Shown one piece after another: positions 1 to 64,000 of a stretch of 64,000 nucleotides of DNA. The stretch is from NCBI GenBank assembly GCA_904395885.1, contig CAJFOF010000001.1, positions 1-64,000 of the forward strand. The letters are read 5' to 3'. Position 1 is the stretch's first letter, and each line of letters starts with the position of its first letter. Below the pieces are notes generated by a model. The model worked only from the letters and a program-made list of their open reading frames with translations. It made no database searches and was not told the DNA's origin. Source of the stretch: an uncultured Lachnospiraceae bacterium. GTDB lineage: Bacteria; Bacillota; Clostridia; Lachnospirales; Lachnospiraceae. The translations under genes and the position numbers were made by a program.

Positions 1-1608
<1,608 letters not shown>

Positions 1609-1664
1609 CTACAAATGTGAGTGATGTTAGTTTATCCCTTTAAGAGGGTACTGACCTATCTATC

Positions 1665-1692
1665 ATTATACCAATTTTTTAACAAATTGCAA
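1665..1692 (-). promoter_or_regulatory. sigma-A-type promoter of nifJ
   Basis: TTGCAA (1687-1692), a 16-nt spacer and TATAAT (1665-1670), read on the minus strand about 70 nt before the nifJ start. The position and near-consensus boxes support it; the start site is inferred. Confidence 0.7.
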
Positions 1693-1747
1693 ATGCTTAT
1701 TGTATATGTATAAAAAAAAGTTCACCTTTTCCGATACCGATTATTAT

Positions 1748-1785
1748 GAAAAACGCCAGGTCCGGTAATTCACCGCAAACCTGGC
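1748..1785 (-). terminator. rho-independent terminator of the VanW gene
   Basis: GCCAGGT (1785-1779) pairs with ACCTGGC (1761-1755) on the minus strand, with a nested CGGT/ACCG pair in between, followed by GTTTTTC. It lies 24 nt after the VanW stop codon. Confidence 0.8.
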
Positions 1786-1808
1786 ATTTACATTTCCTAA
1801 ATAGATTG

Positions 1809-3746
1809 TCACGCCCCTGGACCATTGGTACCAGTCACAGGGCTGGGCGACACTGCTCCCGGCCCCTCCGTGCTGCTCACACCCGGGCCAGCAGCGGTTG
1901 TCTCCGTACTTCCCGGTGAAACCGGAGCTGTCTGGGACGGGGAAGTTGGCACCACAGTTCCCGGACCTTCAGAGGATGGCCCTGTCTGAGTCGTTCCCGG
2001 TTCTGATGAGCCGCTGGTCTCCACTGAAGAACTTCCAGCGTCTGACGATTCTGACGGAAGCGAGCCGTCGGAAGGCGTAATGCCTGGGATCGTCTGCCCA
2101 TCGGGAAGCGTTTGGCCGTCCGGAAGAGTCTCACCCGGCAGCGGTATCCATACGCCGGAAGTGTTTCTCTTGATTACCGGCGCATGCCCTTTATAGGTAG
2201 AGGTATGATCCACATCATCGCTGACCGTTTCGCCATCTTTGGTAATCACCAGGCGAACTTCCCACTGGCTTCCATTGCTGCCGGCACTGTCCACTACCTC
2301 TGTACCCGGCTGTACGGACTGGTCTTCTACATAAGTAGGAGCCGGAGGGTCGATATCTTTTACCTTTGTGGATTTCAAATCATATTTTACGCCATCCTCC
2401 AAAATCGGGATCGCATATATGGAAACCGTACAGGTCTGATCGCTGTAGCTGGCACGGATTCCAATACCAGAAGATGAGTTATTCACAAACTCATAATCCG
2501 GGCCTCCCCAGCTAACTGTGGCATCCATACCTGGTGTCACATAAGACGGCTCAAATGTATGAGAACGGCGAACTGTAGTTTTCAGACCTGCCCGAACCAC
2601 TGCATTGTACAGCGTTGTTGAAACCTGGCAGACACCTCCGCCGATCTCCTGGACCACTTCCCCATTGCTGTACGCCGCTGCCGACTGATATCCCTTTTCT
2701 GCCGTTCTCTCTCCCACTCTGTCATTAAAAGAAAATGACTCTCCTGGCTGCAGAACGATACCGTCAATGGCTTCGCAGGCCAGACGCACATTCGTATTTC
2801 TCTTGCTGTTGGCTGTCGTCTTTGTCGTGTATGTGCTGACTGTTTTATACTGTTCTTTCGCTTCTGCTTCTGTAATCTCAGGTTCCACTGTCTCTACTTC
2901 CGCCTCTATCACAGCGTCGAAATCTTTGGCATTCAAAGCGTTCTGAATATCCTCGGTCAGTTTTTCCTGATTTACAGCCTGCCCATTTTCCGCTCCGGAA
3001 AAAACGAACTTTCCTGTCTCCGCATCAAAGCTGCTGATAGAACCGTTTTTAGCAGTCTTATCCCACTGAGCGGCAATAGCGGTAACTTCAGCCGCCACCG
3101 CCTCTTCCAGTCCCGATGTATCCAGACTGTAGGATTCCTGTGGTTCTCCCTGATAGATCTCAGTCAAAAGTTCGTCGACTTTTGTTTCCATCAGGTTTGT
3201 AAGAGCAATGGTTTCGCCGTTCCAGGAAACTGTCATATTCCAGTGATACTGCTCTAATATCTTTTCTCTGGCCTCTTCTCTTGAAAGACCGGTAATTGTA
3301 ATATCATCGACTTTTACTTCCTTCTGAAGCTCCGTCTCAGGTGCACTGGTGGTCACCTGTGTCTCCTCCGCCTCTGAGCGGTTTTGGAATGCAAATACTC
3401 CTATGGCGATAGCAATGATCAGGACCACTCCTACAATAGCGATCCACAAATAATTAGGCGTCGGCTTTCTTCTGCGATTTCCACCTCTGCCCGAAGAAGA
3501 GTTGCGCCTGCTGTAACTGCCGGAGGAGTTGGAAGAACTGCTCCTTGAGCTTCCCCTGTAAGCCGTCCCGCTTCCTTTTCCGGAAGAAGCGCCTCTGGCA
3601 CGGCTGCCGGAAGAGCCTGTGCTCCTGTGGCTGGTACTCTGAGAAGTCCGGGTGCTGCCCGATGAAGTTCTGTAAGATCCTGAAGAACTCCTTACCGCTC
3701 TTTGCTGTGAGCCAGCGGCCCGGCTTCTGCGATTTAATTCATCCAT
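1809..3746 (-). CDS. VanW-family membrane-anchored cell-wall protein
   Basis: 645 residues. The first ~95 residues are a Ser/Arg/Gly-rich basic cytoplasmic tail, followed by one membrane segment (about residues 99-121), an extracellular region resembling the putative peptidoglycan-binding YoaR/VanW N-terminal domain (about 140-300), and the VanW core with QPGESFSFND and GGGVCQVSTTLYNAV (about 320-450). The last ~110 residues are Pro/Ser/Thr/Gly-rich, like a wall-spanning linker. The biochemical role of VanW is not established; the family is linked to the cell wall and glycopeptide resistance, but no van genes are nearby. Start supported by AGGTGA about 9 nt upstream. Monocistronic and divergent from the PHP gene. 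Confidence 0.85.
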   Translation of the reverse strand: MDELNRRSRAAGSQQRAVRSSSGSYRTSSGSTRTSQSTSHRSTGSSGSRARGASSGKGSGTAYRGSSRSSSSNSSGSYSRRNSSSGRGGNRRRKPTPNYLWIAIVGVVLIIAIAIGVFAFQNRSEAEETQVTTSAPETELQKEVKVDDITITGLSREEAREKILEQYHWNMTVSWNGETIALTNLMETKVDELLTEIYQGEPQESYSLDTSGLEEAVAAEVTAIAAQWDKTAKNGSISSFDAETGKFVFSGAENGQAVNQEKLTEDIQNALNAKDFDAVIEAEVETVEPEITEAEAKEQYKTVSTYTTKTTANSKRNTNVRLACEAIDGIVLQPGESFSFNDRVGERTAEKGYQSAAAYSNGEVVQEIGGGVCQVSTTLYNAVVRAGLKTTVRRSHTFEPSYVTPGMDATVSWGGPDYEFVNNSSSGIGIRASYSDQTCTVSIYAIPILEDGVKYDLKSTKVKDIDPPAPTYVEDQSVQPGTEVVDSAGSNGSQWEVRLVITKDGETVSDDVDHTSTYKGHAPVIKRNTSGVWIPLPGETLPDGQTLPDGQTIPGITPSDGSLPSESSDAGSSSVETSGSSEPGTTQTGPSSEGPGTVVPTSPSQTAPVSPGSTETTAAGPGVSSTEGPGAVSPSPVTGTNGPGA

Positions 3747-3794
3747 ATACGATTCACCTATCTCTATAACATTATCATGTATTGTTCAGATTGT

Positions 3795-3803
3795 AGTATA
3801 CCA
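3795..3803 (-). promoter_or_regulatory. extended -10 promoter of the VanW gene
   Basis: TGG-TATACT on the minus strand about 50 nt upstream of the start, an extended -10 element. No good -35 box is visible at 17 nt. Confidence 0.45.
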
Positions 3804-3871
3804 TATTCTGTGTAAAATGGAATGACGAAAATATTAAATTTTTCCTCTAAATCTTTATTTTTTCGTCAGAA

Positions 3872-3900
3872 TTTACTTATTTATAAAAACATGTTACTAT
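3872..3900 (+). promoter_or_regulatory. promoter of the PHP gene
   Basis: TTTACT (3872-3877), 17-nt spacer, TACTAT (3895-3900), then AGGAGG and the ATG at 3934. Divergent from the VanW promoter. Confidence 0.55.
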
Positions 3901-3933
3901 TGTGTTACCAATGTATTTCAAGGAGGCATTTTC

Positions 3934-4779
3934 ATGTCATTTATCGATCTTCATGTTCACTCCACAGCATCAGACGGAACTCTCTCCCCAACAGAAGTCG
4001 TCGAACTGGCAGCAAATTCCGGTCTCAGCGCCATTGCCCTCACGGACCATGACACAACAGTCGGAATTTCTGAGGCTCTAAATGCGGCCGAAAAAGCCGG
4101 GATCCAAGTAATCCCCGGAGTAGAACTTTCCTGTATTTATAAAGGCAAAGAAATCCATATACTCGGGCTGTTCGTAAACTGGCAGAACCCGGTATTTCAG
4201 ACAGAACTTGACAGACTGCTGTCTGTGCGGAATCAACGGAACGAAGAGATGCTCAAACGGTTTCAGGCTGACGGATTTCCTATTACTTATAATGATCTGA
4301 CAGGCGGATGTCCGGACACGGTCATCACCCGGGCCCACTTTGCCCGTGTACTGACCGAAAAAGGATTTGCCCCGTCCATCAATCAAGCCTTTCAGAAATA
4401 CCTTCAATACGGAGGAAAATATTGTCTCCGCAAAGAATTGATCACGCCGGAACACGCTATAGAAGTTCTGACCGCCAACAAAGCGTTTCCTGTCCTGGCT
4501 CACCCCTGCCAATACAAATTAGGATGGGCTGAAACAGAAGCCCTGATCCGTCACTTGACCGCTCTGGGCATGCAGGGACTGGAAGTCTATCATTCCTCCC
4601 AGACCCCGGATCAGAGCCGGAAACTGCTGGCCATTGGCCGAAAATACGGTCTGCTCCCCACAGGAGGCTCTGACTTCCACGGAGCCAACAAACCCGATAT
4701 TTCCATAGGAACCGGCATGGGCAGCCTTCGGCTTCCTGAAACGATGCTGGCAGATCTTCGCCAGGCAAGACGGTTATAG
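3934..4779 (+). CDS. PHP-domain phosphoesterase (RNase AM / nucleoside 3',5'-bisphosphate phosphatase-like)
   Basis: 281 residues, all of it a PHP metallophosphoesterase domain. Metal-ligand motifs are visible: DLHVHSTASDGT at residues 5-16, ALTDHDT near 35, a GVELSC segment near 60, LAHPC in the middle and GGSDFHG near the C-terminus. Relatives (YciV/TrpH family) hydrolyse 3',5'-bisphosphonucleotides and trim 5' ends of RNA. Start follows AGGAGG by 8 nt. The gene stands alone, convergent with the AI-2E family permease 4 nt away. The substrate is inferred from family resemblance only. Confidence 0.85.
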   Translation: MSFIDLHVHSTASDGTLSPTEVVELAANSGLSAIALTDHDTTVGISEALNAAEKAGIQVIPGVELSCIYKGKEIHILGLFVNWQNPVFQTELDRLLSVRNQRNEEMLKRFQADGFPITYNDLTGGCPDTVITRAHFARVLTEKGFAPSINQAFQKYLQYGGKYCLRKELITPEHAIEVLTANKAFPVLAHPCQYKLGWAETEALIRHLTALGMQGLEVYHSSQTPDQSRKLLAIGRKYGLLPTGGSDFHGANKPDISIGTGMGSLRLPETMLADLRQARRL

Positions 4780-4793
4780 CTGTTCAGCCGTCT
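4768..4793. terminator. weak hairpin between convergent genes
   Basis: AGACGG (4768-4773) pairs with CCGTCT (4788-4793) across the 4-nt gap between the PHP stop and the permease stop, followed by a short pyrimidine run on the plus strand. A weak terminator at best. Confidence 0.35.
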
Positions 4794-5929
4794 TCTCCCT
4801 GATTTGCTTTTTCTCCTTTTCTTTTTAATCTGTCATTGACCAGATCTCGGAACAGAGAATAGAACACAGAGCAAAGGGGAATAAACAGAAGCATTCCCTT
4901 TACGCCCATAGCACTGCCTCCCAGGGACACTGCCACCAGAACCCAGATCGATGGCAACCCTACAGAACTTCCCACCACATGCGGGTAGATCAGGTTTCCT
5001 TCTATCTGCTGCAGAATCAGGAAAATCGCCACAAAAATCAGTGCCTGGACAGGACTTACCATCAACATCAAAAAAGTCCCAACTGCACAGCCTATAAAAG
5101 CTCCAAATATGGGAATTAGCGCTGTAAAGGCGATCAGTACGCCGATCAGCAGAGCATACGGGAAGTCCAGGAGAAGCAGAACCACAAAGAACATACTTCC
5201 AAGGATTACCGCCTCCAGACACTGCCCGGTCAGGAAACTGCTGAACGTCTTTTCCGTCAACGCCGCTACGCGTATCACCTGACGTTTTGCCGATTCAGAG
5301 AGAAAAGCTCCCAAAACCTTTTTACATTGTCGCCCCAATGTCTCTTTCTGCAGAAGAATATAAATGGCAAATACCCCTCCGACAAAGAATGAGGCTACAC
5401 CACTGAAAATAGATGCCGCTGCTGAAAAGGTAGTAGAAAGCACCGAGCTGGCCCCATTAGACAGAAATCCCATCACTTCCTGAGCAATCTGTTTCCAGTC
5501 AAACTCTATGGTTTCAATCCATGCCACAAGATTTGGGTTGTCAGCAAAGAGACGTTCCAGCTCTACCTGCATCTCCGCAAAAAAAACTGGTATGCTTTCC
5601 TGCAGAACTGCCAGCGTTCGGAATAGTTCCGGAACCACTACGACTGTGACTGTAAACAGCACTGCCACCACCAGAAGGATAGACAGCACCAGAGCGATCG
5701 GACGTCTGAGCCGACTTCCCTTCTTAAAAGGGAGAATCTTTTCAATATTTCTCATCGGAACGTTGAGTACAAACGCCATAGCTCCGCCTACAAGAAAGGG
5801 GCTAATCATATTCAACAGAACCCCTGCCATTCCGAACAGTTTTTCGTAGTTGCTTCCGATCACAGCCACAACTACAGTAAATACCACCAATCCTTGTATT
5901 TTTCTCACAGAATCATGATTTAAATTCAT
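4784..5929 (-). CDS. AI-2E family (PerM-like) transporter
   Basis: 381 residues, strongly hydrophobic, with about seven to eight membrane segments and the family's long extracytoplasmic loop near residues 100-160. The conserved C-terminal half has the FTALIPIFGAFIG and LQQIEGNLIYP motifs typical of AI-2E/PerM proteins. Members have been assigned to autoinducer-2 export or Na+/H+ antiport, so the substrate is uncertain. The start ATG overlaps the stop of alaX in ATGA, so the two genes are translationally coupled. Confidence 0.85.
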   Translation of the reverse strand: MNLNHDSVRKIQGLVVFTVVVAVIGSNYEKLFGMAGVLLNMISPFLVGGAMAFVLNVPMRNIEKILPFKKGSRLRRPIALVLSILLVVAVLFTVTVVVVPELFRTLAVLQESIPVFFAEMQVELERLFADNPNLVAWIETIEFDWKQIAQEVMGFLSNGASSVLSTTFSAAASIFSGVASFFVGGVFAIYILLQKETLGRQCKKVLGAFLSESAKRQVIRVAALTEKTFSSFLTGQCLEAVILGSMFFVVLLLLDFPYALLIGVLIAFTALIPIFGAFIGCAVGTFLMLMVSPVQALIFVAIFLILQQIEGNLIYPHVVGSSVGLPSIWVLVAVSLGGSAMGVKGMLLFIPLCSVFYSLFRDLVNDRLKRKGEKANQGEDG

Positions 5930-7080
5930 GCATTATCCCTCCAAAACGCGGCTTTCACCGCATCCTTAGACGCCCGGAACGTCCCCTGGGCCAGGCTGGG
6001 GCCTCCGCCGCCTCTTCCCTCCAGCCGTCCGTTCAAATCTCTGGAGAGAGTTCGCACATCCACCTCGGTGCTTCCCAGAGCATACTGGAACGTCCCGTCT
6101 TTCTCCGAGCAGACCAGAACGATCCGCCCCTTTTTCTCCTGGCACAGAATCGTGCAGAAATCCCTAAGCTGATTGGGCGCCAGGTCTTTTTTCCAGACCA
6201 GCAGGCGATCGTCACTTTCAGGAAACTCTCCGGCCCAGGCCTCAAACAGTTCCCGGTATAATCCTGATATTTTAGAAGCTCTCGCACCGCTCTCCTCTTT
6301 CAGTTTTTCTACCGCTGTTCCAATCTCAGAAATTTTTGCTGAAAGCAAGTTTGAAATTTTGACAGCTTCCTGCTGCTTATGCCGGTAATCTTCCAGTGCC
6401 CGGTATCCGCAGACAATGGTCATCCTGATGCCGCCCTTATAATGGATCAGACTGGTCACCTTGATACATCCGATCTCCCCGGTTCTCTCCACATGAGTGC
6501 CGCAGCAGGCACAGATATCAGCTCCGGGCACCTCTACAATCCGCACATTTCCGGTCAATTCTTTTTTACTCCGGTATGTAAGCTTTTCCAGCTCGTCCTG
6601 ATCAGGATAAAAAATCCGCACTGGCAGATCTTCATAGATCTTTTTGTTTGCCTCGGTTTCCATCTCCTGAGCTTCTTCCAAGGTCAGGACGCCGTCAAAA
6701 TCAATTGTCACCTCGTCTTCCCCCAAATGGAACCCAACATTATTATAGCCAAAATGATTATGGATCAAACCGGACAGGATATGTTCTCCAGTATGCTGCT
6801 GCATATGGTCGAATCTCCTCTGCCAGTCTATCCGGCCCTCCGCAACACTGCCTATTTTTAAAGGGCCATCGGTATAATGAATGATTCTGCCGTTCTTCTC
6901 ATGAACATCCAGAACCCGGACATTCCCTAAAACACCTGTGTCTGCCGGCTGTCCTCCGCCTTCAGGGTAAAATGCCGTCTGATTCAAGACAATCTCGTAC
7001 CCTCCCTTTCCAGGTTCACAGGAGATTACCGTACACATAAAAGATTTTAGATAAGAATTTTCATAATATAATTGCTCCAT
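5926..7080 (-). CDS. alanyl-tRNA editing protein AlaX (long form)
   Basis: 384 residues, the long AlaX type. The protein hydrolyses Ser- or Gly-mischarged tRNA(Ala) in trans. Zinc-site motifs of the editing domain are visible: HMQQHTGEHILSG near residues 92-104 and CACCGTHVERTGEIG near 190-205, followed by a coiled linker and a DHHA1-like C-terminal domain ending with GGGGGPSLAQGTF. First gene of a two-gene operon with the AI-2E family permease; a promoter lies 40-70 nt upstream. Function is confident from the motifs; the exact mischarged substrate is not readable. Confidence 0.9.
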   Translation of the reverse strand: MEQLYYENSYLKSFMCTVISCEPGKGGYEIVLNQTAFYPEGGGQPADTGVLGNVRVLDVHEKNGRIIHYTDGPLKIGSVAEGRIDWQRRFDHMQQHTGEHILSGLIHNHFGYNNVGFHLGEDEVTIDFDGVLTLEEAQEMETEANKKIYEDLPVRIFYPDQDELEKLTYRSKKELTGNVRIVEVPGADICACCGTHVERTGEIGCIKVTSLIHYKGGIRMTIVCGYRALEDYRHKQQEAVKISNLLSAKISEIGTAVEKLKEESGARASKISGLYRELFEAWAGEFPESDDRLLVWKKDLAPNQLRDFCTILCQEKKGRIVLVCSEKDGTFQYALGSTEVDVRTLSRDLNGRLEGRGGGGPSLAQGTFRASKDAVKAAFWRDNA

Positions 7081-7118
7081 CGTCTCTCCTTCACAAATGC
7101 ACCATTAATGATAGCGCC

Positions 7119-7147
7119 ATTTTACCATGATTCACTATGAGAGTAAA
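7119..7147 (-). promoter_or_regulatory. promoter of alaX operon
   Basis: TTTACT (7142-7147), 17-nt spacer ending TGG, TAAAAT (7119-7124) on the minus strand. Extended -10 features support it. Confidence 0.6.
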
Positions 7148-7240
7148 CATAAGAATCCGTAAATTTTTAGGAATTAGGAAACAGTGACAGGCAGGGCAAC
7201 ATATGATGAAGTGTAATCAAAATTGTTGGAGGAAACAACT

Positions 7241-7492
7241 ATGAGCGATGTTGCGGCTACAAACTGCGGATGTGGATGTGAATGCGGAAATGCAGGCGGA
7301 AATGGATGCAACCTGATCTTCCTGATTCTCATCCTGTGCTGCTGCTGCGGAGGCGGCGGCAATAGCTGCGGCAACAACTGCGGATGCGGATGCGGCGGCG
7401 GATGCGGTTTCGGCAATGACTGCCTGTGGATCATCATCCTTCTCTGCTGCTGCGGAGGATGGGGCGGAAACAACAATTGCTTCTGCTGCTGA
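7241..7492 (+). CDS. small Cys/Gly-rich protein, possible spore-coat or chorion-like
   Basis: 83 residues from the ATG at 7241, which follows GGAGG by 8 nt; an upstream TTG is less likely. By my count 21 residues are Cys and 22 are Gly. Two hydrophobic cores, NLIFLILIL and CLWIIILL, each run into CCC or CCCC clusters, and CGCGCGGGCG lies between them. No enzyme motif is present. Clostridial genomes carry small high-cysteine proteins annotated as chorion-like; similarity to these or to cross-linked spore-surface proteins is my inference. It heads a local set of small unknown genes (7595-8711) and is followed by a very strong GC hairpin. Confidence 0.75.
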   Translation: MSDVAATNCGCGCECGNAGGNGCNLIFLILILCCCCGGGGNSCGNNCGCGCGGGCGFGNDCLWIIILLCCCGGWGGNNNCFCC

Positions 7493-7534
7493 TAGCCGAT
7501 CTGTACATTTCATCTTTCCGGCAGCTCCAAGAGC

Positions 7535-7576
7535 CAGGGGCGGGGCCGGGGTCTATCGGCCCCGGCCCCGCCCCTG
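7535..7576. terminator. 17-bp perfect GC hairpin after the Cys-rich gene
   Basis: Arms 7535-7551 and 7560-7576 pair perfectly, nearly all G:C, around an 8-nt loop. No U-run follows on either strand, so it is not a canonical terminator. It may protect or end the mRNA of the Cys-rich gene. Confidence 0.55.
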
Positions 7577-7594
7577 TATGATGAAACATTTCCA

Positions 7595-7759
7595 TCATCT
7601 GGACTGAGGGCAATTTCCTGGTCTGGGTTTTCCCCTGTACCGGCTTTCTCTCTGGCTCTGTCCTTTTCTCTGCGTACCAGACTGTTTCTCCCGCGCACAT
7701 TCATCATCTATCTCATAAACGGCATTGCCTTCAATTATCAGTCGATCATATACCATCAT
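7595..7759 (-). CDS. small unknown protein (54 aa)
   Basis: A short frame starting MMVYDRLIIEGNAVYEID. Its N-terminal ~25 residues look folded, with alternating hydrophobics; the rest is Arg/Lys/Gln-rich and probably disordered. The ATG at 7759 follows a perfect AGGAGG by 9 nt, the main reason for believing it is translated. A CATATAGTA sequence just upstream resembles the -10 box of late sporulation sigma factors, a weak hint. It lies antisense between two small unknown genes. No family recognised. Confidence 0.5.
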   Translation of the reverse strand: MMVYDRLIIEGNAVYEIDDECAREKQSGTQRKGQSQRESRYRGKPRPGNCPQSR

Positions 7760-7856
7760 TTCTTTCAACCTCCTGTTCACCTTATACTATATGCGCCAGG
7801 TATGATTTCTTTGCCTGCTGCATAAGTTTAAGCAAGAACAATAAAGGATACAGACA

Positions 7857-8348
7857 ATGGCCGACTTATCGGATGTAAAATTCACAGAATTTGATTATTG
7901 GAGCAGCGACCCTCATCTGCAGATGCTGAAAGCTGCACTTCCTTTTATGGAATTTTCCCAGCAGCGTTTTCTGTCAATGGTCGTCAGAGTCCAGGAGCTG
8001 CGCCATACTATGGATTTATACGGGCAGGCTCAGGACCCGGAGCTAGAAATCTGCGCTCTGGAAAAAACGCCTGCATCCCCCATTGACATGCTGACTGCTG
8101 TCAAACCCTTTGCTCCTGCACGGGAACAAGATTTCATTGATGTGGTCATCAATTTTATCCAGGGATTTCAGATTCGCAGAAACTACCAGGAAATGCAGGA
8201 TTCGGTCTCCGCCCAGTCTGAAGGGAGTACCAGCTCGTCTCCAGGGGCATTCTTTCCTTTTGAACAATTAAAAGCCCTTCTCTCCCCTCAGCAGCAGAGC
8301 CAGTTAGAAAATATTCAGCTTGTCCTGCAGGCCATGCAGCTTATATGA
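7857..8348 (+). CDS. conserved hypothetical protein (163 aa)
   Basis: Not recognised. The protein is mostly helical and hydrophilic, with the N-terminal stretch DYWSSDPHLQMLKAALPFMEFSQQRFLS and a Ser/Gly-rich linker near residue 125 before a Gln-rich C-terminal helix. No signal peptide or membrane segment. AAAGGA lies 7 nt before the ATG. It shares with its downstream neighbour the opening pattern W-[SK]-S-D-P followed by a helical domain, so the two are probably related in function and possibly in origin. Likely cotranscribed with that gene (51-nt gap). Confidence 0.65.
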   Translation: MADLSDVKFTEFDYWSSDPHLQMLKAALPFMEFSQQRFLSMVVRVQELRHTMDLYGQAQDPELEICALEKTPASPIDMLTAVKPFAPAREQDFIDVVINFIQGFQIRRNYQEMQDSVSAQSEGSTSSSPGAFFPFEQLKALLSPQQQSQLENIQLVLQAMQLI

Positions 8349-8399
8349 TCTCAGTCGTCCCCCAAGGCTAACACTGCATAAAGAAAGGAGCACTGCCAT

Positions 8400-8711
8400 A
8401 TGGAATACTCTTGGAAGAGCGACCCCCGCTTAAAAGACATGGATCCAAAAAAACTGGAATACCTGACTGAATTTTCCGAAACAGTCAAAAAGACACCTAA
8501 AAACCAGCTTCTGTCTATTTTTGTTACATTAAACGCGGATGCTGCCCAAAAAGGAATCCACTTTTCGGATCAGGAAACCGAACTCTTAGTTTCCATCCTC
8601 ACCGCCGGTTTTTCTCCGGCCGAAAAGAAACGTCTGGACACGCTAAAGCTCTTATCCAAAAAGCTGTCCAGACAAAATAGTACCATAAAAGGGCATCCTC
8701 GCCGCCCATAA
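8400..8711 (+). CDS. conserved hypothetical protein (103 aa)
   Basis: Not recognised. A basic, helical, soluble protein beginning MEYSWKSDPRLKDMDPKKLEYL, ending in a Lys/Arg-rich tail. It follows the 163-residue gene by 51 nt with AAAGGAG upstream, and a terminator hairpin follows, so the pair probably forms a small operon. Its opening (WKSDPRL) echoes that of the upstream protein (WSSDPHL). No function is proposed. Confidence 0.65.
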   Translation: MEYSWKSDPRLKDMDPKKLEYLTEFSETVKKTPKNQLLSIFVTLNADAAQKGIHFSDQETELLVSILTAGFSPAEKKRLDTLKLLSKKLSRQNSTIKGHPRRP

Positions 8712-8757
8712 CGGCAAAATACGCCGTTCCATTTTGGGCGTGATAATTGCCTGCTGC

Positions 8758-8784
8758 ACGACGGCTTTTTTCTTTTGCCGTCGT
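8758..8784. terminator. bidirectional terminator between convergent genes
   Basis: ACGACGGC (8758-8765) pairs with GCCGTCGT (8777-8784) around a T-rich loop. An overlapping smaller hairpin, ACGGC/GCCGT, lies at 8711-8727. It separates the small-gene operon from the ABC permease gene. Confidence 0.55.
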
Positions 8785-8803
8785 CTAGCCGGGCAATACT
8801 GGT

Positions 8804-10759
8804 TTATCCCATATAATCACTTTGTAGCGCTTCTGCCAGGTTACATTTCAGGATCTTTTTGCCCCCTACATAATATGCCAGTGCAACAAATCCAAAAATC
8901 GCCGCAATAAAAATTGCGATAGGAACAATCGGAGCCACTGACAAAAACTCCATTGGATTCAGATAGCTTGCCGTTATCATAAACCATACAAACAATACAG
9001 TGACTGGCAGCGTAATCAGAACAGGACGTCCTGCAATGACAAGAGCCTCAATCCGAAAGATTTTCCGCATACCTTCCGGTGTCATACCGATGGACATATA
9101 TCTCGCAAACTCTCTTTTCCGTTGCCGGATAAAACCTAACGTGTTGGAAAAGACATTGGCAATTCCAATCAGAGCAAGTAATGCACACAACGCCCCTATA
9201 ATCAGCTTATAGCCATTTAGCATGGCGTCATTGTCTATTTTTTCCTGAACACGGTTTTCCATCTCAAGTGTCAATTCATTTTCCAGGATATTTGTCAGTT
9301 CCATTTCTATCGTATTCAATTCAGTTAAAGTTCTATCTTTCGTGGCTAGTACGCGAATATATGTGTCTTGCTCTGCATTCCCAATCACTTTTTCGATCTG
9401 TTTCCACGATGAGACCGAAAGGAACTGGACCAACGCATAGTTATCGTATTCTTCTCTTAAAACCGGCGGCTTCTGTGTATAGCCCAAAACAGGGATTGTG
9501 ACTGTAACTGTCGCGTCATCACGATTCTGTAAGATGATGGTGTCCTGTTCCTCAGTTAAAAACGGAACGTATTCTTTATACCTAAAGTTACTGTTTGCGC
9601 TGTCCCAGATACGGTTCAGAATCACACTCCCTGTTCCTGACGGAGAAACGCCGATCTGCTCACAGTATGCAGCAAAGCTGCTGTCATCCATAATGACAAG
9701 AGGGGCCTGGATCGTATAGGTGTCATCGGCAGCGCTGACAGAGGTTCCGGCCAACGCCTCTACCCCTCCCAGATTTTCCACTTCCTTGCTGATGGCCTCC
9801 ATGGGAACAGAACTATAAGCCTCCGCCTTTTGATAAATGATGCTGTCTGTATCATCCAGCCCATGGATTTCATCTTCGTGAGTAAACGCCTCTATCGGGG
9901 TGTCTTTTACGGTTGCCATGACGTCCCAGGCATCCTGGTAGCGTTCAAAATAGGTATGGTTCGTGCTGATTCCTGAAAGAGTAAAGAAGCACAGCATAAA
10001 CGTAAATCCCAGAAAGGAAAGGGTCAGGGACAGCGTAGAAGTTCTTAAGGATTTCTTCTGTGCCTTCAGCGCATTGCCGGCCAATTCCCCTTCTACTCCA
10101 AACAGTCGTGCAAGGATAGGAGACCTTTTCTCCCGTTTTAGCTGTAACTCGCCTGTATTTTTAATGGCCTCCAGCGGGGTCAGCCTGCTTAACTCCAGGG
10201 CTGGCAGCCATGCGGAAATCAACACTGTCAGAGCAGATACCAGAATTGTGACAGCAAATACGAGAGGATGGTAAGAAAATACCGCATCACGCCTGCCTGC
10301 AATGCCATCTGCAAGGACATTTACAATCTGTATGGTTCCGAAAGTCAGCGCAATCCCGATAAAACTTCCGAGCAAAATTGGTATGACACAGAGAACAGCC
10401 GCCTCCTGCAAAAGGCAGGTACGAATTTGTCCCGGCGTTGCTCCTATGCTGGAAAAAATGCCAAACTGATGAATACGGGCATTCATGGACACGGCAAAGG
10501 AGTTATGAATAATCAAAATCAAAGACGCCGATACAAGCAGAAGTACAGTCAAATAAAAGACCATCAACAGAGACGGGCTGGTATCCTGCGGGTTATGGAT
10601 AAAAATGGATTCTATCTCGTAATTCCAAAAATTGTAGAACAGGCTACACAGCAAAGACAGAAACAAAGACGAAATGAACGCGGCAACAAGGACGGACAAG
10701 CTGGAAGCCCGATTCCTTTTTATAAATCCGATGGAATAGTCTTTCCACATATCCTTCAC
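8804..10759 (-). CDS. ABC transporter permease, FtsX/BceB-like
   Basis: 651 residues with the two-module layout of FtsX-type permeases: an N-terminal membrane segment, a cluster of helices (about 60-200), a helix near 235-260, a large extracytoplasmic domain (about 265-520) and three C-terminal helices. The start overlaps the stop of the ATPase gene in a 4-nt junction, so the pair is coupled. Such pairs export or release antimicrobial peptides or lipids from the membrane. No two-component system flanks it, so a BceAB-type resistance role is possible but unsupported. Substrate unknown. Confidence 0.85.
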   Translation of the reverse strand: MKDMWKDYSIGFIKRNRASSLSVLVAAFISSLFLSLLCSLFYNFWNYEIESIFIHNPQDTSPSLLMVFYLTVLLLVSASLILIIHNSFAVSMNARIHQFGIFSSIGATPGQIRTCLLQEAAVLCVIPILLGSFIGIALTFGTIQIVNVLADGIAGRRDAVFSYHPLVFAVTILVSALTVLISAWLPALELSRLTPLEAIKNTGELQLKREKRSPILARLFGVEGELAGNALKAQKKSLRTSTLSLTLSFLGFTFMLCFFTLSGISTNHTYFERYQDAWDVMATVKDTPIEAFTHEDEIHGLDDTDSIIYQKAEAYSSVPMEAISKEVENLGGVEALAGTSVSAADDTYTIQAPLVIMDDSSFAAYCEQIGVSPSGTGSVILNRIWDSANSNFRYKEYVPFLTEEQDTIILQNRDDATVTVTIPVLGYTQKPPVLREEYDNYALVQFLSVSSWKQIEKVIGNAEQDTYIRVLATKDRTLTELNTIEMELTNILENELTLEMENRVQEKIDNDAMLNGYKLIIGALCALLALIGIANVFSNTLGFIRQRKREFARYMSIGMTPEGMRKIFRIEALVIAGRPVLITLPVTVLFVWFMITASYLNPMEFLSVAPIVPIAIFIAAIFGFVALAYYVGGKKILKCNLAEALQSDYMG

Positions 10760-11436
10760 CGACCTTTCTGATCGCTGATGATTTTCCCATCCTCTATGGT
10801 TATCATGCGATCTGCTTCTAAAGCAATCTTTTCGTCATGGGTAATCAGCAGAATGGTCTGGTTCAGGTTGCGATTTGACAATTTCAATAGATCAATGATT
10901 TCTTCTCCGTTTTTTCGATCAAGGTTCCCTGTTGGCTCATCGGCAAGTAAGATGGCCGGACGATAAATCAAAGAGCGGGCGATGGCGGCGCGCTGTTGCT
11001 GCCCGCCCGATAACTGGTTGGGAAGAGAATCCAGCTTATCTTCAATGCCTAGTGAACGGACAATCTGGTCAAAATATTCCTGGTTGGGTTTCTGTTTATC
11101 CAACGTGAGCGGCATAAGAATATTTTTTCGGACGGTAAGCGTTGGAATCAAATTATAAAACTGATAGATCAGCCCCACTTTTCTACGTCTGAAAATCGCC
11201 GCCTGTGTTCGGTTCATCCTGGATATGTCTGTTCCTTCTATCACTACTTTTCCCTCTGTGGGCTTATCCACGCTGCCCAGAATATGCAGCAAGGTAGATT
11301 TCCCGGATCCGGACGCACCCACAATTGCCACAAATTCCCCTTTTTGAACAGAGAGGTCAATATGATCCAGCGCCACGACCTGATTGTTTCCAGATCCATA
11401 TACCTTTCGCACATTTTCACATCTTAGTATTTCCAC
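10756..11436 (-). CDS. ABC transporter ATP-binding protein (MacB/BceA type)
   Basis: 226 residues from a GTG start at 11436, chosen because AAAGGGG lies about 7 nt upstream; a longer frame to 11475 lacks this. Walker A GASGSGKST, Q-loop YQFYNLIPTL, signature LSGGQQQR and Walker B ILLADEPTGNLD are intact, followed by the H-loop in LLITHD. It energises the adjoining FtsX-like permease. A long terminator-like inverted repeat lies just upstream and could be the end of the ddh transcript or a leader attenuator. Confidence 0.9.
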   Translation of the reverse strand: MEILRCENVRKVYGSGNNQVVALDHIDLSVQKGEFVAIVGASGSGKSTLLHILGSVDKPTEGKVVIEGTDISRMNRTQAAIFRRRKVGLIYQFYNLIPTLTVRKNILMPLTLDKQKPNQEYFDQIVRSLGIEDKLDSLPNQLSGGQQQRAAIARSLIYRPAILLADEPTGNLDRKNGEEIIDLLKLSNRNLNQTILLITHDEKIALEADRMITIEDGKIISDQKGR

Positions 11437-11477
11437 ATCGCTTTCCCCTTTCTGTACTAACGAAAGAAGCAACAAAG

Positions 11478-11543
11478 AAAAAGCTCTAAGTGACTAGCTT
11501 CACTAACCATGATAAAAGCTGTGATTAAGAAGTCACTTAGAGC
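11478..11543 (-). terminator. 13-bp inverted repeat with T-run between ddh and the ABC operon
   Basis: On the minus strand GCTCTAAGTGACT (11543-11531) pairs perfectly with AGTCACTTAGAGC (11495-11483) around a 35-nt loop and is followed by TTTTTCTTT. It terminates ddh or attenuates the ABC operon that begins 47 nt further on. Confidence 0.7.
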
Positions 11544-11571
11544 ATACATTCCCTGTCTATCTTCTACATTT

Positions 11572-12558
11572 TTACAACAATGTCTTCCGAATCTCTTCTC
11601 CGCTCTTATTGATCAGATAAGCAGGTGCTACATCGAACACGGTCTTGCAGCCCTTCTGCCCCTCCTGTTTCATTCTGAAAGCAGCTCTTGCGTAGGCAAC
11701 AAGAACCGAAGAAGTGAACTCCGGATTGGAATCCAGTTTCAGACTATACTCTATGATATGGCTGTTCTCCTGATTCCAGCCCGTCTTTCCGCTGCGGAAC
11801 ACAAAACCTCCGTGGGGGATCCCCGCATGATCTCTCTGCAGTTCTTCCTCACTGATAAAATGGACCGTTGTGTCGTAATCTGCGAAATAATTTGGCATGG
11901 TTTTGATCTCAGTCTCGATCTTTTCCAAATCAGCGCCCTCATCCGCTACGACAAAGCACTCTCTGGTATGTTTCTGTCTTGTAGTGAGCTGAGGATTCTC
12001 CCCTTTTCTCACTGCATCCAGCGCACTCTCAACAGGAATCGTATACTGTCTGGCGTCCTTAACGCCTTCGATCCGGCGAATTGCATCGGAATGGCCCTGG
12101 CTGACTCCCTTGCCCCAGAACGTATAGTCATTTCCGTCCGGAAGGATGGCATTGGCATACAAACGGTTCAGCGAAAACAGTCCCGGATCCCAGCCTACAG
12201 AAATAATTGCCACATTACCGCCGGCCTTGGCCGCTTCATCTACCTCGGCAAAATGCTCCGGGATTTTAGCGTGAGTGTCAAAACTGTCAATTACATTGAA
12301 TATCCGGGCAAATTCCGGCGTCTGCTCAGGAAGGTCTGTAGCGCTTCCCCCGCACAGGATCATAACATCTATCTTTTCTCTCCATTCCTCTGCTTCTTCA
12401 ATGGAGCAGACCTTTGCTTCCTGTGTCAGAACTGACAGAGAGGCCGGGTCTCTCCGGGTAAACACAGCCGCCAGTTCCATATCCGGATTCTGTTTAATGG
12501 CACACTCTACGCCTTTTCCCAGATTTCCGTAACCAACAATGCCAACTTTAATCGCCAT
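11572..12558 (-). CDS. ddh: meso-diaminopimelate dehydrogenase
   Basis: 328 residues, the usual length. The enzyme makes meso-diaminopimelate from tetrahydrodipicolinate, ammonia and NADPH in one step, feeding peptidoglycan and lysine synthesis. The N-terminal Rossmann motif VGIVGYGNLGKG and the segments SVGWDPGLFSLNR and FWGKGVSQGHSDA are diagnostic of the family. The ATG at 12558 was chosen over a longer frame because AGGAGG precedes it and the protein then begins at the nucleotide-binding strand. It follows leuS by 86 nt, a gap that contains a nested hairpin, so it may share the leuS transcript. Confidence 0.93.
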   Translation of the reverse strand: MAIKVGIVGYGNLGKGVECAIKQNPDMELAAVFTRRDPASLSVLTQEAKVCSIEEAEEWREKIDVMILCGGSATDLPEQTPEFARIFNVIDSFDTHAKIPEHFAEVDEAAKAGGNVAIISVGWDPGLFSLNRLYANAILPDGNDYTFWGKGVSQGHSDAIRRIEGVKDARQYTIPVESALDAVRKGENPQLTTRQKHTRECFVVADEGADLEKIETEIKTMPNYFADYDTTVHFISEEELQRDHAGIPHGGFVFRSGKTGWNQENSHIIEYSLKLDSNPEFTSSVLVAYARAAFRMKQEGQKGCKTVFDVAPAYLINKSGEEIRKTLL

Positions 12559-12590
12559 AGTACAGATCCTCCTTCTTTCTTCTCTGTGCT

Positions 12591-12633
12591 CCAGCGGAAG
12601 TGCCGCACAGTCAAATTCCGGCACACCCGCTGG
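12591..12633. other. nested hairpin in the leuS-ddh gap
   Basis: CCAGCGG (12591-12597) pairs with CCGCTGG (12627-12633), and inside it GTGCCG pairs with CGGCAC. No U-run follows, so it could be an RNA processing or stability element between leuS and ddh rather than a terminator. Confidence 0.45.
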
Positions 12634-12644
12634 AATCTCTCCCA

Positions 12645-15056
12645 TTATTTCATCACGATATTGATGATCTTTCCGGGAACATAAATCTCTTTTACAATAT
12701 TTCCGGTGAGCTTGTCTGCAATCACAGCCTTTCCGGCTTCCAGGGCCGCAGCCTTATCTAAATCCGCCGGAATGCTGACCACGCCTCTGGTCTTGCCATT
12801 GATCTGGACAGCAATCTCAATCTCATCGTCTTTCATCGCCTCTTCATCGCACTCGGGCCACTGGCTATGGAATACGCTGTCGGTTCCTCCAAGCTGCTGC
12901 CACAGCTCTTCTGCAATATGCGGAGCAAAGGGAGACAGAAGCACCGTAAAGGTACGCAGAGTCTCTTTATCGATTCCGCCTTCCTTCTTGGCCAGCTCGA
13001 TCAGCTTGTTGTTGTACTCCATAAAACCGGAGACAACGGTATTCAGACTGAACTGTGAGAATCTCTGTTCAATGTCAAAGACCAGCTTATGGCGAAGTTT
13101 CACCATCTCTTTTGTCTCTTTCACATCTTTATCTTTGTTATCCATCACCAGGTTCCAGTAACGGTTCAGGAAGCGGGCAACGCCCTCAATGCCTCTGTCA
13201 TCCCACTCGGCATCCAGTTCCGGCGGTCCCACAAACAATTCATAGAGTCTCAAGGCGTCACAGCCGTAATCGCGAACGAGATCGTCAGGAGAAACTACAT
13301 TTCCTTTGGATTTACTCATCTTGATTCCGTTCTTGCCGTTAATCATACCCTGATTGAACAGTTTGGTAAAGGGCTCATCGAAATCCACAACGCCGATATC
13401 GTACAAGAATTTGGTATAGAATCTGGAATATAACAGGTGAAGCACAGCATGCTCTACGCCGCCGATGTACATATCCACCGGCAGGTACTTGTGAGCCTTC
13501 TCCTTGGACACCAGCTCTTTATCATTTTTATTGTCCACATAGCGCAGGAAATACCAGGAAGATCCCGCCCACTGAGGCATGGTGTTGGTCTCTCTCTTTG
13601 CCGGACCTCCGCAGCAGGGGCAGGTGGTATTGACCCACTCGTCGATGGCAGCCAGAGGGGACTCGCCAGTTCCTGTGGGCTGATAGCTCTCTACCTCCGG
13701 CAGTTTCAGTGGAAGCTGATCCTCCGGCACCGGTACATTTCCGCACTTAGGACAGTGGATGATCGGAATCGGTTCTCCCCAGTAACGCTGACGGGAGAAC
13801 ACCCAGTCTCTCAGCTTATAGTTGACGGTCTTCTTGCCGATTCCCATTTTCTCAATCATTGCAGGAGCCTCTTTCTTTAATACTGCAGACTCCATACCGT
13901 TCCACTCTCCGGAATTGATCATGGTGCCGGAAGCCTCTGTATACGCCTCCGTCATATTCTCAATTTCCTTGCCGTCCTTGGCGATGACCTGGACAATCGG
14001 GATTCCAAACTTTTTGGCAAATTCAAAGTCTCTGTCATCATGGGCCGGAACACACATGATTGCTCCGGTTCCGTAATCAGCCAGAACATAATCGGACAGC
14101 CAGATGGGAATCTTCTTTCCATTTAACGGATTGACCGCATAGGAGCCGGTAAACACACCAGTCTTTTCCTTTGCCTGCATCCTGTCTACATTGGACTTCA
14201 TGGAAGAATCAAAAATATATTTTTCTACAGCCTCCCTGGTCTCATCGTTGGCCAGGCTCTTTGCCAGCTTATGCTCCGGCGAGAGGACCATAAAGGTAGC
14301 GCCGTGGAGAGTATCCGGCCTCGTTGTATAAACGGTAATCTTCTCCTCTCTACCGTCTACCGGGAATTCAACCTCTGCGCCGTAAGACTTGCCGATCCAG
14401 TCTGTCTGCATCTTTTTTACCTTCTCCGGCCAGTCCAGCTTGTCCAGATCGTTGAGCAGCCTGTCTGCGTAGGCGGTGATCTTTAACATCCACTGGCGAA
14501 GATTCTTCTTGGTAACCGGGGAGCCGCAGCGTTCGCAGCAGCCATTTACCACCTCTTCATTGGCCAGACCGGTCTTACAGGAAGGACACCAGTTGATGGG
14601 GAACTCCTTCTCATAGGCCAGACCCTTCTTGAACATCTGTACAAAGATCCACTGGGTCCACTTATAGAATTCCGGATCTGTGGTATTGATCTCCATGTCC
14701 CAGTCGTAAATTGCAGCGATCTCTTTTAACTGTTTCTTGATATTTGCCACATTCTCAGCAGTGGACTTTGCCGGATGGACGCCCATCTTGATCGCATAGT
14801 TCTCAGCCGGAAGGCCGAAAGCGTCCCAGCCCATGGGGTGGATCACATAATGGCCTTTCAGAAGCTGGTAGCGGCTCCAGGCATCGGAAATCACATAGCC
14901 TCTCCAGTGGCCTACATGGAGGCCGCTTCCCGACGGATAGGGAAACATATCCAGGCAATAGTATTTCGGCTTTTTGCCGTCGTTGACATTGATGGGATTC
15001 TTCTCCCAGTTTTCGCGCCATTTCTTCTCAATGGCGGTATGGTTGTACTGTGCCAT
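12645..15056 (-). CDS. leuS: leucyl-tRNA synthetase
   Basis: 803 residues, typical length. Charges tRNA(Leu). The class I signatures are present: HVGH (HIGH equivalent) at residues 47-50 within PYPSGSGLHVGHWRGY, KMSKSKGNVVSP in the C-terminal third, a zinc-like CPSCKTG...CCERCG segment, and an editing domain with TTRPDTLHGATF. The start follows AAGGAGTGTAAGGA. Expression is controlled by an upstream leucine T-box. The stop lies 86 nt before ddh. Confidence 0.97.
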   Translation of the reverse strand: MAQYNHTAIEKKWRENWEKNPINVNDGKKPKYYCLDMFPYPSGSGLHVGHWRGYVISDAWSRYQLLKGHYVIHPMGWDAFGLPAENYAIKMGVHPAKSTAENVANIKKQLKEIAAIYDWDMEINTTDPEFYKWTQWIFVQMFKKGLAYEKEFPINWCPSCKTGLANEEVVNGCCERCGSPVTKKNLRQWMLKITAYADRLLNDLDKLDWPEKVKKMQTDWIGKSYGAEVEFPVDGREEKITVYTTRPDTLHGATFMVLSPEHKLAKSLANDETREAVEKYIFDSSMKSNVDRMQAKEKTGVFTGSYAVNPLNGKKIPIWLSDYVLADYGTGAIMCVPAHDDRDFEFAKKFGIPIVQVIAKDGKEIENMTEAYTEASGTMINSGEWNGMESAVLKKEAPAMIEKMGIGKKTVNYKLRDWVFSRQRYWGEPIPIIHCPKCGNVPVPEDQLPLKLPEVESYQPTGTGESPLAAIDEWVNTTCPCCGGPAKRETNTMPQWAGSSWYFLRYVDNKNDKELVSKEKAHKYLPVDMYIGGVEHAVLHLLYSRFYTKFLYDIGVVDFDEPFTKLFNQGMINGKNGIKMSKSKGNVVSPDDLVRDYGCDALRLYELFVGPPELDAEWDDRGIEGVARFLNRYWNLVMDNKDKDVKETKEMVKLRHKLVFDIEQRFSQFSLNTVVSGFMEYNNKLIELAKKEGGIDKETLRTFTVLLSPFAPHIAEELWQQLGGTDSVFHSQWPECDEEAMKDDEIEIAVQINGKTRGVVSIPADLDKAAALEAGKAVIADKLTGNIVKEIYVPGKIINIVMK

Positions 15057-15099
15057 TCCTTACACTCCTTTGGTCTTATGGTACCTTTCCCTATAAAAA

Positions 15100-15396
15100 A
15101 CAAAAAACCTGCGTCTCCGGCTCTCGCCATAGAGACGCAGGGATTATCTGCGCGGTACCACTCTATTTCATACATCTGTATGCTCTCTGCTGGATTCCTT
15201 TGAATCCGACTGCTGATAACGGGGCAGTTCCGGCAGCGCCTATTCAATCTGATAAAAACGCTAAACGTTCAAACCAGAGTTTCAGCCCTGCTACTCAGGG
15301 GCCAGTTCAGAACCTGCCTGCCTCCGTCTCGCACCCGCCGACGGCTCTCTGCCCGCCGCACTGCTCTTACTATTCCCCGTCACAGTATTTACGCTG
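15100..15396 (-). promoter_or_regulatory. T-box leader of leuS
   Basis: The minus-strand leader has a Stem I with AGAGAGCCG and GGTGCGAGACGG, a specifier region GAACTGGCCCCTGAGTAGC, a T-box sequence AGAGTGGTACCGCG (15164-15151) and a terminator CCTGCGTCTC/GAGACGCAGG (15141-15108) followed by TTTTTT. The proposed specifier codon is CTG (Leu) at 15305-15303, from its place before the conserved CCTGAGT segment. Uncharged tRNA(Leu) would stabilise the antiterminator and allow leuS transcription. Confidence 0.92.
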
Positions 15397-15402
15397 GTTT
15401 TA

Positions 15403-15431
15403 AATTTAGCATAATTAGCAAAATGTGTCAA
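15403..15431 (-). promoter_or_regulatory. promoter of the leuS T-box transcript
   Basis: TTGACA (15426-15431), 17-nt spacer, TAAATT (15403-15408). Half of the -35 hexamer lies inside the left 27-bp direct repeat of the island. Confidence 0.75.
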
Positions 15432-15455
15432 CCCGGTTTTTCATTTCACCGTGAT
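15429..15455 (+). repeat. 27-bp direct repeat, left copy (attL/attR-like)
   Basis: Identical over 27 nt to 21494-21520 and in the same orientation, 6,065 bp apart. Read on the minus strand, this copy ends a short frame with ITVK-stop, the C-terminus of the nicotinamidase, but has no gene body attached. The bases just outside the match differ, apart from a displaced CATGCC. Confidence 0.9.
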
Positions 15456-15477
15456 AAGCGGAGCCATGCCTTTTTCT

Positions 15478-16920
15478 TTATCTGCTTTTTATGGTATTCA
15501 GAGCCGCATCTTGTTTGCCTTTTGCCGACTCCAAATCTTCAAAATCTCCCAAGTTGGTCAGTTGGATCCCCGAAGCGTCAACTTTAGCTTCCGGATTTTC
15601 CTGCTGGCCCCGGATGGTGGCGGGGATCCTCCCATCCAGCTGTTCGCGTATACTCTGGGCCCGGAGCAGGCAGACCTGTTCCAGCGTATCCACCGCCAGC
15701 CGATGGTCTTCAAAGGAGCAAAACGCAGTGGGATCTTTTTGGACGTAGGGGGCGATCAACTTTTCCGTCTGCCAGAGAATGGTTTCAAACCGCCCGGTTT
15801 CAAAATATTCCGAAACCAGCTCGTCAAAGTATGCGTGGTACCTGGCAAAATATTCATTATGTTTCATTAAGTTGTGGTAAAGCGGCCGGTTCAGCATAAC
15901 CTCACCTTCCGCCGGAGTGTTAATGGGGTAGTTGATAAGGATATTGGGATCTTTTATGGGGTCGGTCATTCCCAGGGCATAGGTGCCGAATGCAAGGTTG
16001 TAATCCCAGGGCAGAATGCCGAGAATCCCGTTTTCTTCATACAAGAAATAGTTGTGCCCGGTATGGCCCAGATAACTGTCCCAGTTCATCACAAAGACCT
16101 GCACAGTGAAATACCGCAGCACCTGGTCCACATTGACAGCAGTTTCCAGATTTTCACCGGTGGACAGCGTTTTCAGCGCCTCAATTATCCGCTCCTGATC
16201 GGCACGGGATGTCTGAAATTTAGCGTTTTCAAAGATACCGGGATAGCTGTCCGGGTGATCATCGATATATTGCAGAGCTACATCAGCATTTTCCGCATTC
16301 AGGGAACGGTAATCCGGCTTGTACAGCTTCCCGTAATTATTTCCGAAATTCCTGCGGGCAAAAGATTCCTCCGGCTCCTCTACCGCCAGAAACAACCCCC
16401 AGGCCTCTCCGTTGACTGTCACCCAGACATAGCTGCAGAGGGGCGCAGGCACCCCCATAAACGCCATCATATCGTAGACCATATAGGTTTTCAGATAACT
16501 GTTGTCCTGAAAAGAAGCGTCCAGGGAAAATTTGTCCAGCCCATAATAATTTCCGCCATCCAGGAACTGGTCGAATTCCAGCTTGAGGCTGTAGCGGGAA
16601 AGCCCATATTCCTCCGTCAGCCGCAAAGAATTGTTGCCCTTTGCCCGCAGCCCAATATTATGAAACTCTTCCCCGTCAATTTCGACAGTGCAGGCCACAT
16701 ACTCTTCTCTCTCAGCATTCTCAATAAAAGCGCCCCAGTCCTCAATTTGAATATCAATGGCATGCACCCGACTGCTGTCAAACAGACGGGTCTCATAACC
16801 CGGGTTGGCGCTGGCTTTGAGAATCCCCAACCGCTCGCCATACATCAGCAGCAGGGTGATGAGAACTGCCGAAACCGCCGCGCCAATGCAAATCCAGTCG
16901 ATATACTTATGCTTCACCAT
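15478..16920 (-). CDS. CotH-type kinase-like protein, membrane anchored
   Basis: 480 residues from the ATG 4 nt after the DUF4956 stop; an in-frame GTG at 16941 overlapping that gene is an alternative. One N-terminal membrane segment (about residues 10-27), then an extracytoplasmic CotH domain. CotH proteins have an atypical protein-kinase fold and phosphorylate spore-coat proteins in Bacillus. The expected late motifs are visible: MNWDSYLGHTGHNYFLY, with a catalytic-type Asp, and LPWDYNLAFG with the metal-binding Asp. Last gene of the candidate SigI-driven operon. Target unknown; the acidic repeat lipoprotein of the operon is a candidate. Confidence 0.85.
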   Translation of the reverse strand: MVKHKYIDWICIGAAVSAVLITLLLMYGERLGILKASANPGYETRLFDSSRVHAIDIQIEDWGAFIENAEREEYVACTVEIDGEEFHNIGLRAKGNNSLRLTEEYGLSRYSLKLEFDQFLDGGNYYGLDKFSLDASFQDNSYLKTYMVYDMMAFMGVPAPLCSYVWVTVNGEAWGLFLAVEEPEESFARRNFGNNYGKLYKPDYRSLNAENADVALQYIDDHPDSYPGIFENAKFQTSRADQERIIEALKTLSTGENLETAVNVDQVLRYFTVQVFVMNWDSYLGHTGHNYFLYEENGILGILPWDYNLAFGTYALGMTDPIKDPNILINYPINTPAEGEVMLNRPLYHNLMKHNEYFARYHAYFDELVSEYFETGRFETILWQTEKLIAPYVQKDPTAFCSFEDHRLAVDTLEQVCLLRAQSIREQLDGRIPATIRGQQENPEAKVDASGIQLTNLGDFEDLESAKGKQDAALNTIKSR

Positions 16921-16924
16921 CACT

Positions 16925-17596
16925 TTATCCCATATAGTCACCGTTGTAGGAAACCAGCACTACTCGAGACACACCTGGCATAGCCTCCAGCTCGTTGACA
17001 AAGACGCTGCTGTCCTCTTTGAGACGGACTTCATAGTTAAGTTCCATGCTGCCGTTTTCCACACTTTTGCTTTTGAGGTTCAGCCGCCTGACCTGGGAGC
17101 GGATAAAAATTCGTGCCTGTTCCTCAATTTCACTGTTTTCGCAGTGAACCACCAGGATATAGGGTGAATCCATAGTTTTCTTTCGGGAGAAAGCCAAAAG
17201 AACTGTCCCAATGAAGATGCTGCCGAATACTGCCAGCGGAATCAGCCCCGCCGCCAACACAATTCCCACTGCAATAGCCCAGAACAAAAAAGCAATATCC
17301 ATGGGTTCCTTGATGGCCGTGCGGAATCGGACGATAGACAGAGCGCCCACCATCCCGAGGGACAGGACAACATTGCTCATCACTGTCATGATCAGCATGG
17401 TCGTAACAAGGGATAATGCAATCAGCGTCACACCAAAGCTTGACGAGTACATCACGCCGCTGTAGCTTTTCTTATAAATGAAAAAGATAAATAATCCCAG
17501 CAGGAAAGCCAGAACCAGCGCAATTATCATGTCCAATATAGAAATGCTGGCGATATTCTCCAGAAAGCTGGATTTGAAAATATTCTGAAAGGTCAT
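16925..17596 (-). CDS. DUF4956 membrane protein
   Basis: 223 residues. About four membrane helices fill residues 20-135, with the conserved cytoplasmic signature LGMVGALSIVRFRTAIKEP between them, and a soluble C-terminal domain of about 85 residues resembling an ACT/MgtC-like regulatory fold. DUF4956 proteins are commonly encoded next to VTC-domain polymerases; a role in export or regulation of the polymer is inferred, not shown. It lies 24 nt after the VTC gene and 4 nt before cotH, in one operon. Confidence 0.85.
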   Translation of the reverse strand: MTFQNIFKSSFLENIASISILDMIIALVLAFLLGLFIFFIYKKSYSGVMYSSSFGVTLIALSLVTTMLIMTVMSNVVLSLGMVGALSIVRFRTAIKEPMDIAFLFWAIAVGIVLAAGLIPLAVFGSIFIGTVLLAFSRKKTMDSPYILVVHCENSEIEEQARIFIRSQVRRLNLKSKSVENGSMELNYEVRLKEDSSVFVNELEAMPGVSRVVLVSYNGDYMG

Positions 17597-17620
17597 TGCA
17601 GCCCTTCCTCCTCTATTTGT

Positions 17621-18319
17621 TCAATCAAACCGTCGGCACAGAGCGTATTTGGAACAGGCCGCCGCCTGCCTCCCGGCCACCTGTACCGCCATGCGAACAA
17701 GATCCGGCAAAAACGCATCGTATTTGATTTCCAGCACCGTTCCAAACTCCATTGCACGCAGATAAAAAATTTCCGAATTCAAAAAATCCACACTCCCAAG
17801 GCCTGTGCGGATGTCCCGATCCAGGGTGATCCGCACGTTGCCGGGCGCATAGAGAAAGGCCTCTCTGTCGTAACGGACGATGGTCTTCGGCCGCAGCCCT
17901 CTCCCTTTTAATTTGCTGTAAAGCTCTATGAAAAGCGGTTCACCCGAGTCCAGCAGAAATTCATAGCTGCCAGAAAGCAGCTTCTCTGCCTGTTCCCGGG
18001 ACATCCGTGTGCTGCGCTTGCCGCACATGCCGTTTACCTTGTACTTCTTTTCCAGCCGGATAAAAGAAAGATCCGCCCCATAATACCGCAGACGAAATTT
18101 TTCCCGTCGATTTACTCCGTCGATTTTCTCCCGCAGGGCACTGTCATAAGGCGTATCAAAATACAGGCTGGTCACTCGGTACGTACCACACGGACCGGCA
18201 TTTTTGTCATGTATAAACAGCTTGCGAAGCCTCTGGGAAAGCACCAGATCTTCCTGAGGGTTGATCTGGTGCTTCAGCTCATGCCGAAGGGAAACTGCTT
18301 TGATCGGCTCAATCGTCAT
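17621..18319 (-). CDS. VTC-domain polyphosphate polymerase
   Basis: 232 residues. VTC domains make inorganic polyphosphate from ATP inside a basic tunnel. Tunnel features are visible: RHELKH near the start, SLYFDTP, REKFRLRYYG, LEKKYKVNG, TIVRYDREAF, ITLDRDIR and VLEIKYD near the C-terminus. There is no SPX domain, as usual in bacteria. The ATG at 18319 lies 11 nt inside the end of the lipoprotein gene and follows GGAG by 9 nt; longer in-frame starts would read through the acidic repeat DNA and are unlikely. Coupling to the lipoprotein and DUF4956 genes indicates one complex or pathway. Confidence 0.85.
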   Translation of the reverse strand: MTIEPIKAVSLRHELKHQINPQEDLVLSQRLRKLFIHDKNAGPCGTYRVTSLYFDTPYDSALREKIDGVNRREKFRLRYYGADLSFIRLEKKYKVNGMCGKRSTRMSREQAEKLLSGSYEFLLDSGEPLFIELYSKLKGRGLRPKTIVRYDREAFLYAPGNVRITLDRDIRTGLGSVDFLNSEIFYLRAMEFGTVLEIKYDAFLPDLVRMAVQVAGRQAAACSKYALCRRFD

Positions 18320-19367
18320 AGTCGGTATCTCCGTCATCATCGTCGTCATCGTAATCGGTATCGTCATCATAGTCCGTGTCATCGTAATCGGTCACGCCGT
18401 CGTTGTTCGGGCCGTAGTCCGTGTCATTGTAATCGGTCACGCCGTCGTTGTTCGGACCGTAGTCCGTGTCATCGTAGTCCGTCACGCCGTCGTTGTTCGG
18501 GCCGTAGTCCGTGTCATTGTAATCGGTCACGCCGTCGTTGTTCGGGCCGTAGTCCGTGTCATTGTAATCGGTCACGCCGTCGTTGTTCGGGCCGTAGTCC
18601 GTGTCATCGTAGTCCGTGATGCCGCCGGAGGCTTGGTCTCCAACCTGCGTGCCAACAGTCCTGTGTTCTGCCTTCACAACCTTCCCGGTCACAGCATGGA
18701 TATCGTAATCATACTCAGCGCCGTCTACGGTGAATTCCAGTTCAAAAACCGGGGTTCCGTCATCGTGATCGAATTCCTTGTCGTCGAACACTGCGCCCTC
18801 GACTTCGACATTCGCCTGGGTAAGCGCAATTTCCTGTGCCTTCTCCAGAGTGATGTAGGGGGATGGCTTTCCGTTTTTGGCATAAGCCGGGTCGTAGTCA
18901 TCGTGGTCAATGGTTACGATGTCTGAAGAAAGACTTAACTCCTTTACGGCTTCCTGAGTGCTGGCGCTCATATTCGCCAGAAAATCGCTGCTGGGAAGCA
19001 CTGAGCCGGGTTCCAACTGCAGGATGATGTTCTTTTTGCTGCCGTCAATATCCTCCACGAAAAAACCGGCTTCATGGATTTCGACAATCAGATCCTTTAA
19101 AACCTCATCACAGCTTTTTCCAATATAGTCCGGATAGGCCTCCACAATGCCTTTTCCGTCATCGTTCCGACCAGTCAGAGCGGTAACCGTGCCATTCCTG
19201 CTGTATTCGATCTGGATTTCCGGATTAACACTCAAGGTAAGGGTACCGGTTTCCTTCAGCGCTGTTCCTTCCTGCGCCGATGCCCCGCATCCGGCCAGAA
19301 GGACTGCCGAAGCGACAGCCAGGGAAGAGACCGCTGCAAAAAGTGTTCTTCTCAATTTCATATTCAT
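18309..19367 (-). CDS. lipoprotein with RsgI-like domain, PepSY domain and acidic tandem repeats
   Basis: 352 residues. Start at 19367 follows GAGAGGAGCA. A lipobox (LLAGC, Cys27) marks a lipoprotein. Residues about 40-140 (LTLSVNPEIQIEYSRNG and onward) match the extracytoplasmic domain of the neighbouring RsgI. Residues about 190-260 form a PepSY domain (ITLEKAQEIALTQA). The C-terminus holds five perfect-length 15-residue repeats TDYxDTDYGPNNDGV followed by an almost pure Asp/Tyr tail. The tail could bind Ca2+ or be phosphorylated on Thr/Tyr; both are inference. It has its own candidate SigI promoter and starts the VTC-DUF4956-cotH operon. Confidence 0.85.
   Translation of the reverse strand: MNMKLRRTLFAAVSSLAVASAVLLAGCGASAQEGTALKETGTLTLSVNPEIQIEYSRNGTVTALTGRNDDGKGIVEAYPDYIGKSCDEVLKDLIVEIHEAGFFVEDIDGSKKNIILQLEPGSVLPSSDFLANMSASTQEAVKELSLSSDIVTIDHDDYDPAYAKNGKPSPYITLEKAQEIALTQANVEVEGAVFDDKEFDHDDGTPVFELEFTVDGAEYDYDIHAVTGKVVKAEHRTVGTQVGDQASGGITDYDDTDYGPNNDGVTDYNDTDYGPNNDGVTDYNDTDYGPNNDGVTDYDDTDYGPNNDGVTDYNDTDYGPNNDGVTDYDDTDYDDDTDYDDDDDDGDTDYDD
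18372..18617. repeat. 45-bp tandem repeat, five copies plus a partial sixth
   Basis: Five consecutive 45-nt units (18372-18596) and a 21-nt partial sixth encode the acidic repeats of the lipoprotein. Copies differ at few positions, mostly the Asn/Asp codon, implying recent expansion or homogenisation. Copy number is likely to vary between strains. Confidence 0.95.
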
Positions 19368-19421
19368 TGCTCCTCTCAAATTATAGTTGAATTGGCTTTT
19401 GTTTTGCTTACACTTATAGAT

Positions 19422-19449
19422 TACGGGAGCGAGCATTGAAAACCGGGGT
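19422..19449 (-). promoter_or_regulatory. candidate SigI-type promoter of the lipoprotein-VTC-DUF4956-cotH operon
   Basis: On the minus strand ACCCC (19449-19445), 19-nt spacer, CGTA (19425-19422), followed by ATCTATA. The same elements with the same spacing precede sigI. SigI-family promoters are known to have ACCC-type -35 and CGAA/CGTA-type -10 boxes. It lies in the gap after the rsgI stop, about 55 nt before the lipoprotein start. Confidence 0.65.
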
Positions 19450-19472
19450 AAGATGGAAAATTTTTTGGGATT

Positions 19473-20447
19473 TTAATCCTCGTCATCGCCGTAATCTGAA
19501 TCATCATTGTTACTGCCATCGTCGTCATCGTAGCTGCTGTCGCCGTTCTCCTCTAAATCATCATCGCTGTCGTTGCCTGGAGCATAATCGGTATTTCCGT
19601 CCGTATAATCGGTGACGCCGTCGTTGCCGGAGCCATAGTCCGTATCCACATACGCCGGTGTACTGCTGGCCGGCGGCGTATGGTCAGTGACGCCGTCGTT
19701 GCTCGTTCCGTAATCCGTATTGTCATAATCAGTGGTAGCGGAAGGCGTCGGAGGTACAATCTCCGGCCGGGATGATTCGGACGGCGGAGGCGATGTGGAT
19801 GCTGGTTGAGAAGAAGTTGGCTGAAATGAGTCCGGAGAGGAACTGTTCTCCGGATTTTCTTGCCCTTGCCCGTCTTTATGTTTAACAATTTCGATCGTGA
19901 TGGTAATCCGGCCGTCCAAATGCTCCGTTACCTTGGTACGAAGCTCTGTTCCATACTCTTGGAACAGAGCTTCGTCCGGGGAATCAATGGAGAACGAAAC
20001 CTTGCCGCCCTCGGAAAGAAAGCCCATCTCAATTGCCCTGTCAATCAGCTCGTCTGCGACGATTACCTTGTCTTTCCCCTTGCCATCGTAGCCTTCCAGC
20101 AGAATTTCTCCATCTTCATTTGCCCCTGAAAGTTTCACCACTATTCCCCGCCGATTCAGATCCATCTGCACTTCCGGGTTGATGGTCAGGTATATGGATG
20201 AATAAGGCTGCAGATAATTCTGGTAATGACTAATGCCAAAGAACAGCAGGAAACAGGCGGCAGCTGCCGCAATGCTGCTGATCCAACGCATAGTATGCCG
20301 TTGCCTTTTCGGTGTTTCCTTCATCAGCACCGGGGCATACACAGTCTGCCCCATTTCGTATCGAAGATTGGCTGCTTTTAGGAAACGCCCTTCTTCATCC
20401 AGAAGAACCGCGTAGCTGGGGTGGCATTCCATAACCAGGTATCTCAT
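19473..20447 (-). CDS. rsgI: RsgI-family anti-sigma factor with acidic ectodomain
   Basis: 324 residues. The N-terminal ~45 residues (YLVMECHPSYAVLLDEEGRFLKAANL) are the cytoplasmic RsgI_N sigma-binding domain; one membrane helix spans about 54-72; an extracytoplasmic RsgI-type domain (YLTINPEVQMDLNRRG onward) covers about 83-190. Then comes a Ser/Pro-rich linker and a tail with DNTDYGTSNDGVTDH, VDTDYGSGNDGVTDY and long Asp/Glu/Asn runs, matching the repeats of the lipoprotein. The start overlaps the sigI stop by 1 nt. It presumably holds SigI at the membrane and releases it on an envelope signal sensed by the tail. Confidence 0.85.
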   Translation of the reverse strand: MRYLVMECHPSYAVLLDEEGRFLKAANLRYEMGQTVYAPVLMKETPKRQRHTMRWISSIAAAAACFLLFFGISHYQNYLQPYSSIYLTINPEVQMDLNRRGIVVKLSGANEDGEILLEGYDGKGKDKVIVADELIDRAIEMGFLSEGGKVSFSIDSPDEALFQEYGTELRTKVTEHLDGRITITIEIVKHKDGQGQENPENSSSPDSFQPTSSQPASTSPPPSESSRPEIVPPTPSATTDYDNTDYGTSNDGVTDHTPPASSTPAYVDTDYGSGNDGVTDYTDGNTDYAPGNDSDDDLEENGDSSYDDDDGSNNDDSDYGDDED

Positions 20448-21169
20448 TATACTGCCACTCCTTTCATCACCTGTTTCAAATGCCCGCGGATGATTTCATA
20501 CCCATTGGTATAAATCAGAAGCAGGGCCACCATATATTTGCGGTGCCGTTCCAATGTTTTACGCTCCACACCACTGCCGGCTGCCAGCGGCCCAATTGGC
20601 AGCTTCTTTGTTCTCAAGAGATCATTCAGCAGTTCCGGGGTTGCCCCGGCATACTGCAGGGCCTTACGGCAGGCGTCCAGCGTGCGCTGCTGTCTGGGAC
20701 AATTGTCTGCTACATCGCTGAGGCTAACGCCAAATTCCTGCATTTGCCGCGTCAGCTCCTCGATTTCCGAGCGGGTCGCATCTCGTGCCGCCATTTCCTC
20801 GTGCGGCTCCCTTTTATCCGCCAGCGTCTCGCCCAGAGTCTTATCGTCTTCCCCTGTTGGCGCGTCCAACGAGACGACGCGGCTGTGCCGCTGTTCCATG
20901 CGGCTGTAGTCGATCAGTCGGCTTCGAATCAACAGGGCGGCGTATTTCAGGAAGGCACCACGAGTGCGGGAATACCCGTTGATTGCCTCGTGAAAAGCGA
21001 TCATGGCAATGCTCAGTTCATCGTCATGCCCTTCAATAGGGGGGCGCTTTAAAAATTTTGCCGTTTCCGTTTTGATAAAGGGAATGTATGTACTGATCAG
21101 CCGATCCGCCGCCTGTACATCTTCCTTTGCCGCATAGACCTGCTGAACGATTTTATGCTCATCATTCAT
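20447..21169 (-). CDS. sigI: RNA polymerase sigma factor, SigI family
   Basis: 240 residues. The region-2-like core includes FIKTETAKFLKR, DDELSIAMIAFHEAINGY and AFLKYAALLIRSRLIDYSR; the C-terminal part has RKTLERHRKYMVALLLIYTNGY, the conserved SigI DNA-binding end. SigI responds to heat or polysaccharide signals in other Firmicutes and is controlled by RsgI. The GGGAGGG site lies 11 nt before the ATG. Two matching candidate promoters in the island suggest autoregulation and control of the downstream operon. Confidence 0.88.
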   Translation of the reverse strand: MNDEHKIVQQVYAAKEDVQAADRLISTYIPFIKTETAKFLKRPPIEGHDDELSIAMIAFHEAINGYSRTRGAFLKYAALLIRSRLIDYSRMEQRHSRVVSLDAPTGEDDKTLGETLADKREPHEEMAARDATRSEIEELTRQMQEFGVSLSDVADNCPRQQRTLDACRKALQYAGATPELLNDLLRTKKLPIGPLAAGSGVERKTLERHRKYMVALLLIYTNGYEIIRGHLKQVMKGVAV

Positions 21170-21417
21170 GCAGCAGAAATCCCTCCCAGTATAATAATGG
21201 CGCAGTCAAGAATGACTGCTGAGTTAACAGTTCCCTTCTGTATATAGAATACGATCCCTGTTTTCTAAAAACGGGGTCGATATATCATAATTTTCAAATC
21301 GTATGCATACAGAAATCCAGTGTAATAATACAGCCCTTTCTATTCAGCCACAATCATGAACAAGTTAAATTTGTGTAAATTGAATGTAAAATTGAAAACA
21401 CCCGGTTTATGTACAAA
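21170..21417 (-). other. sigI upstream region
   Basis: No gene seen. It holds the candidate SigI promoter (21250-21277), an imperfect palindrome overlapping it (CCCGTTTTTAGAAAACAGGG), and a 5'-UTR hairpin GCAGTCA/TGACTGC at about 21202-21219 before the ribosome site. Confidence 0.6.
21250..21277 (-). promoter_or_regulatory. candidate SigI-type promoter of sigI-rsgI
   Basis: On the minus strand ACCCC (21277-21273), 19-nt spacer, CGTA (21253-21250), followed by TTCTATA. It matches the element at 19422-19449 in both boxes, spacing and the G-TTTT and TCTATA flanks. Confidence 0.65.
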
Positions 21418-21470
21418 AAAAGAAACAATCTAAGGGCTTTTTTAATTCTCTGCCTTAGCTTGTTTCTTTT
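21415..21470 (-). terminator. terminator after the nicotinamidase gene
   Basis: An 18-bp stem with one mismatch (21453-21470 with 21418-21435) around a 17-nt loop, followed on the minus strand by TTTTTT. It lies inside the right end of the island, 36 nt beyond the gene stop. Confidence 0.75.
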
Positions 21471-21493
21471 CAAAGTGTTAGAAATAAATGCAA

Positions 21494-21520
21494 CAACCCG
21501 GTTTTTCATTTCACCGTGAT
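21494..21520 (+). repeat. 27-bp direct repeat, right copy, inside the 3' end of the nicotinamidase gene
   Basis: Identical to 15429-15455. It covers the last five codons including the stop and 12 nt beyond, so this copy keeps the gene intact. Confidence 0.9.
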
Positions 21521-22018
21521 CTGACATGCCTCCATCGCTCTCAGCGCCGTCTCATGGCTGTCAGATGTGACCCCCGCACAGCAGGATGAATCTACGCTGA
21601 TCTCCGCCTCCGGCAGGTATGCCTGCAGCAAAAAGGCATTGGCGATGACGCAGATGTCTGTGCACAGTCCTACCAGCTCGATCTTTTCGTAGCCCCTGGA
21701 AGCCGCGTAGGATCCCAGTTCCGTACTCCCAAAGGTCGTTTTCTCAAAATACCGGCCTTTTACATCACCCAGCTCGTCGCACAGTTCCCAGCCGTCAGTC
21801 TCTGCGATACAGTGGGGTACGGGAAGCCGCTTTCCCTCGCGCGTAGACAGGTAATCCTCCCCGTGGGTATCCAGGGTAAAGGCCACATCCCATCCGTCAG
21901 CCTGCCTGGAAAGGATTTTTTCCTTCACCGCAGGCACGATCGCTCTGGCTTCCTCTGTCCCCAGACTCCCATCAATAAAATCTTTCTGCATATCTACTAC
22001 TACCAGCAATCTTTTCAT
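21506..22018 (-). CDS. nicotinamidase-like cysteine hydrolase
   Basis: 170 residues from the ATG at 22018, which follows GGAGG by 5 nt. The isochorismatase fold shows the catalytic Asp9 (VVVDMQKDF), Lys93 (FEKTTFG) and Cys123 (GLCTDICV), plus metal ligands Asp50, His52 and His69, the pattern of nicotinamidases that convert nicotinamide to nicotinate for NAD salvage. Its 3' end supplies the right direct repeat of the island. A related amide substrate is possible. It follows the alcohol dehydrogenase gene by about 90 nt. Confidence 0.85.
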   Translation of the reverse strand: MKRLLVVVDMQKDFIDGSLGTEEARAIVPAVKEKILSRQADGWDVAFTLDTHGEDYLSTREGKRLPVPHCIAETDGWELCDELGDVKGRYFEKTTFGSTELGSYAASRGYEKIELVGLCTDICVIANAFLLQAYLPEAEISVDSSCCAGVTSDSHETALRAMEACQITVK

Positions 22019-22109
22019 ATCCGCCTCCATCTGCCGCTGCCTGCGGCTCTTTTCATCACGGGCGCAACTGCCCTGCTTTCACTTATATCAGCTTTCCCGA
22101 AGGGACATC

Positions 22110-23150
22110 TCACATTTTTATTGCCCACTTGATAACCCCATCTTCTTTTTCTTCAAAAATCCGGTATGCTTCCATTATATTTTCAAAGGATGTTCTGTGG
22201 GTGATCAGACAGGTGGCGTCCAATTTTCCTTTTTCGATCAGTTTCATGATCTCCGGACAATCACAGGCGTCTACACCCCCGGTCTTAAACGTCAGATTCT
22301 TTCCGTACATCTGAGGCAGAGGCAGCATCTGACCTTCTTCATACATAGCCACCAGACACACCGTACCATTTGGCCGGGCAGTCTCCCAAGCCAGTTGAAA
22401 CGTATCTTTCCCTCCGGCAGCTTCAATAACCACATCCGCCCCCCGGCCCTCTGTCTGCTTCCTTATTTCATCCTGAATATCAGCCCTCTCAGAATTCAGA
22501 ATCAAGTCAGCCAGCCCCTTCTCTTTGGCTAAGAACAGGCGATTCTCCAACAAATCAACCGCAATAATTTTTGACGGCTGGTACAGTCTGGCGGCCATCA
22601 TACTGCAAAGCCCCGTCGGACCGGCGCCTAAAATCACAACGGTATCGCCCTTTTTGATTTCTCCAATTTTTGCAGACCAGTATCCGGTGGAGAGCAGATC
22701 CCCGGTAAACAGCGCCTGTTCATCCGTCACATTGTCCGGAATCAGAGTCAGACCGTTGTCGCCATAGGGAATCCTGACATATTCAGCCTGACCTCCGTCA
22801 ATCCGGCAGCCCAGAGCCCATCCTCCTGACGGGTCTGTACAGTTATTGACATACCCTCTCTTGCAGTAAAAGCACTGACCGCAGAATGTCTCCACATTAA
22901 CCGCCACCCGATCTCCTGGCCTTACGTTTTTTACCTTGGATCCGGTCCGGACTACTTTCCCTACAAATTCATGTCCCAAAATAACGCCGGGAATCGCCCT
23001 CGGCACAGCACCATGTTTGATATGAATATCGCTGGAACAGATTGTGGTCATCGTGACCTGAAGGATCACATCCTCATTCTCCCTGATCTCCGGCATGGGT
23101 CTTTCCTCCACGCCGATCCGCCCATTTCCCTGATACACAACTGCTCTCAT
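22110..23150 (-). CDS. zinc-dependent alcohol dehydrogenase family protein
   Basis: 346 residues of the medium-chain dehydrogenase family. Catalytic zinc ligands are seen in CSSDIHIKHG and GHEFVGKV; the structural zinc lobe is CGQCFYCKRGYVNNC; the NAD(P) site is VVILGAGPTGLCSMMAA. It resembles threonine/sorbitol-type and alcohol dehydrogenases; the substrate cannot be read from sequence. The start overlaps the rarA stop by 4 nt, so it is coupled to a DNA-maintenance gene with no obvious functional link. Confidence 0.85.
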   Translation of the reverse strand: MRAVVYQGNGRIGVEERPMPEIRENEDVILQVTMTTICSSDIHIKHGAVPRAIPGVILGHEFVGKVVRTGSKVKNVRPGDRVAVNVETFCGQCFYCKRGYVNNCTDPSGGWALGCRIDGGQAEYVRIPYGDNGLTLIPDNVTDEQALFTGDLLSTGYWSAKIGEIKKGDTVVILGAGPTGLCSMMAARLYQPSKIIAVDLLENRLFLAKEKGLADLILNSERADIQDEIRKQTEGRGADVVIEAAGGKDTFQLAWETARPNGTVCLVAMYEEGQMLPLPQMYGKNLTFKTGGVDACDCPEIMKLIEKGKLDATCLITHRTSFENIMEAYRIFEEKEDGVIKWAIKM

Positions 23151-24463
23151 TCCTTCTCCTCCTCAGACCGAAAACGCTGAATTTCCTTTAACCGGCCATA
23201 TGCCCGGGCTTCCTGCCCTTCTCTGGTTGGCCTGTAGTACATCTTTCCGGCCAGAGAATCCGGAAGGCACTGCATGTGGGCAATTTTCTCTTCCGTATCG
23301 TGAGCGTAAATATACCCCTCTCCGTAGTGCAGCTCCTTCATAAGTCTGGTGGGCGCATTGCGGATTGCCAGTGGAACCGGCTCCGACAGCATCGTGAGAG
23401 CATCTGCTTTTGCCTCCTCATAAGCCCGATAGACAGAATTGGACCTGGGAGCCAGGGAAAGATATATCGCTGTCTGGGCAAGATTCAGACTGCACTCGGG
23501 CATTCCTAAAAAGTGGCTGGCCTGATAAGCAGCGACAGCGAGAGAAAGAGCCTGGGGATCAGCCATTCCCACATCTTCACTGGCAAACCGTATCATCCTG
23601 CGGGCGATATAGAGTGGATCCTCCCCTGCCTCCAGCATCCGGGCCAGCCAGTATACCGCCGCATCCGGGTCACTGTTTCGCATGGATTTATGGAGAGCCG
23701 AGATCAGATTGTAATGCTCCTCCCCCTTTTTGTCATATAAAAGGGACTTTTTGCTGATGCACTGCTCCAGAATTTCTTTTGTCACCACCGTTTTATCCGG
23801 CCGGATTTCCCCATTAATAACCGCCATCTCCAGAGTATTCAGGGCCGTTCTGGCGTCCCCGCTGGCAAACTCGGCGATCATCCAGAGAAGCTCCTCTGAG
23901 ATCTCGATGTTCAGATAACCCAACCCTTTTGGACTGGCAATGGCTCTCTTTAAAACTCCCACCATATCTTCAACGGTCAGAGCCTTCAAGACAAACACTT
24001 TGCACCTGGACAGCAAAGCGGCATTAATCTCAAAGGACGGGTTTTCCGTGGTAGCTCCAATCAGAATAATGCTTCCCTTCTCCACAAAGGGGAGAAAGGC
24101 ATCCTGCTGTGCTTTATTAAATCTGTGAATCTCATCTACAAATACTACAGTGCGAACGCCAGAGCGGCGGCCTTCCTCCGCCCTGGCCATGACTTCTTTG
24201 ATCTCTTTAATTCCGCTGGTCACTGCGCTGAAATTAACAAAAGACGCTCTGGTCTTAGCCGCAATAATACTGGCCAATGTGGTTTTTCCCACCCCCGGCG
24301 GCCCCCAGAATATCATAGAAGGAATTTTGTCCTGATCGATGAGCTGTCTCAGAATTTTTCCTTTTCCCACCAGGTGCTCTTGTCCCACAAATTCATCCAA
24401 ATCTGCAGGCCGCACCCGGCTGGCCAGCGGGCTTTCTGTTTCCTGATAGTCAAACAGAGACAT
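23147..24463 (-). CDS. rarA: replication-associated recombination protein A (MgsA/RarA)
   Basis: 438 residues from the ATG at 24463; a TTG 9 nt upstream would add three residues. AAA+ ATPase of the clamp-loader family that acts at stalled forks. Walker A GPPGVGKTT, Walker B with VFVDEIHRFNKAQQD, sensor GATTENPSFEINAALLSRC and the tetramerisation C-terminus ending with YRPTREGQEARAYGRL are typical. Downstream adh overlaps it by 4 nt. Confidence 0.93.
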   Translation of the reverse strand: MSLFDYQETESPLASRVRPADLDEFVGQEHLVGKGKILRQLIDQDKIPSMIFWGPPGVGKTTLASIIAAKTRASFVNFSAVTSGIKEIKEVMARAEEGRRSGVRTVVFVDEIHRFNKAQQDAFLPFVEKGSIILIGATTENPSFEINAALLSRCKVFVLKALTVEDMVGVLKRAIASPKGLGYLNIEISEELLWMIAEFASGDARTALNTLEMAVINGEIRPDKTVVTKEILEQCISKKSLLYDKKGEEHYNLISALHKSMRNSDPDAAVYWLARMLEAGEDPLYIARRMIRFASEDVGMADPQALSLAVAAYQASHFLGMPECSLNLAQTAIYLSLAPRSNSVYRAYEEAKADALTMLSEPVPLAIRNAPTRLMKELHYGEGYIYAHDTEEKIAHMQCLPDSLAGKMYYRPTREGQEARAYGRLKEIQRFRSEEEKE

Positions 24464-24492
24464 CTGTTCCAATTACCCACCCCCTTGTCCGG

Positions 24493-25431
24493 TCAAACAT
24501 TCAAGACAAATCGCAGCAGGCACAATAAAATGAAAAGGATTATCCCCGGATTGCCTGCTACAGTCCGGATTCTTCTGGAAAAGGTAATATGCGGAGCCGA
24601 CCACTCGTAGGGCGTCTGATACAGCCTTTTTTTCCTCCAAAAACAGCACAGAAGAATGATTCCGCTGATCGCAGCTCCCATCTGGATGCTGGCATACAAA
24701 GCCATCAGCCCTATCCCCATAATTCCCGCAATACCAGGCATCGCTTCCAGATTTCCGATAAGGAGAATCACTTCACTTCCCATAAAATTAATCGCCATAT
24801 GAATGGCAATGGTGCCAGATATTTTTCCCGTACGCACATATGCATACGCTAAAATCAATCCAATGCCGAAGGCGTAAAAAAACTGATAGAAATTGCCGTG
24901 CATCAGCCCAAACAGCAAAGCAGATACCAAAATTGCCGTCTTTTCTCCGTAGAGTAAAATCTTGTCAATTAAAAGTTTTCTGGTCAGCAGCTCCTCCACC
25001 ACCGGGGCGGCAATGACCGTCAGAATAAAGTTGAGCAGCGGGTTTGACTGCAGAATCACTGTTTCTACTACATTGGCGCCGGCTGCCGGACCGATAAAAA
25101 AGGCCAAAAGTGTTGAAATCATATTGCCGATCACGGCAACCCCTGTACATATAAGATACAAGCCGATCCATGATCCCACTTCCCATTTTTCCGTTTTTCT
25201 GATCGGGTCCGGATGAGGCACCGTCTGAAAAATCATCCATGCGACCGGAAAACCTATCAGGTACATGCAGATAGCATTGACTATAAGCTGCATATCTGCG
25301 CTGAAATATCCATGACCGATTACCGTGAATCCTGTGTAAATGGCGGTCATTGCGATTGCGGAACTAATCAAAAAAGCCGAAAGGGCCAACCCTGTCCTGG
25401 AAAAAATCCGGCTCCAACTCTTCTCGTTCAT
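24493..25431 (-). CDS. CPBP family intramembrane metalloprotease
   Basis: 312 residues with about eight hydrophobic segments. The Abi/CPBP motifs are complete: EELLTRK (motif 1), FGLMHGNFYQF (motif 2) and HMAINF (motif 3). Members cleave membrane-embedded substrates or confer bacteriocin immunity; the target here is unknown. AGGAGGATAATAC precedes the ATG. It ends 21 nt before rarA starts, so the two may be cotranscribed. Confidence 0.88.
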   Translation of the reverse strand: MNEKSWSRIFSRTGLALSAFLISSAIAMTAIYTGFTVIGHGYFSADMQLIVNAICMYLIGFPVAWMIFQTVPHPDPIRKTEKWEVGSWIGLYLICTGVAVIGNMISTLLAFFIGPAAGANVVETVILQSNPLLNFILTVIAAPVVEELLTRKLLIDKILLYGEKTAILVSALLFGLMHGNFYQFFYAFGIGLILAYAYVRTGKISGTIAIHMAINFMGSEVILLIGNLEAMPGIAGIMGIGLMALYASIQMGAAISGIILLCCFWRKKRLYQTPYEWSAPHITFSRRIRTVAGNPGIILFILLCLLRFVLNV

Positions 25432-25565
25432 GTATTATCCTCCTTGCCTGACCATGGTGTTCTTTTGCTTAGTATATCACATTGACCTATTTCCGTAAAC
25501 TCTTGGATTGACTCAACACAGTCTCCTATAAATAAACATGCCGCTTACAGCGATATCACCATATA

Positions 25566-25606
25566 GAAAAGCGAGGCGAAAACCGTCTTCTCCGTTTCGC
25601 CTCGCT
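25566..25606 (-). terminator. terminator of the rubredoxin gene
   Basis: AGCGAGGCGAAA (25570-25581) pairs with TTTCGCCTCGCT (25595-25606); the minus-strand transcript continues with TTTTC. Confidence 0.8.
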
Positions 25607-25630
25607 CTTCCTGCATATTACAGGTTCTGT

Positions 25631-25792
25631 TTATTCTTCAGGAACAAAAACATCTTTTCCCATTCCGCAGATCGGGCATACCCAGTCATCCGGAAGATCC
25701 TCAAACGCGGTTCCTGGCTGAATTCCGTTATCCGGATCGCCTGCTTCTGGATCATATACATATCCGCAGGGCTCGCATACATATTTCTGCAT
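25631..25792 (-). CDS. rubredoxin
   Basis: 53 residues, a complete rubredoxin. The iron ligands are Cys6 and Cys9 ([16 protein letters not shown]) and Cys39 and Cys42 ([13 protein letters not shown]). It carries single electrons in the cytoplasm, often to oxygen- or peroxide-reducing enzymes in anaerobes; no partner gene is adjacent. AGGAGG lies 8 nt before the ATG and a strong terminator follows. It is shorter than the common 60-residue cut-off and easily missed. Confidence 0.97.
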
Positions 25793-25822
25793 ATTATTGA
25801 CCTCCTAAATTAAATTTCTGTT

Positions 25823-27919
25823 TTATGATTCATCCTTCTGAGCAGCTCTGGCCTCCACTTCTTTCTTCTGGATGTCTCCAGGTGCCTGCTCGTAGCGGCT
25901 GAACTCGTATTCAAATACACCGATTCCTCCGGTTATTGAGCGCAGATCCGTGTTGTATCCGTAAAGCTCAGACATCGGAATGTCGGCCTCGATAATCTGT
26001 TTCCCGTGATGATCCGGGTTCATTCCCAGAACACGGCCGCGGCGCCGGTTCAGATCTCCCATAACATCCCCGGTGAATTTATCCGGAACGGTAACTTTCA
26101 GAGATGCAATGGGTTCCAAAAGGACAGGATTGGCCTCCATGAAGCCCTTCTTAAAGGCCAAAATCGTAGCCATCTTAAATGCCATCTCCGAAGAATCTAC
26201 CGGATGATAAGATCCATCTACCAGAGTAGCCTTCAAGCCCACTACCGGATATCCGGCCAACGGACCTTTCTGAACGCATTCCTGAAGACCCTTTTCTACT
26301 GCCGGGAAGTAATTCTTGGGAACGGAACCGCCAAAAATCTTTTCCTCAAAAATATAAGGTGTCTCCAGATCGCCGGAGGGTTCAAACTCCATCCATACGT
26401 CGCCGTACTGGCCATGGCCGCCGGACTGCTTCTTATGGCGTCCCTGTACCTTTACTTTCTTTCTTAAGGTTTCTCTGAAAGCGAACTTAGGCTTTTCCAA
26501 AACAATCTCTACTTTATAGCGGTTTATCAGTTTGCTGGCAACCACCTCCAACTGCTGGTCTCCAATTCCATACAGCAGGGACTGACGATTCTCGCTGTCA
26601 TTGACAATTCTTAAGGTCAGATCCTCCTCCATCATCTTGGACAGAGCTGAGGAAACCTTATCATCCTCCCCTTTATTGGCCGCTTTGTAAGCCATATAGG
26701 TATAAGGAGTGGAGATTTCCGGCTTATGATACACAATGGGAGCGCTTCTTAAAGCAATCGTGTCCCCTGTCTGTGTAACCGAAAGCTTTGACACAGCGCC
26801 GATATCTCCAGCTTTCAGTTCCGGAACCTCGATCTGGTCCTTGCCTCTTAAGACATAAAGCTTTCCGACCTTCTCTTCTGTCTCTTTATTTACATTATAG
26901 ATCGTGCTGTCAGGTTTTAACGTTCCAGTACAGATTTTCATCAGGGAATATTTTCCAATAAATGGATCCACAATAGTCTTAAATACCCGGGCTGACAGGG
27001 AAACGTCATCGTTGTACTTGGCGGTGAAGCGCTCTCCTGTGGAAACATCTACACCGATGCACTCATATTTATCTGGTGACGGGAAATATTTGTCGATTGC
27101 CTGGAGAAGGCCTGAAAATCCCTGGCAGTTAATGCCGGAGCCAAGCAGAATCGGCACAATATTGCCTTCGATTACGTGGCTTCTCAGAGCGCCTGAAATT
27201 TCTTCCTGGGTAAACTCTTCACCTGAGAAATAGCGCTCCATGTATTCTTCGCTGGTCTCTGCCACGGCTTCCATCAAAGCCTCTCTGGCAATTCCAAGGT
27301 TTTTCTGAACATATTCCGGGATTTCACACTCTTCGTAATTGCTGAGAGTGGTAAATCTCCGTCCTGCCATCTTCACCACATTGACAAATCCAACGAATTT
27401 TTCATTTTCTCTGATCGGCAACTGGAAAGGAGCGATCTTCCGGCCAAAGCGGGTTTCCAGCTTTAACACCAGTTCCCGGTAGCTGGCATGGTCGTCGTCC
27501 ATATTGGTTACAAAGAACAGTCTGGGAAGCCTGTACTTTTCACACATTTCCCATGCCTTCTCGGTTCCTACTTCAATACCTGCCTTACAGTTTACTACGA
27601 TCACAGCGGCGTCGGCAACACTGATAGCCTCCTCCACTTCCCCCACAAAATCGAAATATCCAGGAGTATCTAACAGATTGATCTTAATCGGGCCATTTTC
27701 TCCATTATATTCCAAAGGGATCAGGGACGTGGAAATAGAAAACTGTCTCTTTATCTCCTCTTTGTCGTAATCGCTGATGGTATTGCCGTCAGCAACCTTT
27801 CCCATTCTCTTTGTAACCCCAGTAACTAATGCCAATGCTTCTGCCACTGTAGTTTTCCCTGCTCCGCCATGCCCCAAAAGCACAACGTTGCGTATCTGGC
27901 TGGTTCCATAAACGTTCAT
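25823..27919 (-). CDS. elongation factor G-like GTPase (EF-G2 type)
   Basis: 698 residues from the ATG at 27919 after AGGAGG. All EF-G domains are present, with DTPGYFDF (G3) and NMDDD at the G4 position rather than canonical NKxD. The P-loop is GHGGAGKTT rather than the GHIDAGKTT of housekeeping EF-G, and the protein is not next to rpsL/rpsG/tuf, so it belongs to the EF-G-like paralogues. Their function in Clostridia is not settled; the GTPase site with Asn-Met-Asp-Asp may alter nucleotide preference. It has its own promoter and the rubredoxin gene follows by 30 nt. Confidence 0.85.
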   Translation of the reverse strand: MNVYGTSQIRNVVLLGHGGAGKTTVAEALALVTGVTKRMGKVADGNTISDYDKEEIKRQFSISTSLIPLEYNGENGPIKINLLDTPGYFDFVGEVEEAISVADAAVIVVNCKAGIEVGTEKAWEMCEKYRLPRLFFVTNMDDDHASYRELVLKLETRFGRKIAPFQLPIRENEKFVGFVNVVKMAGRRFTTLSNYEECEIPEYVQKNLGIAREALMEAVAETSEEYMERYFSGEEFTQEEISGALRSHVIEGNIVPILLGSGINCQGFSGLLQAIDKYFPSPDKYECIGVDVSTGERFTAKYNDDVSLSARVFKTIVDPFIGKYSLMKICTGTLKPDSTIYNVNKETEEKVGKLYVLRGKDQIEVPELKAGDIGAVSKLSVTQTGDTIALRSAPIVYHKPEISTPYTYMAYKAANKGEDDKVSSALSKMMEEDLTLRIVNDSENRQSLLYGIGDQQLEVVASKLINRYKVEIVLEKPKFAFRETLRKKVKVQGRHKKQSGGHGQYGDVWMEFEPSGDLETPYIFEEKIFGGSVPKNYFPAVEKGLQECVQKGPLAGYPVVGLKATLVDGSYHPVDSSEMAFKMATILAFKKGFMEANPVLLEPIASLKVTVPDKFTGDVMGDLNRRRGRVLGMNPDHHGKQIIEADIPMSELYGYNTDLRSITGGIGVFEYEFSRYEQAPGDIQKKEVEARAAQKDES

Positions 27920-27961
27920 AAGAAAATCCCTCCTGTACCTCAATAATTAGTCCATGAATGT

Positions 27962-27990
27962 ATTTTACCAAAAATTTCAGAAATTCACAA
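27962..27990 (-). promoter_or_regulatory. promoter of the EF-G-like gene
   Basis: TTGTGA (27985-27990), 17-nt spacer ending TGG, TAAAAT (27962-27967) on the minus strand. Confidence 0.55.
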
Positions 27991-28019
27991 GTAAAACATG
28001 CAATTTATACAAAAACTTT

Positions 28020-29078
28020 TCAATTCTCCCGGCTAAAATTCTGAACCCAGTACAGAGTGCCATTCTGAGAATAGCAGCCTACGCCGATCTTTGTATAAGT
28101 GCTTCTCAAAATATTGGCCCGGTGCCCGGAAGAATTCATCCAGCCATTCATAACCTGCTTTGGTGAGGCATATCCCATAGCGATATTTTCACCCCGGTAA
28201 GTATCTTCCCCGCCTAATTCTTCATAGAGAGTGGACCAGTGGCTTCCGTCCGGTCTATTATGGCTGAATGTTTCCGTAAGCTCCTCTGCCCGCAGAGCCG
28301 CACACTCCGCCAGAGTATCGTCCCATTCCAGCGGGCTCAGGCCTTCTGCCTCCCGTTCCTGGTTGACGAGATCAAAAACCTGCTGGGCGTAAGCATCCGT
28401 ATCCACGCTTTCGCTCTCAGTCTCCTTCTCCTCGTTCCATGTAAAGGTATAGCCGCCCTGTCCAACGGAAGACTCTTCCCCTCCATCATCCTCGTGCTCC
28501 TCGTACCAATCGTAAAGATCCGTCATGTCCGTGATTGTTCCATCCTTCTGAACGGTATAGCGAACATCACCCAGGGTAAAGGACTTGGTCTGAAGAGTGC
28601 CGTCCTCATTAAAGTAGTAGTCTTCCCCGTCAATCGTATAAAAGTCAATGACCATAGTGCCATTTTCGTCAAAATAGTACTTTTCTTCGTCAATCCGCTT
28701 CCACTCGTCCGTCAGCGGCTGCCCATCCTCGTAATAGCTCCAGGTGCCATTCGTTTCTTTTTTCCATCCGTCTGCCGTCTGAACCTGCTGAGTCTGAACC
28801 TTGCCATCCACAATCCATGCCCCGCTCGCATCTACCGTATATCCGTCAGGTGTTGCCGCGTTCATCAGACAGTAACCATTTTCATTAAAATAGTAGCACT
28901 CGGCAATCCCATCCTGGTTGCCATCCAGCCACAGCCAGGTATTGACAGGATAAGACAGATCGTCATTCTGCCACCACCAGCCGCCTGCATCCTGTTTCCA
29001 CTGTGCCCCAAAAGCTGTAAGTGTCATCCCGCACATCACCAAGGCACTCCCCGCAACTGCTGCAACAAATTTTTTCAT
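28020..29078 (-). CDS. secreted CAP/SCP-domain protein with cell-wall-binding repeats
   Basis: 352 residues from the ATG at 29078 (GGAGGAAGGATAC upstream). A signal peptide ends near residue 25 (TLTAFGA). Residues about 28-185 carry aromatic choline-binding-like repeats (GWWWQNDD, KYYFDENGTM, DYYFNEDGTL), and residues about 225-352 a CAP domain with FSHNRPDG, YRGENIAMGY and WMNSSGHRANIL, of the YkwD type. Such proteins are wall-associated and common in spore-formers; enzymatic activity is unproven. Its repeats resemble those of the GH25 lysozyme at 52-53 kb. Confidence 0.88.
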   Translation of the reverse strand: MKKFVAAVAGSALVMCGMTLTAFGAQWKQDAGGWWWQNDDLSYPVNTWLWLDGNQDGIAECYYFNENGYCLMNAATPDGYTVDASGAWIVDGKVQTQQVQTADGWKKETNGTWSYYEDGQPLTDEWKRIDEEKYYFDENGTMVIDFYTIDGEDYYFNEDGTLQTKSFTLGDVRYTVQKDGTITDMTDLYDWYEEHEDDGGEESSVGQGGYTFTWNEEKETESESVDTDAYAQQVFDLVNQEREAEGLSPLEWDDTLAECAALRAEELTETFSHNRPDGSHWSTLYEELGGEDTYRGENIAMGYASPKQVMNGWMNSSGHRANILRSTYTKIGVGCYSQNGTLYWVQNFSREN

Positions 29079-29127
29079 GTATCCTTCCTCCTTAAAACAT
29101 GGCAATTCCACCATAAATCCTGCATCT

Positions 29128-29156
29128 ATCATACCATTTTTCTCCATTTATTACAA
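29128..29156 (-). promoter_or_regulatory. promoter of the CAP-domain gene
   Basis: TTGTAA (29151-29156), 17-nt spacer ending TGG, TATGAT (29128-29133) on the minus strand. Confidence 0.6.
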
Positions 29157-29208
29157 TTCTCTTTTCACGCCTTTAATTTAAAGTGTTGAAGTTTAAAGAA
29201 ATAAAGCG

Positions 29209-29237
29209 TTGACATTTCAGCTTTGATGCCTTACAAT
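29209..29237 (+). promoter_or_regulatory. promoter of tyrA-aroA
   Basis: TTGACA (29209-29214), 17-nt spacer, TACAAT (29232-29237), about 50 nt before the GTG start. Confidence 0.85.
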
Positions 29238-29288
29238 GGACGTGTTTCAAATATTCTGCATTTTTGCTGATGTACAGGAGGTTTTACG

Positions 29289-30386
29289 GTGTCAGAACAA
29301 ACGATCGCTTTTATCGGCCTGGGGCTGATCGGCGGTTCCATCGCCAGAGGATTGAAGAGGGCCAGACCGGATATTTCTATCATGGCTTACACGAGAAGCC
29401 GTGCAGGGCTTGAACAGGCAAAAAAAGACGGTATCGTGGATATCATTCTGGATAAAGCCGGACAGGAGCTGGCCGCCTGCGATATGGTGTTCCTCTGTAC
29501 GCCTGTGGAGTACAATGCCGGGTATTTAAAGTCCATCCGCCCCTACCTGAAGCCCGGCGCCATCATTACCGATGTGGGCAGCACAAAAACCAACATCCAT
29601 GAGGAAGTGCTGCGCCTGGGCATGGAAGATGTGTTTGTGGGCGGCCATCCAATGGCCGGATCCGAAAAGACCGGATATGAACATTCCACCGACCATCTTC
29701 TGGAAAATGCATACTATATCATCACCCCGGCTGAAAAATCTTCCGACGAGCAGATTGAACGGGTGAAAAATGTGGCCAATCTGTTAGGCGCTATTCCCAT
29801 GGTTCTGGACTATCGGGAACACGACCAGGCTGTGGCGGCGGTCAGCCATCTTCCTCACCTTATCGCCTCTTCTCTGGTCAATCTGGTTAAAGATTCCGAT
29901 GATTCCAGTGAAACGATGAAACGCATTGCTGCCGGCGGTTTTAAGGATATCACCCGAATCGCCTCATCTTCTCCTGAAATGTGGGAGCAGATCTGCATGG
30001 CCAATTGCGGTCCTATCTGCGATATTTTAGAGCGGTACATTGCATCCCTCTCCCAGGTTCTTCAGGAGATCCGCAGCAAACAGGAGGATTCCATCTACCG
30101 GCTTCTGGAGGAATCCAGGGCCTACCGCAACTCCATAAGTGATCGGGCTAAGGGCGCGCTGGAGCCGGATTACTCCTTCTCCGTAGATATTGTTGACGAG
30201 GCCGGCGCTATCTCCACTTTGTCCGTCATCCTGGCCGCAAAAGGCATCAATATCAAAAATATCGGAATCAACAATAACAGAGAGCGGGGAGAAGGCGCTC
30301 TCCGCATTACCTTTTACGATGAAGCGTCTCTGGAGGCTGCCTGGGCCCAGCTCACCAAATATCATTATGAATTATTCCGTCAATAG
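29289..30386 (+). CDS. tyrA: prephenate dehydrogenase with ACT domain
   Basis: 365 residues from a GTG start 7 nt after AGGAGG. Oxidatively decarboxylates prephenate to 4-hydroxyphenylpyruvate for tyrosine. The Rossmann start IGLGLIGGSIARGLKR, the catalytic-region GGHPMAGSEKTGYEHS and HDQAVAAVSHLPHL are typical, and the last ~75 residues form an ACT domain (FSVDIVDEAGAISTLSVILAAKGINIKNI), consistent with tyrosine feedback. It precedes aroA by 9 nt in a two-gene operon. Confidence 0.93.
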   Translation: MSEQTIAFIGLGLIGGSIARGLKRARPDISIMAYTRSRAGLEQAKKDGIVDIILDKAGQELAACDMVFLCTPVEYNAGYLKSIRPYLKPGAIITDVGSTKTNIHEEVLRLGMEDVFVGGHPMAGSEKTGYEHSTDHLLENAYYIITPAEKSSDEQIERVKNVANLLGAIPMVLDYREHDQAVAAVSHLPHLIASSLVNLVKDSDDSSETMKRIAAGGFKDITRIASSSPEMWEQICMANCGPICDILERYIASLSQVLQEIRSKQEDSIYRLLEESRAYRNSISDRAKGALEPDYSFSVDIVDEAGAISTLSVILAAKGINIKNIGINNNRERGEGALRITFYDEASLEAAWAQLTKYHYELFRQ

Positions 30387-30395
30387 GAGGATCCT

Positions 30396-31688
30396 ATGTT
30401 ATTTCATTCTGTTTCACAGCTAAAGGGGGAAGTTTCTGTCCCCGGCGATAAATCCATTTCTCACAGAAGCGTTATGTTAGGCTCTATAGCCAAAGGCACC
30501 ACTGAGATCACCAACTATCTCCAGGGAGCTGACTGCCTTTCTACCATTTCCTGTTTCCGGAGGATGGGAATTTCCATTGAGAACAATGGCAGCACCGTCC
30601 TTGTCCACGGAAATGGTCTGAGGGGGCTGAAAGCCCCTGGAAGCGAGCCCTTAGACTGCGGCAACTCCGGTACCACTACCCGGCTGATTTCCGGAATCCT
30701 GGCCCCCCAGGATTTCTCCGTGACTCTGACCGGAGACGCCTCCATACAGAAGAGACCTATGAAGAGGATCATAGCGCCTCTTACCCAGATGGGAGCCGAC
30801 ATCACAAGCATAAAGGGCAACGGATGCGCCCCTCTCGCCATTCACGGGAGACGTCTCCACGGAATCCACTATATCTCCCCCGTAGCTTCCGCCCAGGTAA
30901 AATCTGCTATTCTTCTGGCTGGCCTGTATGCAGAAGGGGAAACCAGGGTGACAGAACCCTCCGTCTCCCGCAACCATACGGAGCTGATGCTGAAAGGCTT
31001 CGGAGCCGATGTTAGCACGGAGGGAAGAGATGCTGTTGTCACACAGGCCAGAGAGCTCCATGCAGCCAAGCTGGCTGTGCCCGGAGACATCTCCTCTGCG
31101 GCCTTTTTCCTGGCTGCCGGTTTGATGGTGCCCGGCTCTGAAGTCCTTTTGAAAAACGTCGGGATCAATCCCACCCGGGACGGAATTCTCCGGGTATGCC
31201 GCCAGATGGGCGGAGATGTGACCATTGTGCGCCAATGGGAAGAAGGTGGGGAGCCTGCCGCGGATATCCTTGTCCGTCACAGCACTCTCACCGGAACTGT
31301 CATCCAGGGGGAGATCATTCCCACTCTGATCGATGAGCTTCCGGTAATCGCCGCCATGGCGTGCCTTGCCAAAGGCGAGACCGTTATCCGGGATGCGGCA
31401 GAATTGAAAGTCAAGGAATCCAACCGCATTGAAGTCATGGTCAGAAATCTTTCCGCCATAGGTGCCGATGTAACCGAAACCGATGACGGTATGATCATCC
31501 GGGGCGGGCGCCCCCTCCACGGCGCCGTCATTGACAGTTGCCTGGATCACCGGATCGCCATGACCTTCGCGGTAGCTGCCCTGTGTGCAGAGGGCGTGAC
31601 GGAAATCCGCGGCGCTGAGTGCGTCAATATCTCCTACCCGGATTTCTATCGGGATCTGAACCGCCTGTCGGGGCAGAGCAATGCCTGA
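30396..31688 (+). CDS. aroA: 3-phosphoshikimate 1-carboxyvinyltransferase (EPSP synthase)
   Basis: 430 residues. Joins shikimate-3-phosphate and PEP in chorismate synthesis. VPGDKSISHRSVMLGSIA near the start binds both substrates; LDCGNSGTTTRLISG and KVKESNRIEVM follow, and DHRIAMTFAVAAL is near the end. The LDCGNSGTTTRL segment, with Ala or Gly near the PEP site, suggests the class II type. AGGAGG precedes the ATG by 5 nt. Downstream lies a long hairpin shared with engB. Confidence 0.95.
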   Translation: MLFHSVSQLKGEVSVPGDKSISHRSVMLGSIAKGTTEITNYLQGADCLSTISCFRRMGISIENNGSTVLVHGNGLRGLKAPGSEPLDCGNSGTTTRLISGILAPQDFSVTLTGDASIQKRPMKRIIAPLTQMGADITSIKGNGCAPLAIHGRRLHGIHYISPVASAQVKSAILLAGLYAEGETRVTEPSVSRNHTELMLKGFGADVSTEGRDAVVTQARELHAAKLAVPGDISSAAFFLAAGLMVPGSEVLLKNVGINPTRDGILRVCRQMGGDVTIVRQWEEGGEPAADILVRHSTLTGTVIQGEIIPTLIDELPVIAAMACLAKGETVIRDAAELKVKESNRIEVMVRNLSAIGADVTETDDGMIIRGGRPLHGAVIDSCLDHRIAMTFAVAALCAEGVTEIRGAECVNISYPDFYRDLNRLSGQSNA

Positions 31689-31728
31689 CCATCAAAAAAC
31701 TGCAATATCTGTATCAAACTGCTCCATA

Positions 31729-31778
31729 CTGCTGGAAAAGGAGGCCCTGGCTTACAGCCCGGCCTCCTTTTCCAGCAG
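31729..31778. repeat. 18-bp perfect inverted repeat spanning the engB 3' end
   Basis: Arm 31761-31778 is the last codons of engB; arm 31729-31746 is its exact reverse complement downstream, with a 14-nt loop holding the engB stop. It lies between convergent aroA and engB. Neither strand has a U-run after it, though it may end both transcripts. Confidence 0.8.
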
Positions 31779-32339
31779 TTCCCATATCTGATCCCGTCCC
31801 TGCTTTGTCTCCGCCGAGAAGGGGATGAGGATGTCCTCTTTGGAGAGGCCCAGCCCCATCTGGATCTGCTTCACCTGCTTTGCCACCTGGCTTCTCTTCA
31901 GTTTGTCCAGCTTGGTGGCAATGATGACCGGCTGGTACCCATTATGGACAATCCAGTCGTACATCATTTTGTCGTTTTCCGAAGGTTCATGGCGAATGTC
32001 CACCAGCAGAAAAACCTTTTTCAGCATTGCCGATTTGTGAAGGTAATTTTCGATCATTTTCCCCCACCTGGCCTTTTCCTCCAGGGAGACTTTCGCGTAG
32101 CCGTAACCCGGCAGATCCACAAAATACATATCATCGTTGATCCGGTAAAAATTGATGGTCTGGGTCTTTCCCGGCTGCCCGGAAGTCCTGGCGTAGGCCT
32201 TCCGGTTCATCAGGGCGTTGATCAGGGAAGATTTTCCCACATTGGACTTCCCTGCGAATGCAAACTCCGGGAGCGTATTCTCCGGGAGTTTGCTTGTGAT
32301 TCCGCACACAGTCTCCAGATTCACTGTTTTGATAATCAT
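31752..32339 (-). CDS. engB: ribosome biogenesis GTP-binding protein EngB/YsxC
   Basis: 195 residues. GTPase needed for late 50S assembly. G1 AGKSNVGKSSLINALM, G2 region RTSGQPGKTQTINFY, G3 DLPGYGYAKV, G4 IATKLDKLKR are intact. The ATG overlaps the lon stop in ATGA and uses AAGGAGG inside lon. The lon-engB order is the usual one in Firmicutes. Its final codons form half of an 18-bp inverted repeat. Confidence 0.95.
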   Translation of the reverse strand: MIIKTVNLETVCGITSKLPENTLPEFAFAGKSNVGKSSLINALMNRKAYARTSGQPGKTQTINFYRINDDMYFVDLPGYGYAKVSLEEKARWGKMIENYLHKSAMLKKVFLLVDIRHEPSENDKMMYDWIVHNGYQPVIIATKLDKLKRSQVAKQVKQIQMGLGLSKEDILIPFSAETKQGRDQIWELLEKEAGL

Positions 32340-34645
32340 ACCAGCGCCTCCTTCAACACCTCTTCCATAGTGCTTACAAACTTAATTTCCAGACCCTTGG
32401 TGATCTCTTTGGACAGCTCTCCGATCTCCGGCTTATTTTTGTCCGGTACCAGAACTTTTTCAATGTGAGCCATCTTGGCTGCCAGGATCTTTTCCTTCAG
32501 CCCTCCGATAGGGAGAACGCGGCCCCGCAGAGTAATCTCCCCTGTCATAGCCACCTTAGCCTTCACCGGACGGCCAACAACAGCAGAAATCATTGCTGTG
32601 GCCATAGTAATGCCGGCCGAAGGCCCGTCTTTCGGCACTGCGCCTTCCGGAATGTGGATGTGAATATCGTGTTTTTCAAAGTAGTCGTCAGGGATCTGGT
32701 ATACCGGGCACACAGATCTGACATAAGTCAGTGCCGTCTGTGCAGACTCTTTCATCACATCGCCCAATTGGCCTGTAAGCTGAAGATTTCCTTTTCCCGG
32801 CATAACATTGACCTCAATCTGAAGGGTGTCTCCCCCCACACTGGTCCAGGCCAGACCACGGACAATCCCGATCTCATCTTTTTCATTGGCATCCGTAAAG
32901 GTAATCCGCTCTCTTCCCAGATACTTCTCCAGATTCCCCTCTGTGATACGAACGCTCTCCTTTTTGTTCTCCAGAAACTCTCTGGCCGCTTTCCGGCACA
33001 AGTCGCCAATTCGGCGCTCCAGGTTCCGGACACCGGCCTCCCTGGTGTAATTGTGAATGATCTTTTCCAGGGCATGATCGGAGATCGTCACCTGGCCCTC
33101 CTTCAGGCCGTTTCGTTCCATCTGCTTTTTCACGAGAAATTCTCTGGCAATATGAAATTTTTCATTTTCTGTGTAGCTGGTGATTTCGATAACCTCCATA
33201 CGGTCCAAAAGAGGGGTGGGGATTGTCTGGGTAGTGTTGGCCGTAGCGATAAACATTACCTGGGAAAGGTCAATAGGGAGCTCCACATAGTGATCCCGGA
33301 ATTTTACATTCTGCTCCCCGTCCAAAACTTCCAGGAGCGCCGATGAAGTGTCTCCTTTGTAGTCGCTGCTGACCTTGTCGATCTCATCCAAAAGCATCAG
33401 GGGATTGCTGACACCGGCCTGCCGCAGTCCGTCCACCAGACGTCCCGGCATTGCCCCTACATAGGTTCTCCTGTGACCTCTGATCTCTGCCTCATCCCGG
33501 ACGCCTCCCAGACTGATCCGCACGTACTTTTTATTCAGAGCCCGTGCCACTGATCTTGCAATAGAGGTCTTCCCTGTTCCAGGCGGGCCTACCAGACACA
33601 GAATCGGACTGACGCCCTTGTCTGTCAGAGTCCGGACCGCCAGATATTCCAGAATTCTCTCCTTTACTTTATCCAGCCCGTAGTGATCCTCATTGAGAAT
33701 CTTCTCCGCATGGCGGATATCGTTGTTATCCCGGGAAACCTTTTTCCACGGCAAATCCAGAAGGGTTTCGATATATGTCCTGCTGACATTGCTCTCCTGG
33801 CTTCCGCTGGGCATGGTCTTCAGGCGGTCAATCTCTTTTTCGATCTTTGCCTTTACCTCTTTATCAGCTTTCAGCCCATTCAGTTTCTTTTTATATTCCT
33901 CGGCATCTGAAAGAGGGTTGTCCTCCCCCAGCTCTTCCCGAATAATTTTTAGCTGTTCTCTCAGGATGTAATCCCTCTGATTTTTATCTACAGCCGCCTT
34001 GACCTTGCTCTGGAACTCTTTCTTGATCCTAAGGATCTCCAGCTCCGAGATCAGATTGCCTACCACCTTCTCATAGCGGTCCGGCACATCTGTGGTCTCC
34101 AGGATTTCCTGGCGAACCGTATACTCCCAGGGCATCTGAACAGCCACCTGATCCAAAAGCTCCCCGATGGTGTCAATTCCCAGAAGGTTGGGCAAAAGCT
34201 CCTTGGCAAGCCTGGGGTTTTCCCGTCCAAATTCTTCCAGTTTCTCCTTCACGATCCTCAGCATGGCTTCCCCTGCCGCGTAATCTGCGAATTCCGGCTC
34301 CTCTGTCACTTCTATCTCTGCCATGAGTGCCGGCTGATCGGTATCCAGATCCAAAAGGACGGCTTTCTGCAGGCCCTCTACCATCACTCTGACGACTCCA
34401 TCCGGCAGTTTTACCAACTGCTTGATCTCGGCCACACAGCCCATATGAAACAGATCTTCTATGGACGGCTCCGGCATATCGCTCTGCCGCTGTGTAATCA
34501 GAAATACCTTCTGATCCGCCACCATAGACCGTTCTGCTGCTGCTTTGGATTTTGGCCTGGTAATGTCAAAATGAATCATCATTTTGGGCATCACCGTCAG
34601 CCCTCTCAGAGCTATGGCAGGCATTTTCATGGTTCTGTCTTCCAT
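32336..34645 (-). CDS. lon: ATP-dependent protease Lon (LonA)
   Basis: 769 residues from the ATG at 34645 (AGGAGG 6 nt upstream); a longer in-frame start is not supported. N-terminal substrate domain, AAA+ module with Walker [10 protein letters not shown] and Walker [10 protein letters not shown], and C-terminal Ser-Lys protease with [12 protein letters not shown] and [11 protein letters not shown]. It degrades misfolded and regulatory proteins in the cytoplasm. Part of the clpP-clpX-lon-engB run; about 77 nt separate it from clpX. Confidence 0.96.
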
Positions 34646-34722
34646 TTGTTTCCTCCTAACGTACCTTTCCTCTTGTATGGAAAAGGGCCATTGCCATGCA
34701 ACAGCCCGCTTATTACGAATCA

Positions 34723-36021
34723 TTATGCGATCTCACCAGATCTGTCTTTCTTCACTTTGGAGGGTATCTTTCTCGGAACCGCTGTATCCCGGTAGACAAT
34801 CTCCGGCTGGCCGGTTCCCTCGATCACCTCACGGGTAATCGTACAGATACCAATAGTATCATCCGATGGAATCTCATACATAATGTCCATCATCACTTTC
34901 TCAATGATCGCTCTCAGGCCCCGAGCGCCGGTTCTTCTCTCCACCGCCTGTTCTGCAATGGCTTCCAGAGCATCCGCCGTAAATTCCAGCTTCACGTCAT
35001 CCAGCTCGAACAATTTTTCGTACTGCTTCGTAAGAGCGTTCTTTGGTTCTGTCAGGATTCTGACCAGAGATGCTTTGTCCAGAAGCTGAAGAGATACCGT
35101 AACGGGCACACGGCCGATAAATTCCGGAATCAATCCGTATTTCACCAGATCCTGAGGCATCACCTGTCTCAGCAGATCGTCGATATCCCGCTCGTTCTTA
35201 TCTATGATTTCTGCGTTAAATCCAATAGAACCAGCACTGAGACGACTCTCCACAATTCGCTCTAACCCATCAAAAGCTCCGCCGCAGATGAACAGAATAT
35301 TGGTTGTATCAATCTGCAGCAGTTCCTGGTGGGGATGTTTCCTGCCGCCCTGAGGCGGAACGCTGGCCACAGTTCCCTCAAGAATCTTCAGCAATGCCTG
35401 CTGAACGCCTTCTCCGGAAACATCTCTGGTGATAGACACATTTTCAGACTTCTTGGTGATTTTATCAATCTCATCGATATAAATAATTCCATACTCGGCC
35501 TTGGCAATGTCATAATCCGCAGCCTGAATCAGCTTCAGGAGAATATTTTCCACATCTTCTCCCACATAGCCGGCTTCTGTAAGAGCTGTGGCGTCTGCAA
35601 TGGCAAAGGGAACTCCAAGAATCCTGGCCATAGTCTGAGCCAGATATGTCTTTCCGGAACCGGTTGGTCCCAGCATCAAAATATTGCTTTTCTGCACTTC
35701 CACATCCAGCTTTTTTCTGGAAGTGATTCTCTTATAATGGTTATAGACCGCTACGGAAAGAACCTTTTTCGCTTCATCCTGGCCAATGACATATTCATCC
35801 AGAAAAGCCTTCATTTCCTTCGGCTTATACAGGTTAATGTCACCAAAATCCATGGTCTCATCTCCCTGGTCGGCCAGCTCTTCCTCCAGAATTTCGCCGC
35901 ACAGTTCAATACACTCGTCACAAATGTATACGTTATTCGATCCTGCGATCAGTTTTCTCACCTGATCCTGGCTTTTCCCGCAAAAAGAGCAGCGAATCTT
36001 ATCCTCTGGTCTAATTGGCAT
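34723..36021 (-). CDS. clpX: ClpX ATPase subunit
   Basis: 432 residues. N-terminal zinc finger with Cys11, Cys14, Cys34 and Cys37, then AAA+ module with Walker [19 protein letters not shown] and the sensor/arginine-finger segment ending FIGRVPV. The IGF-type loop for ClpP docking is present as SIGFNAE. Unfolds tagged proteins (including tmRNA-tagged ones; ssrA is at 41.3 kb) for ClpP. Start follows GGTGGAGAT. It lies 26 nt after clpP. Confidence 0.96.
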
Positions 36022-36047
36022 ATCTCCACCTCATTTCGCTGAGCCAA

Positions 36048-36629
36048 TTAGTGATTGACAATTACTGCATCCACCAGGCCGTATTCCTTTGCTTCCTGGG
36101 CTGTCATATAATTGTCTCTCTCCGTATCCCTCTCGATCACCTCGAGAGGCTGGCCGGTATTGGCTGCTAATATCTCGTTTAATTTTTTCTTGGTTTTTAA
36201 AATCTGATCTGCAACGATCTTAATATCCGTCGCCTGGCCCTGTGCTCCGCCGGAAGGCTGATGGATCATCACCTCGGCATTGGGGAGGGCATATCTCTTT
36301 CCTTTGGCACCGCTGGACAGAAGGAATGCTCCCATACTGGCAGCCATACCGATACACACTGTCGAGACGTCGCACTTAATGTAATTCATAGTGTCATAGA
36401 TCGCCATGCCGGCTGTGACAGAACCGCCGGGGCTGTTGATATACATATTGATATCTTTTCCGGGATCCTCAGACTCCAAAAACAGGAGCTGTGCGACTAC
36501 CAGGCTGGCCGTCACATCATTTACTTCTTCCCCCAGAAATACAATTCTCTCCTTCAAAAGACGAGAATATATATCGTAAGAGCGTTCTCCGCGGCTCGTA
36601 GATTCAATGACATAAGGTACTAAACTCAT
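36048..36629 (-). CDS. clpP: ClpP protease subunit
   Basis: 193 residues, the standard length. Catalytic triad Ser98 ([11 protein letters not shown]), His123 (MIHQPSGG) and Asp172 (ERDNYM). Forms the tetradecameric chamber used with ClpX. Start follows AAAGGAGCAGGACTT. The preceding gene is tig, 122 nt upstream, the common tig-clpP-clpX order. Confidence 0.97.
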
Positions 36630-36666
36630 AAGTCCTGCTCCTTTCTTTGCATACTTCGTAATGACA

Positions 36667-36718
36667 GAAGTTGCAGACAGCGGTCCTGCCTTTGCACAGC
36701 CCCCCTTTCTGCAACTTC
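36667..36718. other. hairpin between tig and clpP
   Basis: GAAGTTGCAGA (36667-36677) pairs with TCTGCAACTTC (36708-36718), 30-nt loop. No U-run; possibly an RNA processing or partial-termination site between tig and clpP. Confidence 0.45.
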
Positions 36719-36751
36719 AACCGTTTTCAGATTTACGAATGGCCGGAGGTT

Positions 36752-38038
36752 TTATACCAGCTTGGCTTCTGATACCAGGAGATCAACGGCTTCCTGCACC
36801 GCCAGGTCCTTCTTCATCTGTTCTTTTTCAAACTCGCCCATGTATTCTTTCAGCTTTTCTACTTCCATCTGATAGGAATCAGCCATCTTCTTCAGTTCTT
36901 CTTCCAGCTTTTCATCAGAAATCGTAATATTCTCAGCGGCAGCGACAGCCTCCAGCACCAATCTGGTCTGGATTCTTCTGATTGCCTGTGGCTTCATCTG
37001 CTCCTTCATCGTGTCAACTGTCTGGCCGGTATACTGAAGATACTGATCCAGAGATAAGCCCTGGCTCTGCATCCGACGTGCAGTGTCCTGAAGCATATTC
37101 ATAACTTCATTGTCCACCATAGGATCCGGAATATCCATCTGGGCATTCTCCACAACTTTCTCAACAACCCGGTTTTCGTTTTCCGTTGTCGCAGCTTTCT
37201 GCTTTCTATCTGCCAGCTTTGTGCGGATATCATTCTTGTACTCTTCCAGAGTTTCAAATTCAGAAACTTCGCTTGCAAACTCGTCGTTCAGTTCCGGAAG
37301 CTCTTTCTTCTTAATCTCTTTTACAGTTACTTTGAATGTGGCAGGCTTATTCACAAGCTCCTTTGCGTGGTACTCGCCGGGGAAGGTCACGTTCACTTCA
37401 CACTCTTCTCCGATATTCTTACCAATCAACTGCTCTTCAAAGGTGTCGATAAAGGAATGGGATCCGATAGTAAGCGGATAATCGGTGCCCTTGCCGCCGT
37501 CAAAAGGCTTGCCGTCAACAAAGCCCTCGAAATCAATCACTGTCTGGTCGCCATCCTCTACAGGCCGATCCTCGATGGATACCAGTCTGGCATTCTGATC
37601 CTGGACTCTCTTTAACTCTGTCTCTACATCGCTGTCCGTTACTTCAGCGTCTGCTTTCTGAACTTCAACGCCCTTGTACTGTCCCAGAGTCACTTCCGGT
37701 CTGACAGCTACTGTAGCTGTATAGATAAAAGCTTTTCCTTTTTCAATCTGGGTAATATCGATCTCCGGTCTGGAAACGATCTCCAGCCCGCTTTCTTTCA
37801 TAGCATCTCCATAGCTGGAATCAATGGCCTCATTCGCCGCATCCTCATAAAAAACGCCTGGGCCGTACATCTTCTCGATCATGGCCTGCGGAGCTTTTCC
37901 CTTGCGGAAGCCAGGAATGTTAAATCTGTTTTTATTCTTGTTATAAGCGGCCTTGATAGCCTCATCGAACTGTTCAGCCGGTACTTCCACAGTCAGCTTC
38001 GCCATGTTCTTCTCTAACTTTTCTACTTGTAAACTCAT
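36752..38038 (-). CDS. tig: trigger factor
   Basis: 428 residues from the ATG at 38038, about 10 nt after AGGAGG; an upstream in-frame start is not supported. Ribosome-bound chaperone with peptidyl-prolyl isomerase activity. The ribosome-binding tail signature is present as FNIPGFRKGKAP (about residues 43-54), followed by the FKBP-type domain (about 155-245) and the helical C-terminal arms. First gene of the tig-clpP-clpX-lon-engB order. Confidence 0.96.
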   Translation of the reverse strand: MSLQVEKLEKNMAKLTVEVPAEQFDEAIKAAYNKNKNRFNIPGFRKGKAPQAMIEKMYGPGVFYEDAANEAIDSSYGDAMKESGLEIVSRPEIDITQIEKGKAFIYTATVAVRPEVTLGQYKGVEVQKADAEVTDSDVETELKRVQDQNARLVSIEDRPVEDGDQTVIDFEGFVDGKPFDGGKGTDYPLTIGSHSFIDTFEEQLIGKNIGEECEVNVTFPGEYHAKELVNKPATFKVTVKEIKKKELPELNDEFASEVSEFETLEEYKNDIRTKLADRKQKAATTENENRVVEKVVENAQMDIPDPMVDNEVMNMLQDTARRMQSQGLSLDQYLQYTGQTVDTMKEQMKPQAIRRIQTRLVLEAVAAAENITISDEKLEEELKKMADSYQMEVEKLKEYMGEFEKEQMKKDLAVQEAVDLLVSEAKLV

Positions 38039-38107
38039 GATATGGGTTCCTCCTTGCATAATATGTGAACCGCCATCTCTCCACAGGGCGTTACACTTCA
38101 AGGTACG

Positions 38108-38116
38108 ATTATATCA
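38108..38116 (-). promoter_or_regulatory. extended -10 promoter of tig
   Basis: TG-A-TATAAT on the minus strand (TATAAT at 38113-38108), about 70 nt before the tig start; no good -35 box. Confidence 0.5.
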
Positions 38117-38156
38117 CAAGTATTTTATAAAAGCCAGCATTATTTTTGAGATTTTG

Positions 38157-38921
38157 CTATTCCTGAATCACAAAAGTCACCTGAATACTGGCCTGGATTT
38201 CCAGCTCACCTGCAGCCACATCCATTGTCTTATAGTTTGAACTGCCTGCGACTGGCTCCGCCTCCGCAACAGCGTAATCCGCTGCAATGTAGCGTGCAGA
38301 CTGATTTTCTCTGTATTCCTCAATAGATGCCACCTGAAGGACCTGGAAATTACCGGCCTCTCCCATAGCCTCTGCCTTCGCCTTGGCGCTCTCCACAGCC
38401 TTTTTCAGTGCCTCCTGATAGCTGTCGTCATAGGTACTGCACAGATACCGCACATAATCCACGGAATTCGCTCCGGCATCCACCGCGCCTGACAAAATTT
38501 CCCCTGTCTGCTCCATCGGGATCCCGGAAACGGTGATCTGAGTCGCCATTTCATAGCCGGTCAAAACCTGGCCCTCCGTCTCAGTCCAATTATATACCGG
38601 ATTTAAAGAATAGCCGGACGTCTGAATAGAATTTTCCTCCAGCCCCTGACTCTCCAAATATTCCAGAACACGTTCCAGAGCGGCCTGATTTTCCTGCTGG
38701 CACACATTGGCCTCCTGCCCTTCTGTGCGAACTGTAAACATGACCTCCGCTATATCCGGCACCGCCATGACGGTTTCTGTGCTCTCCACTGTCACAGTAT
38801 GTTCTTCCTGCCCTTGGCTGACCTCAATCGTGCTGGGGAACGAAACCGGGGTGGATGCCGCACAGCCTCCCATTAATACTGCCGCTCCGGTCAGACCTGC
38901 CACTAAGTATATCTTCTTCAT
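38157..38921 (-). CDS. SIMPL-domain (DUF541) lipoprotein
   Basis: 254 residues. A signal peptide ends in a lipobox (MGGC, Cys20). The rest is a SIMPL domain: repeated beta-alpha units with VPDIAEVMFTVRTEG, a Gly-rich GYEMATQITVSGI middle and KKAVESAKAKAEAMGEA near residue 170. The family includes OmpW-adjacent and IRAK-interacting proteins with unclear biochemistry. Likely faces outside the membrane. AGAGGAGGTTTATT precedes the ATG. Monocistronic. Confidence 0.85.
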   Translation of the reverse strand: MKKIYLVAGLTGAAVLMGGCAASTPVSFPSTIEVSQGQEEHTVTVESTETVMAVPDIAEVMFTVRTEGQEANVCQQENQAALERVLEYLESQGLEENSIQTSGYSLNPVYNWTETEGQVLTGYEMATQITVSGIPMEQTGEILSGAVDAGANSVDYVRYLCSTYDDSYQEALKKAVESAKAKAEAMGEAGNFQVLQVASIEEYRENQSARYIAADYAVAEAEPVAGSSNYKTMDVAAGELEIQASIQVTFVIQE

Positions 38922-39063
38922 AATAAACCTCCTCTTTATACTATATAGATTTTATCTTTGATTTCAAATCTATTATAAAAGCAGACCGGATTTTTTGCTT
39001 TGCTTTTCTCTTAATAAATACTTACAAATAATGCAGAATTTCGTCCCCAGCTTTCTCCGCCCG

Positions 39064-39927
39064 TCATGCCGTGCAGGCAGCATTTCCCCATTGGAGGAAC
39101 GGACTAACCTTTTCTCGGTTAGATTTTAAAAATGAAATATGATATATGACATTTAGCTCAGGATCGTTCATTGGGACAAGTTTTCGGTGTGTTCCGTCAT
39201 TTCGTAAATCCAGCGATAATGTTGAAATAGTAGTCAAAAAATTAGTCGTTCGAATCATATGCTGTGTAATATTAAAATTATTTTTAATTAGAGTGATGGG
39301 CAATTTGTTTTCCAAAATAATTTTTTCTATTTGTATAAGGAAGTAACCGCCAATCTGCGGATAGAGCAAGGGCTGTGCAGGTATTTCACACATGGAGATA
39401 CTCTCACATTCTGATAGCTTATTCTCTATAGGAACTGAAAGATACACTCGATCCGGCAGGAAAGAAACACTTTGGATATGAGTACCTTTTACGGGTGTTG
39501 GTGTAATAACCAAATCATAAACTCTTTCTGTAAGCAGTCTCTGGGCCTCATTTCCCACATATAATTCATCTTTTATTTTAATCTCTGGATATGCCATAGA
39601 AAAGCGCGGAACACAAAACCAGCGAACACCAGGATCGCAAAACGCAATGGAAAGTGTTAAATGTTGCTGTGCAGCACTCAGAAGGTCGGCTTTCATTTGT
39701 TCTACATTCCGTAGAATCGTATTAGCATGAACCAAAGCAATCTCGCCGACCATATTTAAATGAATCCGGTTTGGGCTTCTGTCAAATAACTCTACATTCA
39801 ATTCTTCCTCAAACTTTTTAAGCATAGCGCTCATGGCCGGCTGAGATATATGTAGTATTTCAGCGGCTTTCGTAAGTGATCCTGTTTCTGCTATAAGTTT
39901 GAAATATTGAAGCTGCATAATATCCAT
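39064..39927 (-). CDS. LysR-family transcriptional regulator
   Basis: 287 residues. N-terminal winged helix (MDIMQLQYFKLIAETGSLTKAAEILHISQPAMSAMLKKFEEEL) and a C-terminal effector domain (about 90-285). It is divergent from an aldo/keto reductase gene across a 211-nt gap with palindromes, so it probably controls that gene and itself. The effector is unknown. AT-rich codon use in its C-terminal half looks lower in GC than most of its neighbours, a hint of separate origin. Confidence 0.88.
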   Translation of the reverse strand: MDIMQLQYFKLIAETGSLTKAAEILHISQPAMSAMLKKFEEELNVELFDRSPNRIHLNMVGEIALVHANTILRNVEQMKADLLSAAQQHLTLSIAFCDPGVRWFCVPRFSMAYPEIKIKDELYVGNEAQRLLTERVYDLVITPTPVKGTHIQSVSFLPDRVYLSVPIENKLSECESISMCEIPAQPLLYPQIGGYFLIQIEKIILENKLPITLIKNNFNITQHMIRTTNFLTTISTLSLDLRNDGTHRKLVPMNDPELNVIYHISFLKSNREKVSPFLQWGNAACTA

Positions 39928-39962
39928 CAGTTATCCCTCACATTCTTAGCATAATTATTTAT

Positions 39963-39975
39963 TTATGCACCATAA
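39963..39975. promoter_or_regulatory. LysR-box-like palindrome
   Basis: TTATG-N3-CATAA with T-N11-A spacing, 36 nt upstream of the LysR start, in the divergent gap. Confidence 0.45.
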
Positions 39976-40007
39976 AAATTATGTAGTGTACATCTCTCAA
40001 ATCATCT

Positions 40008-40027
40008 TTTACAATAAGTATTGTAAA
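40008..40027. promoter_or_regulatory. 20-bp perfect palindrome in the LysR/AKR gap
   Basis: TTTACAATA-AG-TATTGTAAA, 9-bp arms. Candidate operator for the LysR regulator or another repressor. Confidence 0.5.
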
Positions 40028-40120
40028 GAGGTTCTCATATTCACTCACATTATAGCATAATCAAATATTTTCTGTAAGCAGAACAATGTTTATGAGCAAA
40101 ACCTCGTATCAAATCTATGA

Positions 40121-40990
<870 letters not shown>

Positions 40991-41230
40991 CCGCATTTCT
41001 GTCAGGAGTTGGGTTGGTCCATTCCAAACGTCAAGAGCGATAAACAGTATGTGCCGTATCTCCTATGACCAGGTATTCCGCTTCAGGGATACGACACTAC
41101 CTGTACTAAATGAAAAATAGAAGGAGTGGCTTCTTTGGATATAAAGAAAACTCCAGAACATCCATATACAAGCATACTCAGACAAGGAGAAACGGATTCT
41201 TACTTAAATCTAAAAATTTTTTCTCTGCTA
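40991..41230. other. gene-free stretch after the aldo/keto reductase
   Basis: No convincing gene. A short plus-strand frame from a TTG near 41135 reads DIKKTPEHPYTSIL before losing coding character; it could be a gene remnant. Confidence 0.4.
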
Positions 41231-41303
41231 TGCAGGGCCTTTTATTATGTCACAGTAAAAGGCCCTGCAACTATACGTTTTCCGCATATCTGCAAGGCCT
41301 TTT
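41231..41303. terminator. three-arm inverted repeat beyond the tmRNA 3' end
   Basis: Arms at 41231-41243 (TGCAGGGCCTTTT), 41257-41269 (AAAAGGCCCTGCA) and 41291-41303 (TGCAAGGCCTTTT) can form two alternative hairpins. The one nearest the tmRNA ends in TTTT on the minus strand and probably terminates ssrA. Confidence 0.55.
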
Positions 41304-41309
41304 AAAAAG

Positions 41310-41650
41310 TGGACCTGAGGGGAATCGAACCCCTGTCCGAAAATCAATTCCCTGTTCTTCTACTATCATAGTCTGCTATTTATCATTCCCTCTGCCATCC
41401 GAAAACAGACATCCTGATGGGTTCAGTAGCTTCATAATTACGCCCGCAGGTTCAAAGCTTTGCCTGTGTCGTTTCCCGCATCGTCGATGCCAGATTCTCT
41501 ATGTGCGGGTGCACAGAGGCTGACAGTCGCTGCAATTAAGCAGCGTATGCTAAATTATCTTCAGCGTTTATATTTAGGTTTGCCATTTAACCCATTGCAT
41601 GGGGATAGCTTCACCAGCTTCATGATCCCCGTCGAAACCAGTACAAGCCC
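41310..41650 (-). ncRNA. ssrA: transfer-messenger RNA (tmRNA)
   Basis: 341 nt. The tRNA-like ends pair: 5' GGGCTTG (41650-41644) with 3' CAGGTCC, then discriminator A; CCA is not encoded and must be added. The T arm is CAGGGGTTCGATTCCCCT and the 5' part has TACTGGTTTCGACGGGG. The tag frame reads ANLNINAEDNLAYAA then TAA, a 15-residue degradation tag with the expected hydrophobic end. It rescues stalled ribosomes and marks products for ClpXP, whose genes are in this window. Confidence 0.96.
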
Positions 41651-41876
41651 TTACTGGCCCTCTCTACGAGGCAGAACTATCGTAACATACTACCCTTTCC
41701 TTGTCAAGCTCTGAAAAGATCTTGTTTCCGGCATCAATGGCAGATTGCTGAGTCTGTTCACCTCAGGAAGCAAGGGTGCTGCGGCGGAAAAGGAAAAGCT
41801 GTTTCGCGATCCGCCGCAGGTGAAAAGTCCCGCAATGCAGAATTCTTTTTTCTTGTCAGTGTGCAGAGCCAACACA

Positions 41877-42515
41877 CTACAGTAATTTCTTTAATTTAAG
41901 GTAATTTTTGATCAGGATGGCCATTTCATCAAAATTAATGCGGCTGGCATTAATCGGCAAATCATAGTTGTTCATATCCATCCAGTCTTTGCCTGTGTAG
42001 TAACGATAGTAATCTTTTCTTTCCTTATCGATCCTTTTAATCCGGCGCACAGCCTCTTTCTCATCTATTTTATCCACATCCATAGCTCTCTGTACACGGG
42101 TCGGGAAATCAGCATACACAAAGATACGGACCAGACAGTCCAGCCCCGCTTCCTCCAGCACGTAATCCGCACATCTTCCGGCAAAAATACATGACTCCTC
42201 CGCCGCCAACCGACGAATTACAGATGCCTGGAACCGGAACAGATTATCCGGGGAAGTCAGATTGTCGCCTGTAGACGGCTCTCCCAATTCCGGTTTCCTG
42301 TCGCTCACGATTCGATACAACAAGTTGTTTCCCGCTTTTTCATCAGCCAGCCGAAAATATTTTTCACCAATCGCACTCTCCTCTGAAGTCATCTTCAGAA
42401 TCTCTTCGTCGTAAAAATGAACGCCAAGCTCTTCCGCCAGCTTCTTGCCTACTAATCGGCCTCCGCTGCCGTACTGTCTCCCTATTGTAATGACAAAATG
42501 TTTCTTTTCTTCCAT
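41877..42515 (-). CDS. cytidylate kinase-like family protein
   Basis: 212 residues. P-loop GRQYGSGGRLVGKKLAEEL (about 12-30) and FAGRCADYVLEE resemble the cytidylate-kinase-like family, which is widespread in Clostridia and distinct from the housekeeping Cmk. Residues DVDKIDEKEAVRRIKRIDKERKDYY form a basic lid-like helix. Actual substrate not known. GAGGAGGGG precedes the ATG. Upstream is a small palindrome (AACCAC-GTT-GTGGTT). Confidence 0.8.
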   Translation of the reverse strand: MEEKKHFVITIGRQYGSGGRLVGKKLAEELGVHFYDEEILKMTSEESAIGEKYFRLADEKAGNNLLYRIVSDRKPELGEPSTGDNLTSPDNLFRFQASVIRRLAAEESCIFAGRCADYVLEEAGLDCLVRIFVYADFPTRVQRAMDVDKIDEKEAVRRIKRIDKERKDYYRYYTGKDWMDMNNYDLPINASRINFDEMAILIKNYLKLKKLL

Positions 42516-42550
42516 AAGTCTGCCCCTCCTCTCCGGTTTATCCTTCTATA

Positions 42551-42565
42551 AACCACGTTGTGGTT
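42551..42565. promoter_or_regulatory. small palindrome upstream of the cytidylate-kinase-like gene
   Basis: AACCAC-GTT-GTGGTT, perfect 6-bp arms, 36 nt upstream of the start codon; candidate operator or 5'-UTR hairpin. Confidence 0.4.
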
Positions 42566-42584
42566 ATATGCCATACTTCATTCT

Positions 42585-42716
42585 ATGAGCAGTGCACTCG
42601 ATTCCGCTTCGCTTCATCTCGCTTGCGGGCTTCGCCCTATGTCAACTGATAAACAGCTCGCTGCTTCTGCGTAAACGCCGCGCAGCACGCCGCTTATCAG
42701 TTGACGCACTGCTCAT
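42585..42716. repeat. nested inverted-repeat element (132 bp)
   Basis: Outer arms ATGAGCAGTGC (42585-42595) and GCACTGCTCAT (42706-42716); inner arms GTCAACTGATAA (42641-42652) and TTATCAGTTGAC (42694-42705). Right inner and outer arms touch; on the left they are separated by 45 nt that includes GGGC-TTC-GCCC. No coding. It looks like a small dispersed intergenic repeat or MITE-like element. Confidence 0.7.
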
Positions 42717-42781
42717 TGCTTTCGCAAATATTATACCATATTCCGCCAAAATTAAAAAGGTGTTTTCCACTTTGTCGCCCG

Positions 42782-42813
42782 TTTGCATTAGTCATTTATG
42801 GATAATATGCAAA
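42782..42813. promoter_or_regulatory. inverted repeat before the HTH gene
   Basis: TTTGCAT (42782-42788) and ATGCAAA (42807-42813) flank a promoter-like AT-rich stretch, a possible autoregulatory site of the HTH protein. Confidence 0.35.
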
Positions 42814-42853
42814 TCCATTTTCTCACTGTTTAATAAAAGCAGAGGTGATAATA

Positions 42854-43090
42854 ATGGTGACATATGACAGGCTCTGGGAGACAATGAAGAAAAAAAATAT
42901 CACCCAGTATCGTCTAATCAAATACTATGGCATCAGTGCCGGCCAAATTGGCCGCCTGAAAAAAAATATGTATGTTTCGACCCATACGCTGGACGTCCTC
43001 TGCAATATCCTTAGGTGTCCTATTGAGGACATTATGGAAGTCCAGATGGATCCTATCGATTATGAACAAAAAGAGGAATCAGAATCTTAA
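42854..43090 (+). CDS. small HTH (Cro/CI-type) transcriptional regulator
   Basis: 78 residues from the ATG at 42854, which follows AGAGGTG. Helix-turn-helix core: MKKKNITQYRLIKYYGISAGQIGRLKKNMYVSTHTLDVLCNILRCPIEDIMEV, the HTH_26-like single-domain type. No effector domain. It stands alone, convergent with azlD. Target unknown; an inverted repeat lies upstream. Confidence 0.88.
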   Translation: MVTYDRLWETMKKKNITQYRLIKYYGISAGQIGRLKKNMYVSTHTLDVLCNILRCPIEDIMEVQMDPIDYEQKEESES

Positions 43091-43095
43091 CTGTC

Positions 43096-43413
43096 CTACA
43101 CTCCGCCCAACTGGGCCAGAAGCACTGCAGCGGCCGCCCCAAGGGCGACTGTCAGCAGACCTTTGTTCCAGTAAGCCAGCGCCAGAGCAGCCGCACAGCC
43201 GGCCGCTGCGCTGGCCACTGATCCGGTAGAGTAGAAAATCGCTGGAAATGTCATAGCGGAAAGTACTGCGTAGGGCACGTAGCTTAAAAAAGAACGAACG
43301 AAGCGGTTCGTTATTTTTTTGCGAAAAACTGCCATGGGAATCACTCTGATCAAATACGTCATCCCCGCCATGATCCCCATCCCAATCAGCAGATACTGCC
43401 AGTCTGTCCTCAT
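43096..43413 (-). CDS. azlD: AzlD family branched-chain amino acid transport subunit
   Basis: 105 residues, four predicted membrane helices (about 5-25, 40-60, 65-82, 85-102). Small partner of AzlC in export of branched-chain amino acids or analogues. The start overlaps the azlC stop in ATGA. Typical length for the family. Confidence 0.88.
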   Translation of the reverse strand: MRTDWQYLLIGMGIMAGMTYLIRVIPMAVFRKKITNRFVRSFLSYVPYAVLSAMTFPAIFYSTGSVASAAAGCAAALALAYWNKGLLTVALGAAAAVLLAQLGGV

Positions 43414-44156
43414 ATCTCCCTTTCCTCCTCTTCCGTCTCTGAATCTTCTGTCTTCTCATCCTGTATCGGAAAAAGAACGGCCGCTGCCCCGCTGGCGATA
43501 ACCGTTATCACAATGATACTCCATCCACCGGACAAAAATTCCAGAGCTGGCGTGTAATAGCATATCATGCTGAGGATTACTGCCAGAACTGCGGTAAACA
43601 GGACCGGTTTGGATTCTTTTGCTGCGGGAACCACTACAGCAATGAACATTCCGTAAAGGGCAATCCCAAATGCATTGGAAATGCTGGCCGGAAGCAGATT
43701 GGTCAGAGCACCTCCCACAAAGGTGCCTCCTACCCATCCCAGGATGGGCACGCAAATCAGCCCTGCCATATATGCCGCAGACAAGGCTTTGGGGTGTTTC
43801 ATCGCAACAGCAAAAATTTCATCGGTGATTCCAAAGGCCACTCCAAGCCTTTGGCCCAATGTCATCTTTTCCTCCACTTTCTGGGACATGGACAGGGACA
43901 TTAAAAAATACCGTATATTGATGACCAGCATCGTGATTGCCAGCTCCAGCCAGGTTCCTCCTGCCAAAATCAGGTTGGTTCCGGCAAACTGCCCGGCGCT
44001 GGTAAGATTGGTAAGCGAAATCATAACGGCTGCCGGAAGGGGCAGGCCAGACAGCACTGCGGTCATCCCGTAAGCCATGGACACAGAAAAATATCCCAGG
44101 CAAATAGGAATCCCATCCTGAACCCCTTCCCTCAGCTCACTGGCATCTACCTTCAT
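43410..44156 (-). CDS. azlC: AzlC family permease (branched-chain amino acid export)
   Basis: 248 residues from the ATG at 44156; a longer frame would overlap the kinase gene extensively. Conserved N-terminal DGIPICLGYFSVSMAYGMTAV and the LTSAGQFAGTNLI segment mark AzlC. About seven membrane helices and an acidic Glu/Asp-rich C-terminal tail. Its ATG shares a base with the kinase stop (TAATG), so transporter and sugar kinase are coupled although no functional link is obvious. Confidence 0.9.
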   Translation of the reverse strand: MKVDASELREGVQDGIPICLGYFSVSMAYGMTAVLSGLPLPAAVMISLTNLTSAGQFAGTNLILAGGTWLELAITMLVINIRYFLMSLSMSQKVEEKMTLGQRLGVAFGITDEIFAVAMKHPKALSAAYMAGLICVPILGWVGGTFVGGALTNLLPASISNAFGIALYGMFIAVVVPAAKESKPVLFTAVLAVILSMICYYTPALEFLSGGWSIIVITVIASGAAAVLFPIQDEKTEDSETEEEEREI

Positions 44157-45190
44157 TATCTGGCCATCTCTAACTGAGGCCCTGTAGATTTGTGAGCCTT
44201 GATAATGGTCTCGATTTCCTCTAAGTTGGAGGACGGAAGATCTCCTGGAATCGTATTCTTTACTGCGCTGGTTGCATTTCCGTATTCCACCGCTTTGGCG
44301 CAATCTCCACCACTGGACAGCAGGCCGTAAAGTGCTCCGGAGATATAGGCATCGCCGCTTCCAATCCGATCTACAACCTCAATGTCCCTGTAAGGTTCTT
44401 CCTCGTAATATTCATCCCTGGCTGCGTCATACATCACAGAGCCGAATGTATGACGCTTCGGGCTATGTACAATCCTCTGCGTTGCAGCCACAATGGAAAT
44501 CGGATATTCCTGGGCAAAGCTCTTCATCATCTCTCTTGCCGTTCCCGTCTTCAAAAACGTCAGGCGGGCTGTATCCTCTGAGCAGAAAAAGATATCTACA
44601 TAGGGGAGAATCCGTTCAATACATTCTTTCGCTTCTGCTCCTGTCCATAAATTTCCTCGGAAATTCACATCAAAAGACACAAGAGTTCCTGCCGCTTTAA
44701 AACGTTTGATCATCTCAATGGCTGTTTCTCTCACCTGGGGGTTGAGAGCCAAAGTGATTCCGCTTGTATGGAAACATTTGGTGGCAGAATAGACCTCCTC
44801 TGGAATCTCGTCAATTTTTAAAGAATAGAACGAGCTGTTGGCCCGGTCATAAATTACTTTTGGTTTTCTGGGGTAGGCTCCGTTCTCGTAGTAGTATATA
44901 CCGACTCTGGCCGACGGGGACTTGTCGTAAATAAAGAAGTCATCGCTGACGCCATAGGAACGTATCTTTCCCTTCATAAAACTCCCCACGTCATGGGATG
45001 GCAGTTTCGAGATAATACCGGTGTGGAGTCCCAAAAGAGAAACTCCTACCGCCACATTCAGCTCCGCTCCGCCTACCTGCTTTTCAAACGTATCGCAACG
45101 CATCAGACGCTCATTGTTTGGAGGCGACAGTCTGAGAAGAAGCTGCCCCAACGTTATCAGATCAAAAGTCCTGCTATTATTCTCACTCAT
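44156..45190 (-). CDS. PfkB-family sugar kinase (KDG kinase-like), paralogue of the upstream kinase
   Basis: 344 residues from the ATG at 45190. PfkB signatures: LITLGQLLLRLSPPNNE at the start, GGAELNVAVG, and the catalytic DRIGSGDAYISGALYG with Asp base near residue 280. It is clearly related to the kinase at 45307 (shared RLSxPNNE opening and IPGD end) and probably acts on 2-keto-3-deoxygluconate or a related keto sugar acid. It lies downstream of a terminator that ends the eda-kdgK transcript, so it may be expressed by readthrough or its own promoter. Confidence 0.85.
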   Translation of the reverse strand: MSENNSRTFDLITLGQLLLRLSPPNNERLMRCDTFEKQVGGAELNVAVGVSLLGLHTGIISKLPSHDVGSFMKGKIRSYGVSDDFFIYDKSPSARVGIYYYENGAYPRKPKVIYDRANSSFYSLKIDEIPEEVYSATKCFHTSGITLALNPQVRETAIEMIKRFKAAGTLVSFDVNFRGNLWTGAEAKECIERILPYVDIFFCSEDTARLTFLKTGTAREMMKSFAQEYPISIVAATQRIVHSPKRHTFGSVMYDAARDEYYEEEPYRDIEVVDRIGSGDAYISGALYGLLSSGGDCAKAVEYGNATSAVKNTIPGDLPSSNLEEIETIIKAHKSTGPQLEMAR

Positions 45191-45233
45191 AGTCAAATCT
45201 CCTTCTTCTTTCACATAGGTAATTCCTATACGG

Positions 45234-45270
45234 AAAAAGCGGCCTGGCCCAAAAAGGACCGGCCGCTTTT
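45234..45270 (-). terminator. terminator after the first KDG kinase gene
   Basis: AAAAGCGGCC (45235-45244) pairs with GGCCGCTTTT (45261-45270), followed on the minus strand by TTTTTC. It lies between the two kinase genes. Confidence 0.85.
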
Positions 45271-45306
45271 GGTCACATGCCTTCTTTTATCAAACAGAAA
45301 GAATCG

Positions 45307-46338
45307 TTATCTCTGTACACGGCCGGAACCATCGCCGCCTGCCAGATTGTCAACATCTGCACGGGTTACCAGGTTGAAGTCGCCAGGAATCGTATGCTTT
45401 AATGCAGAAGCTGCAACAGCAAATTCAAGAGCTGCCTTCATATCCTTACCGTCTAACAGGCCGCAGATCAGACCTGCTGCGAAAGAGTCGCCTCCGCCTA
45501 CGCGGTCAACGATCGGGGTGATGGAATACTTTCTGGAGTGATAGAACTCACGGGTATTGCCATCCATGATGCAGGCAGACCAGCCATTGTTGGATGCAGA
45601 ATAGCTTTCACGCAGAGAGCTGATGATATACTTAAAGCCAAACTTGTCAGCCATCTGATTGAAGATATCTACATAACCTGCCAGCTCCAGCTCACCGGAG
45701 GTAACATCAGTCTTGCCAGGCTTAAAGCCCAGAACCTTCTCTGCATCTTCCTCGTTTCCGATGCAGACATCTACATACTGCATTAAATTGGTCATAACCT
45801 TCTGAGCCTTCTCGGAAGACCATAATTTCTTGCGGAAGTTCAGGTCAACAGATACGGTAACGCCATGCTTCTTTGCAGCCTGAAGAGCCTTCTCTGTCAG
45901 CTCTGCAGCAGAATCGCTGACAGCCGGGGTGATACCGGTAAAGTGGAACCAGTCAGCATCTTTAAAAATCTCATCAAAATCAAACTCATCTGCAGTTGCA
46001 GTAGAGATAGAAGAATGTGCTCTGTCGTAAACAACATTAGAAGCTCTCATTGCAGAGCCGGTCTCCAGATAGTAAATGCCCAGTCTCTCGCCGCTTCTGG
46101 AAATGAATTTGGTTCCTACATTATACTTCCTCAGAGCTGCAACAGCGCACTCTCCGATGGGGTTTGCCGGAACTGCTGTTACGAATTCAGCCTCGTGGCC
46201 GTAGTTAGCCAGAGATACTGCTACGTTAGCCTCGCCGCCGCCATAGTTAATGTCAAACTCGTCTGCCTGGATGAATTTCTCATTGTTGGGGGTAGATAAT
46301 CTTAACATGATCTCGCCCATGGTTACAACTTTTGCCAT
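45307..46338 (-). CDS. kdgK: 2-keto-3-deoxygluconate kinase (PfkB family)
   Basis: 343 residues. Phosphorylates 2-keto-3-deoxygluconate to KDPG. MGEIMLRLSTPNNE opening, GGGEANVAVSLANYG and DRVGGGDSFAAGLICG with the catalytic Asp are intact. It follows eda in a two-gene operon, directly supplying the aldolase substrate. AAGGAGAATAAGAAAA precedes the ATG. The tandem IclR-type operators upstream of eda probably control both genes. Confidence 0.9.
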   Translation of the reverse strand: MAKVVTMGEIMLRLSTPNNEKFIQADEFDINYGGGEANVAVSLANYGHEAEFVTAVPANPIGECAVAALRKYNVGTKFISRSGERLGIYYLETGSAMRASNVVYDRAHSSISTATADEFDFDEIFKDADWFHFTGITPAVSDSAAELTEKALQAAKKHGVTVSVDLNFRKKLWSSEKAQKVMTNLMQYVDVCIGNEEDAEKVLGFKPGKTDVTSGELELAGYVDIFNQMADKFGFKYIISSLRESYSASNNGWSACIMDGNTREFYHSRKYSITPIVDRVGGGDSFAAGLICGLLDGKDMKAALEFAVAASALKHTIPGDFNLVTRADVDNLAGGDGSGRVQR

Positions 46339-46385
46339 TTTTCTTATTCTCCTTTTATTCTAGGGAATTTTTCCCTCATATGCTA

Positions 46386-47036
46386 TTATTTACGCGCTGC
46401 CGCAACTGCCGCAACAAACTCCTGAGCCTTCTTGGTCACAGCCTCAAAATCACCGGTCTTGGCACCCTTGGTAAGGCTGCTTCCAGTGCCGACTGCGTAT
46501 GCGCCTGCATTGATCCACTTGTCAACGTTGTCTACATCTACGCCGCCGGAAGGCATAAACTCGCCCTGAGGCAGGGGGCCTTTAAAAGAGCTGATCGCTG
46601 CCGGTCCAACAATGTTGCCCGGGAAGATCTTGATGACATCGCATCCTGCTTCCATTGCAGTAACTGCTTCGGTTGGGGTCATAACGCCCGGAAGCATCGG
46701 AACTCTGTAACGGTTGCAGAGCTTAATGGTCTCTACATTCAGGCTGGGGCTTACAACGTAATTTGCGCCTGCCAGAATAACCTGTCTTGCAGTCTCCGGA
46801 TCCAGAACAGTGCCTGCACCGATCACTACCTTATCGTTGTCTTTGTACTTCTCTGCCATCATCTTAATGAACTCTACAGGATTGCCTTCATCCATAGTCA
46901 TGGTGATTTCAATGAAATTGATACCGCCTGCAATAATTGCATCGACAACTTTTTCGCCCTGCTCTAAATTCTTGGCACGAACAACGGCTACCAGGCAATC
47001 TTCTTTCAGTCTCGCCAATACCTGCTCTTTTTTCAT
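46386..47036 (-). CDS. eda: KDPG/KHG aldolase (bifunctional 4-hydroxy-2-oxoglutarate and 2-dehydro-3-deoxyphosphogluconate aldolase)
   Basis: 216 residues. Class I aldolase that cleaves KDPG to pyruvate and glyceraldehyde-3-phosphate. Schiff-base Lys136 in VIKIFPG and Glu43 in FIEITM are in place, with GAGTVLDP and FMPSGGV. First gene of the eda-kdgK operon; AAGGAG precedes the ATG. Two CGCA-N2-TGCG palindromes lie 26-56 nt upstream. Confidence 0.93.
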   Translation of the reverse strand: MKKEQVLARLKEDCLVAVVRAKNLEQGEKVVDAIIAGGINFIEITMTMDEGNPVEFIKMMAEKYKDNDKVVIGAGTVLDPETARQVILAGANYVVSPSLNVETIKLCNRYRVPMLPGVMTPTEAVTAMEAGCDVIKIFPGNIVGPAAISSFKGPLPQGEFMPSGGVDVDNVDKWINAGAYAVGTGSSLTKGAKTGDFEAVTKKAQEFVAAVAAARK

Positions 47037-47061
47037 TTCGATTCTCCTTCTTTCTTTTAAT

Positions 47062-47092
47062 TCGCATATGCGATTTTATTACGCAAATGCGA
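47062..47092. promoter_or_regulatory. tandem operator pair before eda
   Basis: TCGCATATGCGA (47062-47073, perfect palindrome) and ACGCAAATGCGA (47081-47092) share CGCA-N2-TGCG and are 19 bp apart centre to centre. Probable binding sites of the adjacent IclR-family regulator. Confidence 0.7.
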
Positions 47093-47145
47093 TTTTCTAC
47101 TGAATATTTTAATCGCTTCCATAGGATTTGTCAACAGCAAAAACC

Positions 47146-47907
47146 CTAGATTTTGCCTAAAAATCCCAACATTTTTGACACTTCTTTTGCCTTTTCCCGG
47201 ACAATGCGGCCAAGGGTCTCATAATCCTCCGAAGGCTTGTACAGACTGGACACACTGATAGCTCCCAGAACGGCGCCGTCCCGCCCAAATACAGGGGCTC
47301 CGGCGCATTCCATGTGATCTTCTATCTCCCGTGCATCCAACGCGTATCCTTTTTTCCGAACCTGTTCCAGCTCTTTTCTCAGAGCAGCCTTGGTAGTGAT
47401 TGTCTGTTCTGTCTTTTTGGTCAATGTAATCCGTTCCAGCAGATCTTCTCTGACTGTCTCATCGGTAAAGGCCAAAATTGCTTTTCCCAGAGAAGTACAG
47501 TAAATCGGGTTTTTTGTGCCAACTGTTGCTGTTGTTATAATTGGGTTTTCCGGCTCAAATTTACACAGATAAACGATTTCATCATCGGAACGCACGCCAA
47601 AAAACACGGTCTTTCCTACACTGTGAGAAAAATCTTTCAGCACCGGTTCCACTGTCCGTACGACGTCCAAGTTATTTGTATAGCTGACTCCGATCCGATA
47701 AGCTGCAAGGCCGATGGTATAATGCTGCTTCTGCCCACGGGTAATGTTGACCATTCCGGTTTCTGCCAGAGTCGTCACAATATCGTAAGCACTGGTTTTG
47801 GGAAGTTCCAGTTCTTCGCAGATTTCATCAAGGGTAATTCCGTCCGGCCTTTTTGATACCAGTTTCAGAATCTGTATTGTCCTCAGTGTCGTCCGGTTGA
47901 GTTTCAT
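47146..47907 (-). CDS. IclR-family transcriptional regulator (KdgR-like)
   Basis: 253 residues. N-terminal winged helix (TLRTIQILKLVSKRPDGITLDEICEELELPKTSAYDIVTTL) and C-terminal effector domain with TVGTKNPIYCTSLGKAILAF and AGAPVFGRDGAVLGAISVS. IclR-type repressors near eda/kdgK respond to KDG or KDPG. The gene lies immediately upstream of eda on the same strand, and a degenerate operator pair with the same 19-bp spacing lies in its own promoter region, so autoregulation is likely. GGGAGGGCG precedes the ATG. Confidence 0.88.
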   Translation of the reverse strand: MKLNRTTLRTIQILKLVSKRPDGITLDEICEELELPKTSAYDIVTTLAETGMVNITRGQKQHYTIGLAAYRIGVSYTNNLDVVRTVEPVLKDFSHSVGKTVFFGVRSDDEIVYLCKFEPENPIITTATVGTKNPIYCTSLGKAILAFTDETVREDLLERITLTKKTEQTITTKAALRKELEQVRKKGYALDAREIEDHMECAGAPVFGRDGAVLGAISVSSLYKPSEDYETLGRIVREKAKEVSKMLGFLGKI

Positions 47908-47934
47908 TGTGTACGCCCTCCCATACTGTATATC

Positions 47935-47963
47935 CGCTTATGCGAATTGTGTTCGTATATTCG
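47935..47963. promoter_or_regulatory. degenerate tandem operator pair before the IclR gene
   Basis: CGCTTATGCG (47935-47944) and CGTATATTCG (47954-47963), 19 bp apart centre to centre, as before eda. Supports autoregulation. Confidence 0.5.
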
Positions 47964-48008
47964 ATATTATATCCAAGAACGCCTGGAAATTCAACTGGTT
48001 TTTTCGTT

Positions 48009-49490
48009 TTAGAGAGTCACGCCCTGTTTAAAGATTGCCATATCGTGGAATCCGGCTTCTTCTGCCTTCACTTTCCTTCCGGAAGCAACTTCCAGCACAT
48101 ATTCAAACAGCTTCTGAGCCAGTTCTTCTTTCGTCATGTCCTCCACCATACGGCCGGCATTGAAATCGATCCAATTTTCCTTATGGCCGGCCAGCTTGGA
48201 ATTGCTGGATATCTTCACAGTCGGCACCGGGGAAGCAAACGGTGTGCCTCTGCCCGTGGTGAAGAGGACGATCTGAGCCCCGGACATCGCCAGGGCCGTC
48301 GCTGCAACCAGATCGTTTCCTGGCGCCGACAGAAGGTTCAGTCCTTTTGTCTTCACCTGCTCTCCGTAAGCCAGAACTCCCTTTACAGGAGCGCTCCCTG
48401 ATTTCTGAGTGCAGCCCAGGGACTTGTCCTCCAGGGTAGAGATTCCGCCTTTTTTATTGCCCGGTGACGGGTTCTCGTAGATAGTCTGGTTATGGCTGGT
48501 GAAGTAATTCTTAAAATCGTTAATCAGATGAACCGTCTTGTCAAACAGTTCCGGCGTTTCACAGCGGTTCATCAGCAGAGTTTCCGCACCGAACATCTCC
48601 GGAACCTCCGTCAAAATTGTAGTGCCGCCTTTGGAGATCAGAATGTCGGAGAAAGCTCCCACTGTTGGATTAGCAGTAATTCCAGACAGTCCGTCAGAAC
48701 CTCCGCATTTCATGCCGATGATCAGCTCGCTGGCATCGATCTTCTCCCTGGAGAAAGCGCCGGCATAGGCCGCCAGTTCTTCCAGCAGAGCCATGGCTGC
48801 TTCCTGCTCATCTTCCACATCCTGACACTGCAAAAACTTTACTCTCTGTTCGTCATACTCCCCAATATAGTCCATCAACACCGGGATATTACTGTTTTCA
48901 CAGCCAAGCCCGAGGACCAAAACGCCCCCTGCATTGGGATGATGAATCATATCCGCCAGAATCTTTCTGGTATTTTCCTGGTCATCTCCCATCTGGGAAC
49001 AGCCGTAAGGATGAGGGAACGCAATGACGTCCTCAATATTTCCGCCTACAAATTTCTGGGCTTTTTTCTCCAATGCCTTTGCGATGGAATTGACACAGCC
49101 CACTGTAGGAACAATCCAGATCTCATTCCGGACTCCCACTTTGCCGTCCGTTCTGCGGTATCCATCAAAATATGCGTGTTCCGTTTCCTTTAAATCTGAT
49201 TTTACAGGTTCGTAAGTATATGAAAGCAGGTCTCCCAAAGCAGTTTTCAGATTGTGGACATGAACCCACTGCCCTTTTTCGATATTTTCCTTTGCGTGGC
49301 CAATACGGAATCCGTATTTAACAACATCCTCGCCCTTCTGAATGGGCTTTAAGGCAAATTTATGTCCCTGTGGAATCTCTTCCAGAGTTGTTACTTCTGT
49401 ATTGCCCACCTGGAGAGTCTCGCCTTTGGCAATCGGACGCAAAGCCACCGCAACATTGTCATTTTGGTTAATTTTGACAAAATCCTGCAT
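48009..49490 (-). CDS. uxaA: altronate dehydratase
   Basis: 493 residues, single-chain form. Dehydrates D-altronate to 2-keto-3-deoxygluconate. The N-terminal SAF-like domain (about 1-95, NDNVAVALRPIAKGE) and the C-terminal catalytic domain with Cys-rich GVRNEIWIVPTVGC, HPYGCSQMGDD, GLGCENSN and MKCGGSDGLSG segments are typical of the iron-dependent family. It is divergent from the LacI gene, its own promoter overlapped by a LacI-type operator. Product feeds kdgK and eda just downstream. Confidence 0.92.
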   Translation of the reverse strand: MQDFVKINQNDNVAVALRPIAKGETLQVGNTEVTTLEEIPQGHKFALKPIQKGEDVVKYGFRIGHAKENIEKGQWVHVHNLKTALGDLLSYTYEPVKSDLKETEHAYFDGYRRTDGKVGVRNEIWIVPTVGCVNSIAKALEKKAQKFVGGNIEDVIAFPHPYGCSQMGDDQENTRKILADMIHHPNAGGVLVLGLGCENSNIPVLMDYIGEYDEQRVKFLQCQDVEDEQEAAMALLEELAAYAGAFSREKIDASELIIGMKCGGSDGLSGITANPTVGAFSDILISKGGTTILTEVPEMFGAETLLMNRCETPELFDKTVHLINDFKNYFTSHNQTIYENPSPGNKKGGISTLEDKSLGCTQKSGSAPVKGVLAYGEQVKTKGLNLLSAPGNDLVAATALAMSGAQIVLFTTGRGTPFASPVPTVKISSNSKLAGHKENWIDFNAGRMVEDMTKEELAQKLFEYVLEVASGRKVKAEEAGFHDMAIFKQGVTL

Positions 49491-49546
49491 ATCCTTTTTC
49501 TCCTCTTAAAATGAAATTAAACCGCAGAAAAACCGCTGTGCTGCGG

Positions 49547-49566
49547 AATTGTAAGTGCTTACAATT
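49547..49566. promoter_or_regulatory. LacI-type operator of uxaA
   Basis: AATTGTAAG-TG-CTTACAATT, a perfect 20-bp palindrome abutting the uxaA -10 box. It matches the element at 49650-49667. Confidence 0.8.
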
Positions 49567-49595
49567 ATTCTACAAAAAATCAGTGAAAAAGTCAA
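49567..49595 (-). promoter_or_regulatory. uxaA promoter
   Basis: TTGACT (49590-49595), 17-nt spacer, TAGAAT (49567-49572) on the minus strand; the operator lies directly downstream, where a bound repressor would block initiation. Confidence 0.8.
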
Positions 49596-49612
49596 TAATA
49601 AATTAAAACCTA

Positions 49613-49641
49613 TTGCAATCTTTGTGAATTATAGGTATAAT
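49613..49641 (+). promoter_or_regulatory. lacI-uxaC promoter
   Basis: TTGCAA (49613-49618), 17-nt spacer, TATAAT (49636-49641). The second operator lies 8 nt downstream, across the likely start site. Confidence 0.8.
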
Positions 49642-49649
49642 AAGTACAG

Positions 49650-49667
49650 GTTGTAAGCACTTACAGC
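49650..49667. promoter_or_regulatory. LacI-type operator of the lacI-uxaC promoter
   Basis: GTTGTAAG-CA-CTTACAGC, arms TGTAAG/CTTACA, 102 bp centre to centre from the uxaA operator. Confidence 0.75.
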
Positions 49668-49689
49668 CGCAAAACTGGGAGGTGCAAGC

Positions 49690-50691
49690 ATGAATATATA
49701 TGACGTATCAAGGAAGGCAGAAGTTTCTATTGCCACCGTCTCCCGCGTTTTAAACGGAAATCCTAACGTAAGTGAAAAAACGCGAAACCGTGTTCTGGAA
49801 GTAATGAATGAACTGGGGTATACTCCTAATATTTTTGCCAGAGGACTCGGACTGAATACCATGAAAACCATTGGGATTATGTGCTCTGACTCTTCAGACC
49901 TTTATCTGGCCAATGCCATATATTTTCTGGAGAGAGAACTGCGGAACAATGGATACGATTCTATTCTCTGCTGTACCGGAGTAGCCTTGGAGACGAAACA
50001 AAAGTATTTTGATCTTCTCCGCTCCAAAAGAGTAGATGCTATTATTCTGGCTGGTTCAAAGTTTATTGAGATGAAGGCAAAGGACAATTCCTATCTCATC
50101 GACGCTGCCAAAGAGCTTCCACTGATGCTGGTCAACGGTTATCTGGACGGACCGAATATTTATTCCACTCTGTGCGATGATCATGCCGCCACGTACGATG
50201 CCGTTTCCAGACTGATCAAGTCCGGAAGAAGGAAAATTCTATACCTTTACACCAGTCACTCATACAGTGGGATCAATAAAATGCATGGATATCAGGACGC
50301 CCTTGCTGACAATGGCCTTCCGGCTTCCGATGACTATATTCGCCAGTGTCCCAAAGATATTGCCAAAGCCCAGGCGCTGTGTTCCCGGCTGCATGAAGAA
50401 GGACTGGTTTTTGATGCCGTACTGACGTCTGACGATTCCCTGGCTATAGGTGCTGTAAAGTTTGCCTATGCCTTCCAAATATCCATACCGGAGCAGCTTT
50501 CCATAATCGGCTATAACAATTCAATTCTTGCGTCCTGTTCTTATCCGGAACTTACCAGCATTGACAGTAAAGTAGAATCTCTGTGCATCACTACTGTCAA
50601 CACGCTCATGGGAGTTTTCAGCGGAACCAATGTTCCAAGCCGAACCACGATTTCTGCTGATCTCATAAAACGAGGTACCACGAATTTTTAA
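49690..50691 (+). CDS. LacI-family transcriptional regulator of hexuronate genes
   Basis: 333 residues. N-terminal LacI HTH with hinge (MNIYDVSRKAEVSIATVSRVLNGNPNVSEKTRNRVLEVMNELGYTPN) and periplasmic-binding-protein-like effector domain (about 60-333). Divergent from uxaA and 20 nt ahead of uxaC, with TTGTAAG/CTTACAA operators at both promoters, so it probably represses both and itself. The inducer is likely a hexuronate or aldonate, an inference from context. GGGAGG precedes the ATG by about 7 nt. Confidence 0.9.
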   Translation: MNIYDVSRKAEVSIATVSRVLNGNPNVSEKTRNRVLEVMNELGYTPNIFARGLGLNTMKTIGIMCSDSSDLYLANAIYFLERELRNNGYDSILCCTGVALETKQKYFDLLRSKRVDAIILAGSKFIEMKAKDNSYLIDAAKELPLMLVNGYLDGPNIYSTLCDDHAATYDAVSRLIKSGRRKILYLYTSHSYSGINKMHGYQDALADNGLPASDDYIRQCPKDIAKAQALCSRLHEEGLVFDAVLTSDDSLAIGAVKFAYAFQISIPEQLSIIGYNNSILASCSYPELTSIDSKVESLCITTVNTLMGVFSGTNVPSRTTISADLIKRGTTNF

Positions 50692-50711
50692 AACGAGGAG
50701 GAGCAACAACT

Positions 50712-52121
50712 ATGAAACAATTTTTGGACAAAGATTTCCTGCTGTCCACCGACATGGCAAAGACCTTGTATCACGACTATGCTGAAATAATGCCTATCGT
50801 TGACTATCACTGCCACATCAATCCCCAAGAGATCTATGAAGACCGGAAGTTTGACAACATCACCCAGGTTTGGCTCGGAGGCGACCATTATAAATGGCGT
50901 CAGATGCGCTCCAACGGAGTAGATGAAAAATACATCACCGGTGACGCCTCTGACCGTGAAAAATTCCAGAAATGGGCGGAAACTATGCCCAAGCTGATTG
51001 GAAATCCCCTGTATCACTGGAGCCATCTGGAGCTTCGCAGATATTTTGGATACGAGGGATATTTAAACGGCGACACTGCTGAGGAAGTCTGGAATCTATG
51101 CAATGATAAGCTGCAGAATGATCCTTCCATGACCGTTCGCGGTCTGATTCGCCATTATAATGTAAAGTTGATCTGCACTACTGACGATCCGATTGATTCT
51201 CTGGAATGGCATGAGAAAATCGCTGCAGATGAAACCTGCAAAGATATCAAGGTTCTGCCGGCCTGGCGCCCAGACAAGGCCATGAACGTAGAAAAGCCGA
51301 CCTATGCAGAGTACATTGATTCTCTTTCAAAAGCCAGCGGCATTGAAATCAAGGACTTCTCTTCCCTGAAAGACGCGTTAAAAGCAAGGATGGCGTACTT
51401 TGCAGAAAGAGGCTGCTGCATTTCCGACCACGCACTGGAATACGTCATGTACGCTCCTGCTGACGATGCCCAGATTGATGAGATTATAGCAAAAGGCTTA
51501 AAAGGCGAGGCTATCTCCAAGGAAGAAGAATTAAAATATAAAACCGCCTTCATGCTTTTTGTCGCAAAGGAATATAACCGTCTTGGATGGGTTATGCAGC
51601 TCCATTACGGATGCAAGCGCGACAATAACGCTCTGATGTTTGAAAAACTTGGCCCTGATACCGGTTATGACTGCATCAATAACTATGCTCCCAGCGCACA
51701 GATGGCTGACTTCTTAAATGCCCTGAGCGCTACCGGCGAGGTTCCCAAGACGATTATTTATTCTCTGAACCCCAACGACAACGCCGCTATCGGCACTATC
51801 CTGGGATGCTTCCAGAGTGCTCCTGCAGGAAGAATTCAGCAGGGTTCCGCATGGTGGTTCAATGATCATAAGACCGGCATGACCGATCAGATGATCAGCC
51901 TGGCAAATCTGGGCTGCCTGGGCAACTTTATCGGCATGCTTACGGATTCCAGAAGTTTCCTGTCCTACACGAGACACGAATACTTCAGAAGAATCATGTG
52001 TGATTTGATTGGCGGATGGGTTGAAAATGGAGAATATCCAAACGATCAGAAGTCCCTGGAAGAGATTGTGAAGGGTATTTCTTACAACAATGCAGTGAAA
52101 TATTTTGGATTTGATATCTAA
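50712..52121 (+). CDS. uxaC: glucuronate isomerase (uronate isomerase)
   Basis: 469 residues. Interconverts glucuronate/fructuronate and galacturonate/tagaturonate, the first step of hexuronate catabolism. Metal-site motif DYHCHINPQEIYED near residues 33-46 and later QLHYGCKRDNN, TDSRSFLSYTRHEYFRRIMC are diagnostic. GAGGAGG precedes the ATG. Cotranscribed with lacI and ended by a strong terminator. The needed reductases (UxaB/UxuB) are not in the window. Confidence 0.95.
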   Translation: MKQFLDKDFLLSTDMAKTLYHDYAEIMPIVDYHCHINPQEIYEDRKFDNITQVWLGGDHYKWRQMRSNGVDEKYITGDASDREKFQKWAETMPKLIGNPLYHWSHLELRRYFGYEGYLNGDTAEEVWNLCNDKLQNDPSMTVRGLIRHYNVKLICTTDDPIDSLEWHEKIAADETCKDIKVLPAWRPDKAMNVEKPTYAEYIDSLSKASGIEIKDFSSLKDALKARMAYFAERGCCISDHALEYVMYAPADDAQIDEIIAKGLKGEAISKEEELKYKTAFMLFVAKEYNRLGWVMQLHYGCKRDNNALMFEKLGPDTGYDCINNYAPSAQMADFLNALSATGEVPKTIIYSLNPNDNAAIGTILGCFQSAPAGRIQQGSAWWFNDHKTGMTDQMISLANLGCLGNFIGMLTDSRSFLSYTRHEYFRRIMCDLIGGWVENGEYPNDQKSLEEIVKGISYNNAVKYFGFDI

Positions 52122-52188
52122 TTGGCAAAAATCTCTGCCAATCTGGTTTGGCGGCGCGGGCTTTCAGCCGGCGCCGCCTATTATTTTT
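52121..52188 (+). terminator. terminator of lacI-uxaC
   Basis: A first hairpin ATTGGCA/TGCCAAT (52121-52142) is followed by GGCGGCGC (52150-52157)/GCGCCGCC (52171-52178), then TATTATTTTT on the plus strand. Confidence 0.85.
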
Positions 52189-53200
52189 AAAGCATAGCTC
52201 CATCTGGTCCAAACTGGTAAACGGTTCCGTCAATAGTCAGGCTGGTATTGGCCGCCATAATCCCGCCATTGTCCGGATTCAAATAATACCAGGTCTCTCC
52301 AAGCTGGACCCATCCCACAGCTTTCTGATAGTTCTGGAAGTAATACCAGGAACCGTCAATGAGTTTCCAGCCGTCAGCCGGAATTATCTGGCTGTAGTCC
52401 GTAAATGCCAGTTCCAGACAGACTGATCCTTCAATCCCATTTACCGTGCCGCTGTCAGTACACTGCCAAATTGTCCGGTTCGGGTAACTATTTATTGTCC
52501 CGTAACGGGCGTACCAGATGTCATAGGGAATCTGTGTGGTATCCATCTTATTTACCAGCCAGTCATTGTAGCTGAACACGATGGGATGGAACCCTGCATC
52601 CTGCACAGTCTTGCAGAAAGCGTTTACAATATCTGTAAGCTGCTGCTTCGTGAGGCCTGCGTCTGTAATAACCTTTGACTCCACATCCATAGCAATGGGA
52701 TAAGAAATTTTATAATCTTTTGCAGTACGCACGGCAAACTGGGCTTCTTTCACCGCATCCTCCACTGTCAATGCCTGAGAATACAGATACGTCCCCACCT
52801 GCAGTCCTGCCGCCGCTGCTTCTTTCATGTTAGTGTCAAAGTAAGGATCCAGATCATCCACATACCCCATGCGGATAAACGTAAAGCTCACATCATCCGC
52901 CGCCACTGCATTCCAGTCAATGTCCTGCTGGTATTTTGACACGCTGACTCCTCTTGAAATCGCTCCCTGAATGATATTTCCTTCCGAATCCACATACTGA
53001 CCGTTTACTTTGGTATACGGTCCCTGGGACTCCGCCGTATATTCCTGGCTCAGTCCATCAGCCAAAGGCATTCCCACACCCGGCCCGATCTCTGTAGTAT
53101 CTGCCAGGGATGTAAATGCGGCAGCCCAGCACATAAGGCCCGCCGCTGCGGCAACGACTGCCAGTCTGCTTTTTCTAATGATTTTTGTATGAATTACCAT
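52187..53200 (-). CDS. secreted GH25 lysozyme with cell-wall-binding repeats
   Basis: 337 residues. Signal peptide to about residue 33 (AAFTSLADT). The GH25 domain (about 85-275) has GVSVSKYQQDIDW, FIRMGY, IAMDVESK and IWYARYG, with the DxE pair of the active site in MDVES. The C-terminal ~65 residues are two choline-binding-like repeats (DGSWYYFQNYQKAVGW, GETWYYLNPDNGGIMA). Cleaves peptidoglycan outside the cell. The stop meets the uxaC terminator; the repeats resemble those of the CAP protein at 28 kb. Confidence 0.92.
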   Translation of the reverse strand: MVIHTKIIRKSRLAVVAAAAGLMCWAAAFTSLADTTEIGPGVGMPLADGLSQEYTAESQGPYTKVNGQYVDSEGNIIQGAISRGVSVSKYQQDIDWNAVAADDVSFTFIRMGYVDDLDPYFDTNMKEAAAAGLQVGTYLYSQALTVEDAVKEAQFAVRTAKDYKISYPIAMDVESKVITDAGLTKQQLTDIVNAFCKTVQDAGFHPIVFSYNDWLVNKMDTTQIPYDIWYARYGTINSYPNRTIWQCTDSGTVNGIEGSVCLELAFTDYSQIIPADGWKLIDGSWYYFQNYQKAVGWVQLGETWYYLNPDNGGIMAANTSLTIDGTVYQFGPDGAML

Positions 53201-53413
53201 CTCTTAATTCTATCCTCCTTATTGTCAGCCGGTTTCTACATTTGTCAGATAAGCAATAGAAATTTGCAGTATCTATCATACCTCAGAGGATTTTCCAGTT
53301 CAAGAACTGGAAAAAAATTGTAATCATTTGTAATATTTCTGTAAGGAGTGGCAGACTGCCTCATTTGCAGTTCTTTTCCCTCCGATGTCCAAGAAGAATC
53401 CTTGGTTTAACAC

Positions 53414-53461
53414 AAAAAAGACCTTCCTCTGTCTATCAGTGATGATATACAGAAGAAGGTC
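53414..53461 (-). terminator. terminator of yebC
   Basis: A 13-bp stem with one mismatch (53449-53461 with 53420-53432) followed by TTTTTT on the minus strand; about 140 nt beyond the yebC stop. Confidence 0.85.
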
Positions 53462-53487
53462 ATTGCACACCCATCATTGAGGGCTTT

Positions 53488-53523
53488 AAAATCTGCCCAG
53501 ATACCATCACTGGTACAGATTTT
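53488..53523. other. nested hairpin in the yebC 3' region
   Basis: AAAATCTG (53488-53495) pairs with CAGATTTT (53516-53523), enclosing a smaller hairpin TACCA/TGGTA. Read on the minus strand it precedes the yebC terminator, so the transcript ends with two tandem structures. Confidence 0.45.
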
Positions 53524-53600
53524 GTACAATTTTCTTATTCTTATTGATTGCTTCATTTCTCACAAAGCCTTATTTTAAGCCTTTTTCCATGGTTTCTGGC

Positions 53601-54338
53601 TTACCGCTCATCCGTATCCCAGTTGTGGTAAACCGCCTGCACGTCGTCATCCTCGTCTAACAGATCCAGAGTGCGGTTCAGCTTCTTGATATCCTCCTCA
53701 CTGGTCAGCTCTACCCAGGTCTGGGGAATCATGGTCACATCTGCCTGTGCCATGGGAATTCCCGCGGCCTCTAAAGCCTCTCTCACCTGGCTGAAGTCAT
53801 CTGGTCCGGTCAGGACCTCATAGCTGTCCTCTTCCTCTGAAAAGTCCTCCGCGCCAGCATCCAGAGCCATCATCATCAGTTCGTCAGCATCCATGTCGCA
53901 GTCTTCTTTTGCAATAATGATCTGTCCCTTTTTATCAAAGAGATAAGATACGCATCCTGGGGTTCCTACGTTTCCGCCGCCCTTGGTAAATGCGCTTCTG
54001 ACATTGGCTGCCGTACGGTTCTTGTTATCGGTAAGCGCGTCTACAATGATTGCAACGCCGCTGGGGCCATATCCTTCATAGGTGATCACTTCATAATTGA
54101 CGGCATTGGCGTCTCCTGCAGCCTTTTTAATTCCTCTGTCAATGGTATCATTCGGCATATTGTTGGCTTTTGCCTTCGCGATCACATCGCGCAGCTTGCT
54201 GTTATTTGCCGGATCCGGTCCGCCTTCCTTTACGGCAACAGCGATTTCACGGCCAATTACAGTGAAAATCTTTCCTTTTGCTGCATCGTTCTTTTCTTTC
54301 TTATGCTTGATATTTGCGAACTTTGAATGTCCTGACAT
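53601..54338 (-). CDS. YebC/PmpR-family protein
   Basis: 245 residues. Starts [32 protein letters not shown], the family hallmark, with [26 protein letters not shown] in the middle. Members act as transcriptional regulators or, in recent work, as ribosome-associated factors that help translate proline-rich stretches. AAGGAG precedes the ATG. Monocistronic with a downstream terminator. Confidence 0.95.
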
Positions 54339-54398
54339 AAAATAACAACTCCTTCTTCTCTATCTTCAGTGTCAACATCTTTTCTATCTTATCACTAT

Positions 54399-55376
54399 TT
54401 ACTGGCTTTCGCAAGTAGGAACCGAGAAAGAAGACAGAATCTCTGCGGCTATGCCGCGTCCTTCCTCCTCGCCATCTTTCATCAGAATCTGCACCTGCCA
54501 GAAATGCCCGCCGCAGTACAGCGCGTAGCGCTCTTCGTATCCGTATTCTGCATCCTGATCCGTATATCTTACCTGAATATGGTAATAGGATGCCTCCGGA
54601 TCGTTGGCAGAATCCGCCAGACCGGCCTGGAAATCAGTGATTTCAAAGTTGCTGCTGATCCCTGTATTTAAAATCAGCTCCTCACACGCTTCCTCCGTAT
54701 CAATGTAGGGGTAGACCTCTTCCGCTTCTTCTCCGCTCATCTGGATTACCATCACCATCCCCCCGTTTCCGGTAAAGGTACTGATACCGGAGTCCCCGCC
54801 TTCAAGCTGTCTCCAGCTTCCATCCGGGAATGTGATACGAAATCCGTTCTGCTGTCCTGTCTGGTCGAAGGTCCAGGGTTCTCTGGAATATTCATAAGCA
54901 GAAGCCACGTCGCTGTAAGGAATAAAGGCTGACCAGACCCCGTCCTGCTTCACAAAAATGGTGTTGGACTCTCCTTCAGAGCGGGTATAAATCTCCGCCC
55001 CCTCTTTGATTCCCATTGCCTCAAAATCCTCCTGAGGTCTGGAATCCGTCTCTGCATCTACGGTTCCCGTCAGAGAGTAGTCCTGGGGTGTCTCCGCAAA
55101 CTCTGCATCGTATGCCCAGATGTACAGAGTTCCGCCCACCATGACCATTGCATCCCTCAGGGCCGGCTGTCCTGCCGTTTCCAAGCTGGTTTCGGTTTCC
55201 GTCTCCGCCTCAGTCGTCTCCGGCTGTTCAGAAGAAGTCTCCGCTGCAGTTTCTGCACCAGAAGAAACCTCCACTTCTCCTCTTTCCCCAAAGAAACAGC
55301 CGCTCAGTCCTAGCACTGCCATCCCGCAGACTGCCAGCACACTTCCAATTGCTTTCTTTCTCCAGTTTTGTCTCAT
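54399..55376 (-). CDS. lipoprotein of unknown function
   Basis: 325 residues from the ATG at 55376 (AAAGGAGTATTGG upstream). Lipobox LSGC (Cys about 26) after a hydrophobic signal. A Glu/Thr/Ser-rich linker (about 35-70) leads to a mature domain (about 75-325) with no family I recognise; the C-terminal third has a YYHIQVRYTDQDAEYGYEERYALYCGGHFWQVQI segment that looks like a beta-rich ligand-binding fold. Its start overlaps the MATE gene stop in ATGA, so the two are coupled, possibly as a membrane-plus-surface pair. Confidence 0.7.
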   Translation of the reverse strand: MRQNWRKKAIGSVLAVCGMAVLGLSGCFFGERGEVEVSSGAETAAETSSEQPETTEAETETETSLETAGQPALRDAMVMVGGTLYIWAYDAEFAETPQDYSLTGTVDAETDSRPQEDFEAMGIKEGAEIYTRSEGESNTIFVKQDGVWSAFIPYSDVASAYEYSREPWTFDQTGQQNGFRITFPDGSWRQLEGGDSGISTFTGNGGMVMVIQMSGEEAEEVYPYIDTEEACEELILNTGISSNFEITDFQAGLADSANDPEASYYHIQVRYTDQDAEYGYEERYALYCGGHFWQVQILMKDGEEEGRGIAAEILSSFSVPTCESQ

Positions 55377-56761
55377 CCAATACTCCTTTCCAGTGAAGTT
55401 TCCATCTTTTCTGTTCCAAATAAAACTGACAATTTCCTTAGGCAACTATGAAAGGCCGGTACCAAAAACAAATCTGCACAGATCCAGGCCACAGGACTGC
55501 CAATGCAGACCACAGGGTATCCAAATATGGGCACCAGACAGAAGCCAACTACAGACCGGCCTACCATCTCACAGACACCGGCCAGAATCGCGAATTTGCT
55601 GTACCCCATTCCCTGAATTGAGAACCGCAGCACATTGACCAGCACCAACGGAATAAAGAACAGGCTGTTTCCCACCAGATACATCCATGACTGATCCAGA
55701 ATCACCGTTTCCCCTGCATCCACAAATAAAAGCGCAATGGACTTGCCAAAAAAGAACAGAATGACAAATGCCGCTAATGAATATACGAATCCAATCATGT
55801 TGGCATACCTTGCGCCCACTCTGACCCGATCCAGCTTCCCCGCACCGACATTCTGTCCTGCCCATGTCGCCATGGTTCCTCCCAGAGCATCAAAGGGCGT
55901 ACAGAAAAACATGGATACCCGGCTTCCCGCCGTAACGGCCGCCACAGCCATGGAACCAAGGGAATTCACTGCTGCCTGAAGAATCACATTTCCGATTGCG
56001 GTAATCGAATATTGAAAGCCCATGGGGAATCCCATTCCACAGAGCACCGCTATTTTCGACCTGTCGATCCGCCTTTCCTCTCTTGTCATTCTTAAAATCG
56101 AATACTTATAGCGCATGAAGACCAGACACAGTGCTCCTGAAACCCCCTGAGAAAATACCGTGGCGTAAGCCGCTCCCGCCGGCCCCATTTTCAATACAAT
56201 AATCGTAAATAGATCAAGGCCGATATTTAACAGAGATGCCAGCAAAAGAAAATATACTGGCGTTTTGCTGTCTCCCAGGGAACGTATGATTCCCGAAGTC
56301 ATATTGTAGAGAAATGTGGTGGGAATCCCCAGGAAAATAATGAAAATATAGCTGTACGCCTGGTCAATAATATCGCCTGGAGTCTTCATCCAAATCAGAA
56401 TATTCATACACAGAGCTGATACCACCGCTGTCAGTATGACAGCTACTGCGATGGAAAGCCAAGCTGCATTCGCCACAAATCTCCGAAGGCCGGAATAATC
56501 TCTTGCCCCGAATTTTTGCGCCACCGGTATTGCAAAACCATTGCACACTCCGATGCAGAACCCATTTATCATAAAATTAATAGAAGCTGTGGAGCCAACG
56601 GCAGCCAGGGCTGTTACCCCCAGATACTTTCCTACAATAATTGTATCTGCCATGCTGTAGAACTGTTGAAATAAAAGCCCCAGAAACATCGGAACTGCAA
56701 ATTCCAGAATAAGCTTCAGAGGACTTCCCTCAGTCATATCTTTCATTTTCTCCTGTGCCAT
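55373..56761 (-). CDS. MATE-family efflux transporter
   Basis: 462 residues with about twelve membrane helices. Typical segments: EGSPLKLILEFAVPMFLGLLFQQFY at the start, MADTIIVGKYLGVTALAAVG (helix 1-2) and a second-half counterpart MAVAAVTAGSRVSMFFCTPFDALGGTMATWAGQN. Exports cationic drugs or metabolites by Na+ or H+ antiport; substrate unknown. The ATG at 56761 was chosen over a GTG one codon upstream. Coupled to the downstream lipoprotein. Confidence 0.92.
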   Translation of the reverse strand: MAQEKMKDMTEGSPLKLILEFAVPMFLGLLFQQFYSMADTIIVGKYLGVTALAAVGSTASINFMINGFCIGVCNGFAIPVAQKFGARDYSGLRRFVANAAWLSIAVAVILTAVVSALCMNILIWMKTPGDIIDQAYSYIFIIFLGIPTTFLYNMTSGIIRSLGDSKTPVYFLLLASLLNIGLDLFTIIVLKMGPAGAAYATVFSQGVSGALCLVFMRYKYSILRMTREERRIDRSKIAVLCGMGFPMGFQYSITAIGNVILQAAVNSLGSMAVAAVTAGSRVSMFFCTPFDALGGTMATWAGQNVGAGKLDRVRVGARYANMIGFVYSLAAFVILFFFGKSIALLFVDAGETVILDQSWMYLVGNSLFFIPLVLVNVLRFSIQGMGYSKFAILAGVCEMVGRSVVGFCLVPIFGYPVVCIGSPVAWICADLFLVPAFHSCLRKLSVLFGTEKMETSLERSIG

Positions 56762-56871
56762 CACACGTAATCCTTTCTTCTCCAGTTACTTGCGCCCGTT
56801 CCGGCGCGCCTTATTATCATACATCAACTTTGTGATTTTGCAACAGGATTTTTTCCTAAATGATACAAGAA

Positions 56872-56890
56872 AACGCGCCAAAGACGCGTT
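56872..56890 (-). terminator. terminator of the CNNM-type gene
   Basis: AACGCG (56872-56877) pairs with CGCGTT (56885-56890); the minus-strand transcript continues TTTTC. Confidence 0.6.
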
Positions 56891-56910
56891 CTCTCCAAGT
56901 ATCTTAAAAC

Positions 56911-58272
56911 CTATGTTTCTTCTGGTTCCCTCTCTTCTTCTGTCTCTTTTCGGACAACCCGCACAGACTGAATCATTTTGTTGCCCACTTTCAAAATCTG
57001 AAACTCATATCCAAAACATTCCACCACCGGATTCTCTCCTTCATCGGGAATCCGTCCCAATTTCGAAATCAGAAAGCCATTAATCGTATCGTACAGTTCC
57101 TCATCCTCTTCGTCAAATTCAATTCCCAGAACACCGGATACCTCATCCAAAGGCGCCATGCCGCTGAGTACAAAGCTTCCATCTTCTTGAGCCGCAATGA
57201 AATCTTCGTCCACATCGTATTCATCCAGAATATTTCCTACGATCTCTTCCAGAATATCTTCCATAGTAACCAGGCCGGCCGTCTGACCGTATTCATCCAC
57301 CACAATCTCCAGATGGATCTTTTTGGACTGCATTTCTTTAAACAGCGTGTCCAGGTTTCTCGTCTCCGGAATAAAATGGGCCTCTCTCAAAAGCTGCGGT
57401 ATCTTCTCCAGAGGCCTGTCTCTGTATTCAGGTCTCTCAAAAAACAGAACAGCATCCCTCATATGTAAGATTCCGATAATATCATCCACATCTTCTCTAT
57501 ACACTGGATATCGGGAATTGCTCCCCTCTTTCAGAATAAACTGCAAAGCCTCTCTTAACGGCATTGTACCGTCCAGAGCAACTATATTTTTCCGGTGGGT
57601 CATAACGTCCTCTGCGTTCTTGTCTCCCATCTCAAAAATATTGGTTATCATCTCAGCCTCGTCGGCTTCCAGAACCCCCTGCTCATGGCCCTCATTGACC
57701 ATAGACATGATCTCTTCCTCTGTCACATTATCGTCAGATATATTGCTGTCGATTCCGGCTAATTTCAGCAACAGATCAGAAATTCCCTCCATAACTGCTG
57801 TGACCGGCAGGCAGATCTTCATAAACACATTTACCACAGGCAAAAGGGTTAATCCCCATCTCTCAGGGTTTCTGGCTGCCAGCTTTCTTGGAATGATAAC
57901 GCCCAAGACAATCAAAAGAATCAGAAAAATCAGGGCGGTTACGACCACGCAGACAGGCGTCAGCCAAATCATGTTCAGAGAGAACCGGCTGCTCAGCATA
58001 TACGCCGCATTGAAGGCTGTCTGACCCAGAATGCAGAAGCCGGCTGCCAGTCCTATCGCATGGACCACCAGATGAAACGTATTGAGAAAGCGTTTCGGCT
58101 GGTCTGCCACCTTCAGCAGCTTCTTTTTCTGAGAATCTCCCTCCTCAGCCTCCTCTTCCAGCTTGGGCACATTCAGATTCTGGATTGCAGATTCAAATCC
58201 ATAAAATACCGCACTCAGTATCAGGAAAATGATAAACAGCACTATACTGGCGGGCGAATAACCATCGTCCAT
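56911..58272 (-). CDS. CNNM/CorB-type hemolysin-family protein
   Basis: 453 residues. Four N-terminal membrane segments (DUF21 domain, about 5-190), a CBS pair (about 215-340: MTHRKNIVALDGTM, ILHMRDAVLFF, IVVDEYGQTAGLVTMEDILEEIVGNI) and a C-terminal CorC_HlyC domain (about 360-440). Relatives transport Mg2+ or Co2+; the older name hemolysin is misleading. The start is at an ATG 13 nt after AAGGAG, with an out-of-frame ATG in between. Convergent with no partner. Confidence 0.9.
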   Translation of the reverse strand: MDDGYSPASIVLFIIFLILSAVFYGFESAIQNLNVPKLEEEAEEGDSQKKKLLKVADQPKRFLNTFHLVVHAIGLAAGFCILGQTAFNAAYMLSSRFSLNMIWLTPVCVVVTALIFLILLIVLGVIIPRKLAARNPERWGLTLLPVVNVFMKICLPVTAVMEGISDLLLKLAGIDSNISDDNVTEEEIMSMVNEGHEQGVLEADEAEMITNIFEMGDKNAEDVMTHRKNIVALDGTMPLREALQFILKEGSNSRYPVYREDVDDIIGILHMRDAVLFFERPEYRDRPLEKIPQLLREAHFIPETRNLDTLFKEMQSKKIHLEIVVDEYGQTAGLVTMEDILEEIVGNILDEYDVDEDFIAAQEDGSFVLSGMAPLDEVSGVLGIEFDEEDEELYDTINGFLISKLGRIPDEGENPVVECFGYEFQILKVGNKMIQSVRVVRKETEEEREPEET

Positions 58273-58366
58273 TGGACCATCAACACTCCTTTTTTAGAAT
58301 ATAGCAAGCTCTATCATACCATCTTTCCAAATATTCGTCAATGGCGCCAAAAGGCCGGAACCGGAT

Positions 58367-58714
58367 TTATGTATCCAGTTCCAGACTTATTTTTAGGGCA
58401 TAGTCCACCTTTTTTTGAAGCTCTCCGTCAATCCGGCATATTTTTTCTTTGAGGCGCTGCTTATCAATGGTTCTGAGCTGCTCCAGCAAAATCACCGAAT
58501 CCTTTACCATATTACAGTGGCGGGCGTCCAGCTCCACATGAGTCGGTAATTTTGCTTTATTCATTCTGGAAGTAATCGCCGCGCAGATTACGGTGGGGCT
58601 ATGCTTGTTCCCTACATCGTTCTGAATAATCAGCACCGGCCGGATTCCTCCCTGCTCAGATCCGACCACTGGCCTTAGATCAGCATAATAGATATCTCCG
58701 CGTCTGATGATCAC
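58367..58714 (-). CDS. MazF/NdoA-type endoribonuclease toxin
   Basis: 115 residues. PemK/MazF fold: [33 protein letters not shown] at the start, [20 protein letters not shown] in the middle and [16 protein letters not shown] near the end, matching EndoA/NdoA of Firmicutes that cleave mRNA at specific sites. It starts with GTG, preceded by AGGAG inside a hairpin. No antitoxin frame lies in the 107 nt upstream before alr. The alr-ndoA order is as in Bacillus but the ndoAI gene is missing here. Confidence 0.9.
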
Positions 58715-58727
58715 GTTTTCACTCTCC

Positions 58728-58742
58728 TATCCTTCGGATAGT
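58728..58742. promoter_or_regulatory. hairpin at the mazF ribosome site
   Basis: CTATCC-TTC-GGATAG, perfect 6-bp arms, adjoining the AGGAG of mazF on the minus strand. It could limit translation of the toxin. Confidence 0.5.
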
Positions 58743-58821
58743 ATTGACATAAACCGCTGGGTGTATACATTAAAAACGGTCACATGATACTTTATGCGAA
58801 GATATAAGCTGCTGTGCAGCC

Positions 58822-59997
58822 TTACGAATTCAGGCAGGCGGCGGTCTCAGTCAGGACGCCGTTTCGGATATAAGCCCTTGGCACACGTTTTCCAATTCCA
58901 CATAAAATTTCGTAGTGAAATCTTCCGGACAGAGCGGCCATCTCTTCTGCCGTCAGTTCTATTTTCCCAGATTTTCCCAAGAGGACGGCCGTCGTTCCCT
59001 CTTCAGCTTCCGGAATATCTGTCACATCCACCATAAACTGATCCATACAGACTCTTCCCAAAATCGGCGCTCTCTTTCCGTCTATCAGAACGTATCCTTT
59101 GCCGGACAGGGACCGGGGATATCCATCCCCGTAGCCTGCGGCAACCGTCGCTACTCTGGTAGGTTTTTCCGCTTTGAAAGTTCCGCCATAGCTGACCTCT
59201 TCTCCTGCTTCAATATTCTTAATATATGTAATTCTTGCCTTCCAGGAAAGAGCCGGATTCAACTGCACAGCCTTGTGATCCACCTCGTCGGAAGGATACA
59301 GTCCATAGATCGATATGCCGGCCCGGACCATATCCAGGGCCGTACCGATTCCATCGATAATTCCTGCACTGTTGGCACAGTGGCAAACCGGGATCCGAAC
59401 GCCCCTCTCCGCCAAAAGCCTGTTAAAATACAGATATTTCTCATACTGGCAGCCAGCCGCTGTCTTATCTGCCTCATCCGCCCTGGCAAAATGAGTAAAA
59501 AGTCCCTCGATCTCCAAGCCCGGCAAGCCGGCCAGAGATGCCACCATATCAGCAGCCTCGACAGTGGGCTTCATGCCGATCCGATTCATCCCCGTGTCCA
59601 ACGCCAGATGAATTTTCCCTGTCTTTTTTAATTCTGCTGCTATTTCTGCAAAACGTCGGATCGCCGACTCCGTAAACATAGCGGGCCTGATGTCCTCCTC
59701 AATCAATTGACGGTAACGGCATTCTGCCACGGGTCCCAGTATTAAAATGGGTTTTTCGATTCCATGGCGCCTCAGCTCAAGCGCCTCATCCGCCGCTGCC
59801 ACAGCATACCCTTCCACATAAGGGTCGATGGCACCTGCAACCTGGACGGCGCCGTGGCCATAGGCATCAGTTTTAATCACACCGATCATCCCTGTTTTTT
59901 CCGGGAGATTCTTTTTCATTTCTTCCATATTCTGTCCAATGGCATCCAAATTCACCTCTGCCCATGTTCTGTCATAAATCCAGTCTGAATGCTCCAT
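58822..59997 (-). CDS. alr: alanine racemase
   Basis: 391 residues. Makes D-alanine for peptidoglycan. PLP lysine is Lys42 in VIKTDAYGHGA; LDTGMNRIGMKP, HCANSAGIID and the second-site tyrosine region EEVSYGGTF and GRVCMDQFMVDVTD are intact. GGAGGAAAGAAAA precedes the ATG. It lies between nnr and mazF on the same strand, a common Firmicute order. Confidence 0.95.
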   Translation of the reverse strand: MEHSDWIYDRTWAEVNLDAIGQNMEEMKKNLPEKTGMIGVIKTDAYGHGAVQVAGAIDPYVEGYAVAAADEALELRRHGIEKPILILGPVAECRYRQLIEEDIRPAMFTESAIRRFAEIAAELKKTGKIHLALDTGMNRIGMKPTVEAADMVASLAGLPGLEIEGLFTHFARADEADKTAAGCQYEKYLYFNRLLAERGVRIPVCHCANSAGIIDGIGTALDMVRAGISIYGLYPSDEVDHKAVQLNPALSWKARITYIKNIEAGEEVSYGGTFKAEKPTRVATVAAGYGDGYPRSLSGKGYVLIDGKRAPILGRVCMDQFMVDVTDIPEAEEGTTAVLLGKSGKIELTAEEMAALSGRFHYEILCGIGKRVPRAYIRNGVLTETAACLNS

Positions 59998-60033
59998 TTT
60001 TTCTTTCCTCCGTTTTTCCGTCTCTTTTTTAAA

Positions 60034-61575
60034 TCATTCTTCCTGCCTCATAACTCTGCCCAGAGCGTCGGCAAGCTCCCCAGCCAAGAGACCGTAAGCT
60101 CCGCCTTCTCTCCGCAGCAAATCTCCGGCAAGCCCGTGGAGATATACGCCTAAAAAAGCCCCTTCTGCCGGTTCCATTCCCTGGGCACAGAGGGCCGCAA
60201 TGGCTCCTGTCAGCACATCACCGGAACCGGCCTTTGCCATGGCGCTGTTGCCGCTGGTGTTCAGGAAAAGCCTTCCCTCCCGGTCTGCCGCAGCCGTAGC
60301 TGCATCTTTCAAAACACAGGTAATTCCATAGCGCCGCGCATATCCGGAAGCCGCCTCTGCTATATTTTCCTGAAGATCCTTTATCGTCTGCCCTGTAAGG
60401 CGCGCCATCTCCCCCATATGGGGCGTAATAATCACGCTATCTGTATAAAACCGGGTCATCTCCGGATTCGCCGCAATCGTATTCAGTCCGTCGGCGTCCA
60501 ATATAATTGCAGAGCAGGCGGCGGAAAGAACTGCCGGAACCAGGTTCCTGACGTAAGGTTCTGTTCCAAGTCCCGGTCCTAAAACCACCGCATCAGCCCA
60601 GACACACTGTTCTTCCAGAAAGCGGCCGAATCTTTCTGGTTCTTCTTCCACTGCCTCAATCTCATAGGTGCTGATAATCGCTTCAGGAATCTGACTCTGC
60701 AAGATCTGCCTGTTAGCCTCCGGCGTCAAAATCTTCACCAGCCCTGCTCCGCACCGGTAAGCCGCCTTTGCACTCAGGTAAGCCGCTCCACTCATATTGA
60801 CCGATCCGGCCACAATTAGGACGTGGCCAAAGGTTCCTTTATTTGAGTAAGCCGGCCGTTTGGGAATCAGATTCAGATCCTCCGGCCCATAAGAAAAAGC
60901 AGTCTGTTTGCTCTCCCCTGATTGTTCCACAGCTTTCTGAAAACTGATCTGGGGAAATCCGATATCGCCAATGACCACCGTTCCGGCAAAATCCCTGCCC
61001 GGATACAGAACTGTCCCCCTCTTTTCCCATCCAAACGTCACGGTCACATCTGCTTTTAGAGCGATTCCCATCATCCGGCCGGTATCAGAATGGATTCCAG
61101 AGGGCATGTCCACTGCCACTGTCAGTTCTTTTTCCTGTCCCTTCAGCATCTCAAGGAATCTACGGTAATCTCCTTCTACATTTCTTGCAAGCCCCACTCC
61201 GAAAACTCCGTCGATCAGAACCTGGCAGCGCCCAGGAATAAAGTCCGTCCATTCTGTCACCGGAATCCCCAGCTTTTCTGCAATAGACCTCTGAAGGCGG
61301 CACTCTTCCGTTTCTCTCTCTCTGTTCCCGCACAAAAGCACCGTCACATAATAACCATCCAAAAACAACATTCTGGCAGCCGCAATCGCGTCTGCTCCAT
61401 TGTTCCCCGTACCGCAGGCAGCCCAGACGAAGGCGCCTTTCTGCACCCTCTTTCTCACCTCATCTGCCACGCAGCAGGCCGCTCTCTCCTGAAGGACCAG
61501 AGACGGGATCCCAATCTCCTCGATGGTGTATCTGTCAATTGCCTTCATCTGTTCTCCTGTCACCAGACTCCGCAT
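60034..61575 (-). CDS. nnr: bifunctional NAD(P)H-hydrate epimerase / ADP-dependent NAD(P)H-hydrate dehydratase
   Basis: 513 residues from the ATG at 61575 (GGGAGGAGTGGCT upstream). The N-terminal epimerase (about 1-215) has GTGNNGADAIAAARML and DGVFGVGLARNV; the C-terminal dehydratase (about 230-513) has VLIVAGSVNMSGAAYLSAKAAYRCGAGLV, GPGLGTEP and the GSGDVLTGAIAALCAQG motif. Repairs damaged NADH and NADPH. 36 nt before alr, so cotranscribed. Confidence 0.95.
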   Translation of the reverse strand: MRSLVTGEQMKAIDRYTIEEIGIPSLVLQERAACCVADEVRKRVQKGAFVWAACGTGNNGADAIAAARMLFLDGYYVTVLLCGNRERETEECRLQRSIAEKLGIPVTEWTDFIPGRCQVLIDGVFGVGLARNVEGDYRRFLEMLKGQEKELTVAVDMPSGIHSDTGRMMGIALKADVTVTFGWEKRGTVLYPGRDFAGTVVIGDIGFPQISFQKAVEQSGESKQTAFSYGPEDLNLIPKRPAYSNKGTFGHVLIVAGSVNMSGAAYLSAKAAYRCGAGLVKILTPEANRQILQSQIPEAIISTYEIEAVEEEPERFGRFLEEQCVWADAVVLGPGLGTEPYVRNLVPAVLSAACSAIILDADGLNTIAANPEMTRFYTDSVIITPHMGEMARLTGQTIKDLQENIAEAASGYARRYGITCVLKDAATAAADREGRLFLNTSGNSAMAKAGSGDVLTGAIAALCAQGMEPAEGAFLGVYLHGLAGDLLRREGGAYGLLAGELADALGRVMRQEE

Positions 61576-61638
61576 AGCCACTCCTCCCAACATTTCAGCG
61601 GTGCGGCCAGAACCCCGCACCTACTTTGTATGCCAATA

Positions 61639-61676
61639 AATGCCGGAAAGGCGCCTCCGCTGCCCTCACCGGCATT
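61639..61676 (-). terminator. terminator between rex and nnr
   Basis: AATGCCGG (61639-61646) pairs with CCGGCATT (61669-61676), followed on the minus strand by TATTG. Separates rex from nnr. Confidence 0.6.
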
Positions 61677-61712
61677 CTTCCCCTGACCCATTGCCCTGAA
61701 AACAGACATAGA

Positions 61713-62405
61713 TCACTTTTCCTTCTTTTTTTTCGTTTCTTTCTCTTTCTTTTCCCTTTCCTCTTTATCCTGCATACTGCACACCCGGTAAGACAAACGC
61801 ATTAGGCTTTCTGACAGATGAACATTCTCTACCACCACATCGTCCGGCACCACCAGGTCTGTATGGGCAAAATTCCAGATAGCCTTTACTCCTGCCTTAA
61901 TAACCCGATCTGCTATCTCCGGAGCCTTTGTCTTCGGTATTGTCAAAGCTGCTATCTGAACCTCATTTTCCACAATGAACTGCTCCAGATCTTCTACACC
62001 GCGAATCTCAATTCCACGGACTACCAGGCCGATGAGGCGGGGATTAATATCAAACATTCCCTTGATCATAAAACCTCTCTTCTCAAAATTCGCATAATTT
62101 GCAATGGCCTGTCCCAGATTGCCAGCTCCGATAATAATGATATTATGCTGGCGGTCAATTCCTAGAATTTTGGCAATTTCTGTATAGAGATACTTTACAT
62201 TATAGCCATAGCCCTGCTGCCCAAAACCGCCAAAATTGTTCAAGTCCTGACGAATCTGGGATGCAGTTACTTTCATCCGTTTGCTCAGCTCATTGGAGGA
62301 AATGCGTTCTACGCCATCTTCCAGGAGTTCTCCCAGATAACGGTAATACCTGGGCAGCCGTGAAATGACTGCTTTGGAAATCACCTTATCATCCACATTT
62401 TCCAC
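61713..62405 (-). CDS. rex: redox-sensing transcriptional repressor Rex
   Basis: 230 residues from a GTG start. N-terminal winged helix (ISKAVISRLPRYYRYLGELLEDGVERISSNELSKRMKVTASQIRQDLNNFGGFGQQGYGY) and NADH-binding Rossmann domain (IIIGAGNLGQAIANY, about 92-106). It represses fermentation genes until NADH accumulates. The last ~20 residues are an unusual Lys/Glu-rich tail. Its promoter is near-perfect and divergent from the ABC-F gene; no Rex operator is evident there. Confidence 0.95.
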   Translation of the reverse strand: MENVDDKVISKAVISRLPRYYRYLGELLEDGVERISSNELSKRMKVTASQIRQDLNNFGGFGQQGYGYNVKYLYTEIAKILGIDRQHNIIIIGAGNLGQAIANYANFEKRGFMIKGMFDINPRLIGLVVRGIEIRGVEDLEQFIVENEVQIAALTIPKTKAPEIADRVIKAGVKAIWNFAHTDLVVPDDVVVENVHLSESLMRLSYRVCSMQDKEEREKKEKETKKKKEK

Positions 62406-62442
62406 CTGACCTTTCTCTTTCCAATTCTTTTTTCTGACTTCT

Positions 62443-62471
62443 ATTATAAATTTGTGTCAAATTCTTGTCAA
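62443..62471 (-). promoter_or_regulatory. rex promoter
   Basis: TTGACA (62466-62471), 17-nt spacer, TATAAT (62443-62448) on the minus strand. A second TTTGACA lies in the spacer. Confidence 0.85.
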
Positions 62472-62499
62472 ATTGTTTTTTTCTCACAGCATGTACTTC

Positions 62500-62528
62500 T
62501 TGCAAAAAAGACCCCTGTATATTATACT
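62500..62528 (+). promoter_or_regulatory. promoter of the ABC-F gene
   Basis: TTGCAA (62500-62505), 17-nt spacer, TATACT (62523-62528), 34 nt before the ATG. Confidence 0.75.
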
Positions 62529-62562
62529 AAAGCCGTAGTTTTTACGCATTCAGGAGGTTTTT

Positions 62563-64000
62563 ATGATACTATCGTGCAGTAATATCTGCAAAGCATTCGG
62601 AAGCGATACCATTTTGGATCACGTCTCCTTTCATATAGAAGAACACGAAAAAGCGGCCATTGTAGGAATCAACGGTGCCGGGAAATCCACTCTGCTAAAA
62701 ATAATTATCGGCGAGCTGCCGGCTGATGACGGCGTGGTGGCTGTCTCCAAGGGAAAAACTCTGGGTTATCTGGCCCAACATCAAGATCTGGACAGCAGCC
62801 GTTCCATCTATGATGAGGTTCTGGAGGTAAAGCGGCCAGTTCTGGAAATGGAAGAACGGCTCCGTTTTCTGGAGAGGGAAATGAAAGAAAAAGACGGGGA
62901 AGACCTGGAAGCTATGTTCCGGGAATACAACCGGCTCAGTCACGAATTTGATCTGGCCAACGGCTATGCCTGCCAGAGCGAGGTTATCGGCGTACTGAAG
63001 GGTCTGGGCTTTGGGGAAGAGGACTTTTCAAAGCCGATCTCCACACTCTCCGGCGGCCAGAAAACCCGTGTCGCTCTGGGAAAACTCCTGCTTACCGAAC
63101 CGGATATTCTGCTTCTGGACGAGCCTACCAACCACCTGGATATGGAGAGTATTGCCTGGCTGGAAACCTATCTTTCAAATTATACGGGAAGCGTCATTAT
63201 CGTGGCTCACGACCGGTACTTTTTGGATCGGACTGTCAAAAAAATCATCGAGCTGGACGGCGGAAAGTCCACGGTCTTTTCCGGCGGCTATACGGCATAC
63301 AGCGAAAAAAAAGCTCTGCTCCGTCAGGCCCAGGTCAAAGCATATTTGAACCAGCAGCAGGAAATCCGCCACCAGGAAGAGGTCATTGCAAAATTAAAGT
63401 CTTTTAACCGGGAAAAATCCATCAAGCGGGCGGAAAGCCGCGAAAAAATGCTGGCAAAAATCGAAGTTCTGGAAAAGCCCACAGAAATCAATGACGCTAT
63501 GGACATACATCTGGAACCCAGGGTAGTCAGTGGAAACGATGTCCTTACTGTGACCGGGCTGTCCAAGGCCTTTGGCCCTCTCTCACTCTTCTCCGATGTA
63601 AACTTTGAGATCAAGCGGGGAGAACGGGTTGCTGTCATCGGAAACAACGGGACAGGCAAGACCACCCTGCTGAAGATCATCAATCAGATGGTTCCGGCTG
63701 ATTCTGGCGATATTCGCCTGGGGTCTAAGGTTCAGATCGGATATTATGACCAGGAGCATCAGGTTCTCCACATGGAAAAAACGGTCTTTGAAGAGGTTCA
63801 GGACGCCTATCCCAATATGAACAATACCCAGGTGCGGAACATTCTCGCCGCTTTCCTTTTTACCGGCGACGATGTTTTTAAACGGATCAGTGATCTCAGC
63901 GGCGGGGAGCGGGGACGGGTCTCATTGGCCAAACTGATGCTGTCTGAATCCAATTTTCTGATTCTGGACGAGCCCACCAACCATCTGGACATTACTTCAA
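62563..64000 (+). CDS. ABC-F family ATPase, 3' end outside the window
   Basis: 479 codons visible. Two ABC domains with an interdomain linker but no membrane segments. First P-loop GINGAGKST, signature LSGGQKTR, Walker B LLLDEPTNHLD; second P-loop GNNGTGKTT, signature LSGGERGR, LILDEPTNHLD. The linker (about 245-325) is basic and charged. ABC-F proteins act on the ribosome, some as antibiotic-resistance or translation factors (EttA/YdiF group); which subgroup cannot be told. AGGAGG lies 5 nt before the ATG. Confidence 0.93.
   Translation, partial: MILSCSNICKAFGSDTILDHVSFHIEEHEKAAIVGINGAGKSTLLKIIIGELPADDGVVAVSKGKTLGYLAQHQDLDSSRSIYDEVLEVKRPVLEMEERLRFLEREMKEKDGEDLEAMFREYNRLSHEFDLANGYACQSEVIGVLKGLGFGEEDFSKPISTLSGGQKTRVALGKLLLTEPDILLLDEPTNHLDMESIAWLETYLSNYTGSVIIVAHDRYFLDRTVKKIIELDGGKSTVFSGGYTAYSEKKALLRQAQVKAYLNQQQEIRHQEEVIAKLKSFNREKSIKRAESREKMLAKIEVLEKPTEINDAMDIHLEPRVVSGNDVLTVTGLSKAFGPLSLFSDVNFEIKRGERVAVIGNNGTGKTTLLKIINQMVPADSGDIRLGSKVQIGYYDQEHQVLHMEKTVFEEVQDAYPNMNNTQVRNILAAFLFTGDDVFKRISDLSGGERGRVSLAKLMLSESNFLILDEPTNHLDITS

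Follow-up and report, generated by a model that had tools for sequence, protein, structure and literature searches.

A six-gene SigI/VTC/CotH cluster that probably entered a compact hydrolase–leuS junction of a Lachnospiraceae genome, duplicating 27 bp of its target

How did six genes come to lie between two exact copies of a 27-bp sequence, at the 3′ end of a hydrolase gene in an uncultured Lachnospiraceae bacterium? The window analysed is a stretch of 64,000 nucleotides (positions 1 to 64,000 of contig CAJFOF010000001.1, assembly GCA_904395885.1, genome G000 below). A sequence-only reading had reported the repeat at 15429-15455 and 21494-21520 and six genes in between, and both observations held: ATCACGGTGAAATGAAAAACCGGGTTG occurs twice in the same orientation (27/27 identical), and all six genes are on the minus strand, in the order sigI, rsgI, rsgI2, VTC, DUF4956 and cotH. 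With up to three mismatches allowed, the 27-mer has only these two matches in the window (0 of 100 shuffles) and just the same two across the 2.95-Mb assembly. The features of the locus, in the direction of transcription, are as follows.

21506..22030, minus strand: isochorismatase-family hydrolase, the upstream flank (Pfam, NCBIfam)
21494..21520, minus strand: upstream copy of the 27-bp repeat, made of hydrolase tail, spacer and TTG (from sequence)
15456..21493, minus strand: inserted segment, 6038 bp, absent from the congener and sister species G002, where the junction is uninterrupted
21418..21470, minus strand: predicted terminator hairpin, at the end of the insert that faces the hydrolase (folding energy -18.2 kcal/mol, z -3.3; inverted repeat I4)
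21364..21390, minus strand: Pho-like box TTTACA-N5-TTTACA-N5-TTAAC (pattern match to the Pho-box consensus)
21244..21276, minus strand: predicted sigma-I promoter 1, before sigI (motif)
20447..21169, minus strand: sigI (NCBIfam SigI models, best E 6e-53, below their equivalog cut-offs)
19473..20447, minus strand: rsgI, anti-sigma factor with an Asp/Tyr-rich tail (RsgI_M E 3e-19; one hydrophobic segment)
19416..19448, minus strand: predicted sigma-I promoter 2, before rsgI2 (motif)
18309..19367, minus strand: rsgI2, an RsgI/PepSY protein with RsgI_M and PepSY domains and 15-residue TDYGPNNDGV repeats (domain and repeat analysis; start codon picked from its position downstream of promoter 2)
17621..18319, minus strand: VTC-domain protein (PF09359 E 6e-33; start codon inferred)
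16925..17596, minus strand: DUF4956 membrane protein, MgtC-like (PF16316 E 1e-11; MgtC/SapB E 1.7e-8, below cut-off)
15478..16941, minus strand: cotH, CotH-kinase family (PF08757 E 2e-59; PDB 5jd9 E 7.6e-14; one N-terminal hydrophobic segment)
15429..15455, minus strand: downstream copy of the 27-bp repeat, fused to the leuS promoter (from sequence)
15403..15431, minus strand: predicted leuS promoter TTGACA-N17-TAAATT (from sequence)
15128..15392, minus strand: leuS T-box leader (Rfam RF00230, 114 bits)
12645..15056, minus strand: leuS, the downstream flank

The upstream flank had been called a nicotinamidase; its membership of the isochorismatase family stands by Pfam, but the specific name does not, as the NCBIfam nicotinamidase model scored 28.8 bits (E 9.3e-7) against a cut-off of 174. 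The 27 bp consist of the final 15 nt of the hydrolase reading frame, stop codon included, 9 nt of spacer and a TTG with which the predicted leuS -35 box TTGACA begins; both copies in the window are hybrids of hydrolase tail and leuS -35 region. Past the 27 bp the two copies have no similarity (27.5% and 8.5% of 400 shuffles equalled or bettered them).

Excising the block does bring the hydrolase right up to the T-box promoter of leuS, as the sequence-only reading had it, and the sequence joined in this way aligns through the 27 bp with the natural junction of G002. Hydrolase and leuS are adjacent in G002 with a single, diverged copy (five substitutions and one indel relative to the identical G000 copies), which is the empty site that had been proposed as a check, seen in one of the three congeners compared. 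Hybrids of hydrolase tail and -35 region are confined to G000, which has two copies, and G002, which has one, and are therefore present in two of four genus members; G003 and G001 have different sequence ahead of the leuS -35 box, and the hydrolase tail and spacer vary in all three congeners. Since the hybrid junction is present in two of the four, the block likely entered a junction that was already compact and duplicated 27 bp of it. CotH gave no match at E <= 1e-5 in G002 or G003, and in G001 just a distant one (46-50%) elsewhere in the genome. At two other places on the contig G000 and G002 also differ in gene content, in neither case with a repeat of at least 10 bp, and long duplications are therefore not the rule on this contig.

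That the genes form one functional block, as the sequence-only reading supposed, is supported by other genera, in which the set recurs in the same order, at different genomic positions and among different neighbours, with predicted promoters of its own. The nearest cluster found belongs to another genus and is 72-87% identical, and CotH identity does not track that of leuS (Spearman 0.11, n=8) or of mgsA (-0.68, n=6). Base composition gave no foreign signal (GC 50% in the block, 48-49% for comparison). CotH had no match on phages and matched three plasmid records, none of which reached 60% identity. Its peptide words fitted no stretch in IMG/VR.

Flanking repeats like those of the window were not seen at these other loci. 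Exact repeats around eight of them reach 13 bp at most, and nine other cassettes (L040 with only ~470 bp of downstream sequence; L047, which has no sigI, and L236, at a contig end, omitted) have none comparable to the 27-bp pair. The best of the nine is an AT-rich match at L044 (40 bp at 85%, E 5e-4), followed by L234 (19 bp at 89%). At L044 the edge of the cluster is ~1.3 kb away from the upstream copy, and the downstream copy follows cotH after 25 nt; re-examined, the match came to just 28 bp at 75%, and we set it aside as probably due to chance. A resolvase gene adjoins the L044 locus.

Taken together, we think it probable, with considerable room for doubt, that the six-gene cluster was acquired from another lineage and inserted into the compact hydrolase/leuS junction independently of a recombinase and with a 27-bp target duplication. 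The 27 bp would then have been made at insertion and not be an att pair, possibly through the mending of a staggered break, or through a template switch with a 27-nt step back. Of the options that the sequence-only reading had listed, this, a duplication of another kind, fits best. Hallmarks of transposons are lacking, with no transposase among the six genes and no inverted repeat pairing the insert ends. Against this account, a 27-bp duplication would be long by the standard of those known from transposases, the two other gene-bearing differences on the contig lack long repeats, and the GC of the block does not set it apart.

Its main competitor, which we consider unlikely yet worth serious attention, takes the repeats as attL and attR of an integrative element that is decayed or not autonomous, its integrase having been lost or acting in trans. 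The geometry, with exact repeats at a gene 3′ end and a single-copy empty site, is what such an element would leave, and past the window the contig carries genes for a Phage_integrase protein (E 1.3e-15), at ~55 kb from the block, and for a resolvase (E 9.8e-31), at ~61 kb, so that an integrase could act in trans. Genomic islands and decayed integrative elements of the CIME type likewise carry cargo at gene 3′ ends, between exact direct repeats that include the gene end; they too lack their own integrase, and a relative shows the empty site. Here, however, no related integrase-bearing element is found at the site, the target is unconserved even within the genus, and where the cargo occurs elsewhere it does so without such repeats, as the nine cassettes illustrate. 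The window has no recombinase motif and Pfam found no recombinase among the six genes, as the sequence-only reading had said of integrases. As the 27-mer has no third copy in the assembly at up to three mismatches, no resident element uses this att site, and an exact search for it as attP in IMG/VR gave none. Moreover, since tail and spacer differ in every congener, a pre-existing identical attP is not expected. Among 114 hydrolase loci, some of them overlapping, recombinase motifs occur in three and none adjoins the hydrolase. Of the attL/attR proposal, then, the insertion is supported and the exact repeats at a gene 3′ end stand, while the att interpretation itself is weakened.

Alternatively, the insertion could be older, and a deletion running from one repeat to the other could have removed the block from G002. 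Deletions of this type leave a single repeat copy, and they made up 10 of the 11 polarised indels bounded by repeats in Haloquadratum (PMC3119063). But the window copies are identical whereas G002 differs at six places, which by rough arithmetic gives e^-6 for seeing no difference between them had the insertion preceded the split; block and hybrid junction are both missing from G003 and G001; and an original insertion would still be required. We therefore regard loss from G002 as improbable. Still less probable, in our judgement, is that the junctions are an artefact of assembly or strain mixing in a metagenome-type draft. Our account describes one event, in an assembly analysed without reads, and its 94 contigs and 89% completeness, the k127-style contig name of the sister record and the use of 27 as a k-mer size in some assemblers all speak for such an artefact. 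A false join would, however, need the 27-mer at both cluster ends in a real molecule, which is the feature itself, and a CotH 99% identical is encoded on another contig (P0001; a match of the CotH itself). We dropped the idea that the arrangement came by homologous exchange with a strain that already had it, as this merely shifts the question. Insertions after conjugation in E. coli also leave incoming DNA between two copies of a target stretch (PMC3240628), but there the duplicated stretch measures 109-950 bp and arises when a circle with long homology enters by a single crossing-over, as opposed to 27 bp and no further homology seen here.

The inserted cluster, which we take to have been acquired with its target duplication, also appears to bring its own control. 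The hallmark of SigI-RsgI systems is present, a SigI protein beside an RsgI-type membrane protein. The predicted sigma-I motif occurs twice in the whole of G000, both times within the block. In a set of 34 genomes, 18 of the 21 sites in ten cluster-bearing genomes fall inside the cluster, with none in G001-G003 and three across 21 others; as the motif was derived from these clusters, only its absence elsewhere counts as a test. G068 has the cluster, and the motif was not found there at up to two mismatches. Seven of the eight clusters examined have a Pho-like box that outdoes 97% or more of 300 shuffles, L043 failing this test, and the reversed Pho pattern also has one match in G000. SigI is predicted to initiate at both motif copies, transcribing its own gene and rsgI2-VTC-DUF4956-cotH, and to be restrained by RsgI, while sigI may also receive input from a PhoP- or WalR-type regulator through the Pho-like box. 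The cluster would thus be functional on arrival, needing only core RNA polymerase and a regulator of this type. The products it is predicted to supply are a polyphosphate polymerase (VTC), a membrane protein resembling MgtC, and a CotH kinase anchored at the surface next to repeats rich in Asp and Tyr. A single-sequence search of the PDB found no relative of the VTC protein, and the DUF4956 model is modest (pLDDT 76, pTM 0.59), with its C-terminal fold match to 2lqj alone being used.

Clostridial SigI-RsgI systems (PMC6056542) likewise place a SigI-family gene beside one for an RsgI-type protein, with promoters of a C-rich -35, an A-tract and a CGWA -10 element. The predicted promoters here have the C-run and CGTA, the motif before sigI included, but a T-tract where the A-tract is expected; in addition, the motif is confined in the genome to its own cluster, and a second RsgI/PepSY protein with Asp/Tyr repeats is present, with VTC, DUF4956 and CotH as predicted targets. 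In Gram-positive pel clusters (PMC7112168), genes of the CotH, polyphosphate polymerase and DUF4956 families are adjacent as accessory genes; the block, led by sigI-rsgI, instead has no pel gene (0 of 6; no contiguous pelDEADAFG), and its flanks are the hydrolase and leuS, block and flanks being what was compared. At the NELoc-2 locus of the C. perfringens chromosome (PMC2879425), a SigI gene is followed by hypothetical, VTC and CotH genes, but with other neighbours, a duplicated VTC gene and an internal resolvase; this comparison is by description.

Two wider ideas, taken jointly, we offer as long shots: that a portable, self-contained sigma-I regulon spreads between Lachnospiraceae genera without recombinases, by an undescribed process that leaves long (27-bp) target duplications, and that VTC makes polyphosphate, the MgtC-like DUF4956 protein passes it across the membrane and CotH draws on it at the surface to phosphorylate the Asp/Tyr repeats of the RsgI proteins. 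In the open-licence literature we found neither a sigI-led VTC/DUF4956/cotH cluster treated as a regulon nor a case in which DNA inserted without a recombinase left so long a duplication. Little is known of how whole gene clusters get into bacterial chromosomes when no integrase is involved, and a base-exact, polarised example with its empty site is useful. As the sigma factor moves along with its anti-sigma factor and the two predicted promoters, control would arrive with the genes, suggesting why the cluster settles at many places, and the CotH/VTC/DUF4956 set, whose role is unclear, becomes a testable regulon with a possible link to phosphate.

Two identical copies of a 27-bp sequence, ATCACGGTGAAATGAAAAACCGGGTTG on the minus strand, lie in the same orientation on either side of six genes, as the sequence-only reading had it. 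In the genome of the window (G000), these features are:

21494-21520, minus strand: first repeat copy, at the 3′ end of an isochorismatase-family hydrolase gene (previously called nicotinamidase)
15429-15455, minus strand: second repeat copy, before leuS
6038 bp between the copies, minus strand: sigI, rsgI, a gene for a second RsgI/PepSY protein (rsgI2), VTC, DUF4956 and cotH (the block)

The repeat is made up of the 15-nt 3′ end of the hydrolase gene, a 9-nt spacer and the TTG starting the predicted -35 box of leuS, whose promoter (TTGACA, 17 nt, TAAATT) precedes a T-box leader. Similarity between the copies showed no significant extension outside the 27 bp, and the whole 2.95-Mb assembly held no third copy at up to three mismatches.

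We compared G000 with three congeners (G001, G002 and G003). In G002, which lacks the block, the leuS promoter and T-box come immediately after the hydrolase gene (91% identical); the window flanks, joined at the repeat, aligned continuously with this junction across the 27 bp, with five substitutions and one indel within them. The empty site with a single, diverged copy thus exists in a relative, and removal of the block does restore the hydrolase gene directly before the leuS T-box promoter, as had been proposed. The content of the hydrolase–leuS gap varies from congener to congener: G003 has two-component and ABC-transport genes over ~9.7 kb (locus L008, 8915-18064), and G001 a single FAD/Rieske oxidoreductase gene (locus L009, 11274-12830); in both, hydrolase-tail sequence is absent upstream of the leuS -35 box. 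Among the four congeners, this compact junction, a hydrolase-tail/-35 hybrid, is present in G000 and G002 alone, and the sole hydrolase–leuS adjacency among 80 loci of a named-genome scan was G002's own record (L076). Because both copies in the window are hybrids of this kind, the simplest account is that the block entered this compact junction, leaving 27 bp on either side. The insertion is likely younger than the G000–G002 species split, because the window copies are identical and G002 differs at six places; by rough arithmetic, the chance of zero differences between copies as old as the split is e^-6. The analysis as a whole draws on a single insertion event, four congeners (G000 included) and a draft assembly.

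A target duplication produced by the insertion itself fits these facts best, even though 27 bp is long for known transposases and two other gene-bearing differences between G000 and G002 on the contig (listed below) lack such repeats. In E. coli, duplications of 109-950 bp were a frequent result when conjugated DNA integrated, and were attributed to circles entering by single crossing-over (PMC3240628). DNA insertion that duplicates its target is therefore already known, though by a different route. The reading of the repeats as attL and attR of an integrative element is less likely. Its description of exact repeats at a gene 3′ end stands, and action in trans is possible because the same contig carries, beyond the window:

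L188 12018-13343: Phage_integrase gene, ~55 kb from the block
L188 18915-19577: serine resolvase gene, ~61 kb from the block

However, tyrosine recombinases need an attP that matches the target before integration, yet the stretch shared here, hydrolase tail plus spacer, is different in each congener. The window itself contains no recombinase motif. Nor did nine other cluster copies, or an overlapping set of eight, have a comparable flanking repeat (L044 being a weak case), and no element of the contig's integrase or resolvase was marked by a third 27-mer copy in the assembly. Among 114 hydrolase loci, some of them overlapping and each 2-20 kb long, three had a recombinase motif, the nearest downstream one ~3.3 kb from the hydrolase gene (L114), and an exact 27-mer search of IMG/VR gave no match.

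Two other gene-bearing differences from G002 on the contig had no flanking repeats of at least 10 bp:

8804-11475: FtsX-type permease and ABC ATPase genes, missing at the corresponding place in G002
39064-40990: genes for a LysR-type regulator and an aldo/keto reductase, immediately past the 3′ end of the tmRNA gene (41307-41650) and missing from G002

Ends of tmRNA genes are classic integration sites; around the second set, no att-like repeats of at least 10 bp were found.

CotH matches at E <= 1e-40 occurred in 45 of 299 family genomes, G000 among them, and 76 of 397 were positive for DUF4956 at E <= 1e-70. Eleven cluster loci were examined, eight from the CotH-positive set and three after the DUF4956 search. 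In seven of them the six genes are complete and identically ordered (L040, L041, L043, L045, L046, L234, L235); in L042 VTC and DUF4956 were undetected, sigI-rsgI is inverted in L044, L047 is without the sigma part and L236 is truncated by the contig end. In L044, a small serine resolvase gene (11156-11584) lies right after cotH. The nearest of these clusters to the block is in G371 (protein identity 72-87%). Among ten compared loci, cluster neighbours were shared only by G031 and G349, both of one genus, and CotH identity, measured against the window copy, does not track that of leuS (Spearman 0.11, n=8, p 0.79) or mgsA (-0.68, n=6, p 0.14). Since a CotH match is absent from G002 and G003 and distant in G001, horizontal acquisition of the cluster is likely, and the simplest reading; GC content of the block does not stand out as foreign.

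The motif CCCCGNTTTT-N13-CGTANTCTAT, or a near variant, lies upstream of sigI in 7/8 sigI-bearing clusters (exception L044) and of rsgI2 in 6/8 (exceptions L043 and L044, the latter with a sole site at two mismatches); L234 and L235 have it at both positions. The 2.95-Mb G000 assembly contains two such sites when up to two mismatches are allowed, both within the block. Across 34 genomes of our choosing, ten cluster-bearing ones had 21 sites, 18 of them within the cluster (G068 had none), G001-G003 had zero and 21 others three, compared with five for a reversed-motif control over all 34. Known sigma-I promoters combine a C-rich, A-tract-bearing -35 region with CGAA or CGTA (PMC6056542), whereas the block motif has a T tract in place of the A-tract. 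Control of the cluster may thus be self-contained, with its predicted promoters within the block.

A Pho-like direct repeat of hexamers with 11-bp spacing lies upstream of sigI and, in 7/8 clusters (exception L043), scored beyond 97% or more of 300 shuffles; WalR-type boxes have the same spacing, so that either a PhoP- or a WalR-type regulator may act there. No other perfect match occurs in G000, where allowing one mismatch adds one further site; the reversed control likewise gives one. The pstS upstream region has a weaker match.

Tails rich in TDYGPNNDGVTDYND or variants were present in all ten sigI clusters examined and absent from the sigma-less L047. At 18309-18630 and in relatives, predicted secreted tails of RsgI-type proteins contain a 15-residue Asp/Tyr repeat, near-identical across genera. 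CotH has one hydrophobic segment, N-terminal, and DUF4956 has four, with likeness to MgtC in sequence (below cut-off) and C-terminal fold. VTC may make polyphosphate here, this may pass the membrane, and CotH may act on the repeats.
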